64,000 nucleotides of DNA, taken from the NCBI GenBank assembly GCA_002696035.1, contig NZQV01000020.1, forward strand, positions 46,202 to 110,201. The letters run 5' to 3'. Positions 1-64,000 of the stretch are shown here, piece by piece. The notes beneath the pieces were generated by a model, which saw nothing but the letters and a program-made list of their open reading frames with translations, made no database searches and was not told the DNA's origin. How positions within the stretch are numbered: position 1 is the first letter of the stretch; each line of letters begins with the position of its first letter. This DNA is from Balneola sp. GTDB taxonomy: Bacteria; Bacteroidota; Rhodothermia; Balneolales; Balneolaceae. Made by a program: the position numbers and the translations under genes.

Positions 1-500
1 ACTCCGGGATGCTTTCGAGAGCCTTCCGGGGCTACCATGATGGATAGCTTATCTCTGTGAAGACGGTCGTAGGTGTTCTGCAATTTCCTGATGGCTTTCT
101 CACTTTTCTTTCGCTGTATGAAGACCTGTCCGGTCAAATGTCCAACTATGAAAAACAAGGGGTTGTATTGCAGTTCCCATTTTGCGACAAAGCGAATGTG
201 CGGTAGCCCCAGTGCGATCATCGTTACAAGATCGAGCGTAGAACTATGGTTGATAGTGTAAATGACAGGTGGCTCCACTGGTTCACCATGCTGAATTACA
301 TTGAATTTTATGCCCAGCGTCCATAGAACAGGATAGGCAATAAATGGGCCGAAATTTTCTACAATGAAGTTGGTTGCTTTCCCAAAACTAAGAATGAGAA
401 GCAGTGCGATCATGGGAGTGGAGATCGTGAACATCACAAAGAAAACAAAGATCGATAGAACACTACGGATGTACTCAATAGGGGAAAGCGATGAAGCCAT
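1..500 (-). CDS. plsC: 1-acyl-sn-glycerol-3-phosphate acyltransferase, 3' end cut by window edge
   Basis: Reading the minus strand from the ATG at 500 gives 166 open codons running off position 1. The protein has an N-terminal hydrophobic stretch (about residues 13-40), then the acyltransferase motif NHSSTLD (residues 84-90, His and Asp of NHx4D), a GQVFIQR block (124-130), and APEGSR (157-162), equivalent to the family FPEGTR. These are the active-site and substrate-binding blocks of PlsC, which acylates lysophosphatidic acid to phosphatidic acid at the inner membrane. The C-terminus is missing. It is divergent from the hydrolase at 593 with 92 bp between starts. Family assignment is firm; exact substrate is inferred. 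Confidence 0.88.
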   Translation of the reverse strand, partial: MASSLSPIEYIRSVLSIFVFFVMFTISTPMIALLLILSFGKATNFIVENFGPFIAYPVLWTLGIKFNVIQHGEPVEPPVIYTINHSSTLDLVTMIALGLPHIRFVAKWELQYNPLFFIVGHLTGQVFIQRKKSEKAIRKLQNTYDRLHRDKLSIMVAPEGSRKHPG

Positions 501-592
501 GTATAAATTCTTTTTGGCGAATATAGCAGAACCATAGCTCGACTGAAAATGAGAAATGGAAAGAATCCATAAAACTGCATAGCTTTAAGGCT

Positions 593-1558
593 ATGAAATA
601 TGCTGAAACGAAAACGATCAGGCTGCCTGTAGATATTGAGCCATTTAAACCTGCCTGGTGGGCGGCCCACTCACACATCCACACTGTTATAGCGTCACAG
701 CTAACCAGGGTGCGGAAGCCGGAAGTACAAAGAATTGCGATCTCCACTCCAGATAATGATTTCCTCGAAATAGATGTGTGCGATATTGACTCGGATAAAC
801 CGGTTGTAGCTCTTTTCCATGGACTTGAAGGCTCTACCGACCGACATTACATCGCAAATTTGATGGGGGAGTTAAAAAAGGCAGGTTTCAGCTCGGTTGG
901 GTTGAATTTCAGAGGATGTGGCAGCCGAATGAATGAGCAGCCCAGGTTCTATCATTCAGGAGCCACCGATGATTACCGCATATTTTTCAGCTGGATCAAA
1001 GATCAGTTTCCGGGACAAGAGGTCTATGCTGTTGGATACTCACTGGGGGCAAATGCATTGGTGAAATATCTTGGGGAAGAAGCTGATCACAGTTTAGTGA
1101 GTCGTGCGGTGGCCATATCTCCGCCCTATGACTTGAAAGAAGGGTCTATTCGGATGCAAAAGGGCTTTAATAAGATCTACGAAATGAGATTCCTGAAAAC
1201 GCTGGTTGAAAAGCTGGAGTTAAAAAAAGAGCGTCTTCAAAGCATGCCCGAATTCAATGGAAATTCTATTTACGAATTTGATGATCAGGTGACAGCCAAG
1301 TTACATGGTTTTGATGGCGCAGATGATTACTATCGACAATGCTCAAGCCGACATTTTTATAAAGATGTGCAAGTGCCGCTACTGGTCATTCACAGTAAAG
1401 AAGATACCTTATGTCCCATCGAGTTTGCTCCTGTTAAGGAGATGGATAGCAATCCTCATATCCAAACGTGTTTTACAGAAAAGGGAGGCCATGTTGGCTT
1501 TATTAGTTCACCCCCGGGCTGGCTGTATCGCACAGTTCTGAAATGGTTGACGCAGTAG
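593..1558 (+). CDS. YheT-type alpha/beta hydrolase
   Basis: A 321-residue protein of the YheT/COG0429 alpha/beta-hydrolase family. It shows the oxyanion-type HGLEGS block (76-81), the nucleophile elbow GYSLGAN (Ser150), Asp271 in HSKEDTLCP and His300 in GGHVGF, giving a complete Ser-Asp-His triad. The N-terminal PAWWAAHSHIHTV segment is typical of the family, whose members act on unknown, probably ester, substrates in the cytoplasm. It sits next to a divergent phospholipid acyltransferase, which is compatible with lipid metabolism but does not prove it. A hairpin terminator follows 33 bp after the stop. Confidence 0.88.
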   Translation: MKYAETKTIRLPVDIEPFKPAWWAAHSHIHTVIASQLTRVRKPEVQRIAISTPDNDFLEIDVCDIDSDKPVVALFHGLEGSTDRHYIANLMGELKKAGFSSVGLNFRGCGSRMNEQPRFYHSGATDDYRIFFSWIKDQFPGQEVYAVGYSLGANALVKYLGEEADHSLVSRAVAISPPYDLKEGSIRMQKGFNKIYEMRFLKTLVEKLELKKERLQSMPEFNGNSIYEFDDQVTAKLHGFDGADDYYRQCSSRHFYKDVQVPLLVIHSKEDTLCPIEFAPVKEMDSNPHIQTCFTEKGGHVGFISSPPGWLYRTVLKWLTQ

Positions 1559-1591
1559 TTCCGTCTTAGTTTTTTTGAGTTGAATTAAAAA

Positions 1592-1616
1592 AAGGGACAC
1601 AAGTTCTGTGTCCCTT
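1592..1616. terminator. Bidirectional hairpin terminator
   Basis: Perfect 9-bp stem AAGGGACAC/GTGTCCCTT with a 7-nt loop, preceded by an A-run and followed by a T-rich stretch. It lies between the convergent genes ending at 1558 (+) and 1643 (-), so it can end both. Confidence 0.85.
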
Positions 1617-1642
1617 AGGTTTAATTTTATTATAGCAGTAGG

Positions 1643-3478
1643 TTAGTTCTGGAAGGTAAGACTTTCCACCCCGCCAACAACCGGAAGCTGTAAAGAAGTC
1701 CCGTTGAGATCAATGGTAAGTTCAGTTCCCGGTTCAGGCCAAAGGGTATATTCACGGTCGCTTCCAAATATCATCAGTCCAATTTGCTGTCCGGAAGGGA
1801 TGATCTGATCATCGGGTTGAAGGTCAAAGCTGAGGGTGTAAAATGTGCCGGGCTCCAGGGGCTTACTTTCTGTCAACGATTCGTGATTCTGCGGATCGGC
1901 CCAGCCACGTGTGATGATGTTATCGGTGATCTGAGTTCCCCGGCCATCTTCCCAGGGAAGTGAAACAAGCCAAACGGAAAGGTTCGCAGCCGGTTTGCTA
2001 CTTGCCAGTTTCAGGGTGATGGATGCAACTCCAGAAATATGTAAAGAATCGGCCAGCGGTTTTGTTGTATACATCAGGCGGTGGTCCGTCCATTCTGCTT
2101 CGGCCAATGCAGCGCCGTCAAAAGAGACATTATCTACCAGCGTTTCTGTTCCTGCATTTTCTGTTTTTTGGGTTGAAAGGGTGCCCCGCTCAGGTGCGTT
2201 TCCTGAGAGGTAGAATGTTACATCCTCAGCAGCAGGGTGCGGATAATCAGGATAAGAAGTCGGATCGGTTCGCTCATCACCTTCACGAGTAATCCAGGCG
2301 CGGGGTAGTTCTTCCACTCCATTCTCCACATCAAATAAATAACGGGTGAACCACATATTCATCAGCCAGTGTGGGGGTTCGCCTCCGTGTCCGCCTTGAT
2401 GATAATAGATCATGGAGGGGACATCTTTTTGCTTCACTGCTTCATAAATTCGCAAACTATGTTCGGGCATCACATTCCAGTCGTTGAATGCATGAGCCAT
2501 TAAAACTGAAGCATTGAGTGGCTCGATGTCATTCAAATAATCACGTCCGGCCCAAAATTCATTGTAATCTCCGGTAACCCGATCCATGCCCTGTGCCATA
2601 ATGGAATCTCGGTACACGCGGTTGTTATGTGGGCGATATTCTTCTGCCCCGCTGTGAATGAAATCATATAACACGTCCACATCTTCTCCGAGATAGCCAC
2701 CCGGCGAGCGAACCAATCCATTGGAGCGATAATAGTGATAATAGGATGTGTTAGGGGCTACCGGAATGATGGCTTCCAGTCCTTCAACTCCGGTTGTAGC
2801 TGCAGCCAAAGGCAGGGTTCCATTGTATGAAGTTCCGGTCATTCCAACCTGACCTGTGGTCCAGAATGCTTCCACTTCTTCATCCCCATCAGGTGAAGTA
2901 TAGCCTTTTGCACGTCCGTTCAGCCAGTCTATCACGGCTTTGGGCGCCAGCGATTCGTTATCGCCACCAACGGTTGGGGAGCCTTGTGAAAGGCCGGTTC
3001 CGGGCGAGCTGGAGTGAACCACGATGAAGCCCTTGGGCACCCAGGTTTTAATATGTGAATTGGAAATGATGGGGCGTTCTCCTCGTCGCTGAACTTCAGG
3101 ACCTTTTTTACGAGCCGCTGGTTCTTCACCAACTTCATGCTCTACATCCCAGAAAAAATCATAGGGTGGACGAGCAGTTCCCGCATAATAGGGACTCGTT
3201 TCATAGATCACTGGCAATTGTAGGTCGCCGGATTCAGTTTGCTGAGGACGCGTAACAGCCACGTGCATGCGATCCGGTTTTCCGTTGCCGTCGGTATCAA
3301 AATCGGTTTCCACCCAAAGGTCGTGGCGGATCCAGTTTTCAGGATCTTCAAATTCGGGGATGACTTGTGCTTGTCCGTCTTCTATAACAGGGACTTGGAT
3401 GTCCTGTGCGTTCAACCCAGAAATAAAAAGTAAGGTGAAAGCGAAAAGCCAAAGTGTAGAAATTTTTAGTGATCTCAT
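1643..3478 (-). CDS. Exported X-Pro dipeptidyl-peptidase (S15/CocE) family hydrolase
   Basis: A 611-residue protein starting with a signal peptide (basic MRSLK, hydrophobic core, cleavage likely after LNA near residue 24). The S15 alpha/beta-hydrolase core carries the nucleophile motif GTSYNG (Ser217), Asp333 in FNDWNV and His364 in GGHGGE. A C-terminal jelly-roll domain (about 400-611) is typical of the X-Pro dipeptidyl-peptidase/CocE family. It probably cleaves proline-containing peptides, or esters, outside the cytoplasm. Close members differ in substrate, so Xaa-Pro peptidase is inferred. The tail lacks a T9SS sorting motif. It is transcribed alone, with the terminator at 1592 beyond its stop. 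Confidence 0.88.
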   Translation of the reverse strand: MRSLKISTLWLFAFTLLFISGLNAQDIQVPVIEDGQAQVIPEFEDPENWIRHDLWVETDFDTDGNGKPDRMHVAVTRPQQTESGDLQLPVIYETSPYYAGTARPPYDFFWDVEHEVGEEPAARKKGPEVQRRGERPIISNSHIKTWVPKGFIVVHSSSPGTGLSQGSPTVGGDNESLAPKAVIDWLNGRAKGYTSPDGDEEVEAFWTTGQVGMTGTSYNGTLPLAAATTGVEGLEAIIPVAPNTSYYHYYRSNGLVRSPGGYLGEDVDVLYDFIHSGAEEYRPHNNRVYRDSIMAQGMDRVTGDYNEFWAGRDYLNDIEPLNASVLMAHAFNDWNVMPEHSLRIYEAVKQKDVPSMIYYHQGGHGGEPPHWLMNMWFTRYLFDVENGVEELPRAWITREGDERTDPTSYPDYPHPAAEDVTFYLSGNAPERGTLSTQKTENAGTETLVDNVSFDGAALAEAEWTDHRLMYTTKPLADSLHISGVASITLKLASSKPAANLSVWLVSLPWEDGRGTQITDNIITRGWADPQNHESLTESKPLEPGTFYTLSFDLQPDDQIIPSGQQIGLMIFGSDREYTLWPEPGTELTIDLNGTSLQLPVVGGVESLTFQN

Positions 3479-3563
3479 ATATAGCGTTCGTTTAGTGAAT
3501 TATATTCAGGAAAGTAAAAGATAATTCCATCATAGTTTTGTGAAATTACATAAAGGTTTCACG

Positions 3564-4553
3564 TTACTCCCGCCCCGTGATCTTATCCATCAAAAGATTT
3601 GCCTGAGCGCCCGTTTCTCCAGTGCTTGGACTTTCAGATACTCCCCGGAGATCATTCACGACCGTTTGAATAAGTGGTTGTTGTACGTGTTTTGGGTAAG
3701 GAATGTCGAACTCTTCTTTTCCAGAGGAAGTCTCCAATAGAACTGGCTTGCTATCATCGAACGTACTGAAGATGATGGAACCATCCCTACCCATAATAGT
3801 AGTTCGGTCTTTTTTCTGATCGGGTTGAGCCGTGAAATTCCATAGTCCCAGTCCGGGAATATCCTTCTCGAACAGAAAGGAAGCAGAGAGCACATCAGAA
3901 GCATTATACCATCCCATTTTATTGGTGCTGTTTCCTGCAATGTTCTTTATGGGGCCCAACAAAAATTCCATCAGATCGAGTTGGTGAGAAGCAAGATCGT
4001 GGAAATACCCACCGCCGGAAATCTCTGGCTTCGTGCGCCAGTTGTTGTGTTCTTCCCGGGATTTGAAATCGTCTGGTTTGGGAGGTTGGATCAATTCAAT
4101 AGATACTGAAGTGACCGTTCCTATAGCATCATTATCGAGCAACTCCTTCACTTTTAAGAAATAAGGAAGAGCCCTGCGGTAATAAGCCACAAACAATGGA
4201 ACCCCGGCTTCCTCACAAGCTGAAATCATTTCGAGACATTCTTCATGATTTAAGCCCATCGGTTTTTCCACATACACCGCCTTGCCCGCCTGAGCTGCTT
4301 TTTTGGTGTAATGGGCGTGCGAGTCTGGTGGAGTTGCGATATAGATAGCGTTCACTTGGGAATCGTTGATCAGCTTATCGGCATCGGAATACCAGCGAGA
4401 GACATTATGACGCTTGGCGTGATCTTCCGCTTTTTCTACATTCCGGCGCATGACGGCAACCAACTCAGAATGATCTATTTTATTGAATGCCGGCCCACTT
4501 TTTATTTCGGTGACATCACCACAACCAATAATGCCCCATTTTATCTGATCCAT
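3564..4553 (-). CDS. Gfo/Idh/MocA family NAD(P)-dependent oxidoreductase
   Basis: A 329-residue protein with an N-terminal Rossmann motif GIIGCGDV (7-14), the EKP signature (96-98) that contacts the nicotinamide, and the C-terminal-domain block GGGYFHDLASH (180-190) carrying the Asp/His pair of the Gfo/Idh/MocA fold. Enzymes of this family oxidise or reduce sugars, inositols or related polyols in the cytoplasm; nothing here fixes the substrate. It lies 85 bp downstream of nothing obvious and 85 bp upstream of the S15 peptidase start on the same strand, so the two may be co-transcribed. Confidence 0.88.
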   Translation of the reverse strand: MDQIKWGIIGCGDVTEIKSGPAFNKIDHSELVAVMRRNVEKAEDHAKRHNVSRWYSDADKLINDSQVNAIYIATPPDSHAHYTKKAAQAGKAVYVEKPMGLNHEECLEMISACEEAGVPLFVAYYRRALPYFLKVKELLDNDAIGTVTSVSIELIQPPKPDDFKSREEHNNWRTKPEISGGGYFHDLASHQLDLMEFLLGPIKNIAGNSTNKMGWYNASDVLSASFLFEKDIPGLGLWNFTAQPDQKKDRTTIMGRDGSIIFSTFDDSKPVLLETSSGKEEFDIPYPKHVQQPLIQTVVNDLRGVSESPSTGETGAQANLLMDKITGRE

Positions 4554-4640
4554 TCTTTACTGAATTTTGGTTGATTAATAGGATGTAAGGAAGCGGATGT
4601 AGATATAACTGTCAAGCTTATTACCACATGTACCCTTTCT

Positions 4641-4740
4641 GAATATCGAAAAGAGGAATATTCAAAAATGAATATTGAAGTGAACTGACAGATGAGTAAA
4701 CAAGTATTTCAATATTCTGGAGTCTCCCATTGAGGGGAGA
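4641..4740. repeat. Intergenic repeats in the 4554-4889 gap
   Basis: No gene is supported in this gap. 4641-4680 holds AT-rich GAATATCGAA/GAATATTC/GAATATTGAAG units resembling the GAACATCGAA-type repeats at 26257, 60857 and 61997. At 4723-4740 there is a small hairpin (TCTCCC/GGGAGA). The mdh terminator follows at 4809. Confidence 0.5.
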
Positions 4741-4808
4741 TCAATACAAGCAGCCGTTCCTGCTTAAATTTCGTGGGGTGTATGTAGCCAAAGACAATTA
4801 CGTACAAA

Positions 4809-4850
4809 CAAAAAAAAATCCCGCACGCAAACGAATTCACGTGAGGGATT
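4809..4850 (-). terminator. Rho-independent terminator of mdh
   Basis: On the minus strand AATCCCTCACG pairs with CGTGCGGGATT (one internal mismatch) and is followed directly by a run of nine T. It starts 40 nt after the mdh stop. Confidence 0.88.
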
Positions 4851-4889
4851 AATGCAAGTAGTGAAGACCTTAGTCCTCGTTATTTATGT

Positions 4890-5846
4890 TTACTTGTTCA
4901 TTAGTTTTCTGAATTCATCCAAAGTACCGCGAACGGCTTCAGCTGATTCATTCAGAAGATCTTGTTCTTTTTCGTTTAATTCAACTTCGATTACTTCTTT
5001 TACGCCACCGGTTCCCAATTTAACCGGAACACCGATGTAAAGATCGTCGATTCCATACTCTCCGTCGATATGAGCACATACCGGGAAAATGCGGTTTTGG
5101 TCGAGCAGGATAGCTTCTACCATCTGAGCTGCTGCAGCACCGGGCGCATACCAGGCTGATGTTCCCATCAACCCAACGATCTCGCCACCGCCTTTCTTGG
5201 CGCGGTTAACGATCTCATCCAGTCGGTCTTCATCAATAAATTGAGTAACAGGCATGCCCGCGATAGTAGTGAAACGAGGCAATGGAACCATAGTATCGCC
5301 GTGGCCACCCATCAATAATGCTTGAATGTCTTTTGGAGATACATCCAGTTCGCTGGCTATGAAAGCACGGTAACGGGCAGTATCCAGAATTCCGGCCATT
5401 CCCATTACACGTTCGTGCGGAAGTCCGCTGGCATCTTTAGCCACTTGAACCATCACATCCAATGGATTTGAAACTACAATGATGATAGTCTCCGGAGAAT
5501 GCTTGGCAAGTTCTTTACTTACGCTACTTACAATATTGGCGTTGATCTCAAGCAGGTCGTCGCGACTCATTCCGGGGCGACGTGGAACACCGGCTGTGAT
5601 CACACAAACATCAGATCCGGCGGTATCAGCATAATCAACCGTTCCGTTGATGCGGGTATCATATAAATGGATAGGGGCAGATTCCCACTGATCCAAACCG
5701 CGTCCCTTGGATGGATAAAAGGTTTTATCGCCGTCTTTCTTTTCAATGTCAACGGCTACAATTTCTTTGCAAATATCGCGCTGGGCGAGTACGTCAACTA
5801 CGGTTGAACCAACGTTCCCACCGGCTCCAACTACTGTTACTTTCAT
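4890..5846 (-). CDS. mdh: NAD-dependent malate dehydrogenase (LDH-like type)
   Basis: A 318-residue protein of the lactate dehydrogenase-like malate dehydrogenase type found in many Bacteroidota. The Rossmann loop GAGGNVG is at 7-13, Asp34 (AVDI) favours NAD over NADP, and the mobile substrate loop reads VPRRPGMSR with Arg89/Arg90, where Arg instead of Gln marks malate over lactate specificity. Asp155, Arg158 (GILDTAR) and His182 (GGHGDTMVP) complete the active site. It interconverts malate and oxaloacetate in the TCA cycle. It stands as a single gene with its own -7 box and terminator. Confidence 0.96.
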   Translation of the reverse strand: MKVTVVGAGGNVGSTVVDVLAQRDICKEIVAVDIEKKDGDKTFYPSKGRGLDQWESAPIHLYDTRINGTVDYADTAGSDVCVITAGVPRRPGMSRDDLLEINANIVSSVSKELAKHSPETIIIVVSNPLDVMVQVAKDASGLPHERVMGMAGILDTARYRAFIASELDVSPKDIQALLMGGHGDTMVPLPRFTTIAGMPVTQFIDEDRLDEIVNRAKKGGGEIVGLMGTSAWYAPGAAAAQMVEAILLDQNRIFPVCAHIDGEYGIDDLYIGVPVKLGTGGVKEVIEVELNEKEQDLLNESAEAVRGTLDEFRKLMNK

Positions 5847-5907
5847 GTGTTCTTGGTTTTGATGTTCGGTTTATGATTTAAAATACTTTTGCTTCATGAA
5901 CTTCTTA

Positions 5908-5915
5908 TAAAGATA
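5908..5915 (-). promoter_or_regulatory. Candidate -7 box of mdh
   Basis: The minus strand reads TATCTTTA 62 nt before the mdh start, one base from the Bacteroidota -7 consensus TAnnTTTG. No clear -33 TTTG lies at the usual distance. Confidence 0.4.
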
Positions 5916-6141
5916 ACAAAACGAGGCGGATGATTCAGATTTCCGACAGGTTGAATTTTTGACTGGATTTAAAGAAACGTATGTACTTAAAAGAGCCAGA
6001 AGTTGTCATCCCGAGTGGGCTGCAAAATGTGTAGAGTTGTTTTTTTGAATACGAGGGACTGTGTCCGACTGCCGGCGTGATCTCAATTTTTAATACAATT
6101 TGTCAGTGTAAAACCAATTCCACCAATTTTTAAAGGCGTCT

Positions 6142-6304
6142 CCTTCCTTGGCGCCCCTGGGCGTTAGGGAAGGAACAAGGATGGGTTTTGGTGCCATTGA
6201 TTCTGACTCTGTAGCAGATCCATGTTTTTAACAACTTCAAGCCTTTCGCTACAGGACCCTTTCTCTGTCTCTTTCCCTAACGGGCAAGCCCGCCAATGAA
6301 AGAG
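6142..6304. repeat. Two imperfect intergenic hairpins in the 5847-6368 gap
   Basis: No gene is supported here. 6142-6173 folds as CCTTCC...GGCGCCC with GGGCG...GGGAAGG. 6269-6304 folds with arms CTCTTTC/GAAAGAG and an inner CGGGC/GCCCG stem. Both share the words TTCCCTAACG (or complement) and look like members of an intergenic palindromic repeat rather than terminators, as no T-run follows. The rest of the gap has no recognisable feature besides the mdh promoter. Confidence 0.5.
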
Positions 6305-6368
6305 GACTCAATGGCTGCTTACGTTATAATTTCAACTACTTCTAATCATAATATCAAAAAATTCACAC

Positions 6369-7322
6369 CTACAAATTCTCCTTAATATGAGTGGCGATCT
6401 GCTCGGCGTGTACGCGGGAGTTTTCAATAAACAACCGGCTGGTATCCATTCCACCACAAACAACTCCTGCCACATAAACGCCATTGCGCTTCGTTTCCAG
6501 GCTATCTTCATTGTACACCGGCATACACTTTTCGTCATCGGTGAGCTCAACACCCAGCGATTCCATCAGTTCATAGTTGGGATGATATCCGGTCATCGCC
6601 AATACAAAATCATTCTCTAATGTCACTTCTCCATCCGGGGTGTTGATGATCACTTCTTTCTCACGGATCTCCTTCACTTCAGAATTTACATAAGCCGGGA
6701 TCTCTCCATTTTTGATCCGGTTTTCGATATCCGGTTTCACCCAATATTTCACGGAACCTTTAATGGAATCGTACTTTAGCAGCATTGTTACTTCGGCACC
6801 ACTTCTCCAGCATTCAAGAGCCACATCAGCACCGGAATTCCCCCCGCCGATCACCAGCACTTTTTGCCAGGCATAGGGATGAGGCTCATCATAATAATGC
6901 TTCACTTTGGGAAGATCCTCTCCCGGTACGCCCATCATATTGGCCTGACCGTAAAACCCGGTGGCCACTACAACTTTCTCTGCTTTGTAAACATCTTTGT
7001 CGGTTTTCACCGTAAAATTGCCGTCTTCCCCATCCATGGAGATTACCGATTCATACAAATTGATCGGCAGCTCATAATGCTCTGCAACGCGCCGATAATA
7101 TTCAAGTGCTTCCGCGCGGGTGGGTTTGGAACCATGTGAGATGAAGGGCACATTCCCGATCTCGAGCTTATCGGAGGTGGAGAAAAAGGTCATGTTAGTG
7201 GGATAGTTGTACAGTGAATTTACCAGACAACCGCGTTCGATGATTTTGAAAGGGATGTTTTTCTCTTGAAGGGCAATTCCGGTGGCAAGTCCGATAGGAC
7301 CGGCGCCAATAATGATAACCAT
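6369..7322 (-). CDS. ypdA: YpdA family bacillithiol-disulfide reductase-like flavoprotein
   Basis: An FAD/NAD(P)H-binding protein of 317 residues from the ATG at 7322. That start places MVIIIGAGPIGLATG at the N-terminus, as in the family; the 37 codons upstream in frame begin inside the promoter. It shows GAGPIG (6-11), the second nucleotide-binding motif VIGGGNSGADVA, and the YNYPTNMTFFSTSD segment typical of YpdA proteins, which reduce oxidised bacillithiol with NADPH in Firmicutes and relatives. No bacillithiol synthesis genes are in view, so the thiol is inferred from family. It is divergent from the DUF481 gene at 7488. Confidence 0.88.
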   Translation of the reverse strand: MVIIIGAGPIGLATGIALQEKNIPFKIIERGCLVNSLYNYPTNMTFFSTSDKLEIGNVPFISHGSKPTRAEALEYYRRVAEHYELPINLYESVISMDGEDGNFTVKTDKDVYKAEKVVVATGFYGQANMMGVPGEDLPKVKHYYDEPHPYAWQKVLVIGGGNSGADVALECWRSGAEVTMLLKYDSIKGSVKYWVKPDIENRIKNGEIPAYVNSEVKEIREKEVIINTPDGEVTLENDFVLAMTGYHPNYELMESLGVELTDDEKCMPVYNEDSLETKRNGVYVAGVVCGGMDTSRLFIENSRVHAEQIATHIKENL

Positions 7323-7371
7323 ATGTTTTACTTGATTTGGAAGATTTGAGTAAGTGAATATTTCAACACCG

Positions 7372-7379
7372 TAAAGATA
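7372..7379 (-). promoter_or_regulatory. Candidate -7 box of ypdA
   Basis: Minus strand TATCTTTA lies 50 nt before the ypdA ATG, with a TTG 21 nt further upstream as possible -33 element. It supports starting the protein at 7322 rather than 7433, because the longer frame would run through it. Confidence 0.45.
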
Positions 7380-7445
7380 CGAATCGTTTGAGTGATTGAA
7401 CAATGTTTGCCACAATGAACGATTTCGGAACAAGACGGGATGTTG

Positions 7446-7453
7446 TACCTTTG
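7446..7453 (+). promoter_or_regulatory. -7 box of the DUF481 gene
   Basis: TACCTTTG matches the Bacteroidota -7 consensus TAnnTTTG exactly and lies 34 nt before the ATG at 7488. The -33 region (TTTCGG) is weak. Confidence 0.5.
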
Positions 7454-7487
7454 AACCCTTGAATCAAACTTAATTACTAAAAATTAT

Positions 7488-8252
7488 ATGCTCCGGTTTC
7501 TTTATTTCTTTTGTGTGATGTTGCTTTTTCCCATCTTTTCAGCCCAGGCTCAACTCTTAAATGTGGAGGGCGTTCGCACCAGCGGTGATTCAGCCGGTTG
7601 GTATGGCGAACTTGAATTCGATCTTGCTCTGAAGGGCTATAATGAGCGGGTGCTGGAATTCACCAACGAATCCAATCTGTCCTATTTTTCTGATCGCCAT
7701 GCCTACATGCTCCTCAATAGTCTTAATTTTGTGAATATTGACGGAAACTCGTTGATCAGCAGCGGATATCTTCATCTCCGATCAACCTTCTTGAGGAAAG
7801 GAAAATGGTCGCCCGAAGCCTTCACTCAATATCAGTATAACAGAAACTTGGGATTGAATGACCGGGCTTTGGCCGGGGCTGGAATTAAATATCGATTTCA
7901 CCGATCTGAAAAATGGCAAGCCAGCATCTCTACAGCTTTTATGTATGAATTTGAGGAATGGCAACTGGCCGATCAGCCTTCCATCAAAAATGAGTACTTC
8001 AAAAGCAGCAGCAATATCTCTTTACGGGGAAAGATCAGTGATACTGCTTCATTTCTGTTGATCGGGTATTACCAGGCGAGGCCAGATCAGTTCTTTAAAG
8101 CACGATCTATTGTGGAAACCGAGCTGGAAATGGATATCACCAAACGGGTAGCGGTGAGCATTAGTTTTGTGGCTTCCTATGATGCCGCGCCTATCATTGA
8201 CATCCCAAATATAACCTACGAATTAAGCAACGGACTGGTGATCAAACTTTAG
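7488..8252 (+). CDS. DUF481 family outer-membrane beta-barrel protein
   Basis: A 254-residue protein with a clear signal peptide (hydrophobic residues 3-17, cleavage after AQA near residue 21). The mature part has alternating aromatic and polar residues in short strands, such as ALAGAGIKYRFHR and ISFVASYDAAP, and ends with hydrophobic residue-rich strand NGLVIKL, typical of outer-membrane barrels. The layout and the motif around LNDRALAGAGIKY match DUF481 (YdiY-like) proteins, whose function is unknown. It lies 13 bp from the convergent aldo-keto reductase stop, with no obvious terminator between. Confidence 0.8.
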   Translation: MLRFLYFFCVMLLFPIFSAQAQLLNVEGVRTSGDSAGWYGELEFDLALKGYNERVLEFTNESNLSYFSDRHAYMLLNSLNFVNIDGNSLISSGYLHLRSTFLRKGKWSPEAFTQYQYNRNLGLNDRALAGAGIKYRFHRSEKWQASISTAFMYEFEEWQLADQPSIKNEYFKSSSNISLRGKISDTASFLLIGYYQARPDQFFKARSIVETELEMDITKRVAVSISFVASYDAAPIIDIPNITYELSNGLVIKL

Positions 8253-8265
8253 TGCACACCTGATT

Positions 8266-9252
8266 TTACCAGCGCTGATGCACCAACTGCTTAATGTCCG
8301 ATTCGTATACCTCATCGATCGCTTGCATGATGTCATCGGAAACTTCACCTTTTTCAGCAGCCTGTAAATTTGATTTCACATGCTCCACTTTGGAAGCTCC
8401 GGGAATCACACAGCTTACTTCGTTCCGCATCAATATCCAGCGGAGCGCAAGGTGAACGAGGTCGGTATTCTCAGGAAGCTGATCTTTGAGTTTTTTCACT
8501 GCTTCTACGCCTGCTTCAAAAGGAATGCCGGAGAAAGTTTCTCCCACATCAAAAGCATCTCCATCACGATTAAAGTTACGGTGATCGCCTTCCGCAAAGG
8601 TAGCATCTTTGGTGAATTTTCCGGTCAGTAATCCGCTTGCCAGAGGTACACGAACAATAATACCCACATTATTTTTCTTCGCTTTAGGAAAAAGCAATTC
8701 ATGAGGCCGCTGCCGAAACATGTTGTAGATCACCTGAATGGAAGTCACATTATCGTACTCAAGTGCCTTCAGTCCCTCCTCTACTTTTTCCACGCTTACG
8801 CCGAGATTCAGGATCTTGCCTTCTTCTTTGAGTTTCTCAAATTCCCCGAATATCTCTGGTCGGTAGTACGTGTCAGTAGGAGGGCAGTGAAGCTGGATGA
8901 GGTCGATGGTTTCCACATCCATTCGTTTTAGCGAATCTTCCACATAACCACGGAGTTTGTCGGCCGTGTAGTTTTCATTGGTGTGAGGGTTGATCTGTCG
9001 CCCGCACTTCGTGGCTACATAAACACGCTTGTCGGTTTTTTTAAGGGCTTTTCCAACGGCAACTTCACTTTCGGTTCCCTTGTACACATCAGCCGTATCA
9101 ATGAAATTAACTCCATTACTGATGGCTTTATCCAGGGTTTCCTGAGCGAGATCATGATCAAATTCTGTGCCCCATTTTCCACCTAATTGCCAGGTTCCAA
9201 GTGAAATTTCAGAGATCTTAAAACTGGTTTTTCCTAACGTCCTGTAATTCAT
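8266..9252 (-). CDS. Aldo/keto reductase
   Basis: A (beta/alpha)8 NADPH-dependent oxidoreductase of 328 residues. I place the start at the ATG at 9252 (MNYRTLGKTS), the usual family N-terminus; a TTG two codons upstream is less likely. In the frame beginning at that TTG the catalytic tetrad is Asp54, Tyr59 (DTADVYKGTESE), Lys84 (ATKCGR) and His124 (IQLHCPP). It belongs to the YajO/Tas-like group of AKRs acting on aldehydes or ketones; substrate is unknown. It stands between convergent DUF481 and the repeat-containing gap before meaB. Confidence 0.92.
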   Translation of the reverse strand: MNYRTLGKTSFKISEISLGTWQLGGKWGTEFDHDLAQETLDKAISNGVNFIDTADVYKGTESEVAVGKALKKTDKRVYVATKCGRQINPHTNENYTADKLRGYVEDSLKRMDVETIDLIQLHCPPTDTYYRPEIFGEFEKLKEEGKILNLGVSVEKVEEGLKALEYDNVTSIQVIYNMFRQRPHELLFPKAKKNNVGIIVRVPLASGLLTGKFTKDATFAEGDHRNFNRDGDAFDVGETFSGIPFEAGVEAVKKLKDQLPENTDLVHLALRWILMRNEVSCVIPGASKVEHVKSNLQAAEKGEVSDDIMQAIDEVYESDIKQLVHQRW

Positions 9253-9345
9253 TGACAAAATTATTTTGTGAGTGATTATCTATAAAAGGTAAGCAACTGA
9301 TGGAATGGATTCATTCCAAGTTTATGAGTTGAATTCAACATCGTA

Positions 9346-9419
9346 CAAGCGGATGCTTGCGCTAGTCCTTGAAATGAAAATTTGAACCTGTAACCCTGGT
9401 TCAAGCGTCCGCTTGGACC
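9346..9419. repeat. Two CAAGCGGAnGCTTG-type palindromes
   Basis: CAAGCGGATGCTTG (9346-9359) and, 38 bp later, GGTTCAAGCGTCCGCTTGGACC (9398-9419, written here as two arms around GTCC) are semi-palindromic. Related copies lie at 34759 and 59297. The second copy sits 20 bp beyond the meaB stop and could also act as a weak terminator, though no T-run follows on the minus strand. Confidence 0.55.
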
Positions 9420-9439
9420 AACCTTTATTTAGGAGACAA

Positions 9440-10432
9440 TCACTTTCCCAAAAACTCACGCATCAGATCCCTTGCTGCTTTGTAGGAAGATATCTCCTCT
9501 TCTTGCACCTGTTTTCGAAATGCAGCCAATTTTTTCTTTAATCCGGGATCATCATAAAAAGCGCGGTGCAATTCCTGATTGATGGCTTCATCCAGCCAGT
9601 AGTTGGCTTGTTCTTTTCGTTTTTTCTCGAAGAACCCTTTGGTTTTAGTGTGGCGGACAAACTCATCCACGATCTCCCATATCTCAGCAATTCTTTTATT
9701 ATGGAAAGCTGAACAAGTGGCGACTTTAGGGATCCAGCCAGATTCTGTGGGAGGAAACAGATGGAGCGCATTTTTGTATTCACTCATGGCACGTTTGGCG
9801 GCCGCTTCATTTCCTGAATCCGCTTTGTTGATGGCAATAGCATCGGCCATTTCCATGATACCACGTTTAATACCTTGCAACTCGTCTCCGGCTCCGGCCA
9901 GCATCAGCAGCAAAAAGAAATCAACCATGGAATGAACCGCAGTTTCGGACTGCCCCACGCCTACGGTTTCAATAAATATGGTGTTGAATCCTGCCGCTTC
10001 ACATAGCGTAATGGTTTCGCGAGTACTTCGGGCTACACCTCCAAGAGAGCCGGAAGTGGGTGTCGGGCGAATGTATGCTTTGGGATGATTGGATAAGGTC
10101 TCCATTCGCGTCTTATCACCCAGAATACTACCGCGGGTCTTAGAACTGGAAGGGTCGACAGCTAAAACAGCCAGAGATCGGTTTTCCTCTTCAATGATAT
10201 AATTCCCGAATGCTTCTATAAATGTGCTTTTTCCCACTCCAGGCACGCCGGTTATTCCAATTCGAACAGAATTGCCGGAATGAGGCAGACAACCTTCAAT
10301 AATTTCCTGAGCCAGATCCTGATGCTCCTTTTTCGTGCTTTCGATAAGGGTAATAGCACGACTCAGCAACATCCGGTTGCCGGCAAGAATACCTTCGATA
10401 AATTCTGTTGCTGTCGGAAATTTCCTACTCAT
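9440..10432 (-). CDS. meaB: Methylmalonyl-CoA mutase-associated GTPase MeaB
   Basis: A 330-residue G3E-family GTPase. The P-loop GVPGVGKST is at 62-70, followed by the Walker B-type segment [11 protein letters not shown] and the base-specificity motif INKAD. MeaB loads adenosylcobalamin onto methylmalonyl-CoA mutase, gates release of damaged cofactor and protects the enzyme. The ATG overlaps the mutB stop in an ATGA (10429-10432), showing translational coupling, so cofactor chaperone and mutase are made together as the last gene of a mutA-mutB-meaB operon. Confidence 0.96.
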
Positions 10433-12573
10433 GAACCGTTGTCTGAGTAATTTTGAATAAGTACGTCGAGGATCTGTTTGGCTGCTTTAGGTATGACCGT
10501 TCCAGGCCCAAAAACAGCAGTTACGCCGGCATCATACAAAAACTGATAATCCTGTTGGGGGATCACGCCACCGGCAACCACCATGATATCTTCTCTGCCC
10601 TGTTCTTTGAGCTCTTCAATTACTTGTGGAACCAGCGATTTGTGAGCGCCTCCCAGGCTGGAGACGCCTAAAATATGCACGTCATTTTCCACAGCTTGTC
10701 GGGCAGCTTCTTCCGGAGTTTGGAAGAGTGGACCGATATCCACATCAAAGCCAAGATCGGCGAAGCTGGTGGAAATTACTTTGGCACCACGATCGTGGCC
10801 ATCCTGCCCCATTTTTGCGACCATAATTCGTGGCCGTCGACCGTCAAGATCGGCGAAATCATCGGCTCGCTGGAGGGCAGCTTTAAAATGCTCGTCATTT
10901 TTTAATTCGGAAGAATACACGCCTGAAATTGATTTTATAGTTGCTTTATAACGCCCAAAAGCTTCTTCCATGGCATTGGAAATTTCGCCTAAAGTGGCTC
11001 TCTCCCGGGCGGCATCAACGGCTAAAGCTAATAAATTTCCTTCTCCGCTTTCAGCACATTTGGTGATAGCTTCAAGACTTGCGTTTACCTTTTTGTCGTT
11101 ACGATCTGCTTTCATTTTGTTAATTCGCTCGATCTGCGACTTCCGCACTTTTTCGTTATCCACTTCCAGCACATCAATTTCAGATTTTTCATCCGTTTGA
11201 TATTTATTGATGCCAACAATGGTGTCTTTGCCGGAGTCGATACGAGCTTGCTTGCGGGCAGCAGCTTCTTCGATGCGCATCTTGGGGAGGCCGGTTTCGA
11301 TAGCTTTGGCCATGCCTCCCAGTTCTTCTACTTCCCCGATCAGCGACCACGCCCGGCGCGCAATTTTGTCGGTCAGATATTCCACATAATAGGAACCCGC
11401 CCAGGGATCCACCGCTTTGGTGATACCCGTTTCTTCCTGTAGAAATATTTGTGTGTTTCGGGCAATTCGGGCGGAGAAATCTGTTGGCAAAGCAATGGCC
11501 TCATCCAGTGCGTTGGTGTGAAGGGATTGGGTATGCCCCAGAGCCGCAGCCATCGCTTCGATCGTCGTTCGGGCGACATTGTTATACGGATCCTGCTCGG
11601 TCAGGCTCCATCCAGAAGTTTGGGAATGCGTTCTCAGAGAAAGCGATTTTTCATTTTTAGGGTTGAAGGACTTCACGATCTTTGCCCAGAGCAGTCGTGC
11701 TGCCCGCATCTTGGCGATCTCCATAAAATGGTTCATCCCAATACCCCAGAAAAAAGAGATCCGGGGAGCAAATTCATCGATATCCATTCCGGCTTCAATG
11801 CCCGTGCGGAGATATTCAAGTCCGTCGGCGAGTGTGTAAGCCAGCTCAAGGTCACACGTAGCACCGGCTTCCTGCATGTGATATCCACTCACAGATATAG
11901 AGTTAAAGCGAGGCATATTCTGCGACGTATATTCGAAAATATCCCCGATGATCTTCATGGAAGGTTCCGGCGGATAGATGTAGGTATTGCGCACCATGAA
12001 TTCTTTCAGGATGTCATTTTGAATGGTTCCGGAAAGCTGCTCAGGCTTTACTCCTTGTTCTTCGGCAGCGATAATATAAAAGGCCATCACGGGGATCACG
12101 GCACCGTTCATGGTCATGGAAACAGACATTTTATCTAAAGGAATTTGGTCGAAAAGGATCTTCATGTCCTCTACCGAGTCGATGGCCACCCCGGCTTTGC
12201 CCACATCTCCGGAAACGCGCGGATGATCAGAATCATAACCGCGATGTGTAGCCAGATCAAAAGCCACGGAAAGACCCTTTTGTCCGGCTTTCAAATTCCG
12301 GCGATAGAACGCATTGGATTCCTCAGCTGTGGAAAATCCAGCATACTGACGGATAGTCCAGGGCCTAACGGCATACATGGTAGAATATGGTCCGCGCAAG
12401 TAAGGAGGAATGCCGGCTGCATAATCCAGATGCTCAAGCTCTTCGATATCTGCTTTGGTCAATGCAGTCTTCACCGATATCTGCTCGGCAGTTTCCCAGG
12501 CTTCATTACTTTTTTTGTTCGTTGATTTCAGCGAACTCAGGTTCAGATCGATATTAGAAAAATCCTTCTTCAT
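10429..12573 (-). CDS. mutB: Methylmalonyl-CoA mutase large (catalytic) subunit
   Basis: A 714-residue adenosylcobalamin enzyme interconverting methylmalonyl-CoA and succinyl-CoA, used in propionate and branched-chain/odd-chain fatty acid breakdown. The N-terminal TIM barrel carries the CoA/substrate segment [15 protein letters not shown] (66-80). The C-terminal flavodoxin-like B12 domain carries DGHDRG (591-596), with His593 as lower axial cobalt ligand, and the downstream GVSSLGG and VVAGGVIP blocks. Full family length. Its start overlaps the mutA stop by one base (TAATG) and its stop overlaps meaB. Confidence 0.97.
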
Positions 12574-14003
12574 TATGCGTCTCCCTTTTGAAGTTCAACT
12601 TCCATATTCAAAGGCTCGATTGTTTCTATTTCGAAATCATTGCCATTCTGTTCCGCGGAAGAGTAATTTTGAATTTTGAATTCTAAATTTTGAATTAAAT
12701 CATCAGGCTGATATTTATTCACGCCCACCAGTGTCTTTTCCTTCTCTTTGTAGGCTTTGATTTTTTGTTTGCGTGATTTATGGATTTCATCCTGAATAAA
12801 ACCGGATTTCAAACACTCATAAAAGCCGCCTTTTTGTTCAATTTTTTGAAACAGTTTCCAGCTTTCTTCGGCGATCTTTTCCGTCAGCGTTTCTATATAA
12901 TATGAGCCGGCTCCGGGATCGGCAACTTTATCAAAATAGGCTTCTTCTTGCAGAATGAGCTGTACATTCCTTGAAATACGGCTGGAGAATTCGGAGGGCT
13001 CGTCAAAATGCTGATCGTATGGAAAAACGGTCAGGCTGTCTGCTTCACCCAACACGGCCGACATCGCCTCAGTAGTTGCACGAAGCATGTTGGTGTGGGC
13101 ATCGTTCTGGGTTTTGTTCCAAAGTGCTGTTTCAGCGTGAACCAAAAAGTCAGATCCGTCTGAACCATAGGATCCCAATATCTGATTCCACATTAAACGG
13201 AAGGCCCGTAACTTTGCGATCTCCGGAAAATAACTGTTGGACATGGCGAAGTTGAAGCTCAGGCTGGTGTTTTTATCCAATAATCCCAGGATCTCATTAC
13301 CGGCAGCCAGCGCAAATGCAGACTGCTGAATGATATCGGCGCCCGCATTTGCATAACCGCTCAGATCAATATTCAATGAAAAGGGGAGAGCTTTCAGGCT
13401 CTTTTCAATGGCATCTTTAGAGCTCAGTTTTCCAGAAAAGATTGCTTGTAAAAAAGGGTCACGTGTAACGGAAATTTCTAAGTCGTTCTGATTTAGATTC
13501 CTCGAATCGATCAGGGCATCCAAACCCTCAACCAGCGTTTTTCCACTGAATTCACTTCCAAACTTCACGCTAATTATATCAATTTGGATATCCTTGAAAA
13601 GCTGTTCAACATCAGAGGCTGAGGAAATGGCATCCGGTTCACCATAAAAAAACAGACCGGAAGCTCCATTTTGCAATGCATTCAAAGCGGTTTGATTGGC
13701 AGACTCAATGTCCTTCACCAGCACCGGTTGAAAGATGATCCAATTGCCCGAAGCTCGAACAGGTTTGGGGAAGTGAGAGAGTTCGCGGAGATGCTCACTT
13801 CGATAAAAAGGAAGGACTTCGAGCTCATTTTCAGGGTTCCAGCTAAGAACTTTTTTGTAGTTCTTGCCTTTCAGATCTTGCTCGATGACCGCTTCCCACT
13901 TTTCAGTAGAAGTGGGCGGAAACTCGTTAAAATTAAGATTGGCTTCAAAATCTAAAGTATCCAAAACAGCCTGATTGGTTTTAGTGTTGAGATTACAGCT
14001 CAA
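12573..14003 (-). CDS. mutA: Methylmalonyl-CoA mutase small subunit, short form, TTG start
   Basis: A 476-residue partner of MutB with the barrel domain, including the paired segment [21 protein letters not shown] and [12 protein letters not shown]. It lacks the C-terminal B12-like domain of the roughly 640-residue actinobacterial small subunit, ending soon after [11 protein letters not shown]. No ATG exists between the upstream in-frame stop and the conserved N-terminus, so TTG at 14003 is the likely start. The tail residues [14 protein letters not shown] are encoded by an AT-rich triple repeat of TTTTGAATT (12664-12699). It is the first gene of the operon and structurally supports dimer formation rather than catalysis. 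Confidence 0.9.
12664..12699. repeat. AT-rich TTTTGAATT triple repeat inside the mutA tail
   Basis: Three copies of TTTTGAATT within 36 bp, in frame in the C-terminal extension of mutA and encoding LxFKIQN-like residues. Such strings are common in intergenic DNA of this phylum, so this looks like a repeat absorbed into a coding tail. Confidence 0.6.
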
Positions 14004-14128
14004 AATAAAGCAGTGAAAATTTCTTTACTAATAGATGTTAAAAAATACGGTTTTAATTAGTAAAAAAGCGCTTTCAATTTGTATATTCACTTCCGATTTT
14101 AAAGCTAACAAAAAATACTTACTCATTG

Positions 14129-15292
14129 ATGGAACAACTCGAGCAACTCATTCCCCCTTTAACCCAGCTCACCGAAGACGAGCAAATGTTGAAAGAAGCA
14201 GCAGCTGATTTTGCGGAAGCTTCGATCAAGCCTTTAGTGGAAGAAATGGACGAAAAGGCCAAGCTCGATCCCGATCTGGTTAAACAGTTTTTTGAGATGG
14301 GATTGATGGGGATTGATATTCCTGAGAAGTATGCAGGCGGTGGCGGTACCTTTATGATGTCGGTTGTAGCCATCGAACAAATATCTCGTGTTGACGCCTC
14401 AGCCGGTGTATTCATGGATGTACAGAATACACTTGTGAACAATGCTTTTGTGAATTTTGCATCTGATCATCTTAAAGAAAAATATTTACCGCAATTGGCT
14501 ACCGAGAAAGTGGGAGCTTATTGTTTATCTGAAGCCGGCTCCGGCAGTGATGCTTTTGGGCTTAAAACTTCAGCTAAAGAAGATGGAGATCATTTTGTGC
14601 TGAATGGTTCCAAGCTCTGGATCACCAATGCCAATGAAGCGGATATCTTTTTGGTGTTCGCGAATATCAACCCGGAAGAAGGGTATCGTGGCATCACCGC
14701 TTTTGTGGTTGAGCGCGATATGGAAGGCTTCTCAGTATCTAAGAAGGAAAATAAGCTGGGAATTCGAGCCAGCTCAACGTGTGAGATCTTATTGGATGAA
14801 GTTCGCGTTCCCAAAGAAAATGTTTTGGGTGAAGTTGGAAAAGGATATAAAGTAGCCATGGAGACCTTGAATGAAGGTCGTATTGGAATTGGCGCACAAA
14901 TGATCGGAATAGCTCAGGGCGCTTTTGATGCAGCATTGGCTTACGTTCAGGAGCGCAAACAATTTGGAAAGGCAATTTCTGATTTCCAGGGTGTTCAGTT
15001 TCAATTAGCCCGCATGGCAACAGATATTGAAACCGCCCGTTTGTTAGTGTATAATGCAGCCCGGACAAAGATGTCGGGGCAAAAGTTTTTGAAAGAAGCC
15101 GCTATGGCTAAGTTCTATTCTTCGGAAGTTGCGGAAAAAGTAGCTTCTCAGGCTGTAGATCTTTTTGGCGGATATGGTTATGTGAAAGAATATCCCGTAG
15201 AGAAATATTACCGAGATTCTAAGATCGGTAAGATCTACGAGGGTACAACGAACATGCAGCTCAGCACAATTGCTAAGTTGCTACTTCGATGA
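14129..15292 (+). CDS. Acyl-CoA dehydrogenase (short/branched-chain type)
   Basis: A 387-residue FAD enzyme that introduces the 2,3-double bond in acyl-CoA. ATG at 14129 (MEQLEQLIPP) is chosen over the TTG directly before it. It shows the FAD/substrate block YCLSEAGSGSDAFGLKTSA, ITNANEAD, the R/Q-rich ERKQFGKAISDFQGVQ segment, and the C-terminal IYEGTTNMQ, whose Glu371 is the catalytic base in short- and branched-chain members. Divergent transcription from the methylmalonyl-CoA operon fits a role in branched-chain amino acid or fatty acid breakdown feeding propionyl-CoA. The exact chain length is not determinable. A strong terminator follows. Confidence 0.93.
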   Translation: MEQLEQLIPPLTQLTEDEQMLKEAAADFAEASIKPLVEEMDEKAKLDPDLVKQFFEMGLMGIDIPEKYAGGGGTFMMSVVAIEQISRVDASAGVFMDVQNTLVNNAFVNFASDHLKEKYLPQLATEKVGAYCLSEAGSGSDAFGLKTSAKEDGDHFVLNGSKLWITNANEADIFLVFANINPEEGYRGITAFVVERDMEGFSVSKKENKLGIRASSTCEILLDEVRVPKENVLGEVGKGYKVAMETLNEGRIGIGAQMIGIAQGAFDAALAYVQERKQFGKAISDFQGVQFQLARMATDIETARLLVYNAARTKMSGQKFLKEAAMAKFYSSEVAEKVASQAVDLFGGYGYVKEYPVEKYYRDSKIGKIYEGTTNMQLSTIAKLLLR

Positions 15293-15301
15293 GTGAGTGA
15301 G

Positions 15302-15328
15302 AAAAAGGGGGCTTCGGCCCCCTTTTTT
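15302..15328 (+). terminator. Rho-independent terminator with TTCG tetraloop
   Basis: GGGGGC (15307-15312), TTCG loop, GCCCCC (15317-15322), then six T; five A precede the stem, so it can work in both directions. It starts 10 nt after the acyl-CoA dehydrogenase stop. Confidence 0.95.
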
Positions 15329-15704
15329 ATTTAAAGAAGTTGCCGGTTTCAGATCATGAAAGCAGCAGTGCTTTGGCAAGCTCGTTATATTCATGCTTCC
15401 TTCCTTCCTGCTAATTTCAAACAGCAGGTCAATAGCTTTATCAGGAACTTCAGTCAGCACCCAAAAAACTATTTTAGCTTTGAAATTTGTTGATGTATTT
15501 TTGTCGCCGTTGCATTCCACCGGCAGAAATAACAAAGTGGACCCTGATCGGTTGTTTGATTTATTCTACAATTATACTGTTAACAGCTTAAAAAGCACAT
15601 TGTGAATAAATTTCCTTTAATTGGAATGATGTCGAATAAAACTAAGTTTTAGTTTGGCAGAAAAATACATCAAGACTATCTCTAGCATCAAAAATAATTA
15701 AGAA
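15329..15704. other. Intergenic gap without a supported gene
   Basis: Short open frames exist on both strands (for example 15393-15605 plus and 15281-15535 minus), but neither has a recognisable domain, conserved start region or composition like its neighbours. The minus-strand segment reading EVPDKAIDLLFEISRKEG could be the relic of a lost gene. The 3' part should hold the promoter of the PAS protein, which I could not locate. Confidence 0.4.
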
Positions 15705-16970
15705 ATGGATCGCAAGTTAGACCAAAAGATTTTAGATCAGCTAAAACAATGCAGTAAAGACGAAGCTTCATATTCAAAACTACAGGAATTATTTGGAGAG
15801 TTATTCGATCGTTTTCAGGAAGCGAGCAGCCAGCTCAAGCTCTTGGAGCAGGCTATAAAACACGATTATGATTCCATCCTAATTACTGACCTGAGTCTCG
15901 AAAAGCCAGGTCCTAAGATTGTTTATGTGAACGATGGCTTTACCCGGATGACTGGCTACAGTAAAGAAGAGGCGATCGGGAATACCCCGCGAATGCTGCA
16001 GGGAGAAAAAACGGATCGCAAGGTGCTGGATCGCTTAAAAGAGCGCTTGATCGAAGGGCAGGCATTTTTTGGTCACACTGTAAATTATAAAAAAGACGGG
16101 TCGGAGTTTATTAATCAGTGGGATATCCATCCTCTCACAAACGACAGCGGTGAGATCACACACTGGGTTTCTTATCAGAGAGACATTACCGACCGCAAAG
16201 AATCCAGCAAGCTTATTTTTGATGCCAATCTTGATTTTGATAATCTGACTGAAGAATCCAAAAAGACATTCATAGACCTGGATGTACAGGGGAACATCAC
16301 CACTTCCAACAATTCATTTAAGAATATACTGGGATATGATGCCGATGAACTGAAAACCGTTAAGATCTGGGATCTTGTAGTTGAGGAAGACAAAGAAGAG
16401 TTGAAATCTTTGTTTGCTGACTTTGAAGCTAAAGATGTTGAAGAGAAACCCTATAGATGGCATTTCATTAAGAAAGACGGGGACGAAGTTAAGCTTGAAG
16501 CTCATATTAGTTACTTTATCAGTAATGATGAAACAGTGATCCGCATTCAATTTGATAACCTCTCGCTGCGTGCCCGGGTTATTGAAACACTGAAAAAGAA
16601 AAAAGCAGAATTCCAGAACATCGTAGGTAAAAAAGATGAATTTACCCTCCGTTTTGTTGTGGATGAGCAAGGCAAGACAGGCTGTAAATTCGTGTCCGAT
16701 AACTTCACAACTCTTACAGGCATAGATCCGGATGATGTGTTGGGACAGGGAATTAAGAATGTGGTTCATGCAGATGATATTGGCGGCCTGGAGAAAGCAC
16801 TGGAAGATGCTTTTAACGGAAAGCCCTCTACTGTCTCATGCAAATACAAAACTGCGGATGATAATTATATTTCTGTAGTACACTCTTTTAAACCTGACTA
16901 CGGTTCAAACCCGGATGTAGTTGAAAGCGTGAAAGCAGTAGCCATGATAGAGCTGGAAGTGGAAAATTAA
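15705..16970 (+). CDS. Triple-PAS protein without output domain
   Basis: A 421-residue soluble protein with an N-terminal helical stretch (1-50) and three PAS-like domains, roughly 52-172, 180-290 and 300-418. There is no kinase, cyclase, GGDEF or HTH domain. The first PAS is LOV-like: VNDGFTRMTGYSKEEAIGNTPRMLQGEKTD aligns with the flavin-binding block, but the photoactive Cys of NCRFLQ is replaced (TPRMLQ, residues 94-99). It therefore probably senses redox or a ligand and acts by protein contact, perhaps with the hybrid kinase downstream. Function is inferred only. It is followed by its own terminator. Confidence 0.82.
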   Translation: MDRKLDQKILDQLKQCSKDEASYSKLQELFGELFDRFQEASSQLKLLEQAIKHDYDSILITDLSLEKPGPKIVYVNDGFTRMTGYSKEEAIGNTPRMLQGEKTDRKVLDRLKERLIEGQAFFGHTVNYKKDGSEFINQWDIHPLTNDSGEITHWVSYQRDITDRKESSKLIFDANLDFDNLTEESKKTFIDLDVQGNITTSNNSFKNILGYDADELKTVKIWDLVVEEDKEELKSLFADFEAKDVEEKPYRWHFIKKDGDEVKLEAHISYFISNDETVIRIQFDNLSLRARVIETLKKKKAEFQNIVGKKDEFTLRFVVDEQGKTGCKFVSDNFTTLTGIDPDDVLGQGIKNVVHADDIGGLEKALEDAFNGKPSTVSCKYKTADDNYISVVHSFKPDYGSNPDVVESVKAVAMIELEVEN

Positions 16971-16993
16971 ATCCGCCACAAAAAATAATTTCC

Positions 16994-17020
16994 AAAAGCC
17001 TGCCAATGTGCAGGCTTTTT
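16994..17020 (+). terminator. Rho-independent terminator after the PAS protein
   Basis: Perfect 10-bp stem AAAAGCCTGC/GCAGGCTTTT with a six-base loop, continuing into a T-run, 24 nt after the stop. Confidence 0.93.
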
Positions 17021-17066
17021 CTTTAAGTAGAAGAATTGAAACGGTATATTTAAATAAAAAAGAGCC

Positions 17067-17495
17067 ATGGATATTCAGGATAAAGGAAAGCGCATTGTCA
17101 AAGAATTTGAATTACTGCAAGATTGGCCCGAGCGTTACAAGTACATCATCAAATTAGGAACTAAATTAGAGCCGTTACCTGCCGAAGCCAAGACGGATGA
17201 CAACCTGGTAAAAGGCTGTCAAAGTAAGGTTTGGTTAACAGCCAGCGTGGTAGACGATAAAGTAGAGTTTAAGGCAGACAGTGACGCAGCGATCACCAAA
17301 GGCCTGGTTGCTTTAATGGTTCGGTTTTACTCCCAAGAAGAGCCGGATACCATCATTAACACCTCTCCGTTTTTTATAGATGAAATTGGTATGGCTAAAC
17401 ACCTTTCGCCTACACGCGCAAATGGTTTGGCTTCTATGGTTAAGCAGATGAAGATCTACGCTATGGCCTTTAACTCGCAAAAAAAGTTATCGTAA
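17067..17495 (+). CDS. sufE: SufE-family cysteine desulfuration protein
   Basis: A 142-residue SufE-fold protein. The sulfur-accepting cysteine is Cys51 in the loop VKGCQSKVW, the family hallmark, and the C-terminal LSPTRANGLASMVKQMK helix matches SufE/CsdE. It takes persulfide sulfur from the cysteine desulfurase SufS for iron-sulfur cluster assembly. Other suf genes are not in the window, so it is a detached member of the pathway. It stands alone between the terminator at 16994 and the hybrid kinase, which begins 56 bp later and may be co-transcribed. Confidence 0.94.
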   Translation: MDIQDKGKRIVKEFELLQDWPERYKYIIKLGTKLEPLPAEAKTDDNLVKGCQSKVWLTASVVDDKVEFKADSDAAITKGLVALMVRFYSQEEPDTIINTSPFFIDEIGMAKHLSPTRANGLASMVKQMKIYAMAFNSQKKLS

Positions 17496-17551
17496 TCTAA
17501 TGGTAAGGGACGTATTATTTCTGTTAATTCCTCTATTAATGGGGATGACTA

Positions 17552-19390
17552 ATGGATATGAGTAGCAAATTTTCACTTACCGGAATTTCTGACATTGCTC
17601 TTGGTAAAGATCTGCGATCGGGGGATAATATTGTAGGGAAAAAAGCGGGGATGTCTGTTCTGAATTCAGTTTCGTTTTTCCTGGCAGGAGTTTCCATTTT
17701 GTTCCTCGTTGCCTTTCAGATCAATGAGTCGGTGTCGCTAACCTGGTTCTTTCTTTCGGAGGCCATAGCCTTTCTTTTGATCCCGCTTTTAGCCCGGCAG
17801 GGATTCGAAAAAGCAGCAAAGATACTACTTATCGCTTATGCCGATGTGGGAATCGTGATCCTTAGCTCGGTATTTGGCGGAGATGCAATGATCCAGGCAT
17901 TCTTCATTCCAGCAATGGGCTTATCCATTCTGCTTTTTACCAATTCCGAGATCGTATTGCGTAATGTCGGTATCGCGATCTCGATCCTCTCATATTTCAT
18001 CCTCGATTACATCATCTTTGAAAGGATCAGTATTTCTGAAGACGGTTTCTCCGTAGTGCGCTGGAGCGTACTTAGCGGTTCGTTTGTGACCACATGGCTC
18101 ATCTTTAACACCTTCTCCCAATTCAAGGAAAACGCCGAAAGCCAGACTTTAGAGCTGCTGGAAAAAGAGAAGGAGCTCAATCAGGAGTTGAATTTTAAAC
18201 AGGAAAAGCTGGAGAATTATATCCAACAGCTTGAGGTGGCTACCGAAGAACTGGCAAAAAGCACGAAAGCAAAATCAGAGTTCCTGGCAACCATGAGTCA
18301 TGAGATCAGAACTCCGATGAATGCTATTTTAGGGATGACCCATTTGCTGAAGCAAGACAGTCCCCGAAAAGATCAGGTTGAGCCGATCAATATTCTTGAT
18401 TTCTCAGGTAAAACCCTGTTGTCTCTTATAGATGATGTACTCGACTTTTCAAAAATTGAAGCCGGAAGAATTGAATTTGAAGCGATTGAATTTGAACTCA
18501 ATAAACTAGTGAATGTTATACTGGAGAGCTTTAAAGTGACCGCCCAAAATAAGGGTATCAACATTGAAGCCAGCATAGAAGAAACGATCCCAAATACGTT
18601 GATCGGTGATCCTGCTCGTCTTACACAGATTCTGAATAACCTGTTTAGTAATGCACTGAAATTTACTGAGGAAGGTGCTGTGAAATTAAAAATACACCAG
18701 CAAGAAGACTTTGGAGATCGGGTAAAGCTTCAATTTGCTATCTCTGATACAGGCATTGGCATTGCACCGGAACGCGTTGAAACTATTTTTGAAAGTTTTA
18801 CCCAGGCAAGCCAAAATACAAAAAGACTTTTTGGAGGTACCGGTCTGGGGCTTACCATCAGTAAGCAGCTGGCCGAACTGCAGGGAGGAGCCATTTCCGT
18901 TGAAAGTGAGAAAGGTGTTGGAAGTACCTTCTTTGTTGAACTGACTTTTGGAAAAGGGGAAGCCAAAGAAGATGAACAGGATGTGATAGCTGAAAAAGAA
19001 GGAGATAAAAGTCTTGCAGGGTTAAAGATCTTACTGGCTGAAGATAATGTGGTAAATCAAAAAGTAATGCAACGTTTTCTGGAGCGCTGGAATGTGGATA
19101 TGACGGTAGTGGAAGATGGAGTTGAGGTCATGGAAGCGATGCAGCAGAACAACTTTGATTTGATCCTGATGGATCTTCAAATGCCAAATATGGATGGCTA
19201 TGAAGCTTCAGAGCAGATCAGAAAAATGGACGATCCTTATAAGCGGAAGATCCCAATTATTGCCCTTACTGCAGCGGCTTTAAAGGAAGTGCGCGAACAG
19301 GTATATGCTGCGGGGATGAACGACTTTGTCACCAAGCCATTCAATCCGTCAGATCTTGAAGAAAAGCTATACAACCACACCCGCAAGTAA
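17552..19390 (+). CDS. Membrane-bound hybrid sensor histidine kinase with receiver domain
   Basis: A 612-residue protein with about six transmembrane segments (residues 32-195), a coiled coil (196-235), a HisKA domain with phosphoacceptor His250 in FLATMSHEIRTPMN, an intact HATPase domain (NNLFSNALKFT, DTGIGIA, GTGLGL), and a C-terminal receiver with phosphoacceptor Asp541 (LILMDLQMPNMDG) plus the conserved ALTA and TKPF. There is no recognised extracytoplasmic sensor domain, so the membrane part itself (7TM-like or MASE-like) may sense. The cognate phosphotransfer protein and output regulator are not adjacent. Its terminator follows at 19416. Confidence 0.93.
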   Translation: MDMSSKFSLTGISDIALGKDLRSGDNIVGKKAGMSVLNSVSFFLAGVSILFLVAFQINESVSLTWFFLSEAIAFLLIPLLARQGFEKAAKILLIAYADVGIVILSSVFGGDAMIQAFFIPAMGLSILLFTNSEIVLRNVGIAISILSYFILDYIIFERISISEDGFSVVRWSVLSGSFVTTWLIFNTFSQFKENAESQTLELLEKEKELNQELNFKQEKLENYIQQLEVATEELAKSTKAKSEFLATMSHEIRTPMNAILGMTHLLKQDSPRKDQVEPINILDFSGKTLLSLIDDVLDFSKIEAGRIEFEAIEFELNKLVNVILESFKVTAQNKGINIEASIEETIPNTLIGDPARLTQILNNLFSNALKFTEEGAVKLKIHQQEDFGDRVKLQFAISDTGIGIAPERVETIFESFTQASQNTKRLFGGTGLGLTISKQLAELQGGAISVESEKGVGSTFFVELTFGKGEAKEDEQDVIAEKEGDKSLAGLKILLAEDNVVNQKVMQRFLERWNVDMTVVEDGVEVMEAMQQNNFDLILMDLQMPNMDGYEASEQIRKMDDPYKRKIPIIALTAAALKEVREQVYAAGMNDFVTKPFNPSDLEEKLYNHTRK

Positions 19391-19415
19391 CAAAAGGTTA
19401 TAGAAAGTTTTTAAG

Positions 19416-19447
19416 AAGCCGTTTCAGTTTTGGAACGGCTTTTTTTA
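19416..19447 (+). terminator. Rho-independent terminator of the hybrid kinase
   Basis: AAGCCGTTTC pairs with GGAACGGCTT around a short loop, followed by a run of T, 25 nt after the stop. Confidence 0.92.
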
Positions 19448-19475
19448 TGGATGAAATTTTCAAAATCTGTAAAGC

Positions 19476-19512
19476 AAAAAAAAGAGCCGCTCCGTATCAG
19501 GGAACGACTCTT
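19476..19512 (-). terminator. Rho-independent terminator of the GAF kinase operon
   Basis: On the minus strand AAGAGTCGTTCC pairs with GGAGCGGCTCTT over 12 bp with two G-U pairs, then runs into a T-tract. It serves the operon ending at 19542 and lies back to back with the plus-strand terminator. Confidence 0.9.
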
Positions 19513-19541
19513 GGGTTTTCGGGGTACAAATGAAATTCGTA

Positions 19542-20789
19542 TTAAGATGCTTCGTTAATTTGTTCAGGTAACATGACATGGAAGGTTGTTCCGACTCCTT
19601 CGCGAGTGTCTACCTTAATCGTTCCGTCATGGAGTTCTACTAGTTTCTTTACGATAGGAAGTCCGATTCCGCTACTCATTTCACCCAAAGTACCCTGCCG
19701 CTGATGGGCTTTACTTTTTTCAAAAAGCTTTGGCAGAAAATGTTCCGGAATGCCTATGCCGTTGTCAGCTACAGATAGGTGGAGCAGGCGAGGTGTGCCT
19801 CCCAGGATCTCCGCGTCTATGGAAACGATGTTACCCTCGGGGCTGAACTTCAGTGCGTTAGAGATCAAATTACTGGCAAGGAGCTTGAATTTTTCTTCAT
19901 CCAGGCAAAACGGATCAGGGGTATTGCACTTCAATTCCATCTGTAATTTCTTGGCATCAGCTAAAGGAGTATAAATAGTGATCAGTTCTTGCACGGTCTC
20001 ATCGATCTTAACTTTACTGTTGTGCAGTTTGGTATGCTGATCTGAGAGTACGTTTTCCATCAATTCGTTGGTGTAACTGAGGAGTTTTCTGCCGCTCATT
20101 TCAATTATAGACAACATCTTGTTGAGCTCCTCTATGTCACCATCCCATGCCTGTTGCAGGTAGTGTGCCGAACTAATAATTCCGTTCATGGGGCTCTTGA
20201 TATCATGATTCACAACGCGAAGAAAATGGTCTTTTTCAATATTTAGTTGTTCTAACTCGCGTTGCTTTTTACGAAGCTCCAACCGACTTATGATCTCCTC
20301 TGAAATAGTTTTTAGCGCCTTCTTTTGTTTGTCTGTCAGGCTCTTTGGACTGAAGTCCAAGACACAAATAGCACCAATGTTGTATCCATCGGGTGTTTTT
20401 AGCGGATACCCGGCATATGAACGGTACTGGGGATCTTCCACTACAAAATCTTTATCTTTGAAACGCTCGTCCTGTCGCAGATCCTCTATTTCCACCGTAT
20501 CATTCTGCAAGACCGTGTATTGGCACACAGTATTTGAGCGATGTTCAATGCCGCCCGCTTCAACGCCATATGCTGCTTTGGTCCACTGCCGGTCGTAATC
20601 CAGTAAATTCATCAGAGAGGCAGGGGAATCGGTGATGGTAGCTGCCAGTTCAACTAAAGCATCAAACTCATTTTCAGGCAGGGAATCTAAAATATCGTAC
20701 TCGTGTAGTTTACTCTGCCGTGCTTCCTCGTTTTCAGGAACCGGATATCCATCAATGTTATTTTTCTTAAGGTCTTCCATAACTTCCAT
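19542..20789 (-). CDS. GAF-domain sensor histidine kinase
   Basis: A 415-residue cytoplasmic kinase. A GAF domain (about 40-170, with the typical RQWTKAAYG, CQYTVLQ and PLKTPDGYNIGAICVLD blocks) is followed by a HisKA domain (His195 in FLRVVNHDIKSPMN) and a complete HATPase domain with N-box NLISNALKFS, DNGIGIP and GIGLPIVKK. Its ATG directly follows the TAG stop of the upstream six-PAS gene (TAGATG), so the two are translationally linked. The GAF type is the one common in Bacteroidota kinases linked to bacteriophytochrome or redox sensing; ligand unknown. Confidence 0.92.
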   Translation of the reverse strand: MEVMEDLKKNNIDGYPVPENEEARQSKLHEYDILDSLPENEFDALVELAATITDSPASLMNLLDYDRQWTKAAYGVEAGGIEHRSNTVCQYTVLQNDTVEIEDLRQDERFKDKDFVVEDPQYRSYAGYPLKTPDGYNIGAICVLDFSPKSLTDKQKKALKTISEEIISRLELRKKQRELEQLNIEKDHFLRVVNHDIKSPMNGIISSAHYLQQAWDGDIEELNKMLSIIEMSGRKLLSYTNELMENVLSDQHTKLHNSKVKIDETVQELITIYTPLADAKKLQMELKCNTPDPFCLDEEKFKLLASNLISNALKFSPEGNIVSIDAEILGGTPRLLHLSVADNGIGIPEHFLPKLFEKSKAHQRQGTLGEMSSGIGLPIVKKLVELHDGTIKVDTREGVGTTFHVMLPEQINEAS

Positions 20790-23762
20790 CTAACTGTTCA
20801 GGGCGTTGTGAGGTCCTTTGATTTCCCGCTTGGCAAAATTAACCGTCAGTAATCCATTTGCTTGATTTACGGTCAGTTCCCCTCCTATCTGACGCAGCAG
20901 AACAGAGATAAGTTCTTCCCGGAGATTTGAAAACGAGTCATCACATTTTCTAAAATATTCTAAGTAGTTATTCGAATGCTCTTTTATAGCTATTTCCACA
21001 CACTCATCGTTGTTTGTAAGGATGAGTTCCAGGTCTCCCGCTTGGTCTTTGTAGTAGCCAACGTGTATTTCTTTCAAAGTGGCTAATATTTCATTTAGGA
21101 GGATACCGGCAGGGATGGCCTGATTTACGTTCATGATGACGTCATCCAGGGTTGTGCTGGCTATTAATTCTCCGGTCGATTTTGCATCAGAATCGAGGAC
21201 TCTCGAGATATAATCTTTAAAGCTAACATGAGAAAGGCTTTCATTCTGATAAAGCAGTTCATGAATTTTAGCGATAGAAGTAATGCGAGATTGGGTGGAA
21301 CTAAGAAGTTTGTCGATCTCACTGTTCTCATTACCCATTAACTCCAGTTCCAGCAGTCCGGATATGATCGCGAGGTTGTTCTTTACCCGGTGATGCACTT
21401 CCCCAAGTAATGTATTCTTCTCTGACAGGGATTTCTCGATGGTGTTGCGTGCCAGTACCTGTTCGGTTACATCAATGGCTTCAATTAAAATCCCATATAT
21501 ATCGTTTCCATCATCTTGCAACGGTTTGAACACAAAGTTCAGGTAGTGCGTTACATTGGCGCCTTCTTTTCCATTTTTGAAATAGACTCTGCGTTCATTG
21601 AATTGCTGGGTTTTACCGGAGTTATAACAATCTTCCAAGACTTCGGAAAAACCTTGTTCACTCAATTCAGGCAATACACGCTCAAATGATTTACCCTCCA
21701 CCAACTGGCGGTCTATAAGTTCTTTGTATTTCTGGTTTGCATAGGTATATATGTGATTTGGCCCTTCCAGCATGGCAATGGCAGAGGGGGCTTCATCAAA
21801 CATTTCCTGCAGATGCAGGCGTGCTGTCTTCTCAGTTTCGAGTAGTTCCACGACCTGATCTTCGAGTTGCTTACGCTCTGTGATATCCACATACATGCCG
21901 TAGATAGCTATTACTTCCCCTTCAAGCTCAACGGGCACGCCGCCTACCAACACGGGTATTTTGGTGCCATCTTTGTGAAGCCGAACAGCTTCATTCTGAA
22001 AACTGTCTCCGGTGAAACTCATTTGGGAAAAAGACTCTCCCTGTTCGTTCATACTTTCGGGAACAATGAGATCATCCAGCAGCTGTCCGGAAATTTCTTC
22101 TCCGTTGTAGCCAAATAACTTCTCGAAACTCTTATTGCTGTTTTGGATGGCTCCATTGGTGTCGACCAGAACAATACCGATCGGGGAGTTATAGAAAAGC
22201 TGATCAAGTAATTCAGAATTACGTCTTCGTTCAAGTTCTGATTCTCTGAAATCACTTCGGTTTATGCCGCCCCCAACAATGAAGTTTTTACCATTCTGTT
22301 TGAAACTGGTACCGCGGATGAGGTAGTGAACGGCTTCTCCACTTTTTGATAGGCAACGCGCCTCAATACTTATTTTATTTCCTTTCAACTCATCCTGTAA
22401 AATATTTTCAAGCTTGTAGCGATCTTCAGGATGCATGAATTCCATCACATTCATACGAGAGATCTCTTCGGCTGTGTATCCAAGGTCTTGCTCAAGAATG
22501 GAATTCCACCGAACCATTTCACCTTCTACACTGAATACGAAAAATGCGGTAGGCAAGGCAGATATGGCTAATTCCGTAAAATCTTTTTCCTGTAATAACT
22601 GATGCTGAATGTTTTTCCGGGATGAAATATCATTTATACTGACGATGGTTTTTTCGGTGCCATCTTCAGCATCAAAAATAACGCTGTTTACTTCTACAGG
22701 TATTTTTTCTCCGGAACTATGAGTGAACTCCAGCTCTCCGGAAAAAGACCCATTTTCTCTTCGGTTTTCCAGGGCTTGTGCATTTGGTGAGTGAGAGGTG
22801 TCGAATATAAGCTTTCGGCCTCCTTCAATAATTTCATCTTTGGTAAAGCCCAGTATACTGCAAGCCGCTGAATTTGCATCCAAAACAGTTCCGTTGGGGC
22901 GCCCAATGAGCGTTCCAACCATCGTATTGTTGAACTGCAATTTGTATTGATGTTCGGATTGCTTCAGTGCTTTCTCCGCTTCTTTTTTGGCTGTAATGTC
23001 ACTGAATGCCCAGCTTGTAGTGGTGCTGCCATCTGAATTGCGAAACATGGTCACACTAAGTTCAACAGGCACACTATTGCCATTTGCGGTGGTGAGCTCA
23101 TACTCACCAAAATAATTTCCTTCCCGGTTGATCCTTTTCTGTAGTTTGGCAGGATGCAGGTCCAGCGTCTGGTCCAGATACTTGTTCAGCTCGGAATAGG
23201 TGATAGCTTGCTGAGTGGTTTCCAGAATATTACAGGCCACATTATTGGCATCAATCACAACATTATTATCCGTTGCTATCAAAATGCCGTACAAGCTGTT
23301 ATTGAAATGTGATTCAAACAGTTGGCGGGCCTCTCGCAGGTAATTCTTTTCCTCCGTTTGGTCGCTGACATCCTCATAGATAAGCACAGCGCCCTGTTCA
23401 TAGCCGAGGGAGTTGACGGTTACGCGAAACCATTTTTTTTGCCCGCCAGCGGTAAGGGCAATTTTGGTCTCAAAAGTACCAAGTTCTTGATTCAGCACTT
23501 CTTTGATACCTAATAATAGTCGAAGGGCAAAGTCATTGCCCTCCGCAAGGGGAGTCTGTAAGCTTTTTAGTATGCTTTCTTCTAATTCAGGGTGACTCCA
23601 GTTTCTCTCTAACTCTTGACCAGCCTTTTTCCATTGTTTATTAAATGCAACTACTTCTCCCTCTGCATTCAGAATAGCGATCTGTGATCTCAATGCATTT
23701 AATATTGCAAAGCTGACCTCATCAAGCTCTATAATGGAAAATATGTGATCTTGTTTAACCAT
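20790..23762 (-). CDS. Six-PAS HisKA_2-type protein with degenerate ATPase domain
   Basis: A 990-residue soluble protein. Six PAS domains are readable at about 20-135, 140-262, 265-385, 390-510, 512-640 and 645-780. A HisKA_2 domain follows, with the phosphoacceptor block LLGEVHHRVKNNL (His790). The C-terminal part corresponds to HATPase_c, but the N-box reads AGILLNEILATLKEIH instead of the usual NELVTNALKHA, and no DxGxG motif exists; only the late LLRQIGGELTV block is recognisable. ATP binding is therefore doubtful, and the protein may act as a sensory scaffold phosphorylated or read by the adjacent GAF kinase. That is inference. Confidence 0.85.
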   Translation of the reverse strand: MVKQDHIFSIIELDEVSFAILNALRSQIAILNAEGEVVAFNKQWKKAGQELERNWSHPELEESILKSLQTPLAEGNDFALRLLLGIKEVLNQELGTFETKIALTAGGQKKWFRVTVNSLGYEQGAVLIYEDVSDQTEEKNYLREARQLFESHFNNSLYGILIATDNNVVIDANNVACNILETTQQAITYSELNKYLDQTLDLHPAKLQKRINREGNYFGEYELTTANGNSVPVELSVTMFRNSDGSTTTSWAFSDITAKKEAEKALKQSEHQYKLQFNNTMVGTLIGRPNGTVLDANSAACSILGFTKDEIIEGGRKLIFDTSHSPNAQALENRRENGSFSGELEFTHSSGEKIPVEVNSVIFDAEDGTEKTIVSINDISSRKNIQHQLLQEKDFTELAISALPTAFFVFSVEGEMVRWNSILEQDLGYTAEEISRMNVMEFMHPEDRYKLENILQDELKGNKISIEARCLSKSGEAVHYLIRGTSFKQNGKNFIVGGGINRSDFRESELERRRNSELLDQLFYNSPIGIVLVDTNGAIQNSNKSFEKLFGYNGEEISGQLLDDLIVPESMNEQGESFSQMSFTGDSFQNEAVRLHKDGTKIPVLVGGVPVELEGEVIAIYGMYVDITERKQLEDQVVELLETEKTARLHLQEMFDEAPSAIAMLEGPNHIYTYANQKYKELIDRQLVEGKSFERVLPELSEQGFSEVLEDCYNSGKTQQFNERRVYFKNGKEGANVTHYLNFVFKPLQDDGNDIYGILIEAIDVTEQVLARNTIEKSLSEKNTLLGEVHHRVKNNLAIISGLLELELMGNENSEIDKLLSSTQSRITSIAKIHELLYQNESLSHVSFKDYISRVLDSDAKSTGELIASTTLDDVIMNVNQAIPAGILLNEILATLKEIHVGYYKDQAGDLELILTNNDECVEIAIKEHSNNYLEYFRKCDDSFSNLREELISVLLRQIGGELTVNQANGLLTVNFAKREIKGPHNALNS

Positions 23763-23846
23763 AGGGTATAGCAGAACTAACTGCCTTTGTTTTTTTGTCT
23801 GTATTTAAGGTAGGCAGCAAAACTCTCTCGCGAATGACGTGAAAAG

Positions 23847-23910
23847 CCTATTTTTTAAAATAGGTTGAAAAGCCTAAAAACCACTTCTTTGGCCTAGGTG
23901 AAAATACCTA
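23847..23910. promoter_or_regulatory. Palindrome cluster with TAGGTGAAAATACCTA
   Basis: In the 156-bp gap upstream of the six-PAS gene lie a perfect palindrome CCTATTTTTTAAAATAGG (23847-23864) and TAGGTGAAAATACCTA (23895-23910). Two TGAAAAGCCTA half-sites (23840 and 23866 regions) are also present. The 16-bp motif recurs at 24418, on the other side of the receiver gene, so this is a good candidate operator. Confidence 0.6.
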
Positions 23911-23918
23911 CACGCCTT

Positions 23919-24314
23919 TTAGCTAAAGCAGATGTAATTTTTACCGGCAAGAGTTTCTTCCACGGCAGTTACCACTTCACCTTCGGCAGGGGCTATGGGA
24001 ATGATGCCGTTTGCACCTGCATTCATCAAAGGTTCAACGAATTTTTTCATTGAATAAGGATGGATCACGATCAGGGCGCAATTGGAGAAATGCTCGTTCA
24101 CGATTCTGATCTTTTCGGGGGCATTTCTAAGGTCAACAGATGTATTTAGATCAAAGAAAACCAGATCAGGATCTACGTTAGGGAGGGACTCGTTTTCATC
24201 AAAAATACTTTTATGCTCCACCATCACCACATTTGAATCAAGATGAGTTTGAAGGGCATCCAGAATCAAGCTATTGGTTTGATTCAGTTTTGCTATGTAA
24301 AGGATCTGCAGCAT
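23919..24314 (-). CDS. Stand-alone degenerate receiver-like protein
   Basis: A 131-residue protein with the receiver fold pattern: hydrophobic strand QILYIAK, LVFFDL with Asp55 at the phosphoacceptor position, a hydrophobic strand ALIVIHP (80-86) and GANGIIPIAPAEGEVVTAVEETLAGKNYI, like the end of NarL/FixJ receivers. The N-terminal acidic pair is absent (YIAKLNQ) and the conserved Lys near 106 is replaced. No DNA-binding domain follows. It probably lacks normal phosphorylation chemistry. It precedes the six-PAS gene in the same direction and is bracketed by the two 16-bp palindromes, suggesting a shared regulatory unit. Confidence 0.7.
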   Translation of the reverse strand: MLQILYIAKLNQTNSLILDALQTHLDSNVVMVEHKSIFDENESLPNVDPDLVFFDLNTSVDLRNAPEKIRIVNEHFSNCALIVIHPYSMKKFVEPLMNAGANGIIPIAPAEGEVVTAVEETLAGKNYICFS

Positions 24315-24391
24315 GCTGATTTGATGATATAGGAGATGTAGAACTGTTAAATATCAATGTAGTTCTATAAGTACAATAAAAAATCAGTGAT

Positions 24392-24433
24392 AACACCTAT
24401 TTTATTTGGAATATACATAGGTGTTTTTACCTA
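24392..24433. promoter_or_regulatory. Dyads with TAGGTGTTTTTACCTA upstream of the receiver gene
   Basis: AACACCTAT (24392-24400) and ATAGGTGTT (24417-24425) form a 9-bp dyad, overlapping the 16-bp palindrome TAGGTGTTTTTACCTA (24418-24433). A further TTAGGTGAAC lies at 24456. The site is about 80-120 bp upstream of the receiver start and just beyond the lysC stop, so it could be operator or, for the outer dyad, a terminator. Confidence 0.6.
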
Positions 24434-24464
24434 CGTAATTTATGAATAGTTGTCATTAGGTGAA

Positions 24465-25841
24465 CTAAAGCAGGATATTTTTAAATAACTTGGCATGGAC
24501 CGTCCGCGCCACATCCACCAATTCATTTTCATTCAGTACCAAATTCAAAATACGCTTTTCTTTGGTGAAAGATATCATATCGGTTTCAGCAGTGCCCAGG
24601 GAGGAAAAAACCGACTCAATAAGTGCATCTGCGGAATAAATAGAACAACCGATCAGAGTCAGCACTCCTTTGCCTTTTTCGATGGAAACAGTACCCACTT
24701 CAATGAATTCTTTCGAAAGCTTGTCCAGGATCTCATCATCAGAAAGAGCAATAGTAACGGAGGCTTCGGTAGTATTGACGGCATCAACGGCAAGCCTGTG
24801 CTTTTCAAGGACGGCGAATACTTTGGTCAGGAAAGAGTATCCCATCACTGTTTCGTAGGCACTTACAGTAACGGTTGCCATATTTTTCTTGAAGGAAAGT
24901 GCCAGCACCTCGAGGTCATGATCGGAATCCCTGACAATCTTGGTGCCCGGATCTTCGGGTTTAAACATATTCTTCACAAAAACAGGAATGTTTCGTTCCT
25001 GAGCAGGTTTCAGGGTAGAAGGGTGAAGGACTTTAGCTCCAAAATAAGCCATTTCGGTTGCGTCAAAATAACTCATCTCTTTAAGCGGCTTGGCTTCGGT
25101 GATGAACCGTGGATCGCCTGTATAAACGCCGCTTACATCCGTCCAGATCTCGATGGTTTCTGCGCCCACCGCTCCTCCGATCAGGCTGGCGGTATAATCC
25201 GAGCCCTCAAACCCAAGCGTGGTAACGGTCTTGTCAGGAGCTTCCCCATAAAACCCGCCAATAATGGGAGTGAACCCACTTTCCAGTACCGTTTCCAAAG
25301 AGCCACAGCGCTGATTTATGAGCAGACGGTTTGGATTGGCACGGCCATATTCGTTATCCGTTTTAATGAGCTTGCGGGCCTCAATATGCTGGGTAAGCAT
25401 ATCCAGCGCCAGCCCACATTGTGCCAGCAGGTACGAGGAAATTTGTTCACCAATAGCTGAGATAGCATCCTTCATTTGTGGAGACAAGGTTTTCTGTCGC
25501 CGGGTGTACGTCAGCAGTTTATTAAGCTTGCTGATCTTAGCAGCGGTATGTTTATCACAGCTGTCTTTAATGAGTTTATTTTTGGGATGTGGATTCTCCT
25601 GGAGGAAATCCTCAACGATCTTACTATGGCGTTGTTGAATAGATGTGGAGATCTCGAATGCTTCTTCCAGCTTTCCTTTTGAAGCTAATTGAGCCGCTTC
25701 CACCAATTGCCGTGTTGTGCGAGCTGTAGCTGAAACCACTACGACCGGCCACTCATATTTTTGGATGATCTCTAACACTTGTTTCCATGTTTTGTGATCG
25801 GCCATGGAGGTACCGCCAAATTTCAGAACGTTGATCTGCAT
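24465..25841 (-). CDS. lysC: Aspartate kinase
   Basis: A 458-residue monofunctional aspartokinase. It opens with the ATP-binding signature KFGGTSMAD (7-15), carries VVVVSATARTTRQLVEAA and the aspartate-binding block GFEGSDYTASLIGGAVGAETIEIWTDVSGVYTGDPR, and ends with two ACT-like domains (about 305-458) that bind lysine or threonine in the family. It catalyses the first step of lysine, threonine and methionine synthesis. The diaminopimelate decarboxylase gene lies 2 kb downstream in the window on the same strand but is separated by an opposite-strand gene, so they are not one operon. Confidence 0.95.
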   Translation of the reverse strand: MQINVLKFGGTSMADHKTWKQVLEIIQKYEWPVVVVSATARTTRQLVEAAQLASKGKLEEAFEISTSIQQRHSKIVEDFLQENPHPKNKLIKDSCDKHTAAKISKLNKLLTYTRRQKTLSPQMKDAISAIGEQISSYLLAQCGLALDMLTQHIEARKLIKTDNEYGRANPNRLLINQRCGSLETVLESGFTPIIGGFYGEAPDKTVTTLGFEGSDYTASLIGGAVGAETIEIWTDVSGVYTGDPRFITEAKPLKEMSYFDATEMAYFGAKVLHPSTLKPAQERNIPVFVKNMFKPEDPGTKIVRDSDHDLEVLALSFKKNMATVTVSAYETVMGYSFLTKVFAVLEKHRLAVDAVNTTEASVTIALSDDEILDKLSKEFIEVGTVSIEKGKGVLTLIGCSIYSADALIESVFSSLGTAETDMISFTKEKRILNLVLNENELVDVARTVHAKLFKNILL

Positions 25842-25974
25842 AGAATCTCTTACTTAAAAATTGCGTTGAAAAATACGGGGAATCTCTTCTTATTCCATCT
25901 CAAATTCGGAATTAAGTTTCGGTGTTAATTGCCACAGAATTTCAAAAACACGAAAGTTTATACTTTAGCTCTCG

Positions 25975-26252
25975 TTACAAAGCTTCGGCTTTGTAATACA
26001 GTCTCGGAAACTCATGCTTCTCCCTTGTCTTTATATTTGATCTTTTTGCTAGTGATGGGCGTCTTTGTTCTTTTGTGCCGACAAAAGAACCAAAAGCTCC
26101 CGGCTGCGAAAAAAGAGCTAAATCTGACTACATTTCACTAAAAGAAATCAATGCTCCTTCACGATCGGAGATTGCGTCTTAGTTGGTCCGCGGTATGATT
26201 TCTTTCTTTACGCTTCATTTCGTCATCTTCTTAGCGCTCTTTTCTCTTAGGC
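25975..26252. repeat. Structured non-coding element in the lysC-baiN gap
   Basis: The 800-bp gap 25842-26643 has no convincing gene. 25975-25996 is a 9-bp hairpin TTACAAAGC/GCTTTGTAA with a TTCG loop. 26067-26090 is a 10-bp hairpin GTTCTTTTGT/ACAAAAGAAC with a GCCG loop. From about 26108 to 26252 complementary arms (AAAAAAGAGCTAA with TTAGCGCTCTTTT; AAAGAAATCA with TGATTTCTTT) enclose about 50-100 bp. Together they suggest a folded repeat element or RNA. A GAACATCC-type repeat unit follows at 26257-26282. Confidence 0.5.
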
Positions 26253-26305
26253 CGATGGAATATTGAACAAAGAACATCCAACATTTAGCGAAGAAGTGTA
26301 AAATA

Positions 26306-26333
26306 GTCATTCCTGCGGAGGCAGGGATCTAAT
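26306..26333. repeat. Dispersed GTCATTCCnGCGGAGGCnGG repeat, copy 1
   Basis: A 28-bp semi-palindrome: TTCCTGCGGAGGCAGGGAT flanked by GTCA and CTAAT. Two further copies occur in the window at 53966 and 60947. Confidence 0.8.
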
Positions 26334-26424
26334 AGTTTCAACCTCAGATTAGGTTGATTCATGAATGCGGCGGAGTAATAGATTTTTGGATTACTCGACC
26401 CCAGCGGGGTCATATGTCAGTAGC

Positions 26425-26495
26425 CCCGGGTAAGTCCCGTTGGGAGGCTGAAGATAGGGTTGCTATATTTGCCGGGCGCAACCCGGGGTAAAGAG
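26425..26495. repeat. Inverted repeat with CCCGGG arms
   Basis: AGCCCCGGGTAA near 26422-26433 is complementary to ACCCGGGGTA near 26483-26492, about 50 bp apart. It resembles intergenic palindromic repeats of this phylum. No coding frame spans it. Confidence 0.5.
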
Positions 26496-26643
26496 AAACA
26501 AAATGTATAAATTTTTGCCTGGGAATTTTTTAGGGAATGGATGTCAATCAAAAATTGGGTATAGAGTTTAATAACGTACCTAACATTCCGCTTTATCCTT
26601 GTTCCATTTCGTGACTAACCCAAAGAAACGGTATCTTTCATGT

Positions 26644-27867
26644 ATGAATGAAAAACCTCTACAAGTTGCGGTAATCGGTGGCGGAGCTGCAGGATTTTTT
26701 GCGGCAATTTCAGCTAAAACGAATCACCCTGAAGCTAAAGTCACAATCTATGAAAAGTCGAATAAACTGCTTTCAAAAGTGCGAATATCCGGTGGTGGTC
26801 GATGTAATGTAACCCACCATTGTTTTGATGTTCGGGAGTTAGTGAAGTTCTATCCACGTGGAGAGCGGCCGCTGAAGAAAGCATTCGGGATGTTTTCGCC
26901 AACCGATACCGTAGAATGGTTTGAAAGCCGCGGGGTGAATTTGAAGTCCGAGTCAGACGGACGCATGTTCCCCACCACTGATGATTCTGAAACCATCATC
27001 AACTGCCTGATGCGGGAAACCCGAAAGCTGGGGATCGGTATCAAAACCAAAGCGAATATAAAGTCCTTAAAGAAATTGAATTCAGGCTACGAAATGGACT
27101 TGTATCGCAGTGGAAGGATCAAGGCCGATAAAGTAATTGTTGCAACGGGTGGAAGTCCGCGGGCGAGTGGCTTCGACTGGCTGCGCGAGCTGGATCATGA
27201 GATCGAAGAACCGGTGCCTTCCCTTTTCACGTTCAATATGCCGGGGGAGCCGATCAAAGAATTGATGGGTGTAGTTGCTGAACCCGTTTCAGTAAAGATC
27301 ATGGGGTCAAAATTACAAAGCAGTGGTCCACTGTTGATCACCCATTGGGGAATGAGCGGTCCGGCAATTCTGAAATTATCCGCATTCGGTGCACGTGAAC
27401 TCAATGAAAAGGATTATGAATTTAAGGCATTGGTCAACTGGACCGGAGAGCGCGCTGAGCAAGAAGTTCGTGCCATCCTGAAAGAAGTGGTAAGTGATCA
27501 TGGGTTAAAAAAGATCCATAATGTGAATCCCTTTGGACTACCCGGTCGATTATGGGAATTCCTGATCGAAAAACTAGACCTCGGGGAGGATATGATCTGG
27601 CAGAATATGGGTAAGAAGAATATCAACCGGTTAGTACATTTGCTCACAAATGATGAATATCAGGTTCAGGGCAAAACCACCTTTAAAGAAGAATTTGTGA
27701 CCTGCGGGGGAATCAGTTTACAGGATGTAGACATGAAAACCATGGAAAGCCGTAAGTCTCCTGATCTGTATTTTGCAGGTGAGGTGTTAGATGTTGACGG
27801 CGTAACCGGTGGATTCAACTTTCAGGCTGCCTGGACGACGGGTTATATTGCAGGAAAGCTGAGGTAA
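26644..27867 (+). CDS. BaiN/HI0933-family flavoprotein
   Basis: A 407-residue NAD(P)/FAD-dependent oxidoreductase. ATG at 26644 is chosen because it puts MNEKPLQVAVIGGGAAGFFAA at the N-terminus; an upstream TTG would add 15 non-conserved residues. FAD binding motif GGGAAG is at 12-17, and the family signatures KVRISGGGRCNVTHH, a middle inserted barrel domain, and DVDGVTGGFNFQAAWTTGYIAG at the C-terminus are present. The family is widespread, named for a bile-acid reductase, but the role in environmental bacteria is unknown. It is convergent with lysA, 7 bp between stops. Confidence 0.92.
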   Translation: MNEKPLQVAVIGGGAAGFFAAISAKTNHPEAKVTIYEKSNKLLSKVRISGGGRCNVTHHCFDVRELVKFYPRGERPLKKAFGMFSPTDTVEWFESRGVNLKSESDGRMFPTTDDSETIINCLMRETRKLGIGIKTKANIKSLKKLNSGYEMDLYRSGRIKADKVIVATGGSPRASGFDWLRELDHEIEEPVPSLFTFNMPGEPIKELMGVVAEPVSVKIMGSKLQSSGPLLITHWGMSGPAILKLSAFGARELNEKDYEFKALVNWTGERAEQEVRAILKEVVSDHGLKKIHNVNPFGLPGRLWEFLIEKLDLGEDMIWQNMGKKNINRLVHLLTNDEYQVQGKTTFKEEFVTCGGISLQDVDMKTMESRKSPDLYFAGEVLDVDGVTGGFNFQAAWTTGYIAGKLR

Positions 27868-27874
27868 TTTAAAA

Positions 27875-29032
27875 TTACTCTATCTCATCCGAATAAATAG
27901 TCGGGTTTGCTTCTCTTAAGTTATATGCGCTCCGCATCACTTCTCCATAAGCTCCGGCGCTGCGGATAGCAACCAGATCGCCACGTTTGACTTCCGGGAT
28001 GGAAATGTCTTTGCGGAAGGTGTCTGAACTTTCACAGATGGGGCCAACCACGTCGTAATTCTTCTCCGGTTTGGAGCTGGTTAACACATCAATACGGTGG
28101 GCCGCCTGGTACAATGCTGGACGAATGAGTTCGGTCATGCCGGCATCAACAATAGCGAAATTTTTGGTTTGTCCATATTTGGTATACAGTACTTTAGTGA
28201 TCAGGCTTCCGCACTGACCAACTACAGAACGCCCAAGTTCAAAGTGTAACTTTTGGTGGTCTTTCAGCTTGATGTTTTCTTCAAACAATTCAAAAAAGCG
28301 TTCAAAATCGGGCACTGAGTTATCGTTGGGATGACCATAATTTATTCCAAATCCCCCACCCACATTGATCACAGAAAGCTCAAACCCTTTGTCTTCAATA
28401 TGGTCATTCAGTGCGTTGGCTTTTTTGCACAATTCCTCAAACGGGGCGAAATTTTCGATCTGTGAGCCGATGTGGAAATGGATTCCGATCAGTTTTAGGT
28501 GTTCCAGTTCCGGAAGTTTCTCAAGAACCTCATCCAGATCTGAAGCGTTAATACCGAATTTATTTTCATTCAACCCCGTAGTGATGTATTCATGAGTATC
28601 TGCTTCCACGTTTGGGTTGAGCCGAAGTGCGATCCGGGCCGTCTTGTCCTGTTTTCCGGCAAGTTCATTAAGCACTTCCAGCTCCTGGGGAGACTCGCAA
28701 TTGAAGCAGAAAATATCGTGCTTCAAGCCAAGTTCAATTTCCTCATCACTTTTTCCGACTCCGGCAAAGGCGATATCACCAGGAGAAAAACCAGAGTCGA
28801 TGGCGCGCTGAATTTCGCCGCCACTCACGCAATCTGCTCCCAGTCCTGCTTCTTCAATCACCTTTAAAATTTTGGGCTGATTGTTCGCCTTCAATGCAAA
28901 ATGAACGTGGTATCCTTTCGAAAGTCCGTGTTTCTTGATCTTCTTGAGGGTGGCGTTCAGAACATCAAGATCGTAGTAATAAAAAGGCGTTTTTTGGTCT
29001 TTGAAAAAGTCTGTGACTTCCGCTGGAAACAT
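27875..29032 (-). CDS. lysA: Diaminopimelate decarboxylase
   Basis: A 385-residue PLP enzyme with an alanine-racemase-like barrel. Lys48 in HFALKANNQP binds PLP; GVGKSDEEI, HFHIGSQI, NVGGGFGI and the late GPICESSDTF block with the active-site Cys are all present. It makes lysine from meso-diaminopimelate, the last step of the pathway begun by the aspartokinase at 24465. It has a -7 box about 45 bp upstream and no visible terminator in the 7 bp before the convergent baiN stop. Confidence 0.95.
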   Translation of the reverse strand: MFPAEVTDFFKDQKTPFYYYDLDVLNATLKKIKKHGLSKGYHVHFALKANNQPKILKVIEEAGLGADCVSGGEIQRAIDSGFSPGDIAFAGVGKSDEEIELGLKHDIFCFNCESPQELEVLNELAGKQDKTARIALRLNPNVEADTHEYITTGLNENKFGINASDLDEVLEKLPELEHLKLIGIHFHIGSQIENFAPFEELCKKANALNDHIEDKGFELSVINVGGGFGINYGHPNDNSVPDFERFFELFEENIKLKDHQKLHFELGRSVVGQCGSLITKVLYTKYGQTKNFAIVDAGMTELIRPALYQAAHRIDVLTSSKPEKNYDVVGPICESSDTFRKDISIPEVKRGDLVAIRSAGAYGEVMRSAYNLREANPTIYSDEIE

Positions 29033-29076
29033 TTACAATGAGTTTTAAAGAATGAATGAGTGAATTTAAAGAGACA

Positions 29077-29084
29077 AAAAGATA
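29077..29084 (-). promoter_or_regulatory. Candidate -7 box of lysA
   Basis: Minus strand TATCTTTT 45 nt before the lysA ATG, one base off TAnnTTTG. Confidence 0.35.
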
Positions 29085-29230
29085 AGGAAATTTACCGCTT
29101 GGTTTGATAGGATTTGTTGATAGCGCGTATATTGATAGAATTGACAATTCATATATCGAAAATCATAAATCCAAAATCAGAACATTTTCTGTTTGACCAA
29201 ACACTAAAAAGCCGGTATAATTGTTATCGA

Positions 29231-29362
29231 ATTGAACAATCAGCCTAATCTTGAAAATTCAAGAGTGGAGGACCCAAACGTGGGGCGAATTCCAGATTCG
29301 GAAAGAGCATCTATCAGCTCCAGCCCGTCAGCTAACTTCACAGGCATTGATAGGAGATTGAG
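29231..29362 (+). ncRNA. c-di-AMP riboswitch (ydaO-yuaA type)
   Basis: The leader of the 29420 gene contains the conserved blocks of the ydaO/yuaA class in order: GGAGGACCCA (29267-29276), GTGGGGCGAAT (29280-29290), CCCGTCAGCTAACTTC (29324-29339), AGGC and TAGGAG (29351-29356), with closing pairing CAAT (29237-29240) with ATTG (29345-29348). This class binds c-di-AMP and usually lowers expression of potassium or osmolyte genes when the signal is high. The three genes behind it (TIM-barrel, CPA2 antiporter, APC-RCK permease) fit such control. No terminator hairpin is evident between the aptamer and the ATG, so the expression platform is unclear. Confidence 0.85.
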
Positions 29363-29419
29363 CGTGCCTTGTGCGTGAGCGGTCTTCACATCTTAAATTA
29401 ATATTACCAAACTACGCAC

Positions 29420-30082
29420 ATGAGTTTACAACAGCAGGATTTTTTGCTTTCTGCCAATAAATTCCAGATTCCGGAAGTGATTGCAGAAAGTCCCGGCATA
29501 CAGATCGGGAATACGTTGGTACATTCCGTTTTGTTGAGTACCGACCTCGCTTATATCCAAAACCTGGATTCCGATGCTATTATGACCGTCAATCCTTTTG
29601 ACAAGTCTACCGAGCTGGACAAAGTGATCATAGATTTTGTCCCGGAGCCGGTTCTTTGTGATGTAGGCGGTGGCCTTTTGAGGGAACAAAAAACCATAGA
29701 ACTGGCAAAAGGCGCTATTGGTGCGGGGGCAGCCGGGGTCGTGATCACCAAACCTACCGCTCCTGAGATCATTCAGAACATCCGGGCAGAATTTGATGGT
29801 TTGATCATATACACCGTTATGTTCGATGCTGAACCCTTCCAGGATCTGGCGCAGGCTGGGGTCGATATTTTTAACATATCTACTGGAGAATACACAGCAG
29901 CAAGTGTATCTGATATACGCGCTCAACTTCCGGACTTTCCCTTGATGGCTAGTGGTGGTCCTCACGACTCTGCCATCCGGGAAACGATAAAAGCCGGAGC
30001 CGATGCCATCGTTTTTAATCCGCCTACAGCAACGGAGATACTGCGAACTGTGTTCGATGAGTATCGTAGTCAACGCGTGTAA
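29420..30082 (+). CDS. Uncharacterised TIM-barrel (KDPG-aldolase/hydrolase-like) protein
   Basis: A 220-residue soluble protein. Repeating beta-alpha units such as PVLCDVGGGL, GAAGVVITKP, LIIYTVMFDAEPFQDLAQAGVDIFNIS, FPLMASGGPHDSAIRETIKAGADAIVFNPP indicate a TIM barrel of the type annotated as KHG/KDPG aldolase-like or hydrolase in Gram-positive genomes. The GGP and NPP loops resemble phosphate-binding sites. No function is established. It is the first gene behind the c-di-AMP riboswitch, 115 bp before the antiporter gene, so it may be tied to ion or osmolyte physiology; this is inference. Confidence 0.75.
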   Translation: MSLQQQDFLLSANKFQIPEVIAESPGIQIGNTLVHSVLLSTDLAYIQNLDSDAIMTVNPFDKSTELDKVIIDFVPEPVLCDVGGGLLREQKTIELAKGAIGAGAAGVVITKPTAPEIIQNIRAEFDGLIIYTVMFDAEPFQDLAQAGVDIFNISTGEYTAASVSDIRAQLPDFPLMASGGPHDSAIRETIKAGADAIVFNPPTATEILRTVFDEYRSQRV

Positions 30083-30197
30083 AGTAGTACAAACTTTAGT
30101 AACAGCATTTAAAATCATTTCAAAAGCTCTTTTAGGGGAAGGTTATACCCAAAAAGGGTGATCTTATAAACCTTTATAAAATCATTGGTATAGACTT

Positions 30198-32363
30198 ATG
30201 GACGTTTTTAGCGCAGCGCCTCATCACGATGTATTAGTGTTAGTTATTCAGGTAGGAGTTCTCCTGCTTGTAGCCCGCATGATGGGCGAAATTGCTCAGC
30301 GCCTCAATCAGCCTTCGGTGGTTGGAGAGATCCTGGCCGGTATTATTTTAGGCCCTTCATTACTAGCGGGCTTTGTTCCCGGAATTGGTGAATGGATCGT
30401 TCCTCAAAATGAAGTTCAGGGACATTTGCTGGAAGTAGTTAGCTTGATAGGAGCGATGTTTTTGCTCCTCATAACAGGCCTTGAAACCGATATCAGGCTT
30501 ATAAAACGGCACGCCAGAACAGCCATGGGCGTTTCCGGCGGGGGCATTATTGTAACTTTTGCTACCGGTTTTGTGCTAGGGCAAAATCTCCCGGATTTCC
30601 TGCTGGCAGATACCGGTGAGCGACTTGTATTCTCGCTATTTGTAGCCACAGCCATGTCCATTTCCGCAATTCCGGTGATCGCCAAAGTGCTCATGGATCT
30701 CAACTTGATGAGGCGCGATGTAGGGCAAACTATAATTGCGGCTGGCATGAGCGATGATACCATTGGGTGGATGTTATTATCGGTTGTAGCAGGCCTTGCA
30801 AGTGGCGAATCTGTAACGGCAGGAAGTGTGCTTCAGATCGTGGGAAGCGTGCTGGCATTCATGTTAGTTAGTTTCACTGTGGGTCGCTGGATGGTAAAGA
30901 AACTGCTGAATTACGTTCAGGATCAGGTGAAAAGTACAGATCGGTTATTGACGCTGGTGGTAGTACTTACGTTTCTTTGGGGGGCCATTACTCAGGCGCT
31001 GAATCTCGAAGCCGTTCTCGGTGCTTTTGTTATGGGGATTTTATTTGGGATGATGCCCCGCCTGCCCGACGAAGTTCACCATAAACTGGAAAGTATTGCA
31101 CTTGGAATTTTTGCCCCCATCTTTTTTGCTACTGCAGGATTGAAGGTAAATGTGATCAATCTTTTTGAACCGAGGCTACTGATCATAACCGGGATTGTGA
31201 TCTTTATCGCTACCTTTGGTAAAGTTGCAGGGACCTATATTGGCGCCCGGTTTATTGGAAAGAAAGATCACTGGACCTCGCTGAGCTTCGGGGCGGGACT
31301 GAATGCCCGTGGAGCGATGGAGATCATCATTGCGACCATTGGATTGAGATTAGGAATTTTATCGCAGGATATGTTTTCCATCATCGTGGTGATGGCTATG
31401 GCAACCTCGCTGATGGCACCATCTGCCCTGAAGTGGGTACTCAGTAAAGTAGAAATGGGCGCGGAGGAAGAGGAGCGGCTCAAAAAAGAAGAAATGGAAG
31501 CCGAGAGTATTGTGTCCGGCATTCACCGCGTGCTACTGCCGGTCCGCCGCAGAGATCAGGCTCCGGATAAACTATCCACACAGTCCATTGAATCACAGAT
31601 ATTGGCTCGGTTGGGGCAGAAAAATGATCTTTCTGTCACATTGATGACTGTTGCCCAGAAAGGAAATAAGGGCGAATGTGAGAAGTATTTGGATGAACTC
31701 GGCAAATTATTTGAAGGTATCGAGGTCACCAAAAAAGTGGTGGCAGATGTGAAGCCAGATAAGGCAATTATGGAAGAAGTAGAGAAGGATTATGACTTGC
31801 TGGTGCTGGGAGCAACAGAAAAAGATCCTGGTCGCAAGCATCTATTCAGTTCTTTTATTGATTATATGGTACGCGTCTCTCCTTGCCCGGTGATGATCGT
31901 TCAGCCTGAAGGGGAACCTGTAGGCTGGGATCCAAAACGGATCCTGGTTCCAACCAACGGAACTACTGCATCCACAAATGCGGCGGAACTTGCATTTGCT
32001 CTTGCTCAGGATAGTCCTTCTTGTGAAGTGACGGGATTGAATGTAGTTGAAGACGATCGACGCCCGGGACGTCCTTTCAAGATCTCTGAAAATAACTTCA
32101 ACAAAACTAAGAAAGAGATTGCCTCAGACTTGGTAGATGAGTTGAAAGAACGTGGAAAAGCTTTCAATGTAAACACAGAAGGTGTGGTTGAAGCGGGAGA
32201 AGAAGTGGAAGCTGTGATCACCGATTTCGTGGAAAGGAACGATATCGATCTGATGATACTTGGTACCAACATCCGCCCGGGTTCCCATAGATTGTACTTG
32301 GGGCCAAGAGTAGAAAATCTGCTCAAAAACGCAAAGTGCCCGGTCGTAATTTTCAATACCTGA
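30198..32363 (+). CDS. CPA2-type cation/proton antiporter with two universal-stress domains
   Basis: A 721-residue membrane protein. The N-terminal part (1 to about 410) has some 12 transmembrane segments with the KefB/NapA-like features QPSVVGEILAGIILGPSLL, LLLITGLETD and MSDDTIGWMLLS, the latter holding the acidic pair of CPA2 exchangers. The C-terminal part has two UspA-like domains (about 435-575 and 580-721), with LVLGATEKDPGRKHLFSS and LMILGTNIRPGSHRLYLGP as nucleotide-binding G-2xG-9xG loops. It exchanges Na+ or K+ for protons. It lies between two other genes of the c-di-AMP riboswitch operon. Confidence 0.9.
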   Translation: MDVFSAAPHHDVLVLVIQVGVLLLVARMMGEIAQRLNQPSVVGEILAGIILGPSLLAGFVPGIGEWIVPQNEVQGHLLEVVSLIGAMFLLLITGLETDIRLIKRHARTAMGVSGGGIIVTFATGFVLGQNLPDFLLADTGERLVFSLFVATAMSISAIPVIAKVLMDLNLMRRDVGQTIIAAGMSDDTIGWMLLSVVAGLASGESVTAGSVLQIVGSVLAFMLVSFTVGRWMVKKLLNYVQDQVKSTDRLLTLVVVLTFLWGAITQALNLEAVLGAFVMGILFGMMPRLPDEVHHKLESIALGIFAPIFFATAGLKVNVINLFEPRLLIITGIVIFIATFGKVAGTYIGARFIGKKDHWTSLSFGAGLNARGAMEIIIATIGLRLGILSQDMFSIIVVMAMATSLMAPSALKWVLSKVEMGAEEEERLKKEEMEAESIVSGIHRVLLPVRRRDQAPDKLSTQSIESQILARLGQKNDLSVTLMTVAQKGNKGECEKYLDELGKLFEGIEVTKKVVADVKPDKAIMEEVEKDYDLLVLGATEKDPGRKHLFSSFIDYMVRVSPCPVMIVQPEGEPVGWDPKRILVPTNGTTASTNAAELAFALAQDSPSCEVTGLNVVEDDRRPGRPFKISENNFNKTKKEIASDLVDELKERGKAFNVNTEGVVEAGEEVEAVITDFVERNDIDLMILGTNIRPGSHRLYLGPRVENLLKNAKCPVVIFNT

Positions 32364-32497
32364 TAGTTTATTTTGTTGTTAACCAACAGGTTGATATAAT
32401 TAGCATAGTTAAATAACCTAAGAACGACTCGTTAAAAACTGAGGTCGGTGAGGGCCGGTAATTGAAGCCGGCAGCATTCAGAATTATAAATGTTTAC

Positions 32498-34606
32498 ATG
32501 AAGCACAAAAAATTAGCAAAAGAACTTGGACTCTCAGATGTATATGCAATTGCAACCGGGGCTATGTTCAGTTCCGGATTTTTCTTACTTCCGGGCTTAG
32601 CTGCCGCTGAAACCGGACCTTCGGTCGTTTTAGCTTATCTGGTATCGGGTATCATTGTGCTGCCTACGATGTTTAGTGTGGCTGAATTGGCTACGGCCCT
32701 TCCGCGATCTGGTGGAACTTATTACATCATTGACCGAAGTCTTGGGCCTATGCTGGGCACCATTGGAGGGTTTGGATCCTGGTTAGCGCTGGTGCTCAAA
32801 AGTGCGTTCGCTCTCATCGGGATGGGGGCTTACATCTCTATTTTCTATGATGTGAATATTTTATACGTCGCAATCTTCCTAACCATAGTGTTTGGGATCC
32901 TGAACATTGTTGGAGCAAAAGAAACAACCTGGCTGCAAAAAGTATTAGTGGCTGCGCTTGTAACTATCATGTTTTTCTACATCATTCAGGGGGTTTTTCA
33001 AGTATTCTCTATGGATGTTTTCGCCGTAGCAGAAAAGCAATTCACCCCATTTTTTACGGAGGGTGTATTTGGTTTCTTTGCTACTGTTGGTATGGTTTTC
33101 GTTTCCTATGCCGGGCTCACCAAAGTGGCCAGTATAGCGGAAGAGGTGAAAGATCCTGACCGTAATATTCCACTTGGTATGTTCCTCGCTATCGGTACTG
33201 CGGTGGTCGTATATGTAGTTGGGGTGTATATTATGGTTGCCCTGCTTGATCCCGCCGCCTTCCGCGAAGATCTGACTCCCGTGGCTACAGCCGGAGAGGT
33301 GTTTTTGGATTGGTTGCCTGAACCGGGTGGTCTTATTTTAGTGGTAGTAGCTGCTGTGGCCGCTTTTGCCTCCACCGGAAATGCCGGAATTATGTCGGCA
33401 TCCAGATATCCGATGGCCATGGCGAGAGATAAATTGATCAACAAGCATTTTGCAACCGTTGGTAAACTTGGAACTCCGCACTGGTCAGTTATTGGAACCG
33501 TTGCGTTGATGCTATTTTTCTTACTGGCCTTTAACGTGGCAGAGGTGGCTAAGTTAGCTTCAGCTTTTCAGTTATTGCTGTTTGGATTGCTGAATTTGGC
33601 AGTCATTGTGATGCGGGAAAGTAAGATCGCGGAATACGATCCCGGGTTTAATTCTCCCTGGTATCCGTGGATTCAGATCATTGGAGTGATCTTTTCCATT
33701 ATTCTCATTTTTGAGATGGGCATCTTGTCGATTCTTTTCACCGTTGCGGTCTCGGCTGCATCTATCATATGGTACAAATATTATGCGCAGGATAAAGTTG
33801 AGCGGCAAGGAGCTATTTTCCATGTCCATGCCCGACTTGGGGAGAACAAAGATCAGGGACTGGAAGGTGAAATGAGGGGGATCCTTCGCGAGAAAGGGTT
33901 ACGTCAGGAAGATCCATATGAAGAACTTGTTTCCAGGGCGGATGTACTAGAGTTTGATTCAGAGACCGATTATGATACCATTTTCAGGGAATCAGCGGAA
34001 TGCCTGGCCGAAAAACTCAGTCTTTCTGTTGAAGAACTTCGGGAGCTGTTTATGACTTCTGAAGAAAACACTGCTATCCAGATCGCAGATGGAGTAGCAT
34101 TAAATCATGCCAGGTTGAAAGAAGATATCTCTCCGGAGCTTGTACTTGTACGGATCAGGGATGGGTACAGTAAAGAGAAGATCAACAAACGAGCTAAAGG
34201 AAAATCAGGAGACGGTAAACTACATTCCATTATTTTCTTTGTCAGTTCAGAGGCAAATACGGGTCAACATCTAAGAATTCTGGCTCACATCGCTGAGATG
34301 GTGGGCACTAAGAACTTCCTGCAACGTTGGGTAAATGCTGATAATGAAGAGGAAATCAGAGAAATACTCTTAAGAGACGAGAGATTCATCAAAATTACTC
34401 TAAGTCCGGACAATAAAACTCAACAATATATTGGCAAGATGATCAAAGAAGTTTCCTTCCCGGGACAAAGTCTGATCACGATCATACGCAGAAATGGAGA
34501 GATCAAAATTCCACATGGAATTACGGTGCTTCAGGAAGGTGATGAACTTTCTGTGATTGGAGAAGTAGAAGACATCGACGAGGTCAAAAAAATGCTCAAA
34601 GAGTAG
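32498..34606 (+). CDS. APC-family permease fused to PTS EIIA-2 and RCK_C domains
   Basis: 702 residues from the ATG at 32498; the earlier TTG frame is not used. The N-terminal 430 residues form about 12 transmembrane helices of the amino acid-polyamine-organocation type (GAMFSSGFFLLPG near the start). The cytoplasmic tail has an EIIA-2-like domain (about 480-630), with GVALNHARL holding His537 at the phosphoacceptor position and a typical HLRILAHIAEM helix. An RCK_C/TrkA-C domain (633-702) with YIGKMIKEVSF, IIRRNGEIKIPHG and LQEGDELSVIGE ends the protein. RCK_C domains bind c-di-AMP in other transporters. It could import amino acids or potassium (KimA is an APC protein). A GCCGG/CCGGC hairpin (32454-32472) lies in its 134-bp leader. 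Confidence 0.88.
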   Translation: MKHKKLAKELGLSDVYAIATGAMFSSGFFLLPGLAAAETGPSVVLAYLVSGIIVLPTMFSVAELATALPRSGGTYYIIDRSLGPMLGTIGGFGSWLALVLKSAFALIGMGAYISIFYDVNILYVAIFLTIVFGILNIVGAKETTWLQKVLVAALVTIMFFYIIQGVFQVFSMDVFAVAEKQFTPFFTEGVFGFFATVGMVFVSYAGLTKVASIAEEVKDPDRNIPLGMFLAIGTAVVVYVVGVYIMVALLDPAAFREDLTPVATAGEVFLDWLPEPGGLILVVVAAVAAFASTGNAGIMSASRYPMAMARDKLINKHFATVGKLGTPHWSVIGTVALMLFFLLAFNVAEVAKLASAFQLLLFGLLNLAVIVMRESKIAEYDPGFNSPWYPWIQIIGVIFSIILIFEMGILSILFTVAVSAASIIWYKYYAQDKVERQGAIFHVHARLGENKDQGLEGEMRGILREKGLRQEDPYEELVSRADVLEFDSETDYDTIFRESAECLAEKLSLSVEELRELFMTSEENTAIQIADGVALNHARLKEDISPELVLVRIRDGYSKEKINKRAKGKSGDGKLHSIIFFVSSEANTGQHLRILAHIAEMVGTKNFLQRWVNADNEEEIREILLRDERFIKITLSPDNKTQQYIGKMIKEVSFPGQSLITIIRRNGEIKIPHGITVLQEGDELSVIGEVEDIDEVKKMLKE

Positions 34607-34758
34607 CAGTTATGCAGTGATGAAGCACTGAGTTTTAAATATAAAAATCGTGCGACCACTGAAAAGCCAATGATGATTAACGAAGCTTTAAAAAGCTAAA
34701 AGGAAGGTAGCCTAAACACCAATAAAGTGGTCCGACGAATCAGAAGAAGCATTCACCT

Positions 34759-34780
34759 GTCGCAAGTGTCCGCTTGTGAC
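34759..34780. repeat. CAAGnGTCCGCTTG-type palindrome
   Basis: GTCGCAAGTGTCCGCTTGTGAC is a semi-palindrome of the same family as 9346, 9398 and 59297. It lies in the 284-bp gap between convergent genes 34606 and 34891, in which I see no terminator. Confidence 0.5.
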
Positions 34781-34890
34781 ATTGGTTGGGTTAATCCCCT
34801 AGGCTGTTCCCGCTAACAAGCTCTGGCTTTAATTGGATCTAAGAAGTTGCTGCACATGTCATTCGTCAGCGGATGCTCATAACTTATGGA

Positions 34891-36150
34891 TCACTTCCCA
34901 AGCTTCGCCAAGATCTCATCAAAAGTAAGGGAAAGTTCTTCACTCTCCTTCATATTTCGAAGGGTAAATTTACCTTCTTCCAGCTCATTATCACCAATGA
35001 TAATAGTATAACGGGAATTCTCACGATCCGCATCTTTCATCTGAGCTTTCATGGACCGGCCCTTGTAATCCATAGTGGCAGAAAGTCCTGCTTCGCGAGC
35101 TTTGGGGAGGTGAGTTAAAGCCCAGGTCCGGGCGACATCTCCAAGCGTTACAAAATAAACGTCTACCGTTTTTTCTTCTGCCAGTTTAATATCCAATTCC
35201 TCACAGGCGATCATTAGTCGCTCCATGCCGGCTGCAAAACCAACTGCGGGCGTAGGCTGCCCTCCAATCTCTTCCACCAGCAGATCATAACGACCACCAC
35301 CGGCCAAAGCATCCTGCGAGCCGAGATCAGGGGAAATTAGTTCAAAAGCAGTGCGCGTGTAATAATCCATCCCGCGTACCAAATGAGGATCCAGCGTGTA
35401 ATTGATACCGAGCTGACCCAAATACTCTTTCACTTTCTCAAAATGCTCAGTCGATTCCTCATTCAGGTAATCCTGAATAACCGGCGCCTTTTGTATGAAT
35501 TCCTGATCTTCAGGTTCCTTGGAATCTAGGATTCGCATCGGGTTTTTCTCAAACCGTTTTTGGGAAAGATCACTCATCTTATCCAGATTTGGCTTCAGGA
35601 AGCTCTTCAATGCTTCTTTATACGCTTCACGGCTTTCCGGGTCACCCACCGAATTCAGCTTCAACTCAAAGTTATCAATTCCTACCCGTTGATATACGCG
35701 AATCATTAAGGCAATGATCTCCACATCGGCTACCGGATCATCACTGCCGATCACTTCAGCCCCAAACTGATGAAACTGACGCTGACGTCCTTTTTGTGGT
35801 TTTTCAGCCCGAAACATTGGCCCTATATAATACAACTTCTGCGAACCGCCCCTCTGCTCGAGGTGGTGTTCCACAAAAGCACGCACCACCGGTGCCGTGA
35901 GCTCCGGACGCAACACATAATGACTATCCCCTTTTTGAAACGCAAAGATCTCCTTAGACACAATATCCGTTAGCTGCCCGATGCCCCGAACAATCAGTTC
36001 CGTCTGCTCCATGATGGGCGTTCGGATCTCTTCAAAATTAAACTTTGCCGCTTCTTCGTGAATGATGTTCTCCAGTGCTCTCCATTTAGGAGATTCATCG
36101 GGGAGAATATCCACCATTCCAACGTGCGAAGTGTATTTGGGTTTAGCCAT
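34891..36150 (-). CDS. hisS: Histidine-tRNA ligase
   Basis: A 419-residue class II aminoacyl-tRNA synthetase. It shows motif 2 in YIGPMFRAEKPQKGRQRQFHQFGAEVIG, the histidine-specific LVRGMDYYTRTAFE, and GGGRYDLL, with a C-terminal anticodon-binding domain (about 325-419). RPELTAPVVR is the motif just after the N-terminal region. It charges tRNA-His in the cytoplasm. It has a candidate -7 box 44 bp upstream and stands alone. Confidence 0.97.
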   Translation of the reverse strand: MAKPKYTSHVGMVDILPDESPKWRALENIIHEEAAKFNFEEIRTPIMEQTELIVRGIGQLTDIVSKEIFAFQKGDSHYVLRPELTAPVVRAFVEHHLEQRGGSQKLYYIGPMFRAEKPQKGRQRQFHQFGAEVIGSDDPVADVEIIALMIRVYQRVGIDNFELKLNSVGDPESREAYKEALKSFLKPNLDKMSDLSQKRFEKNPMRILDSKEPEDQEFIQKAPVIQDYLNEESTEHFEKVKEYLGQLGINYTLDPHLVRGMDYYTRTAFELISPDLGSQDALAGGGRYDLLVEEIGGQPTPAVGFAAGMERLMIACEELDIKLAEEKTVDVYFVTLGDVARTWALTHLPKAREAGLSATMDYKGRSMKAQMKDADRENSRYTIIIGDNELEEGKFTLRNMKESEELSLTFDEILAKLGK

Positions 36151-36193
36151 GTGTGTATTTGGGTTGAAGTGAAATCGGGTTAAAAGATTGGCC

Positions 36194-36201
36194 GAAAGAT
36201 A
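36194..36201 (-). promoter_or_regulatory. Candidate -7 box of hisS
   Basis: Minus strand TATCTTTC 44 nt before the hisS start, one base off TAnnTTTG. Confidence 0.35.
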
Positions 36202-36245
36202 AGGGGAGTGGGGGAGAGTTTCTTAAGGGAATTTGTAACTCTGAA

Positions 36246-37721
36246 CTACCTGAAATATTTATTAAAGAAGCCTTTTCCTGCATCTTTAAACTCAAGTGAA
36301 AGATTAAATACCCAGATGATGGCTATATATAGAATGGTCATCAATACAGAACGAATCAGGATGTCTATATAAATATTCTCAAATGCAGGTATCGTAAATG
36401 AAATAAGCAGTACAAATACACCATTCAGGATCATAGCTAATGTACGCCAGCTAAAGGGTTGTATAGAGAACTTTATCCACACAAAAACAAGTTTCATAAG
36501 GTTATATGTAAAAATAGATGAGGCGGTAGCAAGTGCCGCTCCAACAATCCCATAAAGAGGAATGAGAATGATATTTGTAATGATTGCAACTACCACTAAA
36601 AAAAGTGCAAAGATCAGATCAAACCGGTAATAGTCTGAGGAGATAAGAATTTGGCCGTTAGCTCCACAAATCAGATCAAACAGATTGGCCATGCCTATGA
36701 TCAAAATAACAATGCTGCCGGCAGCATACTCCTGTGGAAGCATTGAATAAAGGTTATCCATATTGGCCCACACCCCGATAAATAACAAAAATCCAACCAA
36801 AAACTGATTCAGGGAAGTTTGTTTATAAACTTTACTGATGTAATCCATATTGTCAGCTTCAAAAGATTTGGCGATCAGTGGAAGAGAGATCTTTGACACA
36901 GACTTTCGGGGAATAGAAATGACAGAACCAACATAAAATGCAATAGCGTAAATACCGGTTTGGGAAAGTCCTTCGTAAGAACTCAACATAAGCATATCGA
37001 TGTTTCCCACAATCATCATAGTAAGTCCACCAAAAAAAGAATAGAGGCTATAGGTTCCCACCTTCTTAATAATAGGCTTTGTCAGGATGTCTGAGGAAAG
37101 GTTGAATTTGAGAAAATCTTTTTTAATCCCATAAATCGTCATAAACAGGAACTGAAGCGCGTGATTCAGCACAAAGATGATCACAAATACTTTAAAAGAA
37201 ATGAATTCAAAATAGAATAAAACCAAATCGACAATTACAACAAGTCGTAGTAGAATTTCCTGAGAAAAGGAAGCAAATACAGTATCAAGGAGTGCGCTTA
37301 TATAACTTTTTATTGTGCCATATAGTGCAGAAAATAACACCAAGGGAAGGATGTAATAATAATATTGAGAGATAAGAGGGGTTTCTTGATAATAGCTTAT
37401 AATAAAATCTTTAAAGAAGATGAAGAAGGCAGAAAAAATCAAAAAGCTGAACAAAATAGGCAGGCAAAAGAGGGTAAAAATCCCTTTTGGTTCCTGCGCT
37501 TTTTTAGAAAGAAAGGGAAAATATTTTATGATAGAACTTGGTAGCCCCATACTAATGGTTTGGGCTCCAATAAACATAACAGCAAGCATGGTTCTGGTGA
37601 GCCCAAACTGATCAGTATCAAGTATATTTGGAAAAAGCTTTATGGTAGAAATAAAGCCAATAATGACCCCCAGATAGGATACGAGAGCATTTCTAACACT
37701 TTGTTTAACAATTATTCCCAA
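36246..37721 (-). CDS. Wzx-type polysaccharide flippase
   Basis: A 491-residue integral membrane protein with about 14 hydrophobic segments and little soluble sequence, of the MATE/polysaccharide-transporter (Wzx/RfbX, MOP) group. The GLxRTMLAVMFIGAQTISMGLPSSIIKYFP region matches the start of such lipid-linked oligosaccharide flippases. It would move the repeat unit across the inner membrane for glycan assembly. It opens a glycan locus and diverges from the aminotransferase at 37870; the sequence here is visibly more AT-rich than housekeeping neighbours. Confidence 0.85.
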   Translation of the reverse strand: MGIIVKQSVRNALVSYLGVIIGFISTIKLFPNILDTDQFGLTRTMLAVMFIGAQTISMGLPSSIIKYFPFLSKKAQEPKGIFTLFCLPILFSFLIFSAFFIFFKDFIISYYQETPLISQYYYYILPLVLFSALYGTIKSYISALLDTVFASFSQEILLRLVVIVDLVLFYFEFISFKVFVIIFVLNHALQFLFMTIYGIKKDFLKFNLSSDILTKPIIKKVGTYSLYSFFGGLTMMIVGNIDMLMLSSYEGLSQTGIYAIAFYVGSVISIPRKSVSKISLPLIAKSFEADNMDYISKVYKQTSLNQFLVGFLLFIGVWANMDNLYSMLPQEYAAGSIVILIIGMANLFDLICGANGQILISSDYYRFDLIFALFLVVVAIITNIILIPLYGIVGAALATASSIFTYNLMKLVFVWIKFSIQPFSWRTLAMILNGVFVLLISFTIPAFENIYIDILIRSVLMTILYIAIIWVFNLSLEFKDAGKGFFNKYFR

Positions 37722-37869
37722 AAGGCTTTTTATCTCTAAGGTTAAGCAGTACTAAATATGAAGGTACAGATTGTCTATGTTTTTTAAGATATGAATTGGT
37801 AACATAGTATGTATAATATGTTGCTGTTTTTTCAATAGTATTGAAGTTTGAAAACTTTGAGTGCTTTTT

Positions 37870-38949
37870 ATGATTTTGATTACAAAACCTTTTTTACCTC
37901 CCCAAAAAGAATACGAGGAAATGTTAACGGGAATATGGAATCGTGAATGGATCACGAACCACGGCCCATTGGTACAACAGCTTGAAGAAAAGCTTGAAGC
38001 TTATCTAAGGGTCAGAGACCTGCTTTATGTAGGAAATGGAACCATTGCTCTTCAATTTGCTATTAGATCACTTAATATCACCGGAGAAGTTATTACAACA
38101 CCATTTAGTTATGTGGCCACTACCAGTAGTTTGGTGTGGGAACGGGTTGAACCGGTTTTTGTAGATATTGATCCTTATTCCCTTAACCTGGATCCTGAAA
38201 AAATTGAAGCTGCTATAACTGATAGGACCTCTGCTATTCTTGCTACCCATGTATTTGGCAATCCTTGCGATGTTGAAGCAATTCAGGAAATTGCCGAAAA
38301 ACATCAGTTGAAAGTTATTTATGATGCAGCCCATTGCTTTGGGACTACCTACAAAGGTGGCTCTGTTTTTGATTGGGGGGATGTTAGTACTTGTAGTTTC
38401 CATGCTACAAAAATATTTCAAACCATAGAAGGAGGTGCAGTAATCTCCCAAGATGAGTCTTTAATGGAGCGCATGTTTTTCATGCGTAATTTTGGCCATG
38501 ATGGTCCAGAGACATTTAATGGGGTAGGCGTAAATGGAAAAAACTCTGAGTTTCATGCGGCAATGGGTTTAGTGAACTTGCGCTATATTGATAAACTCCT
38601 TGAACGACGGAAAAAGCAATATCTGAGATACGAAGAGGAGTTTGATTCCAGCCCCATACAAGCACTTCAGTTGATTGACCGGAAAGGATATAATTATTCT
38701 TATTTTTCTGCGGTATTTGAAAGCGAAAAAGTTATGGGGCATGTAAAAAAAGAGTTAGAGAAAAAGCATGTTTATCCAAGACGATATTTTTATCCCCCTC
38801 TCAATAAATTGGAATATGTATCAGGTGAAACACCCATTAGTGAATCGATTTCCTCTCGAGTTCTGTGTTTACCATTATATCATGAATTGAAACCAGAGGA
38901 ACAAGGCCTTGTAATTGGTACCATCAAAAAAGCTTTAGGGAATGTCTGA
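37870..38949 (+). CDS. DegT/DnrJ/EryC1-family sugar aminotransferase
   Basis: A 359-residue PLP enzyme from the ATG at 37870 (an earlier GTG three codons upstream is possible). Fold type I blocks: GNGTIALQFAIR near the N-terminus, VYDAAHCFGTTY, and the PLP lysine Lys181 in HATKIFQTIEGG, with an FGHDGP loop behind it. The family transaminates keto sugars on nucleotide carriers, giving amino sugars for surface glycans. Its stop overlaps the sulfotransferase start by 8 bp, so they form one operon. The amine it makes may be the substrate of the acylation cassette at 41935-45251. Confidence 0.92.
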   Translation: MILITKPFLPPQKEYEEMLTGIWNREWITNHGPLVQQLEEKLEAYLRVRDLLYVGNGTIALQFAIRSLNITGEVITTPFSYVATTSSLVWERVEPVFVDIDPYSLNLDPEKIEAAITDRTSAILATHVFGNPCDVEAIQEIAEKHQLKVIYDAAHCFGTTYKGGSVFDWGDVSTCSFHATKIFQTIEGGAVISQDESLMERMFFMRNFGHDGPETFNGVGVNGKNSEFHAAMGLVNLRYIDKLLERRKKQYLRYEEEFDSSPIQALQLIDRKGYNYSYFSAVFESEKVMGHVKKELEKKHVYPRRYFYPPLNKLEYVSGETPISESISSRVLCLPLYHELKPEEQGLVIGTIKKALGNV

Positions 38950-39820
38950 ATACATGATTTTTATACTGGGAAATCCAAGATCCGGGACTAGTCTATTACG
39001 GCTAATGCTCACTCATCACCCGGAGATATGCATCCCGCCGGAATGTGGATTTATACAATGGTGGCATTCAAAATATGGAGAATGGTCTGAAAGGGATTCA
39101 GTCAATGAAAATAAAGTAGAAGAATTTGTCACGGATTTATCAACATCACGAAAAATAGAAGACTGGGAGTTGGACTATAAGAACTTAAAAGCCTCAATTC
39201 TCGAACAGACCCCAAAGTCTTATGCCGAATTGTGTTACCTGGTGGTAGAAAGTTATGCCCGGCAACAAGACAAAGATCCCAAATATTTGGGGGATAAGAA
39301 TAACTACTATTTAGATCATCTTCCGCTGATAAAATCGATCTATCCTAAAGCTAAATTTATAGCCATTATTAGAGATGGCAGGGATGTAGCATGTTCCTAT
39401 AAAGGGATAAAAAAGCTGGATACCAATTCTCCTTATAAACCCAAGCTTCCGACCGAAATTTCTGCTATTGCAAAGGAATGGATGGCTAATATTGAGAAAG
39501 TTGATTCATTTTTTGAAAAGCTTCCTGATAGCCAAAAATTTTGGGTACGATATGAGGATCTAATTACCTCATCTGAGGAAGAGTTAACTAAGATATGCGA
39601 ATTTCTGAACCTGCCGTATGATGCTAAAATGATTCAGTACTATAACACAGATATACAGCAGCAAAAGGAACCTTCCTCTACTTTAGACTGGAAAAAGAAA
39701 ACCTTGAGAAAACCTGATGCTTCTAATGCCGGTAATTATCTTGAGGAACTTTCAGAAAAAGAAGTCCAACGCTTTGGCAAAATCGCATTGAAGCAGTTAG
39801 AAAGATTTGACTATGCGTAA
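38942..39820 (+). CDS. PAPS-dependent sulfotransferase family protein
   Basis: A 292-residue protein with the 5'-phosphosulfate loop NPRSGTSLL (11-19) and a later AIIRDGRDVACSY segment like the 3'-phosphate-binding motif. It belongs to the sulfotransferase_3/Stf0-like superfamily that transfers sulfate from PAPS to carbohydrates or lipids. In this setting, between an aminotransferase and glycosyltransferases, a sulfated surface glycan is plausible, as in many marine bacteria. It overlaps both neighbours (8 bp each), indicating tight translational coupling. Acceptor unknown. Confidence 0.88.
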   Translation: MSEYMIFILGNPRSGTSLLRLMLTHHPEICIPPECGFIQWWHSKYGEWSERDSVNENKVEEFVTDLSTSRKIEDWELDYKNLKASILEQTPKSYAELCYLVVESYARQQDKDPKYLGDKNNYYLDHLPLIKSIYPKAKFIAIIRDGRDVACSYKGIKKLDTNSPYKPKLPTEISAIAKEWMANIEKVDSFFEKLPDSQKFWVRYEDLITSSEEELTKICEFLNLPYDAKMIQYYNTDIQQQKEPSSTLDWKKKTLRKPDASNAGNYLEELSEKEVQRFGKIALKQLERFDYA

Positions 39821-40724
39821 TTCAAAAAGCGAATATGCAGTTAGCGTACGCTTAATGTGCTATAACCATGAAGATTATATTCGTCAGGCCATGGATGGTA
39901 TCATGATGCAAGAGACGGATTTTAAAGTTGAAGTGGTAATAGGGGATGATTTCTCGCCAGATGATACGCTTAAGATCATCAAAGAATATGAGAGTACGGA
40001 GAATATTCACATAAAAATATTACAGCGAGAAAAGGGAGATGCCTATTGGACTGAAAGGCAAAAAAGAGGAAGGCTCTATAATTTTCAAAATATCCTTGAA
40101 AACTGTACTGGAAAATACATTGCTTTACTTGATGGGGATGATTATTGGATTGATCCTCAAAAACTTCAAAAACAATATGATTTTTTAGAAGATCACCCAG
40201 ATTGCTCAGTCTGTTTTACCGCTGCTCAGTTTTATTTTGAGGAAAATCCAGATGAAAAAAAAATATACCGGCCCAAAAAAGCTGAATCAGAAAAGATATA
40301 TGACTTAAAGGATGCTATCATAAAAGCAGGAGACTTTATGATTACGGCAACCATTTTTTTTCGGCAGAAATATGTGGATGAAATTCCGGAGTGGGTATTT
40401 AACTCTCCGGTTGGAGATCTGCCACTATCCCTGTTTGTGGGAACCAGAGGCAAATATGGATACATTGATGATGTAACTTGTATGTATCGGGTAAATGCTT
40501 CGGGATCCTGGAGTCAGCAAATGAATTTTGAGAAAAGAAGAAAACAGGTAGTCAAAATTCTAAAAACCTACGACGACTTCAACGCATATACTGATTACAA
40601 ATACAATAAGCTGGTACAACTGGAAAAAGCCCGGATTCACTTTAACGACAAAAAGTCGATTGTAAAGCGAGTCATTGCCAAAACTCCGCCCGGACGAAAA
40701 ATAAAAGAGTGGTTTGATTTGTAG
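39813..40724 (+). CDS. Family 2 glycosyltransferase
   Basis: A 303-residue GT-A glycosyltransferase from the ATG at 39813 (a TTG two codons before it is less likely). VSVRLMCYNHEDYIRQAMDGIMMQ, GDDFSPDDTLKII and ALLDGDDYW, with its metal-binding Asp residues, mark the GT2 nucleotide-sugar-binding half; the C-terminal half is less conserved. It transfers a sugar to the growing repeat unit, linkage unknown. It overlaps the sulfotransferase stop by 8 bp and ends 3 bp from the convergent GT4 stop. Confidence 0.9.
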   Translation: MRNSKSEYAVSVRLMCYNHEDYIRQAMDGIMMQETDFKVEVVIGDDFSPDDTLKIIKEYESTENIHIKILQREKGDAYWTERQKRGRLYNFQNILENCTGKYIALLDGDDYWIDPQKLQKQYDFLEDHPDCSVCFTAAQFYFEENPDEKKIYRPKKAESEKIYDLKDAIIKAGDFMITATIFFRQKYVDEIPEWVFNSPVGDLPLSLFVGTRGKYGYIDDVTCMYRVNASGSWSQQMNFEKRRKQVVKILKTYDDFNAYTDYKYNKLVQLEKARIHFNDKKSIVKRVIAKTPPGRKIKEWFDL

Positions 40725-40727
40725 CTG

Positions 40728-41804
40728 TTACCATTGAACCATTTTAGAAACTATTTCTCTTAATCTATCGGCTCTTTTTTCAAGTGAAAACTCATCAATA
40801 ATTCGCTGACGGGCTTTTTTACGGAGGGATGGAGATTGAGAATGCGCTTTTTCTATGGATGAGGCAATTTCTTTCGGATCCGGTTTGTGTACAGTATATC
40901 CGGCATCCCCAATTCCATGTGGAATACCAAAAACAGGACTTCCTACCGGAACACATCCGCACATCATGGCCTCACAGAGTACGTTGGGAAGTCCCTCAGT
41001 CCGCGATAATTGTGCGTAAACGGAGCTTTGGTGATAGATAGTTGCAAGCTCGTGTCGGGCTACGGGTGGTATGAATTCGAGATTTTCTCCCGGTTTGTAC
41101 CGTGCTTTTAACTTGGGTACAAACTTAGGATCCGCACCCACAATCTTGAATGTAAAATCGGGTAGCAACTTCGAAGTTTCGATAAACAGATCCCATCCTT
41201 TTATAAGTGCAGTCCTGTGATTGGAGCATAAAGCAGCAGTGCTAACTATTTTTTCTCTTTGAGCGGGACTGGCTTCCCACGCCTTCGGATCATAACCGGT
41301 TGGTAAAGCTTTCCAATTGTTATTAAATCCAGGGATATTATGAGAGACTCCGTTTGGATGAGCTTCTCCCCAGTGTTTAGCCACGGAATCTGTTTTGATC
41401 AAAGTTCTATCAACAGGCAACAGTAAAGAGCTGTTTTTCAACACATATTTTCCAAGAGGAGCGCGCCACCGGCTGCAAAAAATGCCATAATTCAATGACT
41501 CGATCTTATTGCAGTCAAACCCACCTAGTACGGTGATGGACGGAACTCCAAACCATTTGGAAAAAACAGTGGGAAGAAATGAATGATAGTCTGAAAACCA
41601 GCAGTAAATGAGGTCTGCATCAGGCATATTATTCAGAAGCCAAAAAACTTGTTGGGCAAAATTTTTCAGCAGAGAAAGTCCCGATTTGGATGCCTGAAAA
41701 TGAAAAATCCTTATTTCCCCGAGAGATTCAAGAATCCGAAGATCTTCTTTTACGAATGAGGATTCTCCAAAATGAATAAAAAGAATGGTTGGTTTTTTTG
41801 GCAT
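40728..41804 (-). CDS. Family 4 (GT-B) glycosyltransferase
   Basis: A 358-residue protein from the ATG at 41804 (preceded directly by a TTG). The C-terminal half holds the GT4 motif RTEGLPNVLCEAMMCGCVPVGSP with the E-x7-E pair, and the N-terminal half the acceptor domain, including a GGFDC loop. It transfers a sugar in the glycan locus. It is convergent with the GT2 gene and shares no visible terminator with it. Confidence 0.88.
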   Translation of the reverse strand: MPKKPTILFIHFGESSFVKEDLRILESLGEIRIFHFQASKSGLSLLKNFAQQVFWLLNNMPDADLIYCWFSDYHSFLPTVFSKWFGVPSITVLGGFDCNKIESLNYGIFCSRWRAPLGKYVLKNSSLLLPVDRTLIKTDSVAKHWGEAHPNGVSHNIPGFNNNWKALPTGYDPKAWEASPAQREKIVSTAALCSNHRTALIKGWDLFIETSKLLPDFTFKIVGADPKFVPKLKARYKPGENLEFIPPVARHELATIYHQSSVYAQLSRTEGLPNVLCEAMMCGCVPVGSPVFGIPHGIGDAGYTVHKPDPKEIASSIEKAHSQSPSLRKKARQRIIDEFSLEKRADRLREIVSKMVQW

Positions 41805-41934
41805 CAATTTGGTTCTGTGACTTCAGCTAACAAAAACCTAAGCAACTTTTCTGAGTGAAACACAATTATCTGTGGGAATTTCTATTTAGGCAGATCCTTT
41901 TTTACCTTGCAAAAAATCAAAAATAAACGGATTG

Positions 41935-42579
41935 ATGGCATTACAAGGAATTAAGAAAATACTCATTCTCGCCCCACACACCGATGACGCCGAGCTGGGT
42001 TGTGGCGGCACCATGGCTCGTTTTTTGGAAGAAGGGATCGAAATTTACGTAGCGGCTTTTTCAACGGCCCGGGCTTCTGTTCCGGAAGGGTCAGATCCTG
42101 ATATTCTCCGAAAAGAATTCATTAAGTCGATGGAGATTTTAGGGGTGCCAGAGGATCACTATTTCATTTATGATTACCAGGTTCGGAAATTGAATTATTC
42201 CAGGCAGGAAGTGCTTGAGGCAATGATAAAGCTTCGCAATGACATTCAGCCTGATCTCGTGCTCTTGCCTTCCGGAAATGATCTGCATCAGGATCATGAA
42301 GTGGTACATAACGAGGGACTTAGAGCCTTTAAAGACAACAGCATTTGGGGATACGAGCTGCCCTGGAATCACGTAACCTTCAACACAGAAGCATTTGTCA
42401 CGCTAAAGCAAAAGCATATGGATAAGAAGTGGGAAATGATGTCAGTATATGAATCTCAGCTTATCAAACAGCGCAATTATTTTACTCGTGAATTTATTGA
42501 AGGTCTCGCGAGAGTTCGGGGCGTTCAGGTGAAAGAAGATTTTGCAGAAGCATTTGAAGTGATTCGCTTGAAAGTATAA
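41935..42579 (+). CDS. PIG-L/LmbE-family sugar N-deacetylase
   Basis: A 214-residue zinc amidohydrolase. The metal motif APHTDDAELGCGG has His15, Asp17, Asp18 and a second ligand set is HQDHE (His118, Asp120, His121). The family removes acetyl groups from N-acetylglucosamine carried on lipids or nucleotides, or on bacillithiol precursors. Here it is the first gene of a four-gene run with an LpxD-like N-acyltransferase, an ACP and a ligase, so it probably exposes the amine that the others re-acylate. ATG at 41935 is preferred over the TTG directly before it. Confidence 0.92.
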   Translation: MALQGIKKILILAPHTDDAELGCGGTMARFLEEGIEIYVAAFSTARASVPEGSDPDILRKEFIKSMEILGVPEDHYFIYDYQVRKLNYSRQEVLEAMIKLRNDIQPDLVLLPSGNDLHQDHEVVHNEGLRAFKDNSIWGYELPWNHVTFNTEAFVTLKQKHMDKKWEMMSVYESQLIKQRNYFTREFIEGLARVRGVQVKEDFAEAFEVIRLKV

Positions 42580-42644
42580 TTCTGATCAAAAGATTTTATC
42601 TTCTTATAGTTTTCAGACAAGAAACTTTTTGAGACCCAAATTGA

Positions 42645-43547
42645 ATGGATAAATTTACACTTGAAGACCTAAAGCAAAACCTATTGGTCGACTTCGACTT
42701 TCGGGGAAATGCAGATATTGATTTCGTCGATAACGTCAAAAGCATTTCAGAGGCAAATGAGCACTCAGTTGTTTGGTGCAGTCCCGACCGTGAAGACAAG
42801 CAAGAATTGGTTGAAAAGACCAAAGCACATCTCATTATTTGCGATGATTCCATTCAGTTTACTGATGCTTTGCTCAAAGAAAAAGGATTCTTTGTCGTCA
42901 AAAATCCAAAGCTGGCTTTTACACGCTTACTTCGGAATATAGCCTCCGAAAACTTCGAGCCCGGAATTCACCAGACGGCAACCATTCACCCCGAAGCGGA
43001 AATTGCGGACTCCGTATACGTGGGGCCGAATTCCTACATCGGGAAGTGTACTATTGGGGAGAATTCAATTCTTCACGGAAACAATTTTGTGTACGATGGC
43101 ACTTCCATTGGCAATGGCGTGGTTATTGAAGCCGGCGCTATTTTGGGAGCCGAAGGTTTTGGACTCGCGAAAACCGATGAGGGCGCCTGGGAGCGATTCC
43201 CTCACATTGGCGGATTGGAAATTCACGACCGCGTTGAAATTGGGGCGGGCACAACCATCGATCGCGGTACGCTCGATAATACCATCATTGGCGAGGGCAC
43301 TAAGATCTCAAAGTCAGCGCATATTTCGCATAACGTCCGCATCGGGAAAAATTGTCTGATCACGGGTTGTGTCGCTATCTCAGGCTCAACCACAATTGGA
43401 GACAATGTATGGATCAGCCCAAATGCTACTATCCTTAATAAGCTAACAATTGGTAATAACGTATTTATTTCGATGGGCGCTACGGTAACACAGGATATTA
43501 AAGATAATTTCCAGGCACTGGGACGAAAAATACTCCCAAAAACCTGA
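42645..43547 (+). CDS. LpxD-like N-acyltransferase (left-handed beta-helix)
   Basis: A 300-residue protein. Residues 1-100 form an LpxD-like N-terminal domain, followed by hexapeptide repeats (about 100-290) such as IHPEAEIADSVYVGPNSYIG. Motif AHISHNVRIG holds His229, the counterpart of the catalytic His of LpxD (usually IAHNV). LpxD itself moves 3-hydroxyacyl groups from ACP to the free amine of UDP-3-O-acylglucosamine; this protein lacks the C-terminal helical extension of E. coli LpxD and lies in a glycan locus with its own ACP, not with lpxC or lpxA. An N-acyl transfer to an amino sugar is therefore likely; lipid A assignment is not. Confidence 0.85.
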   Translation: MDKFTLEDLKQNLLVDFDFRGNADIDFVDNVKSISEANEHSVVWCSPDREDKQELVEKTKAHLIICDDSIQFTDALLKEKGFFVVKNPKLAFTRLLRNIASENFEPGIHQTATIHPEAEIADSVYVGPNSYIGKCTIGENSILHGNNFVYDGTSIGNGVVIEAGAILGAEGFGLAKTDEGAWERFPHIGGLEIHDRVEIGAGTTIDRGTLDNTIIGEGTKISKSAHISHNVRIGKNCLITGCVAISGSTTIGDNVWISPNATILNKLTIGNNVFISMGATVTQDIKDNFQALGRKILPKT

Positions 43548-43563
43548 TCTCAAATTAGTAAGA

Positions 43564-43797
43564 ATGACCATAGAAGAGTTGATCAAAGAAGTGTTATTTA
43601 TTGAAGAAGGAATCGAATTAACTAACGAAACCGGTCCTGAAGACATTGATTCCTGGGATTCTCTGGGACATGTAAACATAATTACAGCGGTAGAAGATGA
43701 ATTTGATATTGAGATTTCACCGGAAGAAATTGGAGAGATCAAGACCATTGGAGATATCAAAAAAATGCTTGCTCAAAAAGACATCAACCCGGAATAA
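43564..43797 (+). CDS. Acyl carrier protein
   Basis: A 77-residue acidic helical protein with the phosphopantetheine site DSWDSLGHV (Ser33), the canonical D-S-L position. It differs from housekeeping AcpP, which usually has a DSLD core (here it is WDSLGHV), and it lies between the LpxD-like gene and the ligase, whose start overlaps its stop by one base (43797). It thus probably carries the acyl group charged by the ligase to the acyltransferase. Confidence 0.93.
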   Translation: MTIEELIKEVLFIEEGIELTNETGPEDIDSWDSLGHVNIITAVEDEFDIEISPEEIGEIKTIGDIKKMLAQKDINPE

Positions 43798-45251
43798 TGC
43801 AGCCGAATTCAATTGTTGAAGGCTTTTTTCGAAGTGCAGAAAATCATCCTGATAAGACTGCGATCATCTGGAAAGACGTACAGATTTCTTATCGGGAAGT
43901 ATCTGAAAACGTGCGAAAAACGGCAACATTTCTAAAAATGAAGGGGGTTGGGAAAGGGGACCGTGTAGCTTTCTACGGAGATAAAAACCCATTTTTTGCC
44001 TATACCTATCTTGCTACCCATTTATTAAATGCGATAGCCGTTCCGCTGGATGTTAAACTTCCTGAAGAGCGCATGCTGGATCTGCTGCAACAGACAGAGC
44101 CCAAAGTGGTGCTTCACCCCACAGAAGCAAATCATCCATTTCCACAATTTCCGTTTGATGAAACTATACTTCAGGAATCTCCCCTTGCGGAGTTCAGCTT
44201 TCCTGAAAAAGAAGACCTGGCTGACATACTTTTTACTACTGGTACAACCGGGAGTGCAAAAGGTGTGAAACTTACCCATCAAAATATTTTAGCTGGGGCG
44301 GTGAATTCCAATCAATATATTGGGAATGATGATTCAGATACAGAGATCATTCCTCTCCCTTTGCATCATGCCTTTGGGCTTCGGCGACTGCGAACCAATT
44401 TATTTCTGGGAGCTACCGTGATCTTGGCAGATGGGTTTATGTTTCCAAAAGTCTTCTTTGATGCTATTGAAAAGCAAGGTGCAACAGGCATTTGTATGGT
44501 TCCCTCAGGCTTTTCCATTGTTAAAAAACTAATGAAAGACCGCTACATTCAGTACTTCAATAAACTGAAATACATTGAGTTTGGCAGCTCTCCCATGAAG
44601 CTGGATGAAAAGCAAGAGCTGGCTGAAAACCTTCCTGATACCCGGATTTGCATGCACTATGGACTGACGGAAGCTGCTGCAAATATCTTCATCGAGTTTC
44701 ATGAAGCGGCTGGTAAGCTGCATGCTTTAGGCAAAGCAAGTCCCAATGTGCAGGTAGCCATTCTAAGTAATGAAGGCCAGGAAAAAGCCATTGGCGAGAT
44801 CGGTGAAATTGTGGTAAAGGGAGATATTCAAACTCCGGGATACTGGAAAAAGCCGGAGCTCACAAAAAAATCGTTCATTGATGGTTGGTTTAAAACCGGG
44901 GACCTTGGGTATAAAGATGATGAGGGATATGTATTTTTAAGTGGTCGCAAAGATGATGTGATCAATATCGGTGGGAAAAAAGTATTTCCTTCTGAAATAG
45001 AAGCGGCTCTAAATCAGCATCCTGCTGTCAAAGATTCAGCTTGTATCTCTATCTCAAAAGGAGATGAGCTTACTGGTGAGAGGATCAAAGCATATCTGGT
45101 GTTGAAAGGAAAAGAAGAACCAACTCCGAAAGAACTTTCTCAGTTTTTGAGAGGTAAACTGGAGCCCTATAAAATTCCGCAGGACTTTCAGTTCATCAGG
45201 AAGATCCCCACTACTTCTTCTGGTAAAAAACAGCGAGATAAGTTAAAGTAG
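43797..45251 (+). CDS. Acyl-AMP ligase / acyl-ACP or acyl-CoA synthetase
   Basis: A 484-residue ANL-superfamily adenylating enzyme. The P-loop TTGTTGSAKGVKL, the hinge-region YKDDEGYVFLSGRKDD and the C-terminal lysine motif TSSGKKQRDK are complete. It activates a carboxylic acid as an adenylate and loads it on a thiol, most likely the ACP whose gene it overlaps by one base. Acid identity cannot be read from the sequence. It is the last gene of the PIG-L/LpxD-like/ACP run and ends exactly where the convergent GT4 stop begins. Confidence 0.93.
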   Translation: MQPNSIVEGFFRSAENHPDKTAIIWKDVQISYREVSENVRKTATFLKMKGVGKGDRVAFYGDKNPFFAYTYLATHLLNAIAVPLDVKLPEERMLDLLQQTEPKVVLHPTEANHPFPQFPFDETILQESPLAEFSFPEKEDLADILFTTGTTGSAKGVKLTHQNILAGAVNSNQYIGNDDSDTEIIPLPLHHAFGLRRLRTNLFLGATVILADGFMFPKVFFDAIEKQGATGICMVPSGFSIVKKLMKDRYIQYFNKLKYIEFGSSPMKLDEKQELAENLPDTRICMHYGLTEAAANIFIEFHEAAGKLHALGKASPNVQVAILSNEGQEKAIGEIGEIVVKGDIQTPGYWKKPELTKKSFIDGWFKTGDLGYKDDEGYVFLSGRKDDVINIGGKKVFPSEIEAALNQHPAVKDSACISISKGDELTGERIKAYLVLKGKEEPTPKELSQFLRGKLEPYKIPQDFQFIRKIPTTSSGKKQRDKLK

Positions 45252-46559
45252 TTATTGAATGGTGGTAAGCATGATGTCTTCCAATTTTTTGGTGAGGTTC
45301 TTGAAACTGTATTCCTCAACTGCATCTTGATCAGGAGTGAACAAAACGTCTCCTTTTTGGGCAGCTTCATATAGAGAAATAATGAATTCCTGAACTCCTT
45401 TTGCATCCTCGTGATCAAAAAAGCCGCCGATATTTGTTTTTTGAACCAACTCCGAGGCCGCACCATCTACCGGACCGATCCCCAAAACAGGATTTCCGGA
45501 GATCATGTATTCAAACACTTTCGTTGACAGCGCAAATTTACTGTTCTTCGTTCTTCCTATGGTTAACAGTAGCAGGTCAGATTTGCTCACCTTCTTCATC
45601 ATTTCATCGTGCGGTATAAATCCGTTAAATCGGGTCTCAACATGGTTAGTGATCGAGGAGATCTCTTCTTTGATGTTTGGGTCAATACTCCCGTAAAACT
45701 CAAAAGCCAGGTTTTGAGCAACCTCAGGCTGATCTTTATCTATAGCCTGTAATGCTTTAATAAATGCAGCAGGGTGTTGGTTGGCCTTTAAACTTCCAAA
45801 ATACCGGATCGTGAATACGTCGTTTTTCCCAGAGGATTTTCCATTGTGAATGATATGATCCGGATCATATCCATTTGGAATCACCGTGGATTTTTCTGCG
45901 ATATCTTCTGCATGTTCTGGGAAAAAACCATTATTGACCAGAGTAATTCTATCTGCCCGGTGCAGTGTTTCTGATTCCAGTTTTTTATTTCGGCTTCGGG
46001 CCCAGTTGCTCTGGGGGTTATCATCGTAATAATAAATATTGGTCCAGGGATCGCGGAAATCAGCCACCCAGGGAAGCCCGCTCCATTCTGCCAGTTTTTT
46101 GGCGATGAGATTTGTGGTAGGAGGAGGAGAAGTAGATAGAATCAGGTCTGGATCTTCTTTGTTGATGATCTTTTTACCCAAGGGAACAGCGAACCATTTC
46201 CAGGTGAATTTAGCATCGGGGATCATCAGGTTTAGCCGCGCCCATACCGCTAATTTCGATTTCCAGTTCTTATCTTTTTGATAAAAAATTGAGGGATTAC
46301 TGGTTTTGGAAGAGTCCTTATTTCCGGAGGAAATCAGTCCGGTTGGCTCGATGATCTTTGACCGATACACTTTACACTGGTTGAGGATCGGGTCGTCCGG
46401 TTCATCCTGCATTCCGGAAGAAGCTTCTTTGGTGGTCAAAATGACAACTTCCCAACCAGATTTAAGTAAGTATTTTACAAATCTGGAAATGCGATAAGCT
46501 CCAACGCCTGCAAAAGGATACCAATAGTAGCTTACTATGAATACTTTTTTGGAAGCCAC
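45252..46559 (-). CDS. Family 4 (GT-B) glycosyltransferase, GTG start
   Basis: A 435-residue protein. I use GTG at 46559, one base after the stop of the YfhO-like gene, rather than an upstream TTG inside it: the protein then begins VASKKVFIVSYYWYPFAGVGAYR, the family N-terminus. Rossmann-type segments VADFRDPWTN and FRIRYFGSLK-like VFTIRYFGSLKANQHP indicate a GT4 of the WsaF/capsule type. It continues the glycan locus on the minus strand after yfhO. Confidence 0.87.
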   Translation of the reverse strand: MASKKVFIVSYYWYPFAGVGAYRISRFVKYLLKSGWEVVILTTKEASSGMQDEPDDPILNQCKVYRSKIIEPTGLISSGNKDSSKTSNPSIFYQKDKNWKSKLAVWARLNLMIPDAKFTWKWFAVPLGKKIINKEDPDLILSTSPPPTTNLIAKKLAEWSGLPWVADFRDPWTNIYYYDDNPQSNWARSRNKKLESETLHRADRITLVNNGFFPEHAEDIAEKSTVIPNGYDPDHIIHNGKSSGKNDVFTIRYFGSLKANQHPAAFIKALQAIDKDQPEVAQNLAFEFYGSIDPNIKEEISSITNHVETRFNGFIPHDEMMKKVSKSDLLLLTIGRTKNSKFALSTKVFEYMISGNPVLGIGPVDGAASELVQKTNIGGFFDHEDAKGVQEFIISLYEAAQKGDVLFTPDQDAVEEYSFKNLTKKLEDIMLTTIQ

Positions 46560-46560
46560 G

Positions 46561-49020
46561 TTATTCGCGGTTTTTAAACAAGGTGAATCCCCAAAAACCG
46601 GCAATTAAAAGTTGGGCAATTACTGCAAACCATTCCAGACGAACGCCAATCACGTATCGATCTGGTAAGAAATGAAGTTTGACGGTATGTTGGCCGTCCG
46701 GAATTTGAAGTCCTCTCAGGAAGTAATTGGTTTTGTATATGGGGATTTCCTCACCATCTAAGGTAGCAGTCCAGCCGGCAGGATAATAAACTTCACTTAA
46801 AACTAAGAAGCCAGGCTCTGAACGGGAAATGTCCAGTGTGATCTCCGGCCCGGTGTATTCGGTGACTTCAACGGAGGCTGTAGTATCAGCTGAGGCCTGA
46901 ATAGATTTCGAAGTTTCGATTACAGCCGTTTGGGAGAAATCCAGCTGCCCGGGCATGAGATAATCATAAGCTTCGGTAGGCTCCTGAACGGTGATCACCG
47001 AATCAACAAAGAAGGCCTTGGGCAGTACGTTTTGATTCTCAAACACCATCCCCTGTTGCCCCCTGAAAGCCTGAGTAAAGCCAGGAAGTGGAAGCTGCTG
47101 TGAGTAGGTAACATACCTTACATTCATGAGATCAAGCAGCTCAGGATTGAAATTCCGGCTTTGGATGTTCAGCGGGCCGTTGCCATACATCACGTCTTGA
47201 ATAACGCTGAGTTTAGAAGCAGAATATCCACCAATAACGGGATAAAAATAGGCGGGTGTTGAACTGCTGTAAGGATCACGAAGCAGCGGAAGTACGCGGT
47301 ATGGATATTCTGTGCCTTCAGAAATACGCTCCTGTATCCAGTTATCTATATCTCGACGTTCTGATTCGAGAATCGTTTTAGCATCTATATTTCCGGCCAC
47401 AATAGAATCTTCTGGGATGTATCGTTTGTCCACACTGATCATGTCGATGGCGACGATCAAAATAAAACCAAATAATGCGGCGCTCGCAGGAATTTTCCCT
47501 GCAAAAGCGAGGTACATCAACCCGGCGGCTATCACAATAATGATAGAAAAGCGAAATATATCAGAGGTCGCTTTTTCTTCGCGAGCGGGAACCATCTGCG
47601 TATTCACATAATTCTGAGCCCGTTGTTGAACTTGTGGGTTATTGGGTTGAACCTGATTTTGCTGAGCAATTTGATTGGCGATATTCTGAACTTCTCCGGG
47701 TCGGGTGAAATCAGAGGAATTAACCTGAATAACTAAGATGACTGCCACAACACCAACAATTCCCATGGGCAGGTATAATCGGCTGAGATCTTTCTTCTTA
47801 TCAGATATGAAATCAATAAACCAGTCAAGTCCAAAGACAGCCACAACACTGTAACAAAAGGCGGTATATATCAGCCAGGTTTCAGGTGCGCGAAATTTAT
47901 CGAAGAAAGGGATATAGTCGAAGGCCAGTTCATTCAATAATCGGAAATTTCCGCCCCATGCAAAAAGGATTCCCAGCGTTCCCGCAGCGAAGAATACGTA
48001 CATCACTTTACTGCGTTCCCGCAATAATGCCATCAAAATAAAAGGGAGGCTTAACGCTCCAATATAGTGCGGGCCTGAAGTAAAAGATTTTGGGCCCCAG
48101 TATTCCGGTGAAGCCCCGCCAAAATAATTTGGTATGATCAGTGTGATGGTCTCCCATATACCCTGCGACCATGCAAAAGCGTAGCTAGTAGAAAGTCCGG
48201 TGGAGTTATCGAGGGCGGAACCACCTCGTAAACTATAATTAGCATATTCCTGAAGGGTTAACAATTTCTGGGCGTGTCCCATAATACCAACGAGTCCCCC
48301 AATCACCAATAAGCCGGTTGTGACCATCCATGGTTTAAGCTGATTCTCTTTGAAAGCTTTCCAGGAATCAAAGACAAATAAGAAGCCCAACAGGTAAAAG
48401 ATGTAGTAGGTTATCTGTGGATGACCGGCACGAAGCTCCATAGTTAGCGCTACAGAAAAAAGCAGGAGTCCGGGGAGTTTTTTCTCTTTCCGGGTAAGTA
48501 GCCAGTAGCCGGCAATGAGCCACGGGACAAAGATGAGGGCTTTGAATTTGGTGTTATGCCCGGCCACGATGATAACCGGGAGGTACGTTGCAAGGCCATA
48601 CATCAAGCTGCCAAATACGGCGCTAAGCTTCCTGAACTTCATTGATATAAGCAAGAAGTACATCCCCGCCAACATTATCCAGTACTCAAAAGCAGGGTAG
48701 ATATTATTGAAGTAGCGGGTAAGATTATTTAGATAGGGCACTACATTTTTTGTAGAAACTACAAAAGAAGGCATTCCCCCAAACATGTTGGTAACCCAAA
48801 GTGGTTCTTTGTCGTAGGTTTCGCGGTATTCAATTACAGATTCAGCAGCCGCACGCCATTGGGTAGTATCGTGACGCTGCAATTCCTGCCCCCCAATAGT
48901 AATGGCTGTAAATAGCACAAAAGGAATGATAAACAAGATCAGCAGCGCAACGATATGTTGACGGCTATCAGGTAGTTTAGAGAAAAAATCTTGGGAAGAA
49001 GCAGGAGCTTGAGAAGCCAT
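46561..49020 (-). CDS. YfhO-family large membrane glycan protein
   Basis: An 819-residue protein with about 12 transmembrane segments and a large extracytoplasmic region (about 530-800), carrying the YfhO-like opening (RHDTTQWRAAAESVIEYRETYDKEPLWVTNMFGGMPSFV) and the later YFPAGWTATLDG-type segment VYYPAGWTATLDGEEIPIYKTNYFLRG (given here only by its first residues: VYYPAGWTATLDG). YfhO proteins are GT-C-like membrane enzymes probably moving sugars to lipid or surface acceptors. It is between gatC (9 bp upstream) and the GT4 gene (1 bp downstream). Confidence 0.85.
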   Translation of the reverse strand: MASQAPASSQDFFSKLPDSRQHIVALLILFIIPFVLFTAITIGGQELQRHDTTQWRAAAESVIEYRETYDKEPLWVTNMFGGMPSFVVSTKNVVPYLNNLTRYFNNIYPAFEYWIMLAGMYFLLISMKFRKLSAVFGSLMYGLATYLPVIIVAGHNTKFKALIFVPWLIAGYWLLTRKEKKLPGLLLFSVALTMELRAGHPQITYYIFYLLGFLFVFDSWKAFKENQLKPWMVTTGLLVIGGLVGIMGHAQKLLTLQEYANYSLRGGSALDNSTGLSTSYAFAWSQGIWETITLIIPNYFGGASPEYWGPKSFTSGPHYIGALSLPFILMALLRERSKVMYVFFAAGTLGILFAWGGNFRLLNELAFDYIPFFDKFRAPETWLIYTAFCYSVVAVFGLDWFIDFISDKKKDLSRLYLPMGIVGVVAVILVIQVNSSDFTRPGEVQNIANQIAQQNQVQPNNPQVQQRAQNYVNTQMVPAREEKATSDIFRFSIIIVIAAGLMYLAFAGKIPASAALFGFILIVAIDMISVDKRYIPEDSIVAGNIDAKTILESERRDIDNWIQERISEGTEYPYRVLPLLRDPYSSSTPAYFYPVIGGYSASKLSVIQDVMYGNGPLNIQSRNFNPELLDLMNVRYVTYSQQLPLPGFTQAFRGQQGMVFENQNVLPKAFFVDSVITVQEPTEAYDYLMPGQLDFSQTAVIETSKSIQASADTTASVEVTEYTGPEITLDISRSEPGFLVLSEVYYPAGWTATLDGEEIPIYKTNYFLRGLQIPDGQHTVKLHFLPDRYVIGVRLEWFAVIAQLLIAGFWGFTLFKNRE

Positions 49021-49029
49021 AGGAGGAGA

Positions 49030-49317
49030 TTATTCGATCACTTTTGGAACACGGAAATAGTCACTGTCGGCATCCGGGGCATTTTTAAGGGCGTCCTCGT
49101 GCGATAGTGGTTCTTCGGCTTTGTCTTTTCGAAGCCGGCTTTCCAGGTCAATAACGTGCTCGAGAGGTTCCACATTCTCGGTATCGAGTTCATCAAGCAG
49201 GTCCATATAACCGAGAATTTTATTCATATCTCCGGCCAGTGAAGAAACTTCTTTTTCATCCAGTTGGAGCCTTGCAAGGTTGGCTATATATTTAACGTCT
49301 TTTTCAGTAACTGACAT
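49030..49317 (-). CDS. gatC: Aspartyl/glutamyl-tRNA amidotransferase subunit C
   Basis: A 95-residue helical protein. VKYIANLARLQLDEKEV near the N-terminus and LDELDTENVEPLEHVIDLESRLRKDKAEE are GatC signatures. It stabilises the GatA-GatB core that converts Glu-tRNA-Gln or Asp-tRNA-Asn to the amide. gatA and gatB are not nearby. Nine bp separates its stop from the YfhO start, so it may drive transcription of part of the glycan locus. A canonical -7 box lies 25 bp upstream. Confidence 0.93.
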   Translation of the reverse strand: MSVTEKDVKYIANLARLQLDEKEVSSLAGDMNKILGYMDLLDELDTENVEPLEHVIDLESRLRKDKAEEPLSHEDALKNAPDADSDYFRVPKVIE

Positions 49318-49341
49318 AGATTTAATCTAATTTGTTCAGCT

Positions 49342-49349
49342 CAAATGTA
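49342..49349 (-). promoter_or_regulatory. -7 box of gatC
   Basis: Minus strand TACATTTG matches TAnnTTTG exactly, 25 nt before the gatC start. Confidence 0.5.
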
Positions 49350-49485
49350 AGAAACATTGGCTGAAAGATTTAATTCATTTTTTTGAGATAATCATGGGTT
49401 GCCAAGAATGGTATCATTAAAAAATAAGTTCAAAACTTGGCATATTGATGATATTATCTTCATTTTATGAAACTAACTTAGAGAT

Positions 49486-49758
49486 ATGATAAAAAAGAAA
49501 GTAACCATAAAAAATTCGGCGGGACTTCATGCACGTCCTTCAGCTCAGCTTGTGAAATTAGCGAGTAAGTATAAATCAGATTTCTTTATTCACAGCTATG
49601 GATATCGGGTAAACGGGAAAAGTATTTTAGGGGTGATGACGCTCGCCGCGGAACATGGAGCAGAATTGGAACTTGAAGTAGATGGCTCCGATGAGGAAGA
49701 AGCACTCACAGCTATAGAGAAACTGATAGAAGATAAGTTTGGAATGGACGAGGAATAG
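49486..49758 (+). CDS. ptsH: PTS phosphocarrier protein HPr
   Basis: A 90-residue HPr. GLHARPSAQLVK places His15 at the enzyme I phosphorylation site, and NGKSILGVM places Ser46 at the regulatory position used by HPr kinase. It takes phosphate from enzyme I and passes it to EIIA domains. No EIIB/EIIC gene is in this window; the only EIIA-like domain seen is in the permease at 32498. It is 4 bp upstream of ptsI. Confidence 0.97.
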   Translation: MIKKKVTIKNSAGLHARPSAQLVKLASKYKSDFFIHSYGYRVNGKSILGVMTLAAEHGAELELEVDGSDEEEALTAIEKLIEDKFGMDEE

Positions 49759-49762
49759 CATC

Positions 49763-51487
49763 ATGAATGCTGATATTGCCGACACAAAAGAAAAACATTT
49801 TAATGGACGGGGTGTAGGGGTTGGCGTCGGTATAGGCAAGTCTGTAGTGATCGATATTGAATCTGCTGAGGTCGAGCCTAATTCAATTTCTGAAAAAGAT
49901 GTTGAGACACATAAAAAGAAATTTAGCAAGGCGAATAAAGGCCTGACTGAAGAGCTGGAGTTATTGGCGAAGGAATTAACGGATAAAAGTACCCGGGAGA
50001 TCATTGAAGCCCAGTTACAGATCATTCAGGACCCTGAAATTGAGAAAAGTGTCTCGGCAATTATTGAAGAGAAATTGCTGACTGTGGAATATGCCATTTA
50101 CAGCACCTACTGCAAGTTCATTGAGCGGTTAAAGGAAAGTGGTTCCGAATTGTTTAAGCAGCGTATTGTCGATCTTGAAGATATCAGAGACCGGTTGATC
50201 GCAATTGTTTGTAATCACACACATAAACATCCGGTTAAAAAAGGGGATGTGGTTGTGGCTAAGGATATAAGCCCGACAGAACTTGTGGCTTTTTATGAAA
50301 AAGGCATGGCCGGATTGGTGATGGAGAAAGGCGGACCGACCTCTCACGCAGCTATCATAGCGAAATCTCTTGGACTTCCTTGTGTGGTTAGTGTAAAAAA
50401 AGCGACTAAGAATATTGACGCAGGCGAGCAACTTATCCTGGATTCTGAAAGTGGCATGCTGATCTGTCATCCCGATAAAGAAACGCTGAAATCCTACAGA
50501 AAAAAACAGAAAGACCGGCTAAAGTTATCCGCAAGAAAGTGCCGGGAAGTTTTTGAAACCAAAGATGGACACCCATACCAGTTGCTTGCAAATATTGAAT
50601 TTGAGGCGGAACTGCCCAAAGTTGCAGAGCATGGAGCCCGAGGAATTGGTTTGTTGCGAACGGAGAGTTTGTTGTTTGGAAGCCGAATTCGCAAGGGACA
50701 AGAAGATCAGGAAGTATTTTACAGTCACATTTTGGAAGGGACTGAAGGTCCTGTAACCATTCGTTTGTTTGATGTGGGGGGAGATAAAACGACAACACGT
50801 GCCAGCAAAGAGGATAATCCGTTTTTGGGATGGCGCGGGATCCGATTATTGCTGGATGAAAAGCAGCTTCTCCAAAATCAGCTTAAGGCCATTTTGAAAG
50901 TATCCGGAAAATATCCCGGAAGGATTAAAGTCCTGGTTCCGATGGTTTCGGTGATGGATGAAGTAGATAGCATCAAAAAAGAACTTGAAGAAGCTCGGGA
51001 GGCCGTTACCTCAGAAGGATATGCCGTAGATGAAGGTATTCAGCTTGGGTTGATGGTGGAGGTACCCAGCGTAGCAATTTCAGCCAGAAAATTTGCCCGG
51101 GAAGTAGACTTTTTAAGTATCGGCACCAACGATCTCACCCAATATACTATGGCTGTAGATCGCGGTAATGAGCGTATTTCAGCCCTTTTTCAGCATTACC
51201 ATCCATCGGTGCTTCAGCTTATAAAAACAACACAGGAAGGCGCTACTGAGGAAGGTGCAGACCTGAGTGTTTGCGGAGAACTTGCCGGCGATCCTGTTGG
51301 TGTGGCATTTCTCATTGGTGCGGGAATATCTGATCTCAGTATGCTTCCTCACTCCATTCCGGAAATAGCGGATCTTCTCAGTAGCTTTACCAAAAAAGAA
51401 TTTGAAGCGTTCGCAGAATCAGCTCTTAACAGCAGCTCCGACAAGCAGGTCAAAGAATTATTCGAAAAGAGCTTCTGCCAAAAGTAA
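49763..51487 (+). CDS. ptsI: PTS enzyme I (phosphoenolpyruvate-protein phosphotransferase)
   Basis: A 574-residue enzyme from the ATG at 49763, four bp after ptsH; the TTG-started frame at 49739 would overlap HPr. GGPTSHAAIIAKSLG holds the active-site His195, and PEP-binding blocks RLFDVGGDKT, LMVEVPSVAISA, SIGTNDLTQY and SVCGELAGDP are complete. It autophosphorylates with PEP and phosphorylates HPr. With a ptsHI pair and no sugar EII components, the system may be purely regulatory here, as proposed for other Bacteroidota. Confidence 0.97.
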   Translation: MNADIADTKEKHFNGRGVGVGVGIGKSVVIDIESAEVEPNSISEKDVETHKKKFSKANKGLTEELELLAKELTDKSTREIIEAQLQIIQDPEIEKSVSAIIEEKLLTVEYAIYSTYCKFIERLKESGSELFKQRIVDLEDIRDRLIAIVCNHTHKHPVKKGDVVVAKDISPTELVAFYEKGMAGLVMEKGGPTSHAAIIAKSLGLPCVVSVKKATKNIDAGEQLILDSESGMLICHPDKETLKSYRKKQKDRLKLSARKCREVFETKDGHPYQLLANIEFEAELPKVAEHGARGIGLLRTESLLFGSRIRKGQEDQEVFYSHILEGTEGPVTIRLFDVGGDKTTTRASKEDNPFLGWRGIRLLLDEKQLLQNQLKAILKVSGKYPGRIKVLVPMVSVMDEVDSIKKELEEAREAVTSEGYAVDEGIQLGLMVEVPSVAISARKFAREVDFLSIGTNDLTQYTMAVDRGNERISALFQHYHPSVLQLIKTTQEGATEEGADLSVCGELAGDPVGVAFLIGAGISDLSMLPHSIPEIADLLSSFTKKEFEAFAESALNSSSDKQVKELFEKSFCQK

Positions 51488-51546
51488 AGCAGGACCAACG
51501 ATTATATCAGAAAAAAATTGAACACTGATTATCGTCCCGTATCCTG

Positions 51547-52884
51547 CTAACTGCTAATTATCTTTTCAAGCTCATTTCTATCCTTCGGTACATCGGTCAT
51601 GTTTTCATAGCCATTTTCAGTGACCACAATATTGTCCTCGATGCGAATTCCACCAAAATCGAAAAGGTTGGTCAGTTTATCAGCATTAAGGAATTGTGAC
51701 TGTGTATCATCTTCAAGAGCGGGAATCAGGAGGGCTGGGATGAAGTAAATCCCGGGCTCGATCGTGATCACCATTCCGGGCTGCAGGTCTCGGCGGACAC
51801 GGAGGAATTTTATTCCAGGCCGGTCGATGCGCTCTACTCCTTTGGGATACCCGCCTACATCATGGGTGTCAAGTCCAAGGAAATGGCCGAGTCCATGAGG
51901 GAAAAACAAGGCGAAAATATCATTTTCCATAATATCATCAAGAGAGCCTTTCAGGAGTCCAATGTCCTTCAAGCCCTGCATCATAGTTCGGGCAGCACTC
52001 AGGTGCAGATCTTCCATCTTCACCCCAACATCCACCGATTCAATACAGGAATTCAGGGCATTCAAAACGGCATCATATACACCTGCCTGTATGTCTGTAA
52101 ACGTACCATTGGCCGGAAATGTACGGGTGATATCGGACGCATAGCCTTCATACTCATGACCGGCATCGATCAAAAACAAATCGCCATCTTTGATCCGGCT
52201 GTTATTTTCCACATAGTGCAGGATGGCACCATTTTTTCCACCGGCAAATATTCCATTGTAGGCATCTTGCTGTAACCCGTTTTCATAATGAATTTTGGTG
52301 AAAAGGGCCTTCAGCTCATACTCGTGCATTCCGGGCTTAATGGCTTTCATTACTTCTGTATGCGCCAGATTGTTGATCCGGGCAGACTTCCGCATGTATT
52401 CCAGCTCTTCATCAGTCTTGATGACACGGCAGTAAGTGAGGGCATCCTGAAGCGTTTCGATATCGGCTTCAAAACCACGGTCAAGATCTTCCACCAGCTC
52501 GGCATCAGCTTCGTTCAGGCAATACACCTTTCCCGGCTTGATCTCATTCATCACCGTTAAGATCTCGTTGGTAAAGTGAAGATGGTCGGGGTTATATTGC
52601 TCCTGCCATGCTTCCCGGGATTTCACATATCCATGCCATACTGCATATTGAGCATCTCTATTGGGTACAAAAAGATGATATTCTTCCGTTTTCAGATCAA
52701 GGATCAACGCGCAATCAGGTTCATTCACCCCTGTTAAATACCAGAAATTCGATTCCTGTCGGAAGGAATATTCATAATCTGTCTCATTTCGATAAAGGAT
52801 ATCCGAGCCTTGTATGAATACGACTCCACTTTGATTTTCTTCAAATAGGGAGAATAACTTCTTACGGTGATTTTGATGCATCAT
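51547..52884 (-). CDS. pepP: Xaa-Pro aminopeptidase (M24B)
   Basis: A 445-residue dinuclear-metal peptidase. An N-terminal creatinase-like domain (1 to about 165) precedes the pita-bread domain with ligands Asp240 and Asp251 (LIDAGHEYEGYASDITRT), His334 (HGLGHFLG), Glu376 (ITIEPGIYF) and Glu416 (GIRIEDN), the complete five-ligand set. It removes N-terminal residues preceding proline. It is convergent with ptsI; only 59 bp separates the stops and no terminator is obvious. Confidence 0.95.
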   Translation of the reverse strand: MMHQNHRKKLFSLFEENQSGVVFIQGSDILYRNETDYEYSFRQESNFWYLTGVNEPDCALILDLKTEEYHLFVPNRDAQYAVWHGYVKSREAWQEQYNPDHLHFTNEILTVMNEIKPGKVYCLNEADAELVEDLDRGFEADIETLQDALTYCRVIKTDEELEYMRKSARINNLAHTEVMKAIKPGMHEYELKALFTKIHYENGLQQDAYNGIFAGGKNGAILHYVENNSRIKDGDLFLIDAGHEYEGYASDITRTFPANGTFTDIQAGVYDAVLNALNSCIESVDVGVKMEDLHLSAARTMMQGLKDIGLLKGSLDDIMENDIFALFFPHGLGHFLGLDTHDVGGYPKGVERIDRPGIKFLRVRRDLQPGMVITIEPGIYFIPALLIPALEDDTQSQFLNADKLTNLFDFGGIRIEDNIVVTENGYENMTDVPKDRNELEKIISS

Positions 52885-52966
52885 AATGGGTTGAAAAGAC
52901 TTTTGGTGAAAGTTTTTTATGGATTGGAGAATAGGGAAATAGCCGGTGAATATCGACCCCGTTGCC

Positions 52967-53920
52967 TCAGGAAAATGTTAAAAGCAGTTGGCGGATGCTA
53001 GGTATAATTTCTGCAAGATCGATCTCAAAATTAAAATCGGTTCTCTTGGAGAGATCAAGCTTCTTTACGCCCTGGGCAGAATGAATTTCAGTATTTGGGT
53101 GTACATCTTCAGCCAGCAGATTTAAAGAGGTGGTAAAAAAAGCAGTGTTGGCGCCATTTTGATTTAGCACGCCATTCAGTTGGCTCCCGCCATAAGGATT
53201 TGCAGAAATACTCAAGCCGATTTTACTGTTTTCGGGTTGACCAAAAATGCGGTAATAATGGCTCAAAGCGAACTCAGGAGAAAACCCATCGAAATTCAGA
53301 AACTTGACCGGTTGATGGGCTTCTCCAAACAAAAGCCTGCATTGTTCGGTGAGATAAGACCGGATTTTGGGCGCGGGTTTTGATCCGATGAAGGCTCTTT
53401 CTTCCCAGTAAAGAGACGCATACTCAGGTGAACCATTGGGTTGAAATTGTTCTGGGATTTCAGGGCATGCATGAACTTTATCGTCCTCACTTTTGAACCA
53501 AAAATCCAGCATGCCATTACTGATGAGCAAGAAAGGAGCTCCCACTTTCTGATTGTACCGGGCAATTTGGATAGCGGCCTTTTCATCGAGTTTGATATCC
53601 GGTGCTTTGCATTCAACAAGCAATAAGGGCTTGAAATCCTGATCGTAGCAAATGATGTCGGTTCGGGAAGAGGATTTGTCGCCCGCCAGCTTTACCGGGC
53701 TTTCAAAAGAAATACGGGAGGTGGAAACGTTTGCTTCCATGGTAAGATAATCGACCAGGGCCAGTCGTACCCGTTCTTCGGGCCGAATGACAAAAGTCTT
53801 TTTAAGGATGGGATTCCAAAGTAGTTTTTGTCCATCCCGGAATCGGAATTGCGGATAGTGTGCGAGTGCGTTACTTAACAAAATAGATCCGATTTTGTAG
53901 GTTCGCCGCAAAGTTAACAC
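52967..53920 (-). CDS. Type I restriction R-like N-terminal nuclease-domain protein
   Basis: A 317-residue protein with the PD-(D/E)xK type core RTDIICYDQDFKPLLLVECKAP, giving Asp88 and Glu103-x-Lys105, matching the HSDR_N_2 domain (type I restriction enzyme R N-terminus). No helicase or modification gene is nearby, so it is a stand-alone nuclease-fold protein, as common in Bacteroidota; its role is unknown. The start is uncertain: a GTG at 53920 is used, but an internal TTG at about 53881 would place LLSNALAHYPQF at the N-terminus. Confidence 0.75.
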   Translation of the reverse strand: MLTLRRTYKIGSILLSNALAHYPQFRFRDGQKLLWNPILKKTFVIRPEERVRLALVDYLTMEANVSTSRISFESPVKLAGDKSSSRTDIICYDQDFKPLLLVECKAPDIKLDEKAAIQIARYNQKVGAPFLLISNGMLDFWFKSEDDKVHACPEIPEQFQPNGSPEYASLYWEERAFIGSKPAPKIRSYLTEQCRLLFGEAHQPVKFLNFDGFSPEFALSHYYRIFGQPENSKIGLSISANPYGGSQLNGVLNQNGANTAFFTTSLNLLAEDVHPNTEIHSAQGVKKLDLSKRTDFNFEIDLAEIIPSIRQLLLTFS

Positions 53921-53965
53921 ATCCCATCGAATCTCAAAATATTGATTGGTAACAAACCTATGAAA

Positions 53966-53993
53966 GTCATTCCCGCGGAGGCGGGAATCTAAT
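53966..53993. repeat. Dispersed GTCATTCCnGCGGAGGCnGG repeat, copy 2
   Basis: GTCA, TTCCCGCGGAGGCGGGAAT, CTAAT. It is the best palindrome of the three copies and lies between the yidC stop and the HSDR_N-like start. Confidence 0.8.
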
Positions 53994-54034
53994 TATCTTT
54001 CAGGAGGGACTGCATTATAGGTAAAAGGTCTAGC

Positions 54035-55843
54035 TTAAGCTTTCGCAGGTTTATCCTCTTTATCGCCATGCAAACTTCGCTTAATGAAGAACTGCTGAAG
54101 GATAGAGAGCACGTTGAAAATGAGATAATACAAACTCAAGCCTGCTGCAAAGTTATTGAAGATAAACAGCAGCATTACCGGGAAGATGTATTGAAGCATT
54201 TTCATTTGTCCGGCCATAGGGCTGGAACCACCACCACCGCTCATTCCACCTGTAAGTTTACTTTGAACCATCATGGCTGCGGTCATAAGTAATACAAAAC
54301 CGGCTATTTGGTCACCAAGGAATGGGATCTCGAATGGCAGTGTGAATATATAATCGGGTGCAGAAAGGTCACCGGCCCACAGGAATTCTTCCTGACGTAT
54401 CATAATAGAATTCTGGAAATAACGCCAAAGCGTGATCAGGATCGGGAACTGAAGCAGGTTAGGTAAACATCCGCCCAATGGATTTACTTTGTTCTTGCGA
54501 TAGAGATCCATCGTAGCTTTTTGTTGCTTCTGCGGATTGTCTTTGTACTTCTCCTGAATTTCTTTCATCTGGGGCTGAAGTTCGCCCATGGCTGCCATGC
54601 TTTTGTAACTCTTGTAAGTAAGAGGAGAAAGAACCAATTTCACCAGCGAGGCAAACACGATAATGATAATTCCATAATTGCTGGTAAAGCCCGACATGAA
54701 TTCAAAGAAAGGGATCACCATCCAGCGTACAAAAGGATCGGAGAACCACCGCAGCCAGCTCCAGCCTACATCTACCATATCGTAGGCATGTTCATCGATC
54801 TGAGTGAGTTCACGGTACTTCAGAGGTCCAAGATATAACCGGAATGAGACCGCGCCCTGATCATCTAAATTGGTGCGGATCGAAGAGGTATATCTATGAT
54901 CCGTATTTGCGTTGTCAGCCTCACCTGTTACTTCTCCAGTTAGCATTGCCGCATCGGTTGGAGAGAGAGGTTTTATGACCTGTGTAAAGAATTTCGTTTT
55001 GGTAGAAGTCCAGTCAATATTTCCATTGATTGTAGTTTCCTCGCGGCCGGCTTCATCCAGTTTGAACTTCTCAAGCTCACCACCTGCGTATACATAAGCG
55101 GCGGTTTCAAGAGCATCCTGTGTGGGATCTTTTTCTGTGAAATTGAGTGGAGCTGTCCACCCGAAGTCTATATCGCCACCAATAATATAATCCTGCAGTC
55201 CTATGAACTGAACATCAACATCCACCTCGTAGTTTTCCCCGTTAAGGAGGTATGTTACCTGCACTTCCCGGCCATCATCCAGGGTTAACTCATAGCGGAT
55301 CTCCCGTTGTTCACCTTCAGCTATGGTTATGGAGGAGCCCCGTGTAACCTGATCGAAATAAATATTCTGGGTCTCAATATTATAATTTTCCTCTGACAGG
55401 AATCCGATATTGTAAGCAGACCTGGTAGTGTCATCTATCAGCTGAACCGGACGTCCATCCCAGGTGTCGTATTGGTTGAGCTTAAAAGAAGAAGGTCCAG
55501 CACCTTTGTTATTGAATATCGCGGTGTATAAAGGAGTTGTGACTTTGATCTTTTGCTGTACCGTGTCCTGGAACTGGGCAAATAAACCTTGTACCACGAC
55601 CTCATCATCATCTTCCTGGCCGATGGATTCTTGCCGAGAAAAATCATCTTCCTGTGCGGCAACCTCATCTTGGTCTTGTTCGAGTGAATCCTGCCGGTTT
55701 TGCTCAATTAAAGCTAAACTATCCTGAACGGCTTGGTCGCGTTGTTGCTGAGCTAGTTCTTCTTCAGATGGCATGGTGAAATAAAACCATCCCAACATCA
55801 GTAAAAAGATCAAAACAAATCCGGTGGCGGTATTCTTATCCAA
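54035..55843 (-). CDS. yidC: Membrane protein insertase YidC
   Basis: A 602-residue Oxa1/YidC-family insertase. The N-terminal anchor (residues 5-22), a long acidic segment (25-75), a periplasmic beta domain (about 95-355) and the C-terminal five-helix conserved core with YKSYKSMAAMGELQPQMKEIQEKYKDNPQKQQ and GGCLPNLLQFPILITLW are all present. It inserts Sec-dependent and -independent membrane proteins. It follows rnpA by 11 bp in the conserved rpmH-rnpA-yidC order near chromosomal origins in many bacteria, though no dnaA is in view. Confidence 0.95.
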   Translation of the reverse strand: MDKNTATGFVLIFLLMLGWFYFTMPSEEELAQQQRDQAVQDSLALIEQNRQDSLEQDQDEVAAQEDDFSRQESIGQEDDDEVVVQGLFAQFQDTVQQKIKVTTPLYTAIFNNKGAGPSSFKLNQYDTWDGRPVQLIDDTTRSAYNIGFLSEENYNIETQNIYFDQVTRGSSITIAEGEQREIRYELTLDDGREVQVTYLLNGENYEVDVDVQFIGLQDYIIGGDIDFGWTAPLNFTEKDPTQDALETAAYVYAGGELEKFKLDEAGREETTINGNIDWTSTKTKFFTQVIKPLSPTDAAMLTGEVTGEADNANTDHRYTSSIRTNLDDQGAVSFRLYLGPLKYRELTQIDEHAYDMVDVGWSWLRWFSDPFVRWMVIPFFEFMSGFTSNYGIIIIVFASLVKLVLSPLTYKSYKSMAAMGELQPQMKEIQEKYKDNPQKQQKATMDLYRKNKVNPLGGCLPNLLQFPILITLWRYFQNSIMIRQEEFLWAGDLSAPDYIFTLPFEIPFLGDQIAGFVLLMTAAMMVQSKLTGGMSGGGGSSPMAGQMKMLQYIFPVMLLFIFNNFAAGLSLYYLIFNVLSILQQFFIKRSLHGDKEDKPAKA

Positions 55844-55854
55844 AAGTATGCGTT

Positions 55855-56286
55855 TTATAAAGGTGATCGATTTGCAGAAACACGCTCACGCAGTTCAGTC
55901 AAAAGTTCGACTACCTGACTTTGAACGGTTTCGAAAGATAGGGTTGTGCGCTTTGCCAAAAAAGCATAGTGGAGCCCTATGTCAGTAAATTCCGGCAAAT
56001 CAGTGATGATATGTTGGTTGAGCCGGTAAGCTTCACGCAGAAGTCGCTTGGTGCGATTGCGATGCACAGCATTACCGATCTTTTTTGGAGCAATGAAGCC
56101 AACAAGAAGGTTCCGGCCGGCATCAGGGTAGGTGGCATACCGAAGATTTACATCCTTATTTTTAATAAGAGAGGAACCTGAAAAAAGTTCCTCGAAATTT
56201 CGTCTGCCACTTAAAATGTGAGATTTGGGTAAGGTAAATCTATGTGAACCTGAACCAGTCAGATTACTTAGCTCCTTTTCTCTCAT
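55855..56286 (-). CDS. rnpA: Ribonuclease P protein component
   Basis: A 143-residue basic protein. The ATG at 56286 is preferred; a GTG one codon upstream is possible. [26 protein letters not shown] is the RnpA signature, which binds the catalytic RNA and pre-tRNA 5' leaders. Either start overlaps the end of rpmH (stop at 56264) by 23 or 26 bp, so rnpA translation begins inside rpmH. Its N-terminal extension (residues 1-25) is longer than in E. coli. Confidence 0.92.
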
Positions 56287-56422
56287 CACTGACGGTTAGC
56301 TTGTGACGGCCTTTCTTGCGTCGACGAGCTAAAGTCTTGCGGCCATTTTTGGAAGCCATGCGCTCGCGAAAGCCGTGTTTGTTCTTACGCTTTTTATTAC
56401 TTGGTTGATACGTGCGTTTCAT
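56264..56422 (-). CDS. rpmH: 50S ribosomal protein L34
   Basis: A 52-residue highly basic protein read from the ATG at 56422: [20 protein letters not shown] continues through [22 protein letters not shown] and a short tail. MKRTYQPS and GFRxRMxSKNGR are the L34 signatures. It is too short for a length-filtered ORF listing. It is followed by rnpA, whose start it overlaps, in the classical rpmH-rnpA-yidC order. Confidence 0.97.
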
Positions 56423-56618
56423 GAATATGGATATTTTATACGTTCAATTTCTTATCCGAAAAAGGCTTTAAATATAAAGAGAATCTCAGAAAAAACAGAA
56501 CTATTATTTAACTCAATTAACTTCCGGTTTGATAGCGGTTTACTTTGTGTGAATACTAACTTTTAACGATGTTAGTTTACTACATATGAGTGAATTCATT
56601 CAATCTAATTTGGATAAT

Positions 56619-57407
56619 ATGAGTATCAAAACGCTGCAATTAACTGGGATCTTAATTTTAATTCCGTTCTTTGGGGGTGTGATGCTTCAGGAAACACAGG
56701 CGCAGCCCAACAAAGAAGAATTACTAGAGCAGGCCTCTGAGTATTTCAGTCAGTCACAAGAATCAGAAGCGCTGAAAGCTTATCTGGATGTGCTGAAAGT
56801 GGATGGTGATAATTTCGAGGCATTATGGCATATAAGTTTACTCCATGCAAGAATTGGCTATCGGGCGGAGTCTAAAGCACAGATGAGGGAGTATTATGAG
56901 GAGTCATTAAAATATGCGGAGGAAGTTTTGCAGAAATATCCGGAGGAGGGAAGATCTCATTTTGTGTATGCAGTGGCGAACGGACGTATTTCAGATATAT
57001 CGGGTTCAAAAGTGAGGATCGAAAAGTCACATGTCGTAAAAAGACATATAGACAAAGCATTAGAAATGATGCCTGAATTCGGGCCTGCCTGGCATCTTCT
57101 GGGCTTGTGGCACAGTAAAGTTGCGAATGTAGGCTCTGCACAAAAGTTTGCAGCAGGGATGTTTTCGAAAGGATTGCCCAAAGGCGCTTCCAATGCCAAA
57201 GCAGCTCAGTATATACGGAAAGCCATTGACTTAGAACCGTCCCAAACGCTTCGCTTTAAACTGGATCTGGCCCAACATTATCAGCGAGCGGGAGAGGATC
57301 AAAAAGCGATAAGTGTACTCAATGAGGTGCTGAAAATGAATGCTGAAACGGAAATCGATCAATGGAATCTGGAGCGTGCCAGAGATTTGTTAGATGACCT
57401 TATGTGA
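56619..57407 (+). CDS. Exported TPR-repeat protein
   Basis: 262 residues from the ATG at 56619, which puts a signal peptide first (hydrophobic TGILILIPFFGGVML, cleavage likely after ETQA). The rest is alpha-helical with TPR units, for example EQASEYFSQSQESEALKAYLDVLKVDGDNFEALW (given here by its first residues, EQASEYFSQSQ) and FKLDLAQHYQRAGEDQKAISVLNEVLK. The pattern resembles the regulator-of-microtubule-dynamics-like TPR proteins of bacteria, but the role is unknown; protein-protein contact in the periplasm is the likely level of function. Confidence 0.78.
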   Translation: MSIKTLQLTGILILIPFFGGVMLQETQAQPNKEELLEQASEYFSQSQESEALKAYLDVLKVDGDNFEALWHISLLHARIGYRAESKAQMREYYEESLKYAEEVLQKYPEEGRSHFVYAVANGRISDISGSKVRIEKSHVVKRHIDKALEMMPEFGPAWHLLGLWHSKVANVGSAQKFAAGMFSKGLPKGASNAKAAQYIRKAIDLEPSQTLRFKLDLAQHYQRAGEDQKAISVLNEVLKMNAETEIDQWNLERARDLLDDLM

Positions 57408-57496
57408 TCACTTTTCTATCAAGATGAAGTATCTTAAATGAGCAGTAAAGACAGTTTACTTTATAAATTAAACTAAGGTTCCACATCCTTTTTATC

Positions 57497-58930
57497 CTAT
57501 TTTATCAGGGTCATTTTCCGGGTCAGTGTGGTGGAACCGGATTGAAGTTGGTAGATATATACACCGCTGGTTAAGGATGAGGCATCGAAGGATATGGTGT
57601 AGCTGCCCGCTGCTTTTCGTGTGGATTCTAACACCCGAATTTTCTGCCCAAGCATATTGAATACACTCAATTCTATATCAGCTGCTTCTGGTAGCTGGTA
57701 AGTAATTTGCGTGGAGGGGTTGAATGGATTGGGATAGTTCTGTTGCAGTTGGAAGGTGCTCGGAACTTCCTCTTTCTGTTCACTGGAAGTTGCAATAGAA
57801 CGAAACGTGTAAATATTGCCGTCAAAAGATCCGAGGTATAAGTTCCGGTCTTGATCTTCTCCAAACATAATAAGCTGGTTTCCACTAAACTGAGCCAAAA
57901 CTTGATTATCTGAAGCTTCGTCTCCATCCCAGGCCAGCGACCAAATATAGCCAGAGGCGAAATCAGCGTACACATAACGCTCTTCCAGTTCCGGTGCTTT
58001 TGTACCACGATATACAAATCCACCGGTAATGGATCCGCCTAAGTCCCGCCCATATTCATATACAGGAAGTACTAATCCGGATGTATCACAACCTTCAGAG
58101 GGATCAAAACAAAGACTGCCTTCCATAGTATTCCAACCATAATTCAGGCCTTTTTCTACCACATTGATCTCTTCGCGGGTAGATTGTCCCACATCAGCCA
58201 CCCATAATTCATCCGTTTCGGCATCAAAGCTAAAGCGGTAGGGATTTCGGAATCCATAGGCATAGATCTCTTCCCGATATCCTTCATCATTATTTACATA
58301 GGGATTATCATCTGGGATGGCATAATTCAGGTCATCTTCGGTGCTGTCCACATCAATACGCAAAAGAGAACCCAAAAGTGTAGCTCGGTCTTGACCGTTT
58401 TCTTCAGGATCACCACCACTGCCTCCATCACCAAGGGCGATATACAAGTAGTTATCAGGCCCGAAATGAATTTGCCCGGCATTATGGTTGGAATAAGGCT
58501 GATCAATCTCCATCAGCATAAGTTCAGAATCTTCATTCACTGAATTCTGATCATCGGGTACTTCGAAACGGGATACTATTGATCGAAAGGGATTTCCAGC
58601 AGTGTAATACACATACACATAACCGTTGGATTCAAAATCGGGATGAAAATCAAAGCCCAGCAAACCGCCTTCGCCGGAGGTGTTTACGGCTCCTTCAATA
58701 TCCAGAAATACATCCATTTCAGAAGTTGTGACATCATTTTTAAAAGTCAGGATACGACCGCTTCGTTCGGCTACATACACCTGATCGTCGGATTGGCTGG
58801 CAAACTGGTAGTCGATGGGAGCATTGAAGCTTAGGTTGGGATAGGCGTTTACCACTTCAACCTGAGCATTGGTATGGATACTGAAAAGTGATAAAAATGA
58901 GGCTATAAAAACACGGATAACTAATTTCAT
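57497..58930 (-). CDS. T9SS-exported PQQ-dependent sugar dehydrogenase-like protein
   Basis: A 477-residue protein. It has a signal peptide (1-22, cleavage after TNA), a six-bladed beta-propeller of the glucose/sorbosone dehydrogenase family (GLLGFDFHPDFESNGYVYVYYT, DGGSGGDPEENGQD, YAYGFRNPYRFSFD) and a C-terminal type A T9SS sorting domain beginning near residue 392 (NYPNPFNPST...SGVYIYQLQSG...KMTLIK). Type IX secretion therefore exports it to the surface or medium. It may oxidise sugars with PQQ, but the cofactor is inferred. The next gene downstream is on the opposite strand. Confidence 0.9.
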   Translation of the reverse strand: MKLVIRVFIASFLSLFSIHTNAQVEVVNAYPNLSFNAPIDYQFASQSDDQVYVAERSGRILTFKNDVTTSEMDVFLDIEGAVNTSGEGGLLGFDFHPDFESNGYVYVYYTAGNPFRSIVSRFEVPDDQNSVNEDSELMLMEIDQPYSNHNAGQIHFGPDNYLYIALGDGGSGGDPEENGQDRATLLGSLLRIDVDSTEDDLNYAIPDDNPYVNNDEGYREEIYAYGFRNPYRFSFDAETDELWVADVGQSTREEINVVEKGLNYGWNTMEGSLCFDPSEGCDTSGLVLPVYEYGRDLGGSITGGFVYRGTKAPELEERYVYADFASGYIWSLAWDGDEASDNQVLAQFSGNQLIMFGEDQDRNLYLGSFDGNIYTFRSIATSSEQKEEVPSTFQLQQNYPNPFNPSTQITYQLPEAADIELSVFNMLGQKIRVLESTRKAAGSYTISFDASSLTSGVYIYQLQSGSTTLTRKMTLIK

Positions 58931-59136
58931 AAGGCTCTATTGGTTTTGGATGTACTATATCAACATGGAAAGCGTCAATAAGTTTCCTGACCAAAGAAAA
59001 TCTATGATTTCAGAAATGTTCTTCTACTCTAATGCTTTATTCAAGAGCAGTATATGCAGAATTGTATCGAAATAGATTGCCTTTTAGCGGCCTACTTGTT
59101 CATTTATCTTGGCAGAAACCGAACTAAACAATAAAT

Positions 59137-59330
59137 CCCGATAATCGGGACCGGTGTTTTCGGAATGCTTAGGAATACATCTTTCAGCTCAGTCTGATTT
59201 GAGTAGTTTATCTGAATTTATAAGAGCGGGGCGATGGATGGATTTAGGGCTTGTCGCGATTTTGCACGATCAGGCACGAAAACTGAAACTACAATTGATC
59301 CAGGCGGAGGCTTGAACCAATTGTAGTTTT
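59137..59330. repeat. Palindromes in the 58931-59345 gap
   Basis: 59137-59149 is a short palindrome CCCGAT-A-ATCGGG. 59286-59297 (AAACTACAATTG) and 59318-59329 (CAATTGTAGTTT) are perfect 12-bp arms around GATCCAGGCGGAGGCTTGAACC, a member of the CAAGCGGAnGCTTG family. No gene is supported here. The latter lies beyond the glyS stop and could terminate it, but no T-run follows. Confidence 0.6.
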
Positions 59331-59345
59331 ATCCAATATCCTAAG

Positions 59346-60803
59346 TTACTCCGGTTTCCAGTCTTTCATTCCGTCACGGATAACTTGGGCCAGTTTTGAG
59401 ACCGGCACGCGATCCTGACTCATATCATCACGGTAACGGATGGTTACGGTATCTTCGCCTTCTGATTCCACTCCATCAAAATCCACGGTTATGCAGAAGG
59501 GTGTTCCCGCTTCATCCTGTCGTCGGTAACGTTTTCCGATAGATCCGGATTCGTCATACAACACTGAAAATTCTTCACGTAACTCTTTTTCGATCTTGTG
59601 CGCGAGGTCCTGCAATTTTTCTTTCTTGATCAGCGGGAAGATGCCAACTTGAGTCGGTGCTAATTTCGGATTCATTTTCAGCACGGTGCGGGTATCGCCA
59701 TCCACTTCTTCCTCGCGGTATGCATCACAAAGCACCATAAGTGTGAGGCGGTCAAGCCCTACAGACGTTTCAATTACATAAGGAACAAAGCGCTCTTGAT
59801 TTTTCTGATCGTAGTAGTCCAGTTTTTTGCCGGAAAATTCAGCATGCTGGGTCAGATCAAAATCGGTTCGATTGTGAATGCCTTCCACTTCTTGCCAGCC
59901 GATCGGATATTTGTATTGAATGTCGGCAGCGGCACGTGCGTAGTGAGCAAGCTTGTCTTCGGGATGAGGAGCCGTTCTTAAATTTTCTTCACGGATTCCC
60001 ATCATTTTATGCCATTCAAGACGCTTTTCAAGCCATTTTTCGTATTCATCTTCATCGGTTCCGGGCTTCACGAAATATTGCATTTCCATCTGCTCAAACT
60101 CCCGCATGCGGAAAACGAACTGCCGGGCTACTACCTCATTTCGGAAGGCTTTGCCTGTTTGGGCGATCCCAAAAGGAATCGTAACACGTGCGGTATCAAG
60201 TACATTTTTATAATTCACAAAAATTCCCTGTGCCGTCTCAGGACGCAAATAAACGCCTTCTTCTTCTGTGGAAGTGGAACCGAATTGGGTTTTAAACATC
60301 AGGTTGAACTGACGAACTTCGGTCCAGTCGAAGGCTCCGGATTCCGGCGCACGGATCTCGTTTTCCATAATGATCTCGTACAGGTCTTCCGTCAGGCTCT
60401 TTCGTGAACCGCAGGAATCCAGCTTTTCTTGTATGGCGTTGGCCTCTTCGTGCTTATCATCCTTGCGCAGCTTTTCAATGTGCTGCTCAATGATCATATC
60501 CGCACGGTAGCGTTTTTTGGACTGCTTGTCGTCGATCATTGGGTCGTTGAAACCGCCCACGTGACCACTTGCTTCCCACACTTTGGGATGCATGAAAATA
60601 GCTGCATCCACACCCACAATATTATCGTGGCGACGGGTCATCTCTTTCCACCAGGCATCACGGATATTTCGTTTGAGTTCTACACCGAGGGGTCCGTAAT
60701 CATAAACGGCACTGAGTCCGCCATATATTTCTGAGGATTGAAAGATGAAGCCCCGCGCTTTCGCCAGCGATACAATTTTATCCAGATTGTCCAAATTCGA
60801 CAT
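59346..60803 (-). CDS. glyS: Glycine-tRNA ligase (eukaryotic-type homodimer)
   Basis: A 485-residue class II synthetase of the alpha2 type, not the alpha2beta2 GlyQS form. IFQSSEIYGGLSAVYDYGPLG and the motif 2 block FRNEVVARQFVFRMREFEQMEMQYF precede motif 3 TSVGLDRLTLMV and the C-terminal anticodon domain with the typical KRYRRQDEAGTPFCITVDF. It charges tRNA-Gly. A canonical -7 box lies 38 bp upstream of the ATG. Confidence 0.97.
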   Translation of the reverse strand: MSNLDNLDKIVSLAKARGFIFQSSEIYGGLSAVYDYGPLGVELKRNIRDAWWKEMTRRHDNIVGVDAAIFMHPKVWEASGHVGGFNDPMIDDKQSKKRYRADMIIEQHIEKLRKDDKHEEANAIQEKLDSCGSRKSLTEDLYEIIMENEIRAPESGAFDWTEVRQFNLMFKTQFGSTSTEEEGVYLRPETAQGIFVNYKNVLDTARVTIPFGIAQTGKAFRNEVVARQFVFRMREFEQMEMQYFVKPGTDEDEYEKWLEKRLEWHKMMGIREENLRTAPHPEDKLAHYARAAADIQYKYPIGWQEVEGIHNRTDFDLTQHAEFSGKKLDYYDQKNQERFVPYVIETSVGLDRLTLMVLCDAYREEEVDGDTRTVLKMNPKLAPTQVGIFPLIKKEKLQDLAHKIEKELREEFSVLYDESGSIGKRYRRQDEAGTPFCITVDFDGVESEGEDTVTIRYRDDMSQDRVPVSKLAQVIRDGMKDWKPE

Positions 60804-60841
60804 TTGTAAGTGTGTTTACAGTTCAAAAATTTGTTGAACGC

Positions 60842-60849
60842 CAAAGATA
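60842..60849 (-). promoter_or_regulatory. -7 box of glyS
   Basis: Minus strand TATCTTTG matches TAnnTTTG exactly, 38 nt before the start. A -33 TTTG at ideal spacing is not visible. Confidence 0.5.
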
Positions 60850-60856
60850 CGTAATA

Positions 60857-60975
60857 GAACATCGAATGTGGAACATCCAACCAGGAAATTTAGAACGGTG
60901 ATGTTTAGATAGACAATTAAGCTAAATTAAGGTGCTCAAGACTAACGTAATTCCTGCGAAGGCGGGAATCTAAAT
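60857..60975. repeat. GAACATCGAA unit and third GTCATTCC-type repeat
   Basis: 60857-60882 reads GAACATCGAATGTGGAACATCC, a semi-palindromic unit related to those at 4641, 26257 and 61997. 60947-60975 (GTAA, TTCCTGCGAAGGCGGGAAT, CTAAAT) is copy 3 of the family at 26306 and 53966. Confidence 0.7.
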
Positions 60976-61034
60976 GCAATAATTAGAATCGATTACTGAC
61001 TCTATTCCGTGCTTGATATGAAACCCCAACCGTC

Positions 61035-61268
61035 CGAGCGGAGACTTAAGATTGAAAAGCTTCATCTCTTAATCTCCTCCCTGGAAGTAACAGCGAGCTG
61101 TTCTTCCGCTCCCTCCAGAGGGACACAGGTTCTTGCCATTAATCAAAATTTCTACTCAAGATAAAATTCACACTTCAGTGAAAATCTTATCTCTCATGGG
61201 GTATCTTAAGTCTTGAGCGAGTGTGTATGTATAATTCGAATGCAAATTGTTTCGAGCGGAGACTTAAG
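61035..61268. repeat. Direct repeat CGAGCGGAGACTTAAG, two copies 218 bp apart
   Basis: The 16-mer occurs exactly at 61035-61050 and 61253-61268; CTTAAGTCTTGAGCGA at 61204-61219 is a partial inverted copy. The gap 60804-61398 otherwise holds only the repeats above and no supported gene. Confidence 0.6.
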
Positions 61269-61398
61269 AATTGTTGTCGCGGGGTCATTTTCTCAAGTCT
61301 GAAGACTTGGACTGCTACTTCTTTCCAGTCACCGCTTCGCTCAAGACTGAAAAGATCTTAGGGAGACCGATTTCAGCTTTGCTGGAAATCAGCTCGTA

Positions 61399-61941
61399 CT
61401 AAGAAATAAGCTTAATATAGCTCTCCATATCAAAAGGTTCGGGCGGGGCGGTCTTCTTCAGGTAGAGCGGGTGATGGGGATGTCCGGCTTTAGAAATGCG
61501 ACCGCGTTTGAAGAAGGAGTGATCCTGACTCCCCAATACTTCATAAATATCATGCAGGCAGCGGGAAAGATACGGGCGTTTTTCGATCAGTGTTCCCCAC
61601 GCGCACCAGATATCGGTAGAAATTCCATCCATGAGATCTGCAATGGCGTCCACATTTTTTTGGTGGATCTTTTTCTGAAAGTGCTTGTGCATTTTATCAG
61701 GATTGGTGGCTCGCTGGGGGTAGAGGTTGAACATCAGCCAGCCGTCGTAGTCGTGGTCGCGGGCGAATCGTGCAACCGATGCTACCGTAGGGTCAAGATC
61801 ATTGGGCTTTGCCGTGGATGGATTCACCCCAAAACAAACCAGTGGGTTTTCGCCTTCTTGTCCAAGGGAGTATCGGGTTAGCGGTTCATCATGGTCATAG
61901 ATCCAATCTTTATCAGGAAACATCTGTGGAATTTTATTCAA
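61399..61941 (-). CDS. DUF1643 domain protein
   Basis: A 180-residue protein with the DUF1643 pattern: RYSLGQEGENPLVCFGVNPSTAKPNDLDPTV (opening with RYSLGQEG), GWLMFNLYPQRATNP, and CAWGTLI...GHPHHPLYL. Members occur in phage, plasmid and chromosomal settings; no function is established, though a nucleic-acid enzyme fold has been suggested. Start is unsure: TTG at 61941 or ATG at 61923; I list the longer. Confidence 0.82.
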   Translation of the reverse strand: MNKIPQMFPDKDWIYDHDEPLTRYSLGQEGENPLVCFGVNPSTAKPNDLDPTVASVARFARDHDYDGWLMFNLYPQRATNPDKMHKHFQKKIHQKNVDAIADLMDGISTDIWCAWGTLIEKRPYLSRCLHDIYEVLGSQDHSFFKRGRISKAGHPHHPLYLKKTAPPEPFDMESYIKLIS

Positions 61942-61996
61942 CTTCTAAATGCATCCGAAAATAGGGGATTATATAAAGAATGTAATGCTAAACTGA

Positions 61997-62039
61997 GAAC
62001 TTCAATGTTCGTTGTTCGATATTGAATGTTCGGTGTTCT
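61997..62039. repeat. GAACATTCAATATCGAACAACGAAC-type repeat upstream of tilS
   Basis: TTCAATGTTCGTTGTTCGATATTGAATGTTCGGTGTTC-type units (first word TTCAATGTTCGTTGTTC) fill the region just before the tilS start. Related shorter units lie at 4641, 26257 and 60857. Common in this phylum's intergenic DNA. Confidence 0.6.
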
Positions 62040-62077
62040 TAACTCGATATTCAAAAAATTTCCCCCTACTTTTACGC

Positions 62078-63418
62078 ATGGCAAAATCAATTTCAGAACA
62101 GATACAAACCTACCTATTCGAGCAGCTTTCTGATGTATTTGAGAAGGATGCATTTTTTATTCTTGGCGTGAGTGGCGGGCCAGATTCCATGGCGCTGATG
62201 TATCTTTTCTATTTGCTGAAGCAGGATGCGTTGATCGTACACATCAATTATGGTAAGCGGGGAGAGCAGTCGGATAAAGATCAGGAGTTGGTGGAGCAGA
62301 TGGCTTTTGCGTGGGGTTTTGAATGCTGTTCGGTTCGGCTCAACCCACAAGATGCCGGGAAAGAGAATTTCCAGAACTGGGCGCGAAAACAGCGATACCA
62401 ATTTTTTGAAGATCTGAAATCAGACTACAAAGCCGATGCGATTGTTACAGCTCATCACCAGGATGATCAGGTAGAGACCGTATTGCAGAAAATTTTACGG
62501 GGAAGTTCGCCGGCTGCGTGGAAGGGAATGGAGGTGTGGGACGGACGTTTATTTCGGCCGCTGTTGCCCTTCAGTAAAGAAGAGATCCTGGATTTTTGTG
62601 AAGCCGAAGCCGTGCCCTATCGCATTGATGACAGTAATGAGGAATCCGGGTTTGCTCGGAATTTTATTCGGCATGAGCTGGCCGGGGAGATGGATAGGTT
62701 CTTTCCGGGCTGGCAACAAAACCTGCTTGCGCTGGAACAATATGCCGAGGCGTACGAGGAAAGCATCCGGATGGTGGCGAACCGCATCGTTGATAACAAT
62801 ACCCTTGATGTGGAGAAATTCTCGGCTTTGGCCGAACCGCTCAAAACAGCCGTCTTGAAATTTGTGCTGGATGACATAGGGTTGGGACACGAATATTCAA
62901 AAGGTGAACTCGAGGAATTACGAGATATCGAGACGCTGCAAACAGGAAAAAGCAAGACGGTGGGCTCGGTTTCATTTACCCGCGATCGGGGGCAGATCAT
63001 CATTCACTCCGGGAGATCACCACGGAAAGTAGAGGAGCAGATCTCTGAAAAAGAAGTTAAGCAGGGATGGAGTAAAGAAGGGATTCGGCTCAGTGCAGAA
63101 AATGATCCAGACGTAAAACCGGACCTGAGACTTGATAAACAGGTAATGAAATTTCCATTATCTTTACGGTCATGGAAACAGGGAGATGCCTTTCAACCTC
63201 TTGGAATGCAGGGCCATCAAAAAGTTTCTGATCATCTTACAAACCGCAAGATCCCTACAATTTCCCGCGAAAAAGCTTTGGTATTGTGCGGATCAGATGG
63301 TACTATTTACGCCATTATTTATCCCCTCGAAGCACCGAACGGGGAGCATGGCGCCATCGCGGATACAGCGAAAGTAAAAGCATCAACACAAACCATTTTA
63401 TCTATTAAAGTTAAATAA
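62078..63418 (+). CDS. tilS: tRNA(Ile)-lysidine synthase
   Basis: 446 residues from the ATG at 62078; a longer upstream frame would run through a repeat. The N-type ATP pyrophosphatase loop LGVSGGPDSMAL (SGGPDS, 32-37) is followed by the TilS-specific AHHQDDQVETVLQKILRG, and the C-terminal domain has KVSDHLTNRKIPTISREKALVL, the typical TilS_C block. It modifies the wobble base of tRNA-Ile(CAU) with lysine, so that it reads AUA. It is one base from hpt, the usual gene pair. Confidence 0.95.
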   Translation: MAKSISEQIQTYLFEQLSDVFEKDAFFILGVSGGPDSMALMYLFYLLKQDALIVHINYGKRGEQSDKDQELVEQMAFAWGFECCSVRLNPQDAGKENFQNWARKQRYQFFEDLKSDYKADAIVTAHHQDDQVETVLQKILRGSSPAAWKGMEVWDGRLFRPLLPFSKEEILDFCEAEAVPYRIDDSNEESGFARNFIRHELAGEMDRFFPGWQQNLLALEQYAEAYEESIRMVANRIVDNNTLDVEKFSALAEPLKTAVLKFVLDDIGLGHEYSKGELEELRDIETLQTGKSKTVGSVSFTRDRGQIIIHSGRSPRKVEEQISEKEVKQGWSKEGIRLSAENDPDVKPDLRLDKQVMKFPLSLRSWKQGDAFQPLGMQGHQKVSDHLTNRKIPTISREKALVLCGSDGTIYAIIYPLEAPNGEHGAIADTAKVKASTQTILSIKVK

Positions 63419-63419
63419 T

Positions 63420-63986
63420 ATGAGTTCTCATTTTTACCAGCCTGACACGGTTACCTGCAATGGCGAAAAGTTCAAGATCTTTATAACCAAAGAACAGATC
63501 GATGAACGTATGAACCAACTTGGTAGTCAGCTGGATCGTGATTTTGAAGGAAAGCGTCCCATATTTATTGGTATTCTGAATGGCGCATTTATCTTCCTGT
63601 CTGATCTCATGCGGCATGTTTCTATTACTTGTGAAGTGGATTTCATGAAGCTGAGCAGTTACGGAGATGAGAAAGTGTCATCGGGGCAGGTTACCGAGCT
63701 CAAGCATATTGATGCGAAGATCGAGGACCGGCATGTAATTCTGGTAGAAGATATTGTGGATACCGGGCTTTCCATGAATTATATGGTGAAGCGTATCAAA
63801 GAAAATAGCCCGGCTTCGGTGTCGGTGTGTACTTTGCTTCACAAAAAAGCAGCTACCAAATATGAAGTTCAATTAGATTATGTAGGATTCGAGATTCCGG
63901 ATGCATTTGTACTGGGCTATGGATTGGATTATGCACAGGAAGGAAGAAATCTTTCTCAGATTTATGTGCTCGACAAAAATGACTAA
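63420..63986 (+). CDS. hpt: Hypoxanthine phosphoribosyltransferase
   Basis: A 188-residue type I phosphoribosyltransferase. VILVEDIVDTGLSMNYM is the PRPP-binding motif with the acidic pair, and GILNGAFIFLSDLMR and DYVGFEIPDAFVLGYGLDY are the family's flanking blocks. It salvages hypoxanthine, and probably guanine, with PRPP. It directly follows tilS, as in many bacteria where ftsH then follows; that gene would lie beyond the window end. Confidence 0.95.
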   Translation: MSSHFYQPDTVTCNGEKFKIFITKEQIDERMNQLGSQLDRDFEGKRPIFIGILNGAFIFLSDLMRHVSITCEVDFMKLSSYGDEKVSSGQVTELKHIDAKIEDRHVILVEDIVDTGLSMNYMVKRIKENSPASVSVCTLLHKKAATKYEVQLDYVGFEIPDAFVLGYGLDYAQEGRNLSQIYVLDKND

Positions 63987-64000
63987 ACGACTACATAACA

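Follow-up and report, generated by a model that had tools for sequence, protein, structure and literature searches.

Predicted exchange of N-acyl groups by a PIG-L, LpxD-like, ACP and ligase cassette in surface glycan loci of Balneolaceae

A four-gene cassette within a surface glycan locus

What would an LpxD-like acyltransferase do next to a PIG-L deacetylase inside a glycan locus? The question arises from a stretch of 64,000 nucleotides of a Balneola sp. contig (hereafter the window), in which a gene for a predicted PIG-L/LmbE-family N-deacetylase (41935..42579, plus strand, 214 aa; the ORF finder chose as its start the TTG at 41932, 3 bases upstream of the ATG) is followed on the same strand by genes for a predicted LpxD-clade left-handed beta-helix acyltransferase (42645..43547, 300 aa), a dedicated acyl carrier protein (ACP; 43564..43797, 77 aa) and a predicted acyl-AMP ligase of the ANL superfamily (43797..45251, 484 aa). 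The genes are spaced by 65 bp and 16 bp, and the last two overlap by one base in TAATG. The initial annotation had described four contiguous same-strand genes, two of them sharing a base, with intact catalytic residues. ORF coordinates and the overlap confirmed the arrangement, the residues of the PIG-L protein (H15, D17 and D18), the LpxD-like protein (H229) and the ACP (S33) were all found at the residue numbers it gave, and the ligase has the full ANL motifs.

Judged by predicted gene content, the surroundings of the cassette are a surface glycan locus between a HisRS gene and the GatC, HPr and PtsI genes (HPr and PtsI at 49486-51487). Upstream lie genes for a Wzx-like polysaccharide flippase (36246..37721, minus strand; PF01943, just under the cut-off), a DegT/DnrJ sugar aminotransferase (37861..38949, plus strand; PF01041), a sulfotransferase (38942..39820, plus strand; PF13469), a GT2 glycosyltransferase (39807..40724, plus strand; PF00535) and a GT4-family glycosyltransferase (40728..41807, minus strand; PF00534). 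A second GT4-family gene (45252..46604, minus strand; PF13439; 53-67% conserved) converges on the cassette, with its constant partner, a gene for a YfhO-family polytopic membrane protein, behind it (46561..49020, minus strand; PF09586). This convergent GT4 gene adjoins the cassette in 12 of 13 cassette genomes, the contig of the thirteenth ending there, and its product is a candidate for the enzyme adding HexNAc. The upstream sugar genes, the DegT gene among them, are exchangeable and vary freely among cassette loci, and the corresponding locus of genome G434 has a full cassette but no DegT; thus, the cassette tracks GT4/YfhO. Elsewhere in the window, at 32462-34606, an amino acid permease is fused to PTS EIIA and TrkA_C domains.

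Conservation of the gene order

We surveyed 394 genomes of the phylum and 92 genomes of Balneolaceae. The order PIG-L, LpxD-like, ACP and AMP ligase held up across genomes, being conserved in 13 of the 92 Balneolaceae genomes (window genome included); these 13 span four genera. Cassette proteins of the 12 further genomes showed 53-77% identity (ACP, 44-70%; PIG-L orthologues, 72-77%), and the slot was constant in all cassette genomes (HisRS...GT4-YfhO-GatC-HPr-PtsI); a Balneola MAG likewise carries all four genes at this position. Within the phylum sample, close LpxD-like orthologues were found in five other Balneolaceae genomes, and orthologues of the ligase and of the LpxD-like protein occurred in an identical set of genomes (6/394). 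The hypergeometric P for this agreement is about 2e-13 and rises to about 1e-7 when calculated on the roughly 47 members of the family, with genomes treated as unrelated in both cases. The exact cassette was seen in one family only, Balneolaceae, in this phylum sample (n = 394).

Predicted activities of the PIG-L protein, ACP and ligase

Profile search placed the first protein in the PIG-L family (PF02585, 74.5 bits against a cut-off of 28.2), and it carries the metal motif of the PIG-L/LmbE superfamily, an HXDD motif (H15-T-D17-D18) plus H121. Its AlphaFold model was poor (pLDDT 58). In bacillithiol and mycothiol biosynthesis, a GT4-family transferase (BshA, MshA) is paired with a PIG-L deacetylase (BshB, MshB), a pairing shared by the cassette locus, whereas the step after deacetylation there adds cysteine. 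Identity of the cassette protein with the bacillithiol enzyme BshB1 was rejected at 62.2 bits against the TIGR04001 cut-off of 182.5, and a separate BshB1 protein of the window genome scored 256.8 bits. One study lists BshB and MshB as PIG-L deacetylases and describes LmbE enzymes as using one metal ion and the HXDD+H motif to hydrolyse N-acetylglucosamine-type substrates (PMC4101496).

The ACP matched PF00550 (25.7 bits against a cut-off of 20.8), and the DSL motif that contains the phosphopantetheine serine, Ser33, is present in all 13 orthologues. The window genome has four carrier-protein matches in all, this ACP included; on another contig (C11, L146:6746-8666), a further polysaccharide-like locus contains a carrier protein with an adenylation-type gene next to it.

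Both AMP-binding domains of an ANL acyl-AMP ligase were found in the fourth protein (PF00501, 226 bits; PF13193, 65 bits), along with the C-terminal lysine motif (SGKK, 475) and the motifs TTGTTG (from 147), YGLTE (288), GDLG (368) and GRKDD (383). When aligned with EntE, MenE and the EntF A domain of E. coli, the protein had no Asp where EntF has FDVS. Since this alpha-amine-binding Asp (PheA 235) is absent, activation of an amino acid, as in NRPS-type adenylation, is unlikely. An arginine-rich motif, HAFGLRR(L/V)R(T/V)NL, is conserved in the ligase orthologues and may, speculatively, hint weakly at a polar or acidic acid. The ligase of G433 lacks the SGKK segment, and in G435 a contig end falls inside the ligase gene.

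Different genes beside a constant PIG-L/GT4 pair

We compared what stands beside PIG-L in related loci, which proved the most telling line of evidence. Two genomes of the same genus, G262 and G398, have PIG-L (84% identical) and GT4 (66-67%) in the same slot with no LpxD-like gene there, and in G262 its place is occupied by WbqC and sulfotransferase genes (L101:9617-11321). In G403, PIG-L (71% identical) likewise lacks an LpxD-like gene and is followed by genes that, judged by eye, look like WbqC and sulfotransferase (L102:10302-12006). At the same locus, G175 has PIG-L and the LpxD-like gene as a pair, with neither ACP nor ligase, and a second PIG-L gene of G434 is followed by FabH, SDR and hexapeptide transferase genes. 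In another Bacteroidota family, G386 has a continuous series of genes for PIG-L, a PglD-like transferase, ACP, AMP ligase and SDR (L133:5514-9324), which looks like an independent assembly built on the same logic. The neighbours of more remote PIG-L relatives are WbqC-like or ATP-grasp genes.

Given such varied acyl or cap genes beside a constant PIG-L/GT4, the simplest account is that PIG-L would free an amine on the sugar added by GT4 and the accompanying genes would cap it. PIG-L and the adjacent GT4 look like a constant core, with an exchangeable amine cap. This suggests a modular route, a constant core with interchangeable capping modules, by which a lineage without lipid A may install chosen N-acyl groups on its surface glycans. 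If PIG-L with WbqC and sulfotransferase means deacetylation followed by N-sulfation, bacteria would have a counterpart to the processing of heparan sulfate. ATP-grasp genes lie directly next to PIG-L relatives in L123, L124 and L127 (Pfam-checked in L124) and could be a third way of capping the amine. In G009, the gene immediately preceding an LpxD-like gene (45% identity to that of the cassette) encodes a polysaccharide-deacetylase-like protein (L056:8428-10046), and the pair may carry out a CE4 variant of this exchange.

A predicted acyl exchange on a surface glycan

We consider it likely that, through the cassette, a HexNAc of the surface glycan loses its N-acetyl group and receives a different acyl group, as the initial annotation had proposed. 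The prediction is supported by the conservation of the gene order, by a lone LpxD-like protein lying apart from orthodox LpxD and the missing lipid A pathway (both below), by the private ACP, by the glycan locus and by the swaps beside PIG-L. In the proposed scheme, the adjacent GT4 protein would add HexNAc to a growing, probably lipid-linked, glycan, and the PIG-L protein, with one metal ion, would remove acetate to leave a free amine. The ANL ligase would adenylate a specific carboxylic acid and attach it to the private ACP through its phosphopantetheine, from which the LpxD-like protein would move the acyl group to the amine by means of His229. We infer from the sequence each of the four reactions and the order in which they occur, the nature of the acid, and an acceptor that is the GT4 product and not a nucleotide sugar; N-transfer is the predicted outcome, N- and O-acylation being indistinguishable at this level. 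Against strict coupling, PIG-L in G262, G398 and G403 does not require the LpxD-like gene.

Alternatively, the cassette may perform two unlinked jobs, in which the LpxD-like protein, ACP and ligase acylate a DegT-made amino sugar in the manner of VioB or QdtC while PIG-L deacetylates something else. The DegT gene four genes upstream of the cassette would fit, as would the frequency of sets combining DegT with a hexapeptide acyltransferase and the presence in the window genome of a DegT set with carrier protein, FabH and MaoC. However, the intact cassette of G434 has no DegT upstream, the DegT proteins found elsewhere are of different types (59% versus 28% identity), DegT has acyltransferase genes of its own adjacent to it in L014, L052 and L097, and the ACP- and ligase-free pair of G175 keeps PIG-L with the LpxD-like gene. 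DegT-coupled acylation was judged less likely than exchange on a PIG-L-freed amine, and we regard the two-job reading as unlikely.

The LpxD-like protein and the absence of lipid A genes

The LpxD-like protein passed the cut-off of the broader model PRK00892 (240.1 bits against 207) and fell under that of the lipid A LpxD equivalog TIGR01853 (218.7 bits against 242.5). Foldseek matches to its AlphaFold model were all LpxD at the top (E about 1e-8, with low TM-scores); this model was moderate (75.7), and from the models we took the family assignment alone. The catalytic His (H239 in E. coli) is H229 and is kept in 13 of 13 cassette proteins. The N-terminal domain is retained, at 24.5 bits under the PF04613 cut-off of 30.8. 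Residue comparison revealed that the aromatic/Asn/Tyr box for uracil is lost, F41, N44 and Y47 being replaced by W44, P47 and K52; the box was assigned by alignment with Chlamydia LpxD, and we also take these residues to be the uracil box from the Chlamydia structure. Relative to E. coli LpxD, D232 is further changed to S, N233 to K and H276 to K, and the C-terminal helical extension is absent, the protein stopping at residue 300 where orthodox LpxD continue. In the tree, the 13 cassette proteins formed one group (91/99) outside the group of E. coli, other proteobacterial and Bacteroidota LpxD (94/98), with some long branches that leave the exact neighbours of the cassette group uncertain. Because it branches outside orthodox LpxD and has lost the uracil box and the C-terminal helices, the LpxD-like protein is, by its predicted features, not a lipid A enzyme.

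These features also bear on the level at which an exchange would take place. The substrates of LpxD and PglD-type enzymes are UDP sugars, and with the N-terminal domain retained, one could picture UDP-HexNAc being converted into UDP-HexN-acyl before glycosyl transfer. The replaced uracil box speaks against it, as does the PIG-L gene staying beside the GT4 gene; moreover, the characterised LmbE deacetylases work on GlcNAc-containing conjugates (PMC4101496). Exchange at the nucleotide-sugar level is thus quite improbable. Still less probable, in our estimate, is that the cassette puts a fatty or membrane-active acyl group on the core amino sugar of a lipid-linked glycan; if true, this would be a non-Raetz route to an N-acylated surface glycolipid in a lineage without a lipid A pathway.

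LpxC was found in none of the 92 sampled Balneolaceae genomes, with working controls, and thus not in the window genome. Searches of the latter returned no LpxB (best 19.7 bits), LpxA (best LpxA-like match 137 bits) or LpxD over the cut-off, the best LpxD-like match lying below it; at 97% completeness, one absent gene of this genome could be a gap, whereas the family-wide absence of LpxC cannot. The whole family appears to be without lipid A. A literature search found no published statement that Balneolaceae lack lipid A, and nothing usable on their LPS in titles and abstracts. Although the nearest solved fold and the nearest family are those of LpxD and the metal site of LmbE enzymes is LpxC-like (PMC4101496), the idea of an orthodox lipid A LpxD with PIG-L replacing a lost LpxC was rejected as close to refuted by the missing Lpx genes, the tree position, the lost uracil box and the presence of the cassette in just 13 of 92 genomes. 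The comparison with true LpxD thereby sided with the initial annotation, placing the protein outside the orthodox branch in a genome without a lipid A pathway. An lpxD annotation of a gene need not imply lipid A.

Relation to described systems

The concept had initially been thought undescribed, which was not borne out, as PIG-L-type deacetylation with acylation is known (PMC4101496, PMC6965331, PMC6105854). In the tunicamycin cluster, tunE encodes a deacetylase, tunC an acyltransferase and tunK an acyl carrier protein (PMC6965331); the tunC product has been called a putative N-acyltransferase, and acylation is the role assigned to tunKL (PMC6105854). It resembles the cassette in joining an annotated N-deacetylase, an acyltransferase and a dedicated ACP in one cluster; however, it is an actinobacterial antibiotic cluster with no AMP ligase among the listed genes, and its acyl groups are drawn from the fatty acid pool. 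In teicoplanin and A40926 biosynthesis, LmbE-type deacetylases (Orf2*, Dbv21) free the GlcNAc amine after glycosylation, and a long acyl chain is added subsequently (PMC4101496). Deacetylation thus precedes acylation as proposed for the cassette, although the products are glycopeptide antibiotics and the available extract describes no LpxD-like enzyme or ACP/ligase pair. The LpxC-LpxD steps of lipid A similarly couple deacetylation to ACP-dependent N-acylation and involve a fold relative, but use LpxC instead of PIG-L and an LpxD with the UDP box and C-terminal helices that the cassette protein lacks.

Local acyl supply in glycan loci is also documented. The Aeromonas flagellin glycosylation island has a local ACP, reductase and AMP-dependent synthetase (PMC7874193), and in V. 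cholerae O1, WbeL is needed for the tetronate that N-acylates perosamine, a 4-amino sugar (PMC3441752); unlike the cassette, neither set has a coupled PIG-L step described in the extracts available. The exact four-gene module was not found in a literature search that missed most subscription papers, and what appears undescribed is the joining of PIG-L, ACP and ligase to an LpxD-clade transferase in a lineage that lacks lipid A. Such a paired enzyme family could be useful for linking PIG-L subfamilies to glycan structure. The window genome also has a second glycan locus (C23, L145:6027-9130) with a carrier-protein match, FabH, a MaoC-like dehydratase and an LpxA-like transferase, adjoining dTDP-sugar genes and a DegT gene.
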